Assembly: GCA_018304545.1 (NCBI GenBank)
Contig: JAGVVZ010000003.1
Span: forward strand, 1 to 32,986
Source of the DNA: Candidatus Aenigmatarchaeota archaeon
GTDB taxonomy: Archaea > Aenigmatarchaeota > Aenigmatarchaeia > CG10238-14
Length of the DNA stretch: 32,986 bases
Direction: 5' to 3'
Numbering within the stretch: position 1 is the stretch's first letter; each line of letters opens with the position of its first letter. The notes under the pieces were generated by a model. That model had not been told where the DNA came from. It saw only the letters and a list, made by a program, of their open reading frames with translations, and did no database searches. Positions 1-32,986 of this stretch are shown piece by piece. The position numbers and the translations under genes are program-made.

Positions 1-1370
1 CGTCTTATTCTCTGTGATTGTGTAGTTTCCTAAAGAAGTGTCATCAATGTAAATTTCAAGTGTTCTATCTTTGTCGAAACTCCAGAAGGTGAGATTTAAG
101 CTCATAGATCCTGAATTATTGGATACAAAAATTATCGTAGCATTACTACCTAACCATCTATAAGTTTTGTTGTTCATTTCTAAATTTTCAGAATACCAGT
201 TGTCCAAATATAAAAATGACCTATCTGTGTTTACTGTTCTTATATTTTCAAGTATAAAGCTTAAACATTCGGAATCAGAAGAACTTTCTATTATATATGA
301 TTTGTTACAAGTATCAACACTGAATTTTTGGCTTATTCTACCTATTTGTATGATCCTCAAATCACTCAGAGCTACGCTAACGCACCTTTTATCCTTCTCT
401 CCCAGAATATCACAACCTTCTGGGGCATGAAATGTGTCATCAATGTAAATTTCAAGTGTTCTATCTTTGTCGAAACTCCAGAAGGTGAGATTTAATTTTA
501 GTAATCCGGGTTGGTTATATATTAAATGTAAGGTGGCATTATTTTCTAACCACTTAAATGTCTGTTTATTTGTTTCTCTGTCTTCCAGATACCAATTATC
601 ATAATACAGAAACTTAGATGTTTCATTATTATTAAATTTTATTTTTTCAATTTTTAATTCGCTCAATGCTATGCTAACACATCTCTTATTTTGTTCATTT
701 AAGATATCACAACCTTCTGGGGCATGAAACTTAAACGTATGCCATTTTTTGTTAGTATAAATTGGTGGGGTTATTATTTTTGTTTTATTCTCTGTGATTG
801 TGTAGTTTCCTAAAGAAGTGTCATCAATGTAAATTTCAAGTGTTCTATCTTTGTCGAAACTCCAGAAGGTGAGATTTAATCTTATGAACTCCGATTCATT
901 GAATATTAAATATGCGATAGCGTCATTACTTAACCACCTATAAGTTTTATTGCTAGTTTCCACGTATTCCGGATACCAATTATCAGAATATAGGAATTTG
1001 TTATATATGTTAGATGTTTCTATATTTCTGAGGCCAAAACTCAAACATCTGGAATCGGAAGAGTTCTCTGTTATGTATGGTTTATCACATCCGTTCTTGG
1101 AAATTAATTTCAGCGGATTCTCTCCCCTTTTCACGTCCACAAGTTTCAATATAGAAAAATTATCACTATAATTTCCGACTAATTTATCGTTGAAGTATAT
1201 GTCCAGTGACCTATCTAAGTAGTTACTTAGAGATAAATTTAAAATAGATTTTGTGTTTTCAGAAGAATACAAATATATCGAAGCATTTTTCGACATATAA
1301 CGAAATGTGTTATTTTCATTTACAGGGTACCAATTTTTGTCATAGACAAGATTCTTGAATTGGAGTCTAT
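1..1370 (-). repeat. Tandem coding repeats with near-identical DNA cores
   Basis: The C-terminal part of the GT-C gene encodes about four repeats of roughly 100-130 residues (the last cut by the edge), each with DNWY, a K-x-(Y/F)-(R/K)-WL segment and, in three of them, LNLTFWSFDKDRTLEIYID. The 62-nt blocks 38-99, 434-495 and 818-879 are identical. Identity between the outer two extends to 95 nt (5-99 and 785-879). A second 26-nt identity is 407-432 and 704-729. Flanking repeat sequence is diverged. The copy around 330-600 lacks the roughly 30-residue stretch from SLGNYTITEN to WHTFK, with the two ends joined in frame near 433. Confidence 0.85.
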
Positions 1371-2985
1371 ATGTAAGTAATAAAATTGTCAAAATCAATA
1401 AAATTGAACCTATATTCATTTTATTGAACACCACTGAATTGAAAAGCTCTTTTTTCCATATCAAAAAAATTGTAAACAATAAAATAATAATTGTCAAAAA
1501 TTGTGTTTTTAGAACCAATATACCAAAAGGTTTTAAGGTTACTATTTTTATTTCTTCTATTGGTATAGGATTTGCTTCCCTTATATCGGGTATTTTATTT
1601 ATTAAAAAATATTCTAAAATCCTGCTTCTTGCTCCGTGTTCCAAAAATTTAGGCAAATAGTAACCATATAATGGGTTGCTAAAAGATTTGAAAGAATATA
1701 TTTCTTGTAATTTGGACTCAACTTCGATTATTTTTTCTACGTGCCATTCAATAATATCACTTAATCCTAAGAAATTATGAAAAATTGAAATAAAGGCCAA
1801 AGCATAAAGTACAAACATCAGTATTCGATTTTTTTCAAAGATAGAAACAAAAAATATCAGAGGAATAAACAGAAGAGACATTAACGGAACAAAATGTCTA
1901 ACTCCGAACGATGAACCACCCCACCATACATAACGTGTCGAAAATATAATTATGAAAGAAATTAATGAAAACAAAACCCAAACGAATTCGGACCTATGTT
2001 TTTTCCACATGTAAATCAGACCAAAGAGGGAAATAAGCAAAACAGGATGATAAAAAAATAAACCTCTATATGTATCAAAAGTTAGTCTGTACATTATAAA
2101 AATATTCGGCAAACTTGGTTTGAATCCCAATATAAGATTATCTTTTTCATACTCTTCCCATATAGTTGTATCTATATATAAATCAGAAAACGTAACGGGA
2201 TTGCCAAATACAAGAATATTATATATAAACATAGGAGAAATACCTATTAAACAACCTAAAACACATTTCCAAAAAAAATGTTTTTTGTGTAAAAATAATA
2301 AAAAAATCGGTATTAAAATAATTGATGTTGAAAGGCCTGAAATTATTCCTAAACCTATTATTACACCTAAAAGCAGTGAATAATCCTTTTTTTCTTTTTG
2401 TATATTAAATAAAACATATATCGCAAGAGTTACAAAAAATGTTTCCGTAGCATGACTTTCAAAAACCAATGCGTACGGAAAGACCAGAGTACCAAAACCG
2501 TAGATTAAGGCGAGAATTATTCTCAATTTATTATTTTCAAGAAAACGCGCAGAAATTTTATAAATTAAAACGACAGTTAAAGAAGAAAACAATGAAGATG
2601 TGAAAATTGTGACAAAAATCATCGAGACAAGGATTCGTGGATTGAGGTTTATTAGATCCGCTATAATTTCGTTGTGTGACGTTACATATCTATACTCTGG
2701 TATTTCATCTGACAGTCCAAAAAAAAACAAGTACAGATATTTGTTCACGGCATAAGTGGGTATTGCAAAAAATGATAAGCCAATGGTCTTATCCGAATAA
2801 TAATGGTTGTTGTAGTAGGCTCTGTCTATAGTCTGATTATAATAGTTGTCTATCTCAAACCTAAATTCATCAACAATGACTCTGGTCAGAAAAAAATTAG
2901 TATTTTCATTTGATCCTATCCAATGAATAAAAAAAGCATAAGTTATGAAAAAGGTTAAAAAAAGTTTAATTTCATTTCTTGTCAT
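1..2985 (-). CDS. Large GT-C family membrane glycosyltransferase with C-terminal repeats (partial, 3' end off window)
   Basis: An open frame runs unbroken from ATG at 2985 to base 1 (995 codons, no stop), so the C terminus lies outside the window. The first 520 residues or so are many hydrophobic helices. The first outer loop, near residues 40-75, holds FEIDNYY and the signature YYNNHYYSDKTIG, shared with the GT-C protein at 5724-7430; such loops carry the acidic catalytic residue in GT-C enzymes that use polyprenyl-phosphate sugars. From about residue 538 the protein is extracytoplasmic and consists of tandem repeats rich in N-x-S/T sequons. The likely role is sugar transfer to a surface glycan, lipid or protein; donor and acceptor are unknown. 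It lies 44 nt downstream of the radical SAM gene on the same strand. Confidence 0.85.
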   Translation of the reverse strand, partial: MTRNEIKLFLTFFITYAFFIHWIGSNENTNFFLTRVIVDEFRFEIDNYYNQTIDRAYYNNHYYSDKTIGLSFFAIPTYAVNKYLYLFFFGLSDEIPEYRYVTSHNEIIADLINLNPRILVSMIFVTIFTSSLFSSLTVVLIYKISARFLENNKLRIILALIYGFGTLVFPYALVFESHATETFFVTLAIYVLFNIQKEKKDYSLLLGVIIGLGIISGLSTSIILIPIFLLFLHKKHFFWKCVLGCLIGISPMFIYNILVFGNPVTFSDLYIDTTIWEEYEKDNLILGFKPSLPNIFIMYRLTFDTYRGLFFYHPVLLISLFGLIYMWKKHRSEFVWVLFSLISFIIIFSTRYVWWGGSSFGVRHFVPLMSLLFIPLIFFVSIFEKNRILMFVLYALAFISIFHNFLGLSDIIEWHVEKIIEVESKLQEIYSFKSFSNPLYGYYLPKFLEHGARSRILEYFLINKIPDIREANPIPIEEIKIVTLKPFGILVLKTQFLTIIILLFTIFLIWKKELFNSVVFNKMNIGSILLILTILLLTYRLQFKNLVYDKNWYPVNENNTFRYMSKNASIYLYSSENTKSILNLSLSNYLDRSLDIYFNDKLVGNYSDNFSILKLVDVKRGENPLKLISKNGCDKPYITENSSDSRCLSFGLRNIETSNIYNKFLYSDNWYPEYVETSNKTYRWLSNDAIAYLIFNESEFIRLNLTFWSFDKDRTLEIYIDDTSLGNYTITENKTKIITPPIYTNKKWHTFKFHAPEGCDILNEQNKRCVSIALSELKIEKIKFNNNETSKFLYYDNWYLEDRETNKQTFKWLENNATLHLIYNQPGLLKLNLTFWSFDKDRTLEIYIDDTFHAPEGCDILGEKDKRCVSVALSDLRIIQIGRISQKFSVDTCNKSYIIESSSDSECLSFILENIRTVNTDRSFLYLDNWYSENLEMNNKTYRWLGSNATIIFVSNNSGSMSLNLTFWSFDKDRTLEIYIDDTSLGNYTITENKT

Positions 2986-3029
2986 AATCCATAATTAATT
3001 GTGCTAAAAATAAATAATTCGCCTAAAAG

Positions 3030-4457
3030 TCATACAAAAAATAATCTAACAGCTTTATTTAATAGTTTTATATCAGAACCTGCATTCAGTATATGAAAAG
3101 GCATCCTAAAAATGTATTTTAAAACAAATCTCGGACTCAAATAGAATTTTTTATAAAGATATTTTTGATATTTTTTTAGTTCTAAAGGGGAAAAGTCACT
3201 AAGAAAACCCACGGGTTTGTTATGTATATCATACGTTTCATGATTATTATCAATTTTATTCATATAAATGTCAAAAGAGGACGATCCGGGCATGGGTGTA
3301 AAGAAATGAACCTGTATCATGTCTAAAGGTAGTCTTTCTATAAACTTCGATGTTTTTAATATGTCGGTTTTTGTTTCAGTGGGGTTTCCTATTATGAAAT
3401 ACCCAACCGTATCTATACCGGCACTGTTTGCATTTCTGACAGATTGTTCTATTTGTTCTATTGTTGTTCCTTTATTAAGCATTTTTAATATTTTTTGACT
3501 ACCGGATTCTATCCCAAAACACATGGTAGAACATCCTGCCATTTTCATTTTTTTTAATAATCTTACGTCCCAAAAACCGACTCTGCTTTGGAATGCCCAA
3601 TTTATTCTCAATTTTCTTCTAATAATTTCGTCGCACATATCTTCAAGGTTTTTTCTGTCTGCTCCAAACAAATCATCAATAAAATAGATTGCATTAACTC
3701 CCTTAGAAATTAAATATGCCATTTCGTTCACTATATTTTTAGGGCTTCTCTTACGATATTTAAGTCCGAAGGAGTCCCTTTCTATCACAGAACAAAAAGA
3801 GCAATGAAACGAACATCCTCTACTAGCCAGCATAAAGCCTATTATCATTTTTTTCCTGATATTCATCGGATAATAAAAAGCATATCCTCTATTTATGAAA
3901 AACTCGTGTTTAGGTATTGGCAATTCATCTAAGTTCTCTATTAAAGGTCTCGGATTCACAACAACATTATTTTTAAAAAATACTATACCATTTACTTTTG
4001 TTATATCGCCATTCCTTTCAATAGACGATATCAGATCATCTAAAGTATATTCGGGTTCACCTATTATACAAATATCAATTGGGCTCCTCTCAAACAAAAA
4101 ATCAGTGTATTTATGCGTTACAAAGGGACCGATTAATATTATTGGTATCTTGTGTTTCTTTATTTCCTGTGCCAACTCCAAAACGGTTTTAGTCGTATTT
4201 AAAGCAGGTTTTAATATGACAACATCAATTTTTTTCTCCTTTATGAGTGTCGTTATATAATTTATTGATACTTTTTTTACTTCTGTGTCTACAAGCCAAG
4301 TTTCGTGGCCCTTTTTATCTAATATGGATGCACAATATCCTATATCTAAAGGATTAAGCTTATGATAAGGATGTTTAGATTCAGAAAGCCAATACGATGA
4401 TATATTCAAAAATAGTAGTCTTATAAAACCACCTCTTATAACAATGTTATAATTCAT
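3030..4457 (-). CDS. Radical SAM protein with N-terminal B12-binding-like domain
   Basis: 475 aa. The N-terminal 160 residues or so have the Rossmann-like fold typical of cobalamin-binding radical SAM proteins (COG1032), but the B12 histidine motif DxHxxG is not evident, so cobalamin binding is uncertain. The radical SAM cluster is CSFHCSFC (CX3CX2C) near residue 218, followed by IYFIDDLFG and CFGIESGSQ, which match the family's later strands. This family performs methylations, ring rearrangements or C-C bond chemistry on diverse substrates; this substrate is unknown. The neighbours (DegT aminotransferase 17 nt upstream, GT-C genes on both sides) point to sugar or lipid modification. A paralogue lies at 31784-32986. 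Confidence 0.85.
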   Translation of the reverse strand: MNYNIVIRGGFIRLLFLNISSYWLSESKHPYHKLNPLDIGYCASILDKKGHETWLVDTEVKKVSINYITTLIKEKKIDVVILKPALNTTKTVLELAQEIKKHKIPIILIGPFVTHKYTDFLFERSPIDICIIGEPEYTLDDLISSIERNGDITKVNGIVFFKNNVVVNPRPLIENLDELPIPKHEFFINRGYAFYYPMNIRKKMIIGFMLASRGCSFHCSFCSVIERDSFGLKYRKRSPKNIVNEMAYLISKGVNAIYFIDDLFGADRKNLEDMCDEIIRRKLRINWAFQSRVGFWDVRLLKKMKMAGCSTMCFGIESGSQKILKMLNKGTTIEQIEQSVRNANSAGIDTVGYFIIGNPTETKTDILKTSKFIERLPLDMIQVHFFTPMPGSSSFDIYMNKIDNNHETYDIHNKPVGFLSDFSPLELKKYQKYLYKKFYLSPRFVLKYIFRMPFHILNAGSDIKLLNKAVRLFFV

Positions 4458-4474
4458 AGATATTTTAAGCTAAA

Positions 4475-5686
4475 TCAACTCTTTAAAACATCTACTATTT
4501 TTAATATTTCAGATTTGTTTAATTCTGGGTATAAAGGCAAGTAAATGACTTTTTTTGCAACCTCTTCTGAAACAGGGCAATCATTCTTGAAATTATTAGA
4601 AATTTCTAAACTTGAACAGTTCTTCATCCATGTTCTTTGTGTATCTACACCATTTTTAATCATTTTCTTTATAACATCTTTTCTATAATCAACCAATATA
4701 GCATAGTTAAGATAGGCGCTTTTAGTTCTAGGTAATGTGTCTTGTATATTTATGATGGATTTCAAGTGTTTTGTATATAATTCAGCATTCTTAATTCTCT
4801 CATTATTTCTGTCGTCTAATCTAGAAATTTCCTTGACTCCTATTATAGCCTGAAAATCTGAAAATTTCCTAACGCAATTTGAAGGAAGATTTTTCATTAA
4901 TCTTGTATTTTCTTCAAATATTTTTGTTATAGTTTCGCTTCCAAAAAACAAAATAAATGGATATAAAGTAAAAGAAAAAACATCGGGATAAGTAAAAAAC
5001 TTTATGATATAGGCTCTAAATATTTTCTTGAGTAATTCAAAATTACTTGGTTTTTTAAATTTCTTTATTTTTTTTCTTATTTGCTCGGCTACATAATCAT
5101 TATTTGTAGTTATAGCACCGCCACCCAAGGTAGATATGTGTTTGCCAAAGCCGAAGCTAAAAAACCCAAAATCGCCTACAGAACCTACTTTTTTTCCATT
5201 ATATTCTGAACCACACGCATGAGCACAATCTTCAATAACATATAAGTTATGTTTTTTGGCTATTTTCATTATTCTGTTCATTTCGCAAGGTTGTCCATAA
5301 ATATGTGTTGGTAGAATACACCTTGTTTTTATCGTTACTTTATTTCCAATCAAATTTTCGTTTATGTTAAGAGTTTTATGACTTATATCAGTAAAAACTG
5401 GCGTCAAATTGGATGACATAATTACGTTAGGAACCGATACTGAAGTATATGCCGGTAGAATAATTTCATCATTTTTATCAAGATTTAGAGAGTTCAATAT
5501 CAAATACAGAGATAATTTTCCAGATGACGTGGCTATAACGTTTTTAACTTTAATATACTCTGCAAATTTTTCTTCAAACTCATTAACGGCTTCGTCGTTA
5601 TGTACACTAAAAAAAAGATGTTTAATAATTTCCAAAAAGTTGGAGGGAGTTGAGATTCTAGTTCTGGGTATTTTTCTAAGCATCAA
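4475..5686 (-). CDS. DegT/DnrJ/EryC1-type aminotransferase
   Basis: 403 aa, usual length for the family, which makes amino sugars by PLP-dependent transamination of nucleotide-linked keto sugars. Visible motifs are AYTSVSVPNVI in the N-terminal third, EDCAHACGSEYNGKKVGS carrying the conserved Asp, and the PLP-lysine region FSFGFGKHISTLGGGAITT near residues 175-195. The start is ATG at 5686; a second ATG follows at 5683. It lies between a GT-C gene (37 nt upstream) and the radical SAM gene (17 nt downstream) on one strand and is probably co-transcribed. Synthesis of an amino sugar used by the neighbouring glycosyltransferases is the most likely role; the exact sugar cannot be told. Confidence 0.88.
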   Translation of the reverse strand: MMLRKIPRTRISTPSNFLEIIKHLFFSVHNDEAVNEFEEKFAEYIKVKNVIATSSGKLSLYLILNSLNLDKNDEIILPAYTSVSVPNVIMSSNLTPVFTDISHKTLNINENLIGNKVTIKTRCILPTHIYGQPCEMNRIMKIAKKHNLYVIEDCAHACGSEYNGKKVGSVGDFGFFSFGFGKHISTLGGGAITTNNDYVAEQIRKKIKKFKKPSNFELLKKIFRAYIIKFFTYPDVFSFTLYPFILFFGSETITKIFEENTRLMKNLPSNCVRKFSDFQAIIGVKEISRLDDRNNERIKNAELYTKHLKSIINIQDTLPRTKSAYLNYAILVDYRKDVIKKMIKNGVDTQRTWMKNCSSLEISNNFKNDCPVSEEVAKKVIYLPLYPELNKSEILKIVDVLKS

Positions 5687-5723
5687 AACAAGTATCTTAA
5701 CAGAAAGCTTTATTTTTTTCGTT

Positions 5724-7430
5724 TTAGGGTATGGGTTTTATTGAAACGAAAAACAAAACAAAAATCATTATAAAGATAATGATACCAATTATTTTTAAGT
5801 CAAATTTTAAAAAGTTCATCCATATGAGAAAAATTAATAACAAAATAATATAAAGAGTGATAAATTCAGACTTTACGACCAACATATTACTGCCGAATTT
5901 TAAAAATGTTTCATAATACTTCATATTTCCAACATTATTTCTTGCATTATATTGAATATCTGGAACTTTAACAACAAAGACTCCGTGTGTTATACTACTT
6001 ATCGGTCCGTGATCTAAAAACGCTGGCAAATAATGCTGATACAACGGATTTAAAACTATCAATCTATTAGTGAAAAATTCAATATCATACCAGTATATAA
6101 GATACAAAAAATCATTTCCTATTTTTTTGATAATAGGCTCTTCCCATGAAGTGCTCTGTCCTAAAATATTATGAAAAATTGAAATAGAAACAAAAATTAT
6201 AAACAAAATGTATAACAATTTATTTTCTTTTGTTTTTTCAATAAAGAAGATAATGGGTATGGATAGAAACGGCATCAATGGAGTTAAATGTCTTAGTCCA
6301 AAAGTTGCTCCACTCCACCAGTCTAGTAAAAAAGTATTAAATAAAATAAACTCAAGAAATAATAAAATTAGTAGTGGTGTAATGTTTTTATTTTTTTTGT
6401 AAAATAAGTACAAATCTATGAAAGAAAATAAAAGAAGGGGATGGTAAAATAAAAGGCCTCTATAAGGTGAAAACAACAATACTGGTATAAACATCAGTAA
6501 TGTGGAACTAAAATTGAAATGTGTGCCTATTGATTTCTCACAGTATTCAAACTGTTTTTGAACACAAGGAAATATAACAGAGTCAACGTGAAACATAGTG
6601 ATTATAAACGGGTTGTTAAATATAGCGAAATTATAAACCAGTAATGGAATAAGACCTAAAAAACAACCAAATAATAAAATAAACGCCTGTTTAAATTTCT
6701 TATTTAGTAAAACAAAAAAAACTAGCGCTGAAAACACAAATATCATTGTGTAGTCTATAACAATAGAAAATCCAGATAATACACCAGCTAAAAAATAATT
6801 TCTATTATTCAAATCTCTCTTTCCAGTTTCAGTTTTCAAAATAATATAAAAAGATAGAAATCCAAAAAGAGTGGCTAATATATTCCCATTTAAAACGGTG
6901 CTATAAGGAAAAATTAAAGTTCCTAAACCAAATATTATGCTTACTAAAATTTGTAATTTTATATTTCCAGTAAAAATTTTAACAGTTTTATAAATTAAAA
7001 TAATTAACAAAGCTCCTGATAAAGAGGATAGTATAATTGTCACTAATATCCTGGAAACGAGAGTTTTAGGAGATGGGTTTATTAGCTCATAAATCATTAC
7101 GCCATACTGCGGATCCTCTACATATTCTTGCTCCTTTTCATGGTTGGATTTTAATAAATTATCGTGGATAAAATCCCAAATGAAATAAAATGGAACACCT
7201 AAAATAGATTGTCCTGGTGCTTTATCTGAATAGTAATGGTTGTTATAAAAAGATCTATCACCAGTTATATTTGCATATTCATCAATCTGTATTTCTGTGT
7301 CTTCTACTATTGATCTAATAAGAGCAAATCTGGAATCTTCATTCCAACCGTTCCATTGAATTAACAGAGAATATGTAATAATGAATGTTAGAAATAAAGA
7401 CAATTCTATTCTGTTGAAAATTTTCTTCAT
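5724..7430 (-). CDS. GT-C family membrane glycosyltransferase
   Basis: 568 aa with about 11-12 hydrophobic helices. The first extracytoplasmic loop contains IQIDEYANITGD followed by YNNHYYSDKAPG, the family signature also seen in the protein at 1-2985; the two align through the N-terminal 500 residues and are paralogues. This one lacks the long repeat-bearing C-terminal extension and ends after the last helix pair. Enzymes of this architecture use polyprenyl-phosphate-activated sugars on the outer face of the membrane. The aminotransferase and radical SAM genes lie downstream on the same strand. Substrate unknown. Confidence 0.85.
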   Translation of the reverse strand: MKKIFNRIELSLFLTFIITYSLLIQWNGWNEDSRFALIRSIVEDTEIQIDEYANITGDRSFYNNHYYSDKAPGQSILGVPFYFIWDFIHDNLLKSNHEKEQEYVEDPQYGVMIYELINPSPKTLVSRILVTIILSSLSGALLIILIYKTVKIFTGNIKLQILVSIIFGLGTLIFPYSTVLNGNILATLFGFLSFYIILKTETGKRDLNNRNYFLAGVLSGFSIVIDYTMIFVFSALVFFVLLNKKFKQAFILLFGCFLGLIPLLVYNFAIFNNPFIITMFHVDSVIFPCVQKQFEYCEKSIGTHFNFSSTLLMFIPVLLFSPYRGLLFYHPLLLFSFIDLYLFYKKNKNITPLLILLFLEFILFNTFLLDWWSGATFGLRHLTPLMPFLSIPIIFFIEKTKENKLLYILFIIFVSISIFHNILGQSTSWEEPIIKKIGNDFLYLIYWYDIEFFTNRLIVLNPLYQHYLPAFLDHGPISSITHGVFVVKVPDIQYNARNNVGNMKYYETFLKFGSNMLVVKSEFITLYIILLLIFLIWMNFLKFDLKIIGIIIFIMIFVLFFVSIKPIP

Positions 7431-7496
7431 GATAATTAATTAGATTTAGAAATAAAATTCATTTAGTCGAAGTTTAAGTAATAGCAATTCTTAATA

Positions 7497-7679
7497 CTAT
7501 AAATTGAAAACAAGTGTTATAACAGATATATAGAAAAGTATGCCGCCAATTACAAGAAGAATTGTCCCTAATTGATGATGAAATTTACCCACAATAAAAA
7601 TTCCTAGAGAAATCAATAAAACACTGACGACTGTAACCCAAACAATCCAACTCGGTATATCAGATTCATTTTTCTTCAT
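7497..7679 (-). CDS. Small two-helix membrane protein (60 aa)
   Basis: 60 aa with two hydrophobic segments (about residues 11-29 and 38-58) separated by a short GKFHHQ loop. I do not recognise the family. It lies between the GT-C gene and the divergently transcribed SGNH hydrolase; the start ATG at 7679 is preceded on its strand by an AT-rich TATA-like stretch. The coding case rests on a clean two-helix hydrophobicity pattern and absence of overlap with other genes. It could be an accessory subunit of the neighbouring glycosyltransferase, but nothing in the sequence proves that. Confidence 0.55.
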   Translation of the reverse strand: MKKNESDIPSWIVWVTVVSVLLISLGIFIVGKFHHQLGTILLVIGGILFYISVITLVFNL

Positions 7680-7871
7680 TAAATATTAAATATTGGAATA
7701 TATTTTAATATACTTAGTGATATTATTCTAAGAAAAAAATATTATTTACTCTTAACGCCATTAATCATATTATTTCTAATTATACTATTTTCATCTATAA
7801 AATTTTATTATGACTATTATTTACAATACCATAATAACAAGAACGAATTACCAGAATTTAGAATTGAATTT

Positions 7872-8756
7872 ATGGAATATAGTGAGAATCTACTAGGCAA
7901 CGTATTAAAACCAAGCTTTGAACAAAAATTTGATGGTTTCGGTGTCAAATTACCGGTCACGACAATTAAAATTAATTCAGATGGTTTTAGAGACAAAGAA
8001 TATTCTATCGAAAAACCAAACGATACTTTCAGGATTGTTGTGTTAGGTGACTCTATTACATTCGGGTGGGGAGTTAACAATGATGAAATATACACAGAAA
8101 TATTGGAGGAAAAACTAAACTCTCTTAATAATGGAATAAATTATGAAGTTCTAAACTTTGGCGTCCCTGGATACAATACTGAAAATGAAGTTGAAATGTT
8201 CAAAGTAAAGGGAACTAAATATAACCCAGATATGATAATTATCGGCTTTAACCAAGGTGATGAAATGAATTTAATTAAAATTCGTGAAGAAATAGAAAAA
8301 AACAAAGCAAAAAATCCATATTTGAATAATAAGTCAGATGAAGATATATTTAGAAATAAATTATTGCAAAAGCAACTCATAGAAGTCCACGAAAAAGCTT
8401 ATAAAAAAATAATAGAAAGTGCGGTCAATCAGTCAACGAGTAGCAAATTAAAGACTATCAACGAGTATCTATATGAATTAAAAAAAATAAAAATAGACAC
8501 AAAAGTGATAATAGTTACTTTTGACGCAGGAGAGGATATTGAAATCATTAAAAATGCAGCAAACGAAAATAATTTTTATTTTATTGATATGTCTGAATTC
8601 TTAAGCAATTATAAATTGGGAGAATTAACATTGCACAAAATTGATGGCCATCCAAGTCCATTTCAACATAAGTTAGTTGGTAATAATTTATTTAATTATT
8701 TAACCAAAAACAATTTGATCCCAACAAATATTATAACCCCATCAGAAAATCACTAA
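7872..8756 (+). CDS. SGNH/GDSL-type hydrolase or acyltransferase
   Basis: 294 aa from the first ATG. Block I is VVLGDSITFGWGV with the nucleophile Ser; block II is NFGVPGYNTENE; the usual GxND of block III is replaced by GFNQGDE; the C-terminal Asp/His pair is in DGHPSPFQH. The family removes or transfers acyl groups, often acetyl on glycans. The frame is open upstream to a stop at 7680-7682 and would add a transmembrane segment (LLLTPLIILFLIILFSS), a typical signal anchor, but that extension contains no ATG, GTG or TTG. The true start is therefore uncertain. It is the only plus-strand gene among the left-hand glycosyltransferase genes. Confidence 0.75.
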   Translation: MEYSENLLGNVLKPSFEQKFDGFGVKLPVTTIKINSDGFRDKEYSIEKPNDTFRIVVLGDSITFGWGVNNDEIYTEILEEKLNSLNNGINYEVLNFGVPGYNTENEVEMFKVKGTKYNPDMIIIGFNQGDEMNLIKIREEIEKNKAKNPYLNNKSDEDIFRNKLLQKQLIEVHEKAYKKIIESAVNQSTSSKLKTINEYLYELKKIKIDTKVIIVTFDAGEDIEIIKNAANENNFYFIDMSEFLSNYKLGELTLHKIDGHPSPFQHKLVGNNLFNYLTKNNLIPTNIITPSENH

Positions 8757-8765
8757 AAATAAAAA

Positions 8766-11045
8766 TTAGTCCTTTATAGGCACAAACACAATATAATCAA
8801 ATTTTATGGCTAATGTTCTGTTATCCCGAGGTGTAAGATTGCCAGAAAAGTTAGATACAAATGTTACTAAATTATTACCTGTTTTCAAATTTTCTTCTGT
8901 TACTGTAGTGTTATACACTTTCCAATCTTTATTCATAGCAATAAGTGCAGATGATTTGTTATTAAAGATTACATTTAATCCAACACCTGAATCCTTGATC
9001 AAGTTAAACGGATGTGCACGTATGTATATAGTATAATCAGTTTTGTTCAGAGGAACAATAATATTTGAAGAAAAGGAATTATTACCACTCCATGCAAAGG
9101 AAATATTATAAGCTTCGTCCATCTCATTAGAATACCAGCCACTTCTCGAATAATTTCTAAACGAAGCGTCACCAATATCCAATACAAAAATATTAGTTGA
9201 AGAAAAGTTATCTATTATTTTGTAAACTTCCGTTGATTCAGTAGAAAAAACTTTTTCAAAGTTATTTGTATCCTGAACGAGCGAGAATTCTAATGGGAAA
9301 TCATGGAACTCCGGCTTAATGTGCAATTCATTTATTTTTTCAATGTCAACTAGATTTATAACGAAATAGCCAACTCTTTCATTTAATATTTTTGATTTCC
9401 ATGAATCGTAGTCCGTAGGTGGAATATAAGTTACGTTATTTTTAAAATTAGAGCCATAAAGCAAAAATGGCGTATTAATATTAGAATAAGCTATATTAAC
9501 GCCTTTAGAATTCTTACTTAACCAATTTGATGTTTCTATCAAATTTTTTGTGCTTTCAGAAAAATTTTTAGAATATTTATCAAATAATAGTGGAACGGAG
9601 AAGACAACAGAAAAAATTAAACAAAAAATCATTAAAAATTTAAAAATTGTTTTTATAGTCGACGATTTTACAAAATCATAGGTATAAGAAACGAACATGG
9701 TTGACAACCCTATTAAAGGAAAATAAAATCTAGGTTGCCTGAACACAGGATGAATAAAAATTAAGAAAATACTGAATATTGGTAGAACAAATAATATTTT
9801 ATGCGCTTTCTTATTAACTAAAATATGAAGAATGAAAAAAATAAAGGAAGGTACCATTAAACTAATAAATTGCGGTCCAAAACCAGCTATTATCGAATAT
9901 AATTTGACTCCAGAACCTGTAAAGGGTTCAACAGAATCAATAAATGGGAAAATCAACCATTCAGCAGTGTTTTTTACGAACTGATCCTGAAAGTTATTTG
10001 GATTTATGCTAGGAAACAATCTAAACTCTGCCCTTAGATTATACGGACTCACGGGATTGTGATCCTCTGTATCTCTATAATTTCTAATATACCAAAACGA
10101 TCCTAAAAAAGATGTGAAAATAGTAAACAAAATCAAATATTTCCACGAAAATTTAATATATTTGAAACAGAAGCATGTTATTAATAAAAATATTGAACTC
10201 AAAAAATAGAAAACCCCTAGATACTTGGTTCCCAAAACTATTCCAAATGACAAGCCAGATAATATAAAATTATATAAAGAATTATTATCCCTTTTAAATA
10301 AAAAATATAACCCTGTTAAGAAAAATATAGTAAAAAAAAGATCATTATAAGCAGTTAAGGAGTGCAAAAGGACTATAGGAGATAGTATGAATAGAGATGA
10401 TGATATGAGTGATGCTTTGGTACTAAAACCAAAACTCCTGTTTATAGAATAACAAACTATTAATAAAATGAATAATTGAAAAACAAAAAATAAATTCAAA
10501 AACAAAAAATTTTTAGACAATAATAAAAACCAAAGATAGATCAATTCAGCATTTGATGGAAAATAGAAACTAAAATATAGATTACCTACTCTTTCTGCTT
10601 GAACCATATGTATGTTCCCGTGTTTTAACCACTCAATAGGTATTGTCAAATGGTACATCCAGGAATCCCATCCAGTAGGATAATCATCCAACCTAAGCAC
10701 CAAAACTAGTATGAACCATAAAAATAGAAAAATTAATGGTATTAAAAACCACGTTGATCTAGAATATTTTTTCAGATAATATAAGTTGAAACTGTTGCTC
10801 AGAGGTTTATTTACAACCAGTTTACTTATAATGAAAATAGAAAAAGAAAATACTAGCATATTAACTGAATTTAATTGCTTTAAAAAATAACCTAGAATAA
10901 TCTCCATAAATATTATTTCAGAAATCAGAATTGTAAAAATTACTATAATTTTTTCTAAAAAACTTCTAACTTTTATTTTGGATGAAAAAATTATGGATGA
11001 AAAAATTATGAAAAAATTAGATACGACATGCAAAATGGACAACAT
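8766..11045 (-). CDS. GT-C family membrane glycosyltransferase with C-terminal beta-rich domain
   Basis: 759 aa from ATG at 11045; the frame also opens at GTG 11054, three codons earlier. About twelve helices cover residues 1-480. The first large loop contains LRLDDYPTGWDSWMYHL, with the clustered acidic residues and Tyr-His typical of GT-C catalytic loops. The soluble C-terminal 280 residues end in a domain with YTIYIRAHPFN and WKVYNTTV segments, probably a carbohydrate-binding beta-sandwich. It converges with the SGNH hydrolase gene, with 9 nt between them, and probably uses a polyprenyl-phosphate sugar. It belongs to a different subfamily from the proteins at 1-2985 and 5724-7430. Confidence 0.82.
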   Translation of the reverse strand: MLSILHVVSNFFIIFSSIIFSSKIKVRSFLEKIIVIFTILISEIIFMEIILGYFLKQLNSVNMLVFSFSIFIISKLVVNKPLSNSFNLYYLKKYSRSTWFLIPLIFLFLWFILVLVLRLDDYPTGWDSWMYHLTIPIEWLKHGNIHMVQAERVGNLYFSFYFPSNAELIYLWFLLLSKNFLFLNLFFVFQLFILLIVCYSINRSFGFSTKASLISSSLFILSPIVLLHSLTAYNDLFFTIFFLTGLYFLFKRDNNSLYNFILSGLSFGIVLGTKYLGVFYFLSSIFLLITCFCFKYIKFSWKYLILFTIFTSFLGSFWYIRNYRDTEDHNPVSPYNLRAEFRLFPSINPNNFQDQFVKNTAEWLIFPFIDSVEPFTGSGVKLYSIIAGFGPQFISLMVPSFIFFILHILVNKKAHKILFVLPIFSIFLIFIHPVFRQPRFYFPLIGLSTMFVSYTYDFVKSSTIKTIFKFLMIFCLIFSVVFSVPLLFDKYSKNFSESTKNLIETSNWLSKNSKGVNIAYSNINTPFLLYGSNFKNNVTYIPPTDYDSWKSKILNERVGYFVINLVDIEKINELHIKPEFHDFPLEFSLVQDTNNFEKVFSTESTEVYKIIDNFSSTNIFVLDIGDASFRNYSRSGWYSNEMDEAYNISFAWSGNNSFSSNIIVPLNKTDYTIYIRAHPFNLIKDSGVGLNVIFNNKSSALIAMNKDWKVYNTTVTEENLKTGNNLVTFVSNFSGNLTPRDNRTLAIKFDYIVFVPIKD

Positions 11046-11069
11046 CACTATCACAAGTATGTAGTTATA

Positions 11070-11189
11070 CTAGGGTTTTATATTCTGAACGAAAAATATT
11101 ATCATATCAACTTTATTTATCAAGTAAATAACGAAAAATATTATCGATAAGAATAAAAATATAGATTCAATCAGTATTTGTTTGTTCAT
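11070..11189 (-). CDS. Predicted 39-aa membrane peptide
   Basis: A 40-codon frame from ATG at 11189 to TAG at 11070. After MNKQILIES it is a single long hydrophobic helix (IFLFLSIIFFVIYLI), then a short charged break NKVD and a second hydrophobic stretch. A TATA-like box at about 11213-11222 sits about 28 nt upstream of the ATG, the spacing of a leaderless archaeal transcript. The 16-nt sequence at 11088-11103 recurs at 11130-11145, 42 nt apart and in frame, giving IIFFV twice. It ends 24 nt before the GT-C start at 11045. Family unknown; it could instead be the leader of the GT-C transcript. Confidence 0.4.
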   Translation of the reverse strand: MNKQILIESIFLFLSIIFFVIYLINKVDMIIFFVQNIKP

Positions 11190-11212
11190 AAACAAGACCA
11201 ACTTAAGTAATA

Positions 11213-11222
11213 AAATATATAG
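11213..11222 (-). promoter_or_regulatory. TATA-like box upstream of the 39-aa ORF
   Basis: The minus strand reads ATATATTTTA here, centred about 28 nt before ATG 11189. This fits an archaeal promoter giving a leaderless mRNA. Similar boxes are common by chance in AT-rich DNA. Confidence 0.35.
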
Positions 11223-11253
11223 ACTAAAATAAACCTATTAATAGAATGATATA

Positions 11254-11340
11254 TTATAATTTAAATGCCATAGTCACGGCTTTCTTTTTAAATAAAATAA
11301 CATTTATTTTATCAATAATGCTAAACATTATGTTAAACAT
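11254..11340 (-). CDS. 28-aa peptide ORF, copy 1 of a tandem pair
   Basis: 29 codons from ATG 11340 to TAA 11254. The peptide starts MFNIMFSIID and ends MAFKL, with KKK in the middle. It aligns without gaps over all 28 residues to the peptide at 11370-11456: 13 identical positions (MF, F6, I8, D10, I12, L16, KKK 18-20, MA 24-25, K27), and many of the rest are conservative (Ile/Val/Leu, Lys/Arg). AGGTGAT, complementary to the archaeal 16S 3' end, lies 3 nt before the ATG. The composition is amphipathic and cationic. No family recognised; candidates are a peptide toxin or signal, a precursor peptide or a small membrane-associated protein. Confidence 0.5.
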   Translation of the reverse strand: MFNIMFSIIDKINVILFKKKAVTMAFKL

Positions 11341-11369
11341 AACATCACCTGTATGACTTGCCTTATAAA

Positions 11370-11456
11370 TTAAATTTTTGTGGCCATTACTATTGTTTTC
11401 TTTTTCATTAATACTATACTAATTCTGTCCATTATCCTGAATATTGTTTTGAACAT
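11370..11456 (-). CDS. 28-aa peptide ORF, copy 2 of a tandem pair
   Basis: 29 codons from ATG 11456 to TAA 11370, the same length as its neighbour, with which it is separated by 29 nt. It starts MFKTIFRIMD and ends MATKI, with KKK at residues 18-20. A TATA-like box on the minus strand (about 11478-11487) lies about 26 nt before the ATG, so this could be the first gene of a short transcript. Diverged nucleotide sequence with retained length, charge pattern and conservative replacements argues for selection at protein level. It faces the biosynthetic operon beginning at 11558, transcribed the other way. Function unknown. Confidence 0.5.
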   Translation of the reverse strand: MFKTIFRIMDRISIVLMKKKTIVMATKI

Positions 11457-11477
11457 AACTATTATATCTATTTTTTT

Positions 11478-11487
11478 ACTTAAAAAG
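11478..11487 (-). promoter_or_regulatory. TATA-like box before the tandem peptide ORFs
   Basis: The minus strand reads CTTTTTAAGT, flanked by A-rich sequence, 26 nt (centre to ATG) before the 28-codon ORF at 11456. This is the spacing expected for a leaderless archaeal transcript. Confidence 0.35.
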
Positions 11488-11557
11488 TTAATTGACAACA
11501 ATCTGTTTAAATTTTCACTACTAAATAATAATTAGATTAGCTTTGTATCTTAAAATA

Positions 11558-12844
11558 ATGATTCAAATGACGCATCCCCATGTTTCAGTGTTCTTGAATA
11601 TAAATAAAGACTACCATTCGTTACAAAAAATTCAAGAAAAAAAACTGCGATTTTTAGCCAATTACGCTTACAATAAGGTCGCTTATTACAATAAGGTCTT
11701 TAAAATATACGACATCAAACCTAATAATATAAGAACACTCGGAGATATAAAAAAAATACCTATTCTTAATAGAATGGATATAGTAAAGAACTATCCACAA
11801 AGTATAGTCTCGAAATCATTCAATGTGAAAAAATGCTATGAAAGAAGCACTTCGGGGTCCAGCGGCATACCTATTACTGTCGCTTTCGATAATTTTTCAG
11901 TCAGAAATTATGAGCTAATAGGTATCAGATCTTTGTTGCTGACGGGACATAAAATTCTTGACAGAATTGCATACATCTGGTATCCACCTTTTAGAAAAGA
12001 TAGACTATATGAACGATTAGGAATCCTAAAAAAAACATATATTTCAGTAGACAATACTCCAGAGCTCATACTAGAAAAATTGGCAAAAATTAATTATAAA
12101 ACCATATATTGCTATCCTAGCGTTCTTTTTGAGATAGCAAAAAAACTGGATAACAGCAACTACAAAATAAAACCAAAAAGGATAATAACACAAGGAGAGC
12201 TACTTACAAAAGAAGTGAGGAAATTTATTGAGGAAAAATTTGATTGTAAAACTTTCAATCACTATGGTACGACTGAATTCTATATTATTGCATCGGAATG
12301 CAGATATCATGATGGCATGCATGTAAATATGGATAATTTAATTGTTGAAATTAAGAATAAAGATGGTAACACATCAATAGATTATGGCAAAGGAAGTTTT
12401 ATAATTACAGGGCTCACAAATAAGGCCATGCCTCTGATAAGATATGAAATAGGAGATATAGGAAGCATAAAAAACGAAAAATGCAACTGTGGATTAGAGT
12501 TTCCTAAAATCGATTTGTTTGAAGGTAGAAACGATGATTTTATACAACTACCAAGTGGTAAAATAATTGGACCAAGAAAAATTGCAACAAACTTATATAA
12601 AATATTCACTTTTACAAACAAAATAGAAAAATATAGGATTGTACAGAATATGACAGAAAAATTTATTGTTGATATAGTTCCGGGAAACAAGTTTAATGAA
12701 AATGTTATCACTGAGTTTAAAAACATATTACAAAAAGTCTTAGAAGAACCTGTGACGATAAAAATCAAAATAAAAAAGAACATTCCAAAAAATTTACATG
12801 GGAAACTCAGAAGTATTGAATCCAAAGTCAAAATTAGAGAATAG
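11558..12844 (+). CDS. PaaK/CapK-type adenylate-forming enzyme 1
   Basis: 428 aa from ATG 11558; the frame also opens at TTG 11543, but a TATA-like stretch about 29 nt before 11558 favours the ATG. It belongs to the phenylacetate-CoA ligase/coenzyme F390 synthetase family (COG1541), which adenylates a carboxylate. Motifs: STSGSSGIP (residues 97-105, ATP loop), HYGTTEFYIIASEC, YEIGDIG, a CNCG zinc-type cluster, and HGKLR near the C terminus with the catalytic Lys. It heads the plus-strand cluster, with the next ligase 2 nt downstream. It probably activates an acid for amide, thioester or aldehyde formation; the acid is unknown. Confidence 0.85.
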   Translation: MIQMTHPHVSVFLNINKDYHSLQKIQEKKLRFLANYAYNKVAYYNKVFKIYDIKPNNIRTLGDIKKIPILNRMDIVKNYPQSIVSKSFNVKKCYERSTSGSSGIPITVAFDNFSVRNYELIGIRSLLLTGHKILDRIAYIWYPPFRKDRLYERLGILKKTYISVDNTPELILEKLAKINYKTIYCYPSVLFEIAKKLDNSNYKIKPKRIITQGELLTKEVRKFIEEKFDCKTFNHYGTTEFYIIASECRYHDGMHVNMDNLIVEIKNKDGNTSIDYGKGSFIITGLTNKAMPLIRYEIGDIGSIKNEKCNCGLEFPKIDLFEGRNDDFIQLPSGKIIGPRKIATNLYKIFTFTNKIEKYRIVQNMTEKFIVDIVPGNKFNENVITEFKNILQKVLEEPVTIKIKIKKNIPKNLHGKLRSIESKVKIRE

Positions 12845-12846
12845 CT

Positions 12847-14070
12847 ATGTTAATAAGAAAAATTTATTATCTTAGGAAATTACTAAAACAACAGTGGATG
12901 AAAAAATCTGAATTGGAAATCATACAGAACAAGATGTTGAAAGGTCTTATAGAACATTCGTATAAATTTGTCCCGTTTTACAAAAATTTAATGAAGAAGA
13001 ATAACGTTTCACCGGGTGATATAAAAAATTCAGAAGATTTAGACAAACTACCAGTCATTAAAAAAGAGGCTGTTATAAAGAATTGGAAATGTTTTTTTTC
13101 TCTATATTATACCAAGTTTTACGACCTGTCAAAATTCAAATATCTCAGAACGTCTGGAACTTATAGCCAACCAGTGAAAATATACTGGGATTTCAATGCA
13201 GCTGATTATAAGGATATGGTAATTTTAAGGTCGTGGATTAATCATGGACTATCCAAAAAAGACAAAATAGCTTTTTTTACTAGAGATAAATTTGAAACCA
13301 CAGCGGTAGAAAAATTGGGATTTTATAGAAAAAAATATTTTGATTTAAACGAAGATGATAAAAAAAATCTAAAACTAATGGAAATTTTTAAACCTGATGC
13401 CATTCATTCATTCGCTAACACTCTAGAAATACAAGCAAAAATTAAAAATGCCATTGGGTTCGATATAAACCCTAAATTTATAATATCTATAGGCGAGATA
13501 CTAACAAAAAATATGAGAAAAGGCATAGAAAATAGTTTTGATTGTAATGTGTATGACGTTTACGGCTGTATGGAAACTGGACTAGTTGCTTCTGAGTGTA
13601 ACGAAAAATCTTTGCATATAGAAGAAGATAATGTTATTGTCAAAACAGAAAATAAGAATTGTATAGTTACAAACTTAACAAATTATCTTTTTCCTATTAT
13701 AAATTATGATACGGAAGATCTTATTTTAGAGTCAAACGAGTTGTGTACATGCGGAAGAAAACAAAAGATTATAGAAGTTATTGGCAGAAGTAAGGACTTA
13801 TTATTGTTTGAAAAGACTTATTATCCAAATGGTGTGGCAGATCATTTCTCTAACTTCAGAGGAATTATAAATTACAAAATAAAAAAAATGACGAACAAAA
13901 GAGTTCTCGTAAAAATCACGCCAACGAGTGAAGCAACACGTAAAATCAAAGAAGAGATGGAAGTTCATGCCCGTAAATTATTCAACAAAAGTATAAGAAT
14001 AGATGTGAAAATAGAAGAAAAAATAAAAAAAACTGGGGGTGGAAAAATAATCAGAATAGATACAAATTAA
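12847..14070 (+). CDS. PaaK/CapK-type adenylate-forming enzyme 2
   Basis: 407 aa, a diverged paralogue of the upstream gene, which ends 2 nt before its ATG. The ATP loop is altered to RTSGTYSQPVK (residues 101-111), with Tyr and Gln where Ser/Gly and Pro are usual, but YGCMETGLVASEC, YDTEDL, the CTCG cysteine pair and the C-terminal GGGKIIR with its Lys remain. It is probably still an adenylating enzyme with a changed substrate or slower chemistry; a role as partner subunit of the first ligase is possible. TrpB2 follows 23 nt downstream. Confidence 0.83.
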   Translation: MLIRKIYYLRKLLKQQWMKKSELEIIQNKMLKGLIEHSYKFVPFYKNLMKKNNVSPGDIKNSEDLDKLPVIKKEAVIKNWKCFFSLYYTKFYDLSKFKYLRTSGTYSQPVKIYWDFNAADYKDMVILRSWINHGLSKKDKIAFFTRDKFETTAVEKLGFYRKKYFDLNEDDKKNLKLMEIFKPDAIHSFANTLEIQAKIKNAIGFDINPKFIISIGEILTKNMRKGIENSFDCNVYDVYGCMETGLVASECNEKSLHIEEDNVIVKTENKNCIVTNLTNYLFPIINYDTEDLILESNELCTCGRKQKIIEVIGRSKDLLLFEKTYYPNGVADHFSNFRGIINYKIKKMTNKRVLVKITPTSEATRKIKEEMEVHARKLFNKSIRIDVKIEEKIKKTGGGKIIRIDTN

Positions 14071-14093
14071 ATATTAAACTACATAAAAAGAGT

Positions 14094-15359
14094 ATGCCAA
14101 AAATACCAAAAAACTGGTTCAACATAATTCCCACTTTTTCAGATAAATTTCCTAAGCCATTAAATCCTACAACGAACAAGGAAATGAAAATAAAAGATTA
14201 CAGGGAAATAATACCGAAAGAACTAGCAAAACAAGAACTGCTTATCGGAAAGTATGGAAAAAAAACCAAAATAAAAATCCCGCGAGAAGTTTTGGATTTA
14301 TACAAACTTTACAGACCCACGCCTTTAGCAAGAGCAGAAAGATTAGAAAAATATCTTAATACCCCTGCAAAAATTTATTACAAAAGAGAAGACGCTTCGC
14401 CCGTGGGAAGCCACAAGCTAAACACTTCAATCCCTCAGGTTTTTTACTCAAAAAAAGAAGATGCAGAATGTATTGTAACAGATACTGGAGCGGGACAATG
14501 GGGATCTGCCATAGCGATCTCTTCTAATTTTTTCGGGCTGAAAAGCATTGTGTTTATGCTCAGAAAAAGTTACGAGGAGAAACCATACAGAGTCATGATG
14601 ATGAAAATGTTTGGGAGTGAAGTAATACCTTCCCCAAGCGATAAAACAAAAACAGGAAAAATTGCCCTAGAAATCAGTGAGTTAAGTAAAACAGGAAGCC
14701 TCGGTATAGGGATGAGCGAGGCAATAGAAACAGTAATGCAGACAAAAGGAGCAAGATTAGCGCTAGGCTGCATGTCTAATTACGCTGTTCTACACCAAAC
14801 TGTTATAGGAAATGAATGTATGACGCAACTGAAAAAGGAAGGATTAAACCCGGATATAATGATAGGCTGTGTCGGTGGTGGAAGCAATTTAGGTGGATTC
14901 TGTTATCCGTTTATCCCAAAATTCACAGAAACAAAATTTATAGCAGCAGAGTCTGATGCTGTACCTGTACTTACAAAAGGTGAGTATAGATATGATTTTC
15001 AAGATTATCTGGCCTTTTTGCCCATGATAAAAATGTATACACTCGGACATAAATTTCTACCCCCACCAATACATTCCGGTGGATTAAGATACCATGGTAA
15101 GAATTCAACTCTTTCGTATCTGGTCAACAAAAAAATTATCGAGCCTAGATCCTATTCCCAGGATAGGGTTTTTGAAGCAGGAAAATTATTTGCCAAGTTG
15201 GAAGGCATTGTCCCGGCACCAGAAACGTCGCATGCCATAGCAGCCGTCATAGAAGAAGCTGAAAGATGTAAAAGAGAAAACAAAGAAAAGACAATTGTAT
15301 TCAATTTCTCTGGACATGGCCTTTTAGATCTGGAAAATTATAAGCAAGTACTATTCTGA
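14094..15359 (+). CDS. trpB2: TrpB2-type PLP-dependent beta-subunit homologue
   Basis: 421 aa. This is tryptophan synthase beta chain of the TrpB2 class: YYKREDASPVGSHKLNTSIPQ with PLP-Lys108, GAGQWG at 132-137, the phosphate loop GGGSN at 261-265, PAPETSHA and FNFSGHG near the end. The residue just before TGAGQWG, Glu in tryptophan synthases (Glu109 of the Salmonella enzyme) and proton donor/acceptor for Ser and indole, is Asp130 here. No trpA or other tryptophan gene is in the window. Family knowledge: TrpB2 performs beta-replacement, in some archaea with O-phosphoserine. Inference: in this cluster it may make a non-standard beta-substituted amino acid. Confidence 0.88.
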   Translation: MPKIPKNWFNIIPTFSDKFPKPLNPTTNKEMKIKDYREIIPKELAKQELLIGKYGKKTKIKIPREVLDLYKLYRPTPLARAERLEKYLNTPAKIYYKREDASPVGSHKLNTSIPQVFYSKKEDAECIVTDTGAGQWGSAIAISSNFFGLKSIVFMLRKSYEEKPYRVMMMKMFGSEVIPSPSDKTKTGKIALEISELSKTGSLGIGMSEAIETVMQTKGARLALGCMSNYAVLHQTVIGNECMTQLKKEGLNPDIMIGCVGGGSNLGGFCYPFIPKFTETKFIAAESDAVPVLTKGEYRYDFQDYLAFLPMIKMYTLGHKFLPPPIHSGGLRYHGKNSTLSYLVNKKIIEPRSYSQDRVFEAGKLFAKLEGIVPAPETSHAIAAVIEEAERCKRENKEKTIVFNFSGHGLLDLENYKQVLF

Positions 15360-15408
15360 CTCAACGCTATTGTCTATAAAGTTTAATGCCAAAATTATAC
15401 TTGATAGA

Positions 15409-17211
15409 ATGAGCGGCATCTGTGGAATAGTTGACATAAAAGGAAGTTCTGTAGAGTCATACGATATAAAAAAAATGATAGATATAATAAGGCACAGAGG
15501 CTCTAGCAAAAAAATCATTTTCAAAGATAACGGAATATCAGTAGCTTTTACAAAATTAAAAATAAATGATGAAAAAACCACCCATAACGAAAATGACGTA
15601 TTTGTTTGGATAGACGGTTATATTATATGCGAGCATGAAAACGATGTTTCATACATTATCAAGAAATATAGAGATCTAGGAAATAACTTTTTAGGCATAG
15701 CAGAAGGCGATTTCGCATTAGTCCTATGGGATTCAGGAAAAAGAAAACTCATATTAGCAACAGATAAAAAAGGTACAAAACCACTTTACTACTACAAAAA
15801 TGGAGATCTGTTGTTTTTCTCGTCAGAAATAAAATCTATAATAAGAGTTTTGGACGAAAAATTTAAACCCGATTTCATATCTATCAATAATTTTCTCACA
15901 TTCGGATCAACAATTAGTCCACGGACATTTTTTCATAAAATAAAAAAAATCCCATATTCTAGTTTTTTAAATATAGAAAATGGAAAATTAGAATCACGTC
16001 ATTATCACATACCAAATTATATCTATACTCAAGATAATCTAGTAAAAAAATTTATAGAAATTTTTAACAATATAATCAAAGACAGATTAAGTATAACAGA
16101 TGATGTTGGCGTCTTACTATCAGGAGGCATAGATTCTTCAGCAATAATCGGGATTTTAAGCAAATACGAAAAAAACATATCAACTTACACGGTTGGTTAT
16201 AGCTACAACAACTCTATCAACGAATCTCATTTTGCTAGATTAATAGCGGAAGAATTCAACACGAATCACAAAGAGATAACGATAAATTCTGATATAATAA
16301 AAAAATCGCCAGAAATCATTTGGTATCAGGAAACGCCGAACCAAAATCCAGCGCCTTTGATTGTTTCTTCTTTGTCGTCCATCTCCAAAAATAAAAAAAT
16401 ATTGTTTTCTGGTGAGGGTGTTGAAAGTCTTTTTTGTGCAGGAAAGGATTATAATATATTCAACATATTCAGCAAGTACGAGTGGTTAAAATATGGACTA
16501 ACTCCACTTGCATTATCATCTGAAAAAAATGATAATTCATTTACAGATAAAGAAAGAATGATCGGGATATTAAAAAACTTGGCAAGAAACGAAAATGTTC
16601 ACAAATCATTTGTTTTGGCATCCTGTAATTTCGAAAATTCTCATCTGTTTTTCCACAATAAAATAGCTGACAGTATCAAAGACAGTTCTCAGAAGCTAAT
16701 AGCTTCGCTAATCAAAAAATCGGACTCTAGTGTTTTAGAGTCTTACAATAAACTAAAATATAGAATGTGGGATCTTGAATATGTGTTCTTAAGAGAAAAT
16801 TTATTTGTAAAGGATTCTCATTATCTTTCTTTTCCATTCTTAGATTCTAAAATGGTGAGCTTCTCTACAAAAATACCACAAAAATGGAAATCAGACTTAT
16901 TTACAACAAAAATACTCCTCAAAAAATCCATGAAAAATATTTTACCAGGAAAAATAATAAATAGAAAAAAAATGATGCTTGTATCACCGTCAAAAATGTG
17001 GATAGAAGAGCAAAATGATTTAATAACATATTATATTAACGAACTAGGCAGAAGAAAGGCATTCAATAAAAAAAATATTGATTTGTTTATGAAAAAATAT
17101 AGAAAGACATCAAAATATGATTGGAAATTATGGAGTTTGTTTTTTTTAGAAGTATTTCTAAACGCGTATTTCGACTCAAAAATAAAAATCAGGCTGCCCA
17201 AATCATTATAG
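15409..17211 (+). CDS. Asparagine-synthetase-like amide ligase 1 with altered glutaminase site
   Basis: 600 aa from ATG 15409; the frame also extends to TTG 15370, but the ATG gives the conserved family N terminus MSGICGIVD. The N-terminal Ntn domain (1-200) has Ser at position 2, where Cys is the glutaminase nucleophile, and the glutamine-binding NGE is DGY (69-71). The C-terminal ATP-pyrophosphatase domain keeps SGGIDSS (238-244); GEGxDE is GEGVES (335-340). It therefore should still adenylate a carboxylate but probably cannot take ammonia from glutamine. Relatives with such loss, such as beta-lactam synthetase, use another amine, sometimes within the same molecule. It lies 49 nt after trpB2. 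Confidence 0.87.
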   Translation: MSGICGIVDIKGSSVESYDIKKMIDIIRHRGSSKKIIFKDNGISVAFTKLKINDEKTTHNENDVFVWIDGYIICEHENDVSYIIKKYRDLGNNFLGIAEGDFALVLWDSGKRKLILATDKKGTKPLYYYKNGDLLFFSSEIKSIIRVLDEKFKPDFISINNFLTFGSTISPRTFFHKIKKIPYSSFLNIENGKLESRHYHIPNYIYTQDNLVKKFIEIFNNIIKDRLSITDDVGVLLSGGIDSSAIIGILSKYEKNISTYTVGYSYNNSINESHFARLIAEEFNTNHKEITINSDIIKKSPEIIWYQETPNQNPAPLIVSSLSSISKNKKILFSGEGVESLFCAGKDYNIFNIFSKYEWLKYGLTPLALSSEKNDNSFTDKERMIGILKNLARNENVHKSFVLASCNFENSHLFFHNKIADSIKDSSQKLIASLIKKSDSSVLESYNKLKYRMWDLEYVFLRENLFVKDSHYLSFPFLDSKMVSFSTKIPQKWKSDLFTTKILLKKSMKNILPGKIINRKKMMLVSPSKMWIEEQNDLITYYINELGRRKAFNKKNIDLFMKKYRKTSKYDWKLWSLFFLEVFLNAYFDSKIKIRLPKSL

Positions 17212-17236
17212 ATCGGTTCAAACTACCAATTCCACT

Positions 17237-17248
17237 AAATATTTAAGT
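17237..17248 (+). promoter_or_regulatory. TATA-like box upstream of the 137-aa membrane protein gene
   Basis: AAATATTTAAGT is centred about 29 nt before ATG 17272, consistent with an archaeal promoter and a very short or absent leader. Confidence 0.4.
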
Positions 17249-17271
17249 AAGACAAAAACCAATATATATTA

Positions 17272-17685
17272 ATGCTTAATTGGAAAACAGCAACTCTTTG
17301 GGCATTAATATTATGGTCCTTAACGTTTACTGTAAACTCTATTATTGGTTTTATACCACTGTTAGAAGATTCGGACCTGATAAAACTTGTACTTTCAGCA
17401 AGTATTTTACCATTACTCGTCCTACTTTGCACTCGCATGTATTTCAGGGAAGGATATAAAACTAACGGTCTCTTGTTGGGTCTTTATTTCGTTATTTTAA
17501 ATTCTCTGCTCGATTTAACAATATTAGTTCCTCTATTTTCGAAATCAGTTAACTACTTTTGGGATTACCCGTATCTGATAAGTATTGTAGAGATTTTAAT
17601 ATTTAGTACATTAAGCGGATTTTGGAATTCTAAAAAGGAAGTGAGTATGAGCGGAATCATAAACTCGCCTGTTAGCATGAGTTGA
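17272..17685 (+). CDS. Four-helix membrane protein of unknown family
   Basis: 137 aa with four hydrophobic segments (about 7-30, 40-57, 66-88, 101-118) and a polar tail. It lies 60 nt after the first asparagine-synthetase-like gene and 74 nt before the PLP decarboxylase, on the same strand, and has its own TATA-like box. No catalytic motif is visible. It could be a small transporter or an anchor for cluster enzymes, but there is no direct evidence for either. Confidence 0.65.
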   Translation: MLNWKTATLWALILWSLTFTVNSIIGFIPLLEDSDLIKLVLSASILPLLVLLCTRMYFREGYKTNGLLLGLYFVILNSLLDLTILVPLFSKSVNYFWDYPYLISIVEILIFSTLSGFWNSKKEVSMSGIINSPVSMS

Positions 17686-17759
17686 GGAAGCGTTTTAGCT
17701 TAAAAATTTTTTCTCACATATTTAATTAAAAGGAGTTTACGACTCAACATGCTGATGAT

Positions 17760-19022
17760 ATGATTAACGAACAAAATTCAAAATTAAAAAAAATTAAATC
17801 ATGCGCAACTAAATTTGGAACACCACTGTATATAGTTGACGAAGATGAACTAACAAAAAACGCAAGGAATTTGGTGAATCTATTTAAAAAACGTTTGCAT
17901 AACGTGGAGATATTCTATCCATATAAAACCAATAACCTGCCTCTAGTATGCGAAAGATTCAAAGAAATGAATTTGGGTGCCGAAGTATCTTCAATTTTGG
18001 ATTTAAAATTGGCAATTAGATTAGGAGTTGAAAAAATAATATTTAATTCACCTGCCAAGAAATCGGACGAAATATGCGAAATTATCGAAAATGATAATGT
18101 CACATTCGTGGCGGATAACATACAGCAACTCAGATTAGTTAATGAAAATTCCAAAAATCACGATATAGGTGTGAGAATTAAATTATCAAATACGGACAAA
18201 AAATGGGAAAGGTTTGGAATAGAACCTAAACAGTTTTTAGAAAACTATAAAAAATGCACAAAAAATAGAATAGTTGGCATGCATTTTCACTGCTTTACTA
18301 AAAACAAAAACCCAGAAACATATTCAAGACTTTTAACGCATATAAGAAATTTAATATTGAAGTTGGATGAAAAAACAAGAAAAAACATCAAATTTGTGGA
18401 CATAGGCGGGGGATTTGATAGTGGGGGATATTTTACCCTAAATCCAATTGAGTTCGCCTCAAGATTAACTGGAAATAAGTTGTTGCCTATAAGGAGTATT
18501 CAATATTCCATGTTCAAAAAAACCGATATGAAATCACTTGCAAAAAATATATCAGAATCATTTGAAGAAAAGATATTGAATATAAAGGGATTGGAAAATA
18601 CTTCTTTGTACCTTGAGCCCGGCAGACTATTAGTCAATAATTTCATTCATGTGTTATCAAGTGTTTTATATGTGGATAAAAAATTTGTTACTATAGATGC
18701 GGGAACCAATATTTTCCCCAGAATATTGTACGAACATCACCCAATAATAAATTTATCCAGTTTAAGTGAAAACGTCATAAAAACAAACATTTTTGGTAGT
18801 TTATGCAGTAGCACAGATATTATTGGTAATTTTGTTTTTACAAATTCGTTAAATATTAGTGATATACTGATGGTAATGAATATAGGCGCCTACTCCATTT
18901 CACAAGCACAACAGTTTATAGAACCTCTGCCCAAAGTTATATCACTTAAGAATGGAAATGCCAAAACTGTTAGAGTTGAAGAAGATTTCGAATACAGATA
19001 CAAAAGAGACGTTGGTGATTAG
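17760..19022 (+). CDS. Fold-III PLP amino acid decarboxylase (LysA/ODC family)
   Basis: 420 aa, usual length for diaminopimelate/ornithine/arginine decarboxylases with alanine-racemase-type barrel. Seen: PLP-Lys56 in YPYKTNN, GAEVSS, HFHCF at 175-179, phosphate loop GGGFDSGG at 216-223, EPGR at 286-289, Cys349 and Asp353 in CSSTD, and GAYS. In diaminopimelate decarboxylase the Cys is followed by a Glu that contacts the substrate's D-centre; here it is Ser350, so meso-DAP may not be the substrate. A GGAG stretch precedes the ATG. The next gene starts directly after the TAG. It probably supplies an amine or decarboxylates a cluster intermediate. Confidence 0.85.
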   Translation: MINEQNSKLKKIKSCATKFGTPLYIVDEDELTKNARNLVNLFKKRLHNVEIFYPYKTNNLPLVCERFKEMNLGAEVSSILDLKLAIRLGVEKIIFNSPAKKSDEICEIIENDNVTFVADNIQQLRLVNENSKNHDIGVRIKLSNTDKKWERFGIEPKQFLENYKKCTKNRIVGMHFHCFTKNKNPETYSRLLTHIRNLILKLDEKTRKNIKFVDIGGGFDSGGYFTLNPIEFASRLTGNKLLPIRSIQYSMFKKTDMKSLAKNISESFEEKILNIKGLENTSLYLEPGRLLVNNFIHVLSSVLYVDKKFVTIDAGTNIFPRILYEHHPIINLSSLSENVIKTNIFGSLCSSTDIIGNFVFTNSLNISDILMVMNIGAYSISQAQQFIEPLPKVISLKNGNAKTVRVEEDFEYRYKRDVGD

Positions 19023-19790
19023 TTGGTATTATCTATAGATCAGTGGAATGACAAAATCGAAAAAGTAAAAATACATCATCTTTATGGGATAGCAGAGTAT
19101 AAGAGAGATGAACACTTAAGATTGGTCAATAAATGGTTTGGCGATTTGAACGAGATGACTCTATTAAAAACAGATTCGTATGAAGAGGCTATAGGAAAAG
19201 ATCATTTTCTGGACATATTGGGGAAGAGAGCCAAAATTACTATTGGGATGGACATATCTAAGAAAATAATATTAAAAACAAAAAGACGTCATGGCGATGC
19301 TTTCTTTCGTGTAATATGCAGTGTCAAACGCCTTCCATTCAAAAGAGGATCAATAGACATGATAATGTCAAATTCCACGCTAGATCACGTATCAGTCAAT
19401 GGAGTAATAAAATCGACGGAAGAATTTTACTATGTCTTGAAGAATCCAGGTAATCTGATTTTAACCCTAGATAGTAAAGAGAACTTGCTTTATTTTCTTC
19501 TTTGCTATATTGGGAAAAAAATGAACATATTTCCGTTCTCAGAAAGATGTTACACCAGAAAAGAGATGCATAAAATATTAACTAAGTACGGATTTAGAAT
19601 AAACGATGACGACGCAATAGTTTTTATACCACCGCCATTGGAAAGATTTATCCTATTGTTTAAAATGTTGAATAACAAAGTAGTCAATAAACTTATATAC
19701 CAAATTATATTTTATTTCTCAAAAATGAAAAACAAGCCATTCAAGTATTTTCTTGGAAGATTTGTCTGCACAAATGCGATAAAGGATTAA
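19023..19790 (+). CDS. Class I SAM methyltransferase-like protein, degenerate
   Basis: 255 aa. It resembles methyltransferase type 11: GMDISKK as motif II and RLPFKRGSIDMIMSNSTLDHV as the motif IV region near 110-135. The glycine-rich SAM loop (GxGxG) expected before GMDIS reads DILGKRAKITI, so SAM binding may be lost or altered. The only plausible start is TTG 19023, immediately after the TAG of the decarboxylase gene and in the same frame, so translation is probably coupled or involves readthrough. The C-terminal 100 residues contain hydrophobic stretches that may form a lid or membrane contact. Confidence 0.65.
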   Translation: MVLSIDQWNDKIEKVKIHHLYGIAEYKRDEHLRLVNKWFGDLNEMTLLKTDSYEEAIGKDHFLDILGKRAKITIGMDISKKIILKTKRRHGDAFFRVICSVKRLPFKRGSIDMIMSNSTLDHVSVNGVIKSTEEFYYVLKNPGNLILTLDSKENLLYFLLCYIGKKMNIFPFSERCYTRKEMHKILTKYGFRINDDDAIVFIPPPLERFILLFKMLNNKVVNKLIYQIIFYFSKMKNKPFKYFLGRFVCTNAIKD

Positions 19791-19880
19791 GTGAACACAT
19801 ATACATCGTACTTTCTTGAAAGAAGTTTAGCCAATTTGTCATTATCTTAGTTATTTACTAGATATTACATCCAAATAAAA

Positions 19881-19889
19881 TTTATTATA
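19881..19889 (+). promoter_or_regulatory. TATA-like box upstream of the mfnE-like gene
   Basis: TTTATTATA preceded by an A-rich stretch lies about 26 nt (centre to ATG) before 19911, the classic distance for a leaderless archaeal transcript. Confidence 0.45.
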
Positions 19890-19910
19890 ACTATTCCATC
19901 TATAATCATT

Positions 19911-20573
19911 ATGAAAGTAGATTTTATATTAAAAATAGGCGGCAGTTTAACAAAAGAAAGATCATTAAAAGAGTTATGTAAAGTTATAACAAAATTCTCT
20001 AAAAAATACAAAATTGTAATAATACCGGGAGGTGGTAAAAATGCCGAATATATACGTTATTTATACAAAAAATTTAAGTTAACAGATGAATCTGCACATA
20101 ATATGGCCATATTAGCGATGGATCAATATGGTTATTTTCTTTCTAATCTAATGAATGTAAATCTGTCTAGTGATATAAATAAAATTAAATTCGATAAAAA
20201 ACCAGTTGTCCTATTACCATTTAGACATATGATTAACAAAAATCCTTTAGAGAATTCTTGGGATGTCACTTCAGATTCTATAGCTGCTTATTTCTGTTAT
20301 AAGTTAAAGGCAAAAAATCTCATATTAGTTAAAAATGTTGATGGCATATATCATTCAAATCCTGAAAAAAATAGAAAAGTAAAACTTATCAGAAATGTTA
20401 GTGCAACTTTTTTAATAAAGTTGAGGAAAAAAACATGTATCGATTCATATCTTCCGAGAATAATACAAAAAAGAAAAATAAATTGTTTTATAGTCAACGG
20501 AAAATACCCAAATAGACTATCCAAAATTTTACAAAATAAAGAAACAGTTTATACCAAGTTGGTCTTTGAGTGA
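19911..20573 (+). CDS. mfnE: MfnE-type amino acid kinase family protein
   Basis: 220 aa, COG2054-type small amino acid kinase. Seen: KIGGSL at 8-13, PGGGKNAEYIR at 39-49, DQYGY at 71-75 and the diagnostic NSWDVTSDSIAA at 115-126, then KNVDGIY. In methanogens MfnE phosphorylates the aminomethylfuran phosphate F1-P to its diphosphate for condensation in methanofuran synthesis. The adjacent gene, convergent and overlapping by 25 bp, encodes MfnB of the same branch. Function on F1-P is inferred from family and context; a related phosphorylated furan is also possible, since the final condensing enzyme and transaminase are not in the window. Confidence 0.83.
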   Translation: MKVDFILKIGGSLTKERSLKELCKVITKFSKKYKIVIIPGGGKNAEYIRYLYKKFKLTDESAHNMAILAMDQYGYFLSNLMNVNLSSDINKIKFDKKPVVLLPFRHMINKNPLENSWDVTSDSIAAYFCYKLKAKNLILVKNVDGIYHSNPEKNRKVKLIRNVSATFLIKLRKKTCIDSYLPRIIQKRKINCFIVNGKYPNRLSKILQNKETVYTKLVFE

Positions 20574-21286
20574 AACATATTGACTTTTTTGTAAAGCTCT
20601 TTCACTAATTCTTTCTTAAGTTGACCTTTCTTTCTATCCTTTTTTTCACAAACAGCACCTCTAACTCCAAATATGTCCGCGCCAGTAGACCATATTCTTT
20701 CGACATCATTAACATCCAAAGAACCGGCCAAAGCTACAAATAAATCATATTTGTGAGCTTTATTAACAAATTCTTTTAACTCATCATTTTTTACAAAATC
20801 AAACAATTTAGTTTTGTTTTTATTCGCAGTGTCCATTAATATACCGTCGATATTGCAATTTTTCGCTATTTTTTGTATATTTGATATATTTATCGATTCT
20901 ATATTCTTGTAATCTGCATAAACACCTGCGACCACTTTAACTTTGGGACAAAAGGTTTTCACAGATTCACTTATTTTTTTTAACATGAACGTTGTTTGAG
21001 AATATGTTTTCACTCCAAATAAACCAACCTTCACGAAATTGACACCCAACATAGAAGCACCATAAGCGGCTAAAGATGCTGTACCAGGAAGATTTGGCAT
21101 ATCTCCTATTGTCGCACTAATTTTTACATATTCTGGAAGCAGATCTCTGATATCACTAATTACTGTAGGAAAATTGGCACCTAAAGAACCTTCGTCTGGA
21201 TTTTTAATATCATATATAACATCACACTCGCTTTTGAATATCTCTAGTGCCTCCGTTTTATTTTTTATACTTATTAAAAGTTTCAT
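20549..21286 (-). CDS. mfnB: (5-formylfuran-3-yl)methyl phosphate synthase, MfnB
   Basis: 245 aa, full length for the family. MfnB condenses two glyceraldehyde 3-phosphates to 4-(hydroxymethyl)-2-furancarboxaldehyde phosphate. Seen: DIKNPDEGSLGANFP with Lys28, SATIGDMP, NFVKVGLFGVK with Lys86, LMDTANK with Asp152 and Lys156, ALAGSL, and GVRGAVC near the end; the four named residues correspond to the catalytic Lys27, Lys85, Asp151 and Lys155 of the Methanocaldococcus enzyme. It should be active. Its 3' end overlaps the mfnE-like gene by 25 bp (20549-20573). A TATA-like palindrome lies about 35 nt upstream of the ATG. Confidence 0.93.
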   Translation of the reverse strand: MKLLISIKNKTEALEIFKSECDVIYDIKNPDEGSLGANFPTVISDIRDLLPEYVKISATIGDMPNLPGTASLAAYGASMLGVNFVKVGLFGVKTYSQTTFMLKKISESVKTFCPKVKVVAGVYADYKNIESINISNIQKIAKNCNIDGILMDTANKNKTKLFDFVKNDELKEFVNKAHKYDLFVALAGSLDVNDVERIWSTGADIFGVRGAVCEKKDRKKGQLKKELVKELYKKVNMFHSKTNLV

Positions 21287-21317
21287 ATAAATCTCTATAA
21301 ATCATATCGTAATATTA

Positions 21318-21325
21318 TTTAAATA
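21318..21325 (-). promoter_or_regulatory. TATA-like box upstream of mfnB
   Basis: A TTTAAATA-type element centred near 21321, about 35 nt before ATG 21286, lies in the 108-nt gap after the prenyltransferase gene. It suggests mfnB can be transcribed on its own. Confidence 0.35.
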
Positions 21326-21394
21326 AAATTAATCTGGAGTTCACAGTATTCGAAGTAATAATTTATAAATATGTTTTGTTCTTACGTTGACATG

Positions 21395-22246
21395 TTAATA
21401 GTTATAGAAAATCAGAAACAAAAGATATATCACACCTTCATAAACACTATAAAACTTGTGCCAACTAGATTTAATTTTCTGGAAATCTGTTTTTTCATCG
21501 AAAGTTTTCATTTTATAAATTCTATAGACACAAAAAAACACTGTTGTTAGAAAAATTAGATTCGATTTTATATCAGTAAACAATAATATCAGACTTGTAG
21601 TCAGTGGTATAAATAAAAAACCAATTCCAAAAATTATTGTTTTTTTTACGCCAAAAATTCTGGGTAGAGAGTTTATTTTTTCTTTTTTTCTATGTGCTAA
21701 TTGATGTATAATTTCATGAAATGCCATATAGAAGAAGAAAATGATTGAAAATTGTATTGCTTGAAAAGAAAGGTGGTCTTGAAAATACAAATAAGGATAA
21801 ATATAAGGTATCAGACCTAAGCAAATGGAATTTATTATTATTGAACTCGTATAATGATTTTTTAGTCTTATAGGAGACTGGTATAAATAAAAAGAAATAA
21901 TATAAACAAATAAAAAAACGAATGAATAATTAGAAAATTTAATTGTTGGGAGTACAAAGACTAGAGGCAACAAAGACAAAAAAATAATCACTCTGGTGCT
22001 AACATTCTTTTTAAATAAGTTTGATATATAATTTTTCTCTCTAGAAATTTTATAGTCATAATAATCATTCATAGAAAAGGAGTGCATCTGAATTAGTGCT
22101 ATATGAAGAATTGGTATTAAAATTGTCCAGTTGTTTGGTACAATTCCTAAAGTCATTAATGATATAACAGATACGCCTAAATTTCTTACCCAAGAATCTA
22201 CTCTATAAAATTGGAGAAAATTCATAAAATATAATACAAAAATCAA
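21395..22246 (-). CDS. UbiA-family prenyltransferase
   Basis: 283 aa with about nine hydrophobic helices. The first aspartate-rich motif is intact as SMNDYYDYKISREKN (NDxxD). The second, usually D-rich and metal-binding (for example HQIxDxxxD), reads EIIHQLAHRKKEKINSLP, with His and Glu in place of two Asp. The family transfers a prenyl chain from its diphosphate to aromatic or small polar acceptors in the membrane. It lies 15 nt downstream of the second asparagine-synthetase-like gene and is probably co-transcribed with it. Here it may attach a lipid chain to the cluster product; acceptor and activity are inference. Confidence 0.82.
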   Translation of the reverse strand: MIFVLYFMNFLQFYRVDSWVRNLGVSVISLMTLGIVPNNWTILIPILHIALIQMHSFSMNDYYDYKISREKNYISNLFKKNVSTRVIIFLSLLPLVFVLPTIKFSNYSFVFLFVYIISFYLYQSPIRLKNHYTSSIIINSICLGLIPYIYPYLYFQDHLSFQAIQFSIIFFFYMAFHEIIHQLAHRKKEKINSLPRIFGVKKTIIFGIGFLFIPLTTSLILLFTDIKSNLIFLTTVFFCVYRIYKMKTFDEKTDFQKIKSSWHKFYSVYEGVIYLLFLIFYNY

Positions 22247-22261
22247 AAATATAATATCATA

Positions 22262-24034
22262 TTAAATTTTGGGATTTTTCGGGTCATTATCGAGAAAAAC
22301 TTCACATAATATTTCCAAATTAAAAAGCGACCATATTTTTCTATCATAATGAGAAGAGTTGGGATTTATTGCTTTATATATATTTTCTTTAATTATTTTT
22401 CTTTTTTTTAACCTATCTATAACATCATACATAATATTTTTCTGCTCTTTGAACCAAGGTTTCATGGGCCAAGTTTCGGGTTTCCTATTCAATAGTGACG
22501 CGGGCAATTTATCTGACATTATTTTTTTTAAAACATATCTAAAGATAGAGTTTTTTAATTTTATTTCCGTTGGAATAGCGTAGCAATATTCAATAACTTT
22601 CTTATCGAAATATGGGTTCAACAGCTCTTGAGAAATGTTCATAAAAGTGTCGCTTAGAAAGCCGTTTCTAAGAGTCAAATAGCTGTAGTTTTTAACTGGA
22701 TCTTTAGATAATTTGTTATTAAATTTTTTTATTCTTTTTAAAGGATCTATACTAGAAATTTGATCTGATAACAAATTATTTTTTTCTATATCAGTTAACA
22801 CTTCTCTAAAAGAAACATATTGATTGTACGAATCATTTGAAAAGGCGATCCTACTTAAAGTATATAATTTACTGTGGGGGAGTTTGACAATCAGCTTATT
22901 AAATAAATTTTTCATAAATTTTGGTGTGTTTTTATTTAATACTTGCAATTTTTTTACTATAACATAATCTCTCCTGCCAAAGAATATCTCTTCAGAACCC
23001 TGACCCCAAAAAGCAAAATTAATATTTCTCGAGATTTTGGTCAAATAATACATAAAAGATCCGACATGCCACAAAGGAAATTCGTAGAACCACAATGCTT
23101 TGGGTGATATTTTTATAATATCAGAAGAAGATGGAAAAAAATCAGTATGCTTTGTGCCAAAAAATTCTGAGGCCATTCTCCCGTATTTTCCATCTTCTCC
23201 TATTCCAATTGTAAAAGTATTTACTGTATCAGCAGATAATTTATCTAGAAAATAAAGAAGGGTAGTCGAGTCTAAACCGCCAGATAAAAACAATCCCCAA
23301 TTATCTGATATATTTAATCTCTTTCTAGTGCTATTTTCTAATAGATCAATAATCCTTTCTTCTGACCAAGGTAATTTTAGGTTAAAATTTATGTCCCAAA
23401 ACTCTTTTTCATAGATTTTGTTTTTCTGTATTACCATAATACTAGAAGGTTTGACCCTTCTTATTCCGTCAAATAAAGTATAAGGGAATGATATATGACC
23501 AAAGTTAAGAAAGTTAGATACAGAACCCAAATCAATAGTTTTTTTAATACCTTGGAATTTAAACAATCCCTTTATTTCTGACGCAAATATGAAATTACCT
23601 TCTATTTTAGAATAGTAGATTTGTTTGTTATTAGAAATGTCCTTGCCTAATATAAGTTTTTCATTCCTTGAATCCCAAATTGCAAATGCAAAATCTCCGT
23701 CTAGTTTTTTTACAAACTCCAAACCAAATTTTTCATACAAAATAACTATTAAATCAGCAAAGCTTTCTATATCTGCTTTATCTAAACATTTTATTAATTC
23801 TTCATAGTTTAATAAATAACCATCTAAAATTGCAATTATATCTCTTCTTTCATTAAAGGCTACTTCAGAAAAATCTGTTTTTGTTTTAAATGGTATTGTG
23901 AGGAGAGCTATTTTTTTATCTACATATTTACACGATCCTCTATTTCCCCTATGTTTTAATGGCTTTGCTATATTATCTAAAGCTGTTTTATCAATATCTC
24001 CACTCGGATTAAATATGCCACAAATAGCGCTCAT
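22262..24034 (-). CDS. Asparagine-synthetase-like amide ligase 2 with altered glutaminase site
   Basis: 590 aa, full length. The N terminus is MSAICGIF: Ser2 again replaces the Cys2 nucleophile, and the NGE glutamine site is DGY at 71-73, the same change as in the paralogue at 15409-17211. The ATP-pyrophosphatase domain keeps SGGLDST (251-257), while GEGxDE is GQGSEE (345-350), so the Glu equivalent to E. coli AsnB Glu348 is Gln. Beta-lactam synthetase also departs from Glu there. It probably adenylates a carboxylate and joins an amine other than glutamine-derived ammonia. IMPDH-like gene 36 nt upstream, UbiA 15 nt downstream, one strand. Confidence 0.87.
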   Translation of the reverse strand: MSAICGIFNPSGDIDKTALDNIAKPLKHRGNRGSCKYVDKKIALLTIPFKTKTDFSEVAFNERRDIIAILDGYLLNYEELIKCLDKADIESFADLIVILYEKFGLEFVKKLDGDFAFAIWDSRNEKLILGKDISNNKQIYYSKIEGNFIFASEIKGLFKFQGIKKTIDLGSVSNFLNFGHISFPYTLFDGIRRVKPSSIMVIQKNKIYEKEFWDINFNLKLPWSEERIIDLLENSTRKRLNISDNWGLFLSGGLDSTTLLYFLDKLSADTVNTFTIGIGEDGKYGRMASEFFGTKHTDFFPSSSDIIKISPKALWFYEFPLWHVGSFMYYLTKISRNINFAFWGQGSEEIFFGRRDYVIVKKLQVLNKNTPKFMKNLFNKLIVKLPHSKLYTLSRIAFSNDSYNQYVSFREVLTDIEKNNLLSDQISSIDPLKRIKKFNNKLSKDPVKNYSYLTLRNGFLSDTFMNISQELLNPYFDKKVIEYCYAIPTEIKLKNSIFRYVLKKIMSDKLPASLLNRKPETWPMKPWFKEQKNIMYDVIDRLKKRKIIKENIYKAINPNSSHYDRKIWSLFNLEILCEVFLDNDPKNPKI

Positions 24035-24070
24035 TAGATCAGCTTTAGTAAATCAATCTACAATTAGTGA

Positions 24071-25141
24071 TTAAAAGGTTAAGAAATTGTGTTTGGTGAC
24101 CCTTATATCTTTCGTCACATCTATACCGGGTATTTTATTAACTTGAATAAATTCAACCTTCTCATGAAGTTCCTGTATATTTTTGGCACCAATGAGACCA
24201 AATGCCGCTTTTAGGTTTTTTCCTATTATGTTAATTATAGTTTTAACTGGACCTTTGTAAGGAACCAATGTAGATATTCCTTCAACCCTAAAGTTGTTTT
24301 TGAAATCAGTTTCTAAATAATCTTTTTCTATTTCTACAAAAGAATAAAGAGTTCCGTTGTATTCTTTATATTTTTTATTTTCTTTTTTTACGATTTTCCC
24401 AGGCGTTTCTTTAGTTCCTGAAAGTATATATCCGATCATCACAGAGTCAGCACCCGCAGCTAGAGCCTTTACTATATCACCGGTACTTCTAATACCGCCA
24501 TCTGCAATAACAGGCATTTTGTATTTTCTTACTGTATTAAATATATCAATTAATGCTGATATCTGGGGTCTCCCGACACCTGTTATTTTCTGCAGAGTAC
24601 ATATAGACCCAACCCCGACTCCAACCTTTATTCCTGATATTCCGAGATCACAATACTCTTCTATATTAGAAGAAGTACCAAAATTACCCACTACCACATC
24701 ACATGATATCTGCTTAGTTAAATCTTTGACAAAATTGAAAATTTTTTTGTTAGATGCAGATGTGGTTTCTATAAACAACACATCAGTATATTTACTTATT
24801 TTAATTGCTCTTTCTTTATCGTTAACTCCAACAGAAGCTGCCGTTATCTTATCATTGCTCTTAACTTTTTTTATTTGGTTTATTTGATCCTCTATGGTCA
24901 TATATCTATGTATAACGCCCAAGCCTCCTTCGTTGGCAAGAGCTAACGCCATATCTGACTCAGTTATATTAGACATGGGTGTGCTAATGATTGGTATTTT
25001 TAGTTTAATTTTTCTCGTTAATTTCGTTGATAGATCAATATCTATAGGTTCTATTGATGTAAAACTCGGTTTTATTAGAATGTCATCGAAACCAAGTTCA
25101 CTTTTTATGGTTCTATCATCAAAATAATTATTTTCTTTCAT
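24071..25141 (-). CDS. IMP dehydrogenase/GMP reductase superfamily paralogue without CBS domains
   Basis: 356 aa, near the length of GMP reductase and shorter than IMPDH because the CBS pair is missing. Seen: STPMSNITESDMALALA, GGLGVIHR, active-site loop GSICTLQKITGVGRPQ with Cys181, phosphate loop ADGGIRSTGDIVKALAAGA, and VEGISTLVPYKGPV. Two sites differ from both enzymes: the NAD-binding D-x-AHGHS strand is FIETTSAS, and the nucleotide-contacting (R/Y)-G-M-G-S loop is YNGTLYS. A normal purine role is possible, but the placement upstream of the amide ligase and UbiA suggests a repurposed redox enzyme on another phosphorylated substrate. The ligand is unknown. Confidence 0.82.
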   Translation of the reverse strand: MKENNYFDDRTIKSELGFDDILIKPSFTSIEPIDIDLSTKLTRKIKLKIPIISTPMSNITESDMALALANEGGLGVIHRYMTIEDQINQIKKVKSNDKITAASVGVNDKERAIKISKYTDVLFIETTSASNKKIFNFVKDLTKQISCDVVVGNFGTSSNIEEYCDLGISGIKVGVGVGSICTLQKITGVGRPQISALIDIFNTVRKYKMPVIADGGIRSTGDIVKALAAGADSVMIGYILSGTKETPGKIVKKENKKYKEYNGTLYSFVEIEKDYLETDFKNNFRVEGISTLVPYKGPVKTIINIIGKNLKAAFGLIGAKNIQELHEKVEFIQVNKIPGIDVTKDIRVTKHNFLTF

Positions 25142-25310
25142 TTTAAAATCCCGTTCAATATAATTTAATAAAATAACTGCTTAATTATTAAAGATATTTA
25201 TAAAGTAGAAAACATGTCCATGATAATTAGAAAAAGTGAAAAATTAAAAACATAAAGGCTTTAGAATAATAAAAAGAAATTGCGTTTTATTCTTACTCCA
25301 TAATAATATT
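25142..25310. promoter_or_regulatory. Divergent promoter region between IMPDH-like and TPI genes
   Basis: 169 nt separate two divergently transcribed genes. On the minus strand a TATA-like TTATTAAATTAT (25159-25170) is about 24 nt before ATG 25141. On the plus strand several AT-rich stretches (for example 25187-25198) could act, but none has clear spacing to ATG 25311. No gene was found in it. Confidence 0.45.
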
Positions 25311-26114
25311 ATGGCAAATGTATATGTAGTGGCTCAGAATTTTGAGATATATGAGGGCGATAAATTAGACTTATTTGCTCGCACAGGAAAAATAAACATA
25401 AACCACTTATACAATGTCGGTGCTCAAGGGGTCATTCTTGGACACTCTGAAACTGGAGATACTCCAGAGATAGTAAACAAAAAAATATTAACAATTTTAG
25501 ATTTCCAAAATAAAACTGGTATGACTGTAAATAAACTGATTATCTTAGTAGGAGAAACATTAGAAGAGTATAAAAATAGTAGCCTTGAAGAGATAGCTAA
25601 ATTGGTGGTAAAAAAATGTGGCATAATTTTTAAAAAAATACCTGAGGGTTTTTTGTCAAATGTAATAATTGGCTATGAACCAAAATGGGGCTCCTCAGGA
25701 AGTGGGAATAACGATGTGCCGCCACCCGAATCCGAACTTGTTTCAATATGTATAAATAAAATAAAAAACTTCATTAATAAAAAATATGGATCTTCTAAAA
25801 AAGTATTTTTCATATATGGCGGCAGAGTAACTCCTGAAAGAATCAACATCTTGAATGACAGCAACTTAAATGGTTTCATACTAGGATCAGCATCTAGTTC
25901 AGTAGAAAGATTACTTGAAATCGCGAAACCTATGGTAGAAACACAACCAAACAAAACAAAAATATTAGTCTGTAATTTCAAAGCATATAAGTTAGCTAAT
26001 CCTTATGAAAAATATATATCTGTATTAAGAAAATTGCCCACGAGTTTCAATATTTATTTGGCCCCGCCCTATACAGATATTAGAGAAATTTCTGATCTAA
26101 TAAGTATTTTTTAA
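25311..26114 (+). CDS. tpiA: Triosephosphate isomerase with circularly permuted strand order
   Basis: 267 aa. TPI interconverts DHAP and glyceraldehyde 3-phosphate, the MfnB substrate. The protein begins at the third strand of a normal TPI (VYVVAQNF, then NVGAQGVILGHSET with His45), continues through VGETLEEY, GYEPKWGSSGSG with Glu123, FIYGGRVTPERIN and GFILGSAS, and only then carries strands one and two: KILVCNFKAYK (Asn222, Lys224, normally near residues 10-13) and FNIYLAPPYTDIREI. All four catalytic residues are present, in permuted order. The frame upstream closes at 25245-25247 and holds no strand-1 sequence. The HisA-like gene follows 22 nt downstream. Confidence 0.88.
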   Translation: MANVYVVAQNFEIYEGDKLDLFARTGKININHLYNVGAQGVILGHSETGDTPEIVNKKILTILDFQNKTGMTVNKLIILVGETLEEYKNSSLEEIAKLVVKKCGIIFKKIPEGFLSNVIIGYEPKWGSSGSGNNDVPPPESELVSICINKIKNFINKKYGSSKKVFFIYGGRVTPERINILNDSNLNGFILGSASSSVERLLEIAKPMVETQPNKTKILVCNFKAYKLANPYEKYISVLRKLPTSFNIYLAPPYTDIREISDLISIF

Positions 26115-26136
26115 TTATGAAAATAATTGTTTACAT

Positions 26137-26865
26137 ATGAAAATAATACCTGTAATAGATATATTAAACAAAACGACAGTTCATGCAATCAGAGGGAATA
26201 GAAGAGAATACAAGCCCATCAAAAGTATTTTATGTAAATCTTCTGATCCTATAGAAATATCGTCACGTTTTAGATCTTTGGGATTTAGCGAAATGTACAT
26301 AGCTGACTTAGATTCAATAATTAATAAAAAACCCAATTTTTATCTTTATCAAAAGATTAAATCAAAAACAAAACTTGAATTAATGGTTGATCCGGGAATC
26401 AACAATTTTATTACTGCTGAAAATGTTCTAAATAATGGTGCTTCAAAAATTATAATAGGCACAGAAACAATGAAGAATTTTGGTTTCATAGAACAGATAA
26501 GCAAAAAAATTCCCGTGGATAAAATCATAATTAGCATAGACATGAAAAATAAAAAATTACTTAGCAGGTCCAGAATAATAAAATTGATGTCTCCCATGAA
26601 ATTTATTAAGGAGGTCAATGATATCGGCATAAAAAAGATCATTTTGCTTGAGTTAACTAAAGTCGGAAGCCAAGAAGGTGTAGACATAGATTTCTTAGAC
26701 AAAGTAAATGATAAATTGGATATTATAGTGGGTGGTGGAATAAAAAATATAAAGGACATAGAAAATTTAGATGAAATGGGTATCTATGGAGTTCTTATAG
26801 CCACTTCATTACATAATGGTAATATAACTAGAAAGGAGTTAAGAAGTTGGATAGGTAACTCTTAA
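26137..26865 (+). CDS. HisA-like barrel protein (COG1411)
   Basis: 242 aa. It resembles phosphoribosylformimino-AICAR-P isomerase HisA: VIDIL with Asp8, IADLDSI at 55-61, MVDPGI, IIGTETM, Asp135 in SIDMK, and GGGIKNIKDI at 199-208. The GNRREYKPIKS segment at 20-30 is characteristic of the COG1411 subgroup, not true HisA. No other histidine gene is near. As I recall, COG1411 proteins occur in methanogens and methylotrophs that make methanofuran or tetrahydromethanopterin, without a settled function. Its position after TPI in a cluster with mfnB and mfnE suggests a role with a phosphorylated furan or sugar intermediate. Confidence 0.8.
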   Translation: MKIIPVIDILNKTTVHAIRGNRREYKPIKSILCKSSDPIEISSRFRSLGFSEMYIADLDSIINKKPNFYLYQKIKSKTKLELMVDPGINNFITAENVLNNGASKIIIGTETMKNFGFIEQISKKIPVDKIIISIDMKNKKLLSRSRIIKLMSPMKFIKEVNDIGIKKIILLELTKVGSQEGVDIDFLDKVNDKLDIIVGGGIKNIKDIENLDEMGIYGVLIATSLHNGNITRKELRSWIGNS

Positions 26866-26910
26866 CAAATTATATGGACTTAATATACTAGATTTTAATG
26901 GCACCGTTGA

Positions 26911-26925
26911 AAATAATATATAAAC
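26911..26925 (+). promoter_or_regulatory. TATA-like box upstream of the EamA/SMR-type gene
   Basis: AAATAATATATAAAC lies about 37 nt (centre to ATG) before 26955, in an 89-nt gap after the HisA-like gene. It probably starts a separate transcript for the glycan genes. Confidence 0.4.
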
Positions 26926-26954
26926 TAGTGTGTTTATATTAAAAGAGTAATATT

Positions 26955-27338
26955 ATGAAGAAAGGAATGAAAATGAACGTGCTTATAATAATAGCTATTT
27001 GCATAATATTCAACATAATAGGACAACTATCTCTGAAAAAAGGAATGGTTACTATAGGCAAAACATCCGTTGCTGATTTTTTTACAGGAAAATTCTTTAC
27101 AATAATATTCAACTATTACGTCTTCTTCGGTCTTATGCTTTATGGAATTGGATCGTTTTTGTGGCTAGTGGTACTTTCAAAAGCTGATTTAAGCTTTGCT
27201 TATTCTCTTTTGGCAGTAGGATATATTGCCATCGGCTTGCTATCATGGTATTTCTTTAAAGAACCTTTGACAGCTGTTAAACTAACAGGTATGAGTCTTG
27301 TTACTGTTGGTGTGTTTTTAATTTTAATGAAAGTCTAA
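26955..27338 (+). CDS. Four-helix EamA/SMR-type membrane protein
   Basis: 127 aa with four hydrophobic helices and the half-EamA pattern: GQLSLKKGM in the first half, FLWLVVLSKADLSFAYSLLAVGYIAIGLL and FFKEPLTAVKLTGMSLVTVGVFLI in the second. Small proteins of this type include ArnE/ArnF-like putative flippases for polyprenyl-phosphate sugars and multidrug exporters. The next gene, 32 nt downstream, is a GT-C-like protein, so a lipid-linked sugar flippase is the better guess. Internal ATGs follow within five and seven codons of the chosen start, so the exact N terminus is uncertain. Confidence 0.75.
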   Translation: MKKGMKMNVLIIIAICIIFNIIGQLSLKKGMVTIGKTSVADFFTGKFFTIIFNYYVFFGLMLYGIGSFLWLVVLSKADLSFAYSLLAVGYIAIGLLSWYFFKEPLTAVKLTGMSLVTVGVFLILMKV

Positions 27339-27370
27339 GAAATAAAAACCTAGCATCGAATAATTTTGAT

Positions 27371-29542
27371 ATGAGTTTATTTAAGATGTTATCAAAGAAC
27401 AGAGAAGTTATAATAAACTTGTCGATTATAGTTTCTATTTTCATATTCCTTTTAAGATTTTTTAAACCTGAACTGCTTTTAGAGAAAACCATGATATCGG
27501 GAGGCGATACAGCTTCGCAATATTATCCTGCCAAATATTTGGCAGACTATCTTCTACCTCATGGAAAAATAATAGGATGGAGCCCAGGATGGTATGCAGG
27601 AATACCGATATTTCAATTCTATTTTCCTTTGCCTTTCATACTCATAGCGTTAATCGCATATATGATTCCATTACAAATAGCTGTTAAACTAGTGACAGTA
27701 TCCGGTATTTTTTTATTGCCAATTATGGTTTTTTTATCCCTAAGAATTATGAAATTTAAATTTCCTGTGCCAGTTATTGGATCTTTATTCACTTTGCCAT
27801 TACTCTTTATGGAAGCAAATTCCATGTGGGGGGGAAATATACCGAGTACTTTAGCTGGAGAATTTTCGTATAGTATTAGCCTGGGTTTTTCAATATTGTT
27901 CTTCGGGACTTTCTACAGAGGATTGAAAGAAAACAAATATTGGGTATTGAATGGCATTCTATATGCTTTGATATTGTACTCACACATAATAACAGCAATG
28001 TGGGTGGGTATTACCAGCTTATTTTTTCTAATTATTAAAATTAATCAAAAACAACAGGCTATTAAACAAACTTTAATTTATTTTTTTAAAACGTATGGCC
28101 TTTCATTATTACTGGTGTCGTTCTGGTTTTTACCTCTTTTATCCAATTTAAAGTATACGACTTCTTACGCGGATACGTGGAGCGTAACTATAGATCAAGT
28201 ACTACCAAAAACTATACTCGGACCTAGTTTATATAAAGATCTGAAAAACCCACCGCTCAATTTGCCTATCACAGAAAAACTTCCTTTTTGGAGATTCATA
28301 TCGATCTTGACAGTGCTAAATACTATTACAATACTTTACTTGATAAAGAATCGCGACACAAGAATAGCTTTTTGGTTTTTTTCAATCATAATAGCCGTTC
28401 TTCTTTTTCTATTCGGCGAACACGTAGGAGTGATAAATATAAGATTCATCCCGTTTTTCCAGTTATCATTATTAATAACAGCGTGCATAGGACTAAGTTT
28501 TTTAAACAAGATAAAATTCAACTGGATTATTGCTCTTTTGATTTTGATCGGTGTGATTGTTTGGGTCAATTCAAATACAAGTTTTATAAATTTTTGGATA
28601 AAATGGAATTACGAAGGATTTGAAAACAAGAATCTTTGGCCTGCGTATCGTGAAGTTAATGACTTCATAAAAGGTGATTATTCTCAACCAAGAGTTGTTT
28701 ATGAACATTCAAGCGAGCACGATAAAGTCGGAACGACCAGAGCTTTCGAATCCATACCTTTATTTTCAGGAAGAGCTACTCTGGAAGGTCTTTATATGCA
28801 ATCAACCGTAAGCTCGCCTTTCGTATTCTATATACAATCTGAAATTTCGAAAGAACAATCATGCCCATTTTTTAATCAGTATCCTTGCACATCATTCAAT
28901 TTAGAAAGAGGAATTGAACATATGAAAATGTTCAATGTCAATGAATACATTGCTGTGAGCGAACAGGCGAAAAATGCGGCAAACCAGAGCAAACAAATGA
29001 GACTAGAAAAAAGTATTGACCCGTATTCAATTTATGAAATAATCACGAACGAAAACAATTATGTGACCGTGCCTGACTATTGGCCAGTTCAAATGAAAAC
29101 AGAAAACTGGAAAGAGATTTCCTATGATTGGTTCAAAAATGGCGATCTAAGCGTACCTATAATATTTACAGATAAAACTCTGCAAAATTTGGTGAAAGTG
29201 AATGATTGGAGACAAAGCCTGAAAATACCTGTGAAGGAAAAATGCATTGTTAAGGAACAAGTGACGAATGAAGAGATACGCTTCACTACTGACTGTGTGG
29301 GAAAACCGCACATAATAAAAGTTTCTTATTATCCAAACTGGAAAGTCGATGGAGCTAAAAAGATATATCTAGTATCTCCGTCTTTCATGCTGGTTTTTCC
29401 AGAAAAGAGCCAAGTAAGAATATGGTACGGATCAACTGCTATAAATTATCTATCTAATGTACTGACTATAATCGGTATATGCATCGTAATTTATTTTATT
29501 TTCTTAAACAACAACAAAGTTGTCAAGTTTCTGAAACGATAA
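27371..29542 (+). CDS. Large membrane protein of the PTPS-related/YfhO-like GT-C type
   Basis: 723 aa. About twelve helices cover residues 15-400 and a soluble domain follows, with a final helix at the C terminus. The first loop has MISGGDTASQYYPAKYL and GWSPGWYAGIPIFQFYFP, typical of archaeal membrane proteins with the so-called 6-pyruvoyl-tetrahydropterin-synthase-related domain, probably glycosyltransferases. The C-terminal domain has VSYYPNWKVDGAKKIYLVSP, as in that family and YfhO. The Asp in GGDT is the likely catalytic acid. The last 52 bp overlap the convergent GT2 gene. Donor and acceptor unknown. Confidence 0.83.
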   Translation: MSLFKMLSKNREVIINLSIIVSIFIFLLRFFKPELLLEKTMISGGDTASQYYPAKYLADYLLPHGKIIGWSPGWYAGIPIFQFYFPLPFILIALIAYMIPLQIAVKLVTVSGIFLLPIMVFLSLRIMKFKFPVPVIGSLFTLPLLFMEANSMWGGNIPSTLAGEFSYSISLGFSILFFGTFYRGLKENKYWVLNGILYALILYSHIITAMWVGITSLFFLIIKINQKQQAIKQTLIYFFKTYGLSLLLVSFWFLPLLSNLKYTTSYADTWSVTIDQVLPKTILGPSLYKDLKNPPLNLPITEKLPFWRFISILTVLNTITILYLIKNRDTRIAFWFFSIIIAVLLFLFGEHVGVINIRFIPFFQLSLLITACIGLSFLNKIKFNWIIALLILIGVIVWVNSNTSFINFWIKWNYEGFENKNLWPAYREVNDFIKGDYSQPRVVYEHSSEHDKVGTTRAFESIPLFSGRATLEGLYMQSTVSSPFVFYIQSEISKEQSCPFFNQYPCTSFNLERGIEHMKMFNVNEYIAVSEQAKNAANQSKQMRLEKSIDPYSIYEIITNENNYVTVPDYWPVQMKTENWKEISYDWFKNGDLSVPIIFTDKTLQNLVKVNDWRQSLKIPVKEKCIVKEQVTNEEIRFTTDCVGKPHIIKVSYYPNWKVDGAKKIYLVSPSFMLVFPEKSQVRIWYGSTAINYLSNVLTIIGICIVIYFIFLNNNKVVKFLKR

Positions 29543-30189
29543 AGAGACTCATCAATTATATTGAATTTGCTTTTCCTATTGTCATTGCATGAAGTTGGTA
29601 TCTGAACTATCTTCTTGTTGGTTTTTTTCAACCAGTAAACAAGTTCAAAAACATATGCAGATCCCTTATCTATATACTTCAGATATTTCATTACATCTTT
29701 CTTTTTGAATCCTTTAGCGGCCATTGAGTAATCTTCATACTCCAGTCCTAATAGTACTTTTACCAACCAAATAAAAATATTGCTAGCAAAAATTCTGTAC
29801 CACTGTCTCTTTTGTTTTCCCACTTTTTTTGCTCCTATCACTATGCTATTTTCATCAAGAAGGCTCAGACACTTTGGAACGAAATTCATATCTATGCTTA
29901 AATCCATATCCAATGAAATAATCTTGTTTGAAGATGAATTTTTCACACCTTTTCTGAAGGCAAAGCCAACATGCCCCATTTCTCGTATAAAAAGAATCTT
30001 AAAAATGCCCGTATATTTCTTTTCTAATTCTCTTCCCAGTTCAGGTGTTCTGTCTATGCTTCCGTTATCAACTAATATTATTTCAAAATTCTTTCCAGTT
30101 TTTTCCAAATATTTTATCAGTTTCTCTGTATTTCTAACTATTAATTCCTCTTCATTATAAACGGGTATAACTATGGTAAAATCTTTCAT
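29491..30189 (-). CDS. GT2 family glycosyltransferase (dolichol-phosphate sugar synthase-like)
   Basis: 232 aa. GT-A fold of the DPM1/polyprenyl-phosphate type: VIPVYNEEELI, EIILVDNGSIDRT, MGHVGFAFRKGV, and the metal-binding region SLDMDLSIDMNFV where DxD is expected. There are no C-terminal membrane helices, as in minimal Dpm1-type enzymes. It probably transfers a sugar from a nucleotide donor to a polyprenyl phosphate, providing donors for the GT-C proteins next to it. It precedes the GT-C at 30247-31740 in position but is downstream of it in transcription, 57 nt away. Confidence 0.87.
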   Translation of the reverse strand: MKDFTIVIPVYNEEELIVRNTEKLIKYLEKTGKNFEIILVDNGSIDRTPELGRELEKKYTGIFKILFIREMGHVGFAFRKGVKNSSSNKIISLDMDLSIDMNFVPKCLSLLDENSIVIGAKKVGKQKRQWYRIFASNIFIWLVKVLLGLEYEDYSMAAKGFKKKDVMKYLKYIDKGSAYVFELVYWLKKTNKKIVQIPTSCNDNRKSKFNIIDESLYRFRNLTTLLLFKKIK

Positions 30190-30246
30190 TACGTCACTGA
30201 AATAGGTTGGTACAATGTATTTAAAAATTCGACTTCATTCCACAAT

Positions 30247-31740
30247 TCACACATACCAAATTCTCAAAGGCTCTGTTTTCCAAGGAGGGTACAAGTCATT
30301 AGAAAATTCTTTAACCAACTTCCAGTTTTCTGGCGGAGTGAATTTTCCTAAATTGGGAATGCATCTATAACAACCATAATAAGGTAATCTTGGTCCGCCT
30401 GTAACAACGAATCCCTCTTCGACACTTAAAAATTTTTCTTTCCATGCCTCTGGAGTTTCAGCATCTATCCACCAATGAAGAACTGGGTTATAATCTCCTT
30501 TGACTTCAAATCTATCTATCTTGGAAATAAAATACCAGTCAGAATAAATGTTCACGTCCCCAAGTGTCTTTAAATATTTTATGGCTTCTCTGACTTCGCC
30601 AAAAGCTATTCTTGTTATTCTAGTTGAGTCGTAAGACCAATACACGGAGATGGTTATATACAAAATAAAAGTCAAATAGAAAAATTTCTTATTTTTCTCC
30701 ATTAACTTTTTCCAAAAATAAGATATGAAAATTATGGAAGGGGGCACGACGATGACAAAATATCTAAATATTCTTTGTATGGTATAGGGAACAAAGTTTT
30801 TTATTTTGTGCGGGAAAAACTCGACAAAAAAGAATATTATGAGGAACCATAATAATACCGGATATATTTTTTTCCAGTCTTCTTTTTTTATCAGAAGGAA
30901 ACACAATAAAAGAAGATAGAAATGGTATCCGTGCAGCATTTCTCCAAATTCGTTTCTGAAAAACATCTGTTTTGGATATATACTTAGTTGATATTTATCT
31001 ATTCTTGAAATATGCGGCGGTTCTTTGTCGTCATTAAAAATGTTTATATATGCAAACGGATCTTTCACCAAAACCCAACAAGCAATAAATAAACTCAAAA
31101 ACAGAACAAGCAGGGTCAACAAAAAAGGCATGTACTTAACGGTGTTTTTTAGACTCAGTCCCTCTCCTCTGAAATAAAAGAGGAGCGTCACTGGGAGTAT
31201 GTACAAACCAAAGGGTTTGTTTACAAAGGCGAGGAAGACGAATAATGCCGAAATCAAAAGGCGTGTTTTTGAATATTTTTTCTGTGCTGTAATAAAAAAA
31301 TAAACGCTTGACAACATGTACAAAGAAAGATTAACGTCAGTTGACATTAAAGTTGCATTCAACACTTCGAAAGGATTCACTGCCATTAGTACAGACGCTA
31401 TTATACCAGTTTTAAAATCGAACAATTCCTTCGCAATCAAATAGACAAGATATATGTTTCCCAATGATGAAAGTAGAACTGGCAAAATAAAGGTGAATTC
31501 ACTTATTCCAAACAACTTCCATATTATAATCAGTGGTATCCAGTAAGAGAATCTGTAATAATACTGACTATTTGTTATATGACCATTATATATATTTTTG
31601 AATGCGGCGAAATATACAGGATCATCTCCTAGGCCGTCTCCACTAAAAAATATTAACCTTAAAATCAAGCTGAAGAACAGAATTATTAGAATGAGATATT
31701 TTTTATTTAATTTTAAAAACATCTTTTTCTTTTTAAGCAT
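30247..31740 (-). CDS. GT-C family membrane glycosyltransferase (PMT/ArnT-like)
   Basis: 497 aa with about eleven helices. The first loop, FSGDGLGDDPVYFAAFKNI, holds the paired acidic residues of ArnT/PMT-type enzymes, followed by the LYMLSSVYFFITA helix and a short soluble C terminus with WYF and PPENWKLVKEF. It should use a polyprenyl-phosphate sugar. The radical SAM gene lies upstream on the same strand (43 nt) and the GT2 gene downstream (57 nt), so the three may form one transcription unit. It belongs to a different subfamily from the other GT-C proteins here. Confidence 0.83.
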   Translation of the reverse strand: MLKKKKMFLKLNKKYLILIILFFSLILRLIFFSGDGLGDDPVYFAAFKNIYNGHITNSQYYYRFSYWIPLIIIWKLFGISEFTFILPVLLSSLGNIYLVYLIAKELFDFKTGIIASVLMAVNPFEVLNATLMSTDVNLSLYMLSSVYFFITAQKKYSKTRLLISALFVFLAFVNKPFGLYILPVTLLFYFRGEGLSLKNTVKYMPFLLTLLVLFLSLFIACWVLVKDPFAYINIFNDDKEPPHISRIDKYQLSIYPKQMFFRNEFGEMLHGYHFYLLLLCFLLIKKEDWKKIYPVLLWFLIIFFFVEFFPHKIKNFVPYTIQRIFRYFVIVVPPSIIFISYFWKKLMEKNKKFFYLTFILYITISVYWSYDSTRITRIAFGEVREAIKYLKTLGDVNIYSDWYFISKIDRFEVKGDYNPVLHWWIDAETPEAWKEKFLSVEEGFVVTGGPRLPYYGCYRCIPNLGKFTPPENWKLVKEFSNDLYPPWKTEPLRIWYV

Positions 31741-31783
31741 ATGAAACCAATTAAATATTTTATAATTATTTGTCTAATAAAAA

Positions 31784-32986
31784 CTATTTTATATATTTCA
31801 TAAAGAGTTTTATTTGCCTCATCAGTAATTTCGGACTCTGTTTAATTTTTTTGAATATATAACTAGGCCTCATATAAAACTCCATAAAGGCTTTCCTGGT
31901 CATATGCTTTATAAAATTTTGAGAATAAACTCCTTCGTATGAAGTGGGGAACACGTCTTTTATTTCACTTTTCACAGCCTCATAAAATTTTGTTCCTGGA
32001 TATGGTGTCGCCACATGAAAGGAGATATAATCCGGATTGACTTCTTTAGCGAATTTTATGGTCATTTCCATATCTTCTTTGGTTTCATTTGGCAAGCCCA
32101 TCATGCTGAAACAAACAACTTCCATGCCTACTCTTTTAGCCAACTCAATTCCTTTCCTTATATTATCCAAAGTGATTTTTTTACCCGTGGATTCCAATAT
32201 TCTTGGTGATCCGCTTTCAAGACCAAAGTGTATTACCCTGCATCCCGCTGTTTTCATTTTTTTTAACAATGTAAAATCCACAGTATCAGCACGTGTCTGA
32301 CATGCCCATGTTATTCTATAGTCATTTCTTATTATCATGTCACAAATATCGTTAACAAATCCCTTGCTTAAGGTAAATTCGAGATCTATAAAATAGATAT
32401 TTTTTACTCCGAATTCCTTAATACATATATCTAGTTCCTTTTCTATCAGTTCTAAAGACTTCATTCTATATCTTATTCCATACATCTGATCTTCCGAGCA
32501 AAACGTACACAAAAATGGACAACCTCGCGTAGTTTCCAACAGAGTAAATCTGTCCCCCATAATTTCATAATAATATTTTTCCATAGGTAGCAGATCAAAG
32601 GCAGGAACAGGAAATTTAGATAAATCCGCGAGATCTCTTGGTTTTGTTATTTTAAGTTGATTATTATTCAAATAAGCTATGCCTTCTATTTTTGATAGAT
32701 TATCATCGTCTTTGCATAAATTTTGTATGGTTAATTCTGGTTCGCTTATTATAGCTGCATCGGCGCCAGTCATTTCTAAAACTTCTCTTGGTCGCATGGT
32801 TGGATGAGAACCAAAAACGTATATTTTAGCTCCTGAATTAATTCTTTTTAGTTCTTTAACAGTTGATAAAAAAGAATCTATATCCAAATGAGGGCATTGC
32901 CACCTATCCAAAGACGCGGAAGTAACAAAAATTTTATCAAAATTTTTTATTGTCTCTTTGTTTATCTTGGTTTCTGGCAAGGCGTT
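31784..32986 (-). CDS. Radical SAM protein with B12-binding-like domain (partial, 5' end off window)
   Basis: At least 400 codons. The frame continues to the right edge; the TTG at 32980 is not a credible start because a whole N-terminal strand of the domain would be missing. Seen: the end of a Rossmann-like B12-binding-type domain (KIYVFGSHPTM, AIISEPELTI), the cluster CPFLCTFC (CX3CX2C), IYFIDLEFT, and FGLESGSPRIL. It aligns over its whole length with the protein at 3030-4457, sharing LLKKMKxAGC and the ESGS region. Role unknown; glycosyltransferase genes lie downstream. Confidence 0.85.
   Translation of the reverse strand, partial: NALPETKINKETIKNFDKIFVTSASLDRWQCPHLDIDSFLSTVKELKRINSGAKIYVFGSHPTMRPREVLEMTGADAAIISEPELTIQNLCKDDDNLSKIEGIAYLNNNQLKITKPRDLADLSKFPVPAFDLLPMEKYYYEIMGDRFTLLETTRGCPFLCTFCSEDQMYGIRYRMKSLELIEKELDICIKEFGVKNIYFIDLEFTLSKGFVNDICDMIIRNDYRITWACQTRADTVDFTLLKKMKTAGCRVIHFGLESGSPRILESTGKKITLDNIRKGIELAKRVGMEVVCFSMMGLPNETKEDMEMTIKFAKEVNPDYISFHVATPYPGTKFYEAVKSEIKDVFPTSYEGVYSQNFIKHMTRKAFMEFYMRPSYIFKKIKQSPKLLMRQIKLFMKYIK

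Follow-up and report, generated by a model that had tools for sequence, protein, structure and literature searches.

Gene Content of the Locus

The window analyzed here comprises the first 33 kb (32,986 nucleotides) of a 187-kb contig (C11; JAGVVZ010000003.1) from the genome of a Candidatus Aenigmatarchaeota archaeon (G000; 0.96 Mb, 92% complete). An intact ORF at 25311-26114 on the forward strand encodes a protein (P0001) that an initial annotation had described as a natural circular permutation of triosephosphate isomerase (TPI), and the ORF, coordinates and residue numbers given there all proved correct. The features relevant to this gene are as follows.

19911..20573, + strand: MfnE-like amino-acid kinase family protein (NF040622, 169 bits versus a cut-off of 300)
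20549..21286, - strand: MfnB, (5-formylfuran-3-yl)methyl phosphate synthase (PF04476, 248 bits; NF002575 below curated cut-off)
25311..26114, + strand: circularly permuted TPI, 267 aa (native-versus-rotated profile searches, rotation scan, AlphaFold2, Foldseek and homologues)
25311..25940, + strand: equivalent of strands 3 to 8, residues 1 to ~210, with H45 and E123 (Pfam match, predicted strands)
25941..25958, + strand: linker from old C terminus to old N terminus, ~residues 211-216 (predicted coil, best cut)
25959..26111, + strand: equivalent of strands 1 and 2, residues 217-267, with N222 and K224 (phmmer piece, predicted strands, tail shuffles)
26137..26865, + strand: HisA/HisF-related protein (TIGR00734/PF00977), 22 nt downstream of the permuted TPI gene

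The permuted TPI gene and the HisA/HisF-related gene probably form one operon. In a profile search, the permuted TPI was the sole PF00121 match in G000, and a PF00121 search of its contigs found no canonical second TPI.

Between 11543 and 26865, MfnB and the MfnE-like kinase occur together with a UbiA-type prenyltransferase, two asparagine-synthase-like amidotransferases, two PaaK/F390-synthetase-like ligases, a TrpB-like enzyme, a decarboxylase and a HisA-like protein. This is perhaps a cluster for a metabolite or cofactor that contains furan; the archaeon is not expected to make methanofuran. Within the window, positions 24071-25141 also encode an IMPDH/GMP-reductase-like protein of 356 aa that scores far under both equivalog cut-offs, and the contig end (1-2985, - strand) encodes a very long membrane protein whose internal repeats (SLNLTFWSFDKDRTLEIYIDDT...) are imperfect. 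The GC content of the window is 0.29-0.31, versus 0.33-0.38 in stretches sampled elsewhere on the same contig, and its tetranucleotide correlation to the genome is 0.75-0.77, versus 0.84-0.92 in the sampled stretches. The window resembles an acquired island.

Order of the Strands

According to the initial annotation, the protein starts at the strand that is third in ordinary TPIs and ends with those that are first and second, and profile, phmmer and rotation-scan results all bore this out. In native order, the Pfam TIM profile (PF00121) matched from position 55 to 243 against residues 4-206 with 86.4 bits; when residues 215-267 were put first, the match extended over profile positions 2-243 with 99.0 bits, the curated cut-off of 20.1 bits being exceeded in either order. 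Rotation thus turned a partial TPI match into a full match with a higher score. Relative to ordinary TPI, the initial fifth of the chain has been relocated to the end. Since the whole profile is covered after rotation, and the strands, read from the N terminus, run 3 to 8 and then 1 and 2 rather than 1 to 8, we classed the protein as a permuted relative and not as an ordinary member of the family. NCBIfam models behaved in the same way. The equivalog TIGR00419 gave 50.2 bits in native and 60.4 bits in rotated order, below its cut-off of 130.6, indicating a divergent homologue. Searched with phmmer against T. maritima TIM (1b9b), the native sequence matched in crossed pieces, query residues 217-265 pairing with chain residues 5-56 and residues 20-208 with 71-250, while the rotated sequence gave a single alignment (4-261 to 6-250) and the E-value went from 2.9e-14 to 2.6e-17.

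A profile was built from 30 canonical bacterial-type TPIs, and every cut point was scored against it. This rotation scan gave 85.1 bits for the native window protein and a best score of 106.4 bits with the cut at residues 210-214; an earlier run with poorer trimming agreed. None of 1000 tail shuffles scored as well as the observed order (highest, 98.9 bits). Native order was best for all 30 canonical TPIs, a lenient control considering that the same proteins had built the profile.

Predicted Fold

AlphaFold2 was given the window protein, a relative described below (from record JACPNN010000015.1) and canonical fragments starting at strand 3, so that it received no canonical information on strands 1 and 2; N-terminal pieces of canonical TPIs were excluded from the input, having been misaligned by MAFFT. 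An eight-stranded barrel was predicted for the window protein (mean pLDDT 85.3, pTM 0.87), with the caveat that AlphaFold2 knows TIM barrels well. The predicted strands span residues 3-8, 40-43, 75-80, 118-122, 166-169, 188-191, 217-222 and 246-251, and the C-terminal segment forms two of the eight. A coil is predicted at ~211-216, between helix 198-211 (helix 8) and strand 217-222 (strand 1), and by the predicted secondary structure the new termini lie between helix 2 and strand 3. The relative was predicted to have eight strands in the same permuted order (pLDDT 85.0, pTM 0.87). When both models were searched against the PDB with Foldseek, TIM structures ranked top for each; about 211 columns of 267-274 were aligned, as would be expected for a permuted chain from an aligner that works sequentially.

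Relatives With the Same Cut

Two further archaeal TPIs with the same cut were found, one in another Aenigmatarchaeota family (G123) and one in a second archaeal phylum (G676). The first was recognized by its odd profile coordinates in a phylum-wide PF00121 search. Its gene (L035:2594-3418, - strand) encodes a protein with the chain order of the window protein, and the locus is also present in JACPNN010000015.1, from a Candidatus Aenigmatarchaeota metagenome-assembled genome. This protein aligns with the window protein collinearly over its full length (BLASTP, 32% identity, 144 bits). The G676 protein scored 256 bits over positions 4-280 of a profile built from two permuted sequences. Against PF00121, the two relatives scored 107.9 and 101.9 bits. 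In the rotation scan, they rose from 98.7 to 122.0 bits (G123) and from 102.7 to 119.2 bits (G676) at equivalent cuts. Altogether, of about 777 archaeal genomes that were screened with PF00121 or the permuted profile, 3 carried a permuted TPI; weak members could escape such screens.

Support for the start at strand 3 comes from the G123 gene, whose 5' end is duplicated over 109 bp, the copy beginning at the start codon. This partial copy is 94% identical to the gene and covers its first 36 codons. In this region (L035:3312-4298), a MazE-like/PIN toxin-antitoxin pair lies between the copy and the intact gene, as if the pair had inserted and duplicated the 5' end.

Exact-peptide scans of genome and viral contigs with the window protein gave no match. 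Degenerate-pattern scans recovered the JACPNN record only (the G676 copy, with KAYRL..PYA, escapes the pattern used) and found no permuted relative in viral contigs. Phage and plasmid records gave partial matches to canonical TPIs only, with no permuted one. ORFs of 275-336 aa in three genomes (G262, G326 and G325), long enough for a permutation, were canonical in order.

These relatives bear directly on whether two TPI fragments could have been joined chimerically during assembly or binning. The source genomes are drafts, and the JACPNN record comes from a metagenome-assembled genome; however, the same cut recurs in three genomes, in proteins that are 32-36% identical, at loci that differ in GC content (0.31, 0.47 and 0.55) and in their neighbors. 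The genes are single open frames in mid-contig, and strands 1-2 are present once in G000, with no second copy. The recurrence of the cut in two more genomes excludes an assembly rearrangement, which we regard as vanishingly improbable. The arrangement shared by three archaeal genomes is, therefore, a real, inherited redesign and not a sequencing error. Together with the profile scores and the predicted fold, the occurrence of the same cut in independent genomes strongly supports a natural circular permutation of TPI.

In an unrooted tree built from a rotated alignment, the three permuted proteins formed one clade (98.9/100 support) on a long branch, separate from the archaeal-type TPIs and from the small sample of bacterial-type TPIs. 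In all three, loop 3 has an insertion before its FARTG motif, and loop 4 is shortened after GHSE, which removes the Arg-Arg pair; loop 6 (PxWxxxGSG) is longer by one residue and is followed by an extended segment, loop 8 reads GSA, and the moved segment carries the motif N[FW]KAYxLxxPY. On this alignment evidence, the chain order is an old inherited trait, the simplest reading being a single permutation followed by long divergence.

Active Site, Loops, and Dimer Interface

The initial annotation had called the active site complete. This holds for the catalytic residues: His45, Glu123, Asn222 and Lys224, which correspond to His95, Glu165, Asn11 and Lys13 of standard TPI, do not vary among the three permuted proteins, and neither does Glu47. 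It needs qualification where the loops are concerned. Compared with canonical TPI (PF00121, e.g., 1b9b), to which it is homologous over its full length after rotation, with the catalytic residues kept and a barrel predicted, the window protein has a chain with strand 3 first and strands 1-2 last, a longer loop 3, a shorter loop 4 lacking the Arg-Arg pair, one more residue in loop 6, Gly-Ser in place of Gly-Gly in loop 8, and no Cys in the VCxGE motif. In loop 7, one of the phosphate-binding loops, it reads YGGR, with Arg172 in place of Ser, where ordinary TPIs and both relatives have YGGS. Given Arg172 and the altered loops 3, 4 and 6, its substrate or rate could differ from that of ordinary TPI.

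The dimer-interface loops differ as well: Arg98 of loop 4 is lost with the Arg-Arg pair, and Glu77 of loop 3, itself longer, is replaced by K, Q or G across the three proteins. In TPI, Arg98 and Glu77 meet across the dimer interface, which makes these changes noteworthy, and our guess is that the interface is altered. One may go further and propose that a monophyletic, widely scattered family of permuted TPIs in small archaea replaced the ordinary enzyme in some of their genomes and rebuilt its dimer interface, possibly with another oligomeric state; we hold this tentatively and lean slightly against it.

Function and Metabolic Context

Judged from the conserved residues and from its being the sole TPI found in two of the genomes, TPI activity is the best reading of the permuted protein. 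In G123 (95% complete), it is the only PF00121 match found, and both PGK and FBP aldolase/phosphatase are present, the latter encoded about 6.8 kb from the permuted TPI gene. With these enzymes and no other TPI, this archaeon would need a working TPI for gluconeogenesis. The need is less obvious in G000, where a genome search found neither PGK nor FBP aldolase/phosphatase. In G676, an archaeal-type canonical TPI occurs alongside the permuted one, and the roles of the permuted enzyme may, therefore, differ between hosts.

An alternative is that the permutation is real but that the clade, though homologous to TPI, has switched to a different substrate, for instance some other small aldose/ketose phosphate that the furan-related cluster of the window makes or uses, and is not a TPI. 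Consistent with such a shift are the long branch, the window copy's Ser-to-Arg change in loop 7, its longer loop 6 and its loop-4 deletion, the missing PGK and FBP aldolase/phosphatase of G000, and the additional canonical TPI of G676; moreover, TPI-fold relatives do differ in substrate, an L-erythrulose-1-phosphate isomerase (11ef) being among the Foldseek matches. However, the catalytic residues are invariant, YGGS is kept in loop 7 of both relatives, and the permuted protein is the sole TPI found in a genome that carries PGK and FBP aldolase/phosphatase, all of which make a change of substrate rather unlikely.

The initial annotation had also proposed that the protein serves as a dedicated supplier of glyceraldehyde 3-phosphate to MfnB, an idea that would refine rather than exclude the reading as TPI. 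MfnB condenses two molecules of glyceraldehyde 3-phosphate (PMC11365854); in the window, it lies within the same 33 kb as the MfnE-like kinase and the permuted TPI, the only TPI found in G000, and of 156 Aenigmatarchaeota genomes, G000 alone has MfnB. The two genes are, however, ~4 kb apart on opposite strands, in different transcription units with several genes between them, and the permuted clade predates the neighborhood seen in the window. G123 carries the permuted TPI without MfnB. Dedicated supply thus fails as a general explanation and is plausible for G000 only, and even there we think the chances are low.

Origin and Significance of the Permutation

TPI, the namesake of the TIM barrel, is very ancient, nearly universal and a model of catalytic perfection. 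To our knowledge, no natural chain-order variant of it has been described, and no natural permuted TPI was found in a full-text literature search, outside of which most subscription papers lie. Related changes of order are known elsewhere. Transaldolase and class I fructose-bisphosphate aldolase represent a natural TIM-barrel permutation by two beta/alpha units (PMC2213659), a shift equal to that of the permuted TPI; however, these Schiff-base aldolases form another superfamily and are separate enzymes, not a single enzyme that occurs in two orders. Engineered permuted barrels, such as sTIM11, demonstrate that new termini are compatible with the fold (PMC13105402), although sTIM11 is a designed protein, not a natural enzyme, and is not a TPI by sequence. 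The archaeal-type TPI (PRK04302/NF003302), the usual TPI of related Aenigmatarchaeota, belongs to the same Pfam family, but is shorter, canonical in order and distant from the window protein (27.6 bits at best).

The permuted clade scored far higher with bacterial-type than with archaeal-type profiles. The most likely route would begin with a bacterial-type tpiA that was duplicated in tandem or fused and then lost its outer halves. Tandem duplication and trimming, which the initial annotation had suggested, is reasonable as an origin because it is the usual route to permuted proteins; no duplicated TPI-TPI intermediate was found. A short linker would then bridge the old C and N termini, expected to be neighbors in the (beta/alpha)8 barrel, and the barrel would reassemble with Asn222, Lys224, His45 and Glu123 in place to interconvert dihydroxyacetone phosphate and glyceraldehyde 3-phosphate. 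Having arisen once, the permutation would have been inherited by, or transferred between, small archaea. Overall, we consider it quite likely that the protein is a working, circularly permuted TPI and that its chain order arose once, through duplication or fusion and trimming, and then spread by descent or transfer.

The archaeal phylum to which G676 belongs also has a separate clade of bacterial-type TPIs in canonical order, with NWKAY or NWKSY at strand 1 (L042, L070, L071 and L073). It is possibly related to the unpermuted ancestor, a joining that has no tree support.

For annotation, the family shows how pipelines can miss permuted genes, since models in native order match them partially and NCBIfam cut-offs fail. 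The permutation also provides a rare, discrete character for tracing a gene between archaeal phyla. Finally, a natural clade of permuted TPIs offers a ready-made test of whether folding, dimerization and catalysis are constrained by the order of the chain.
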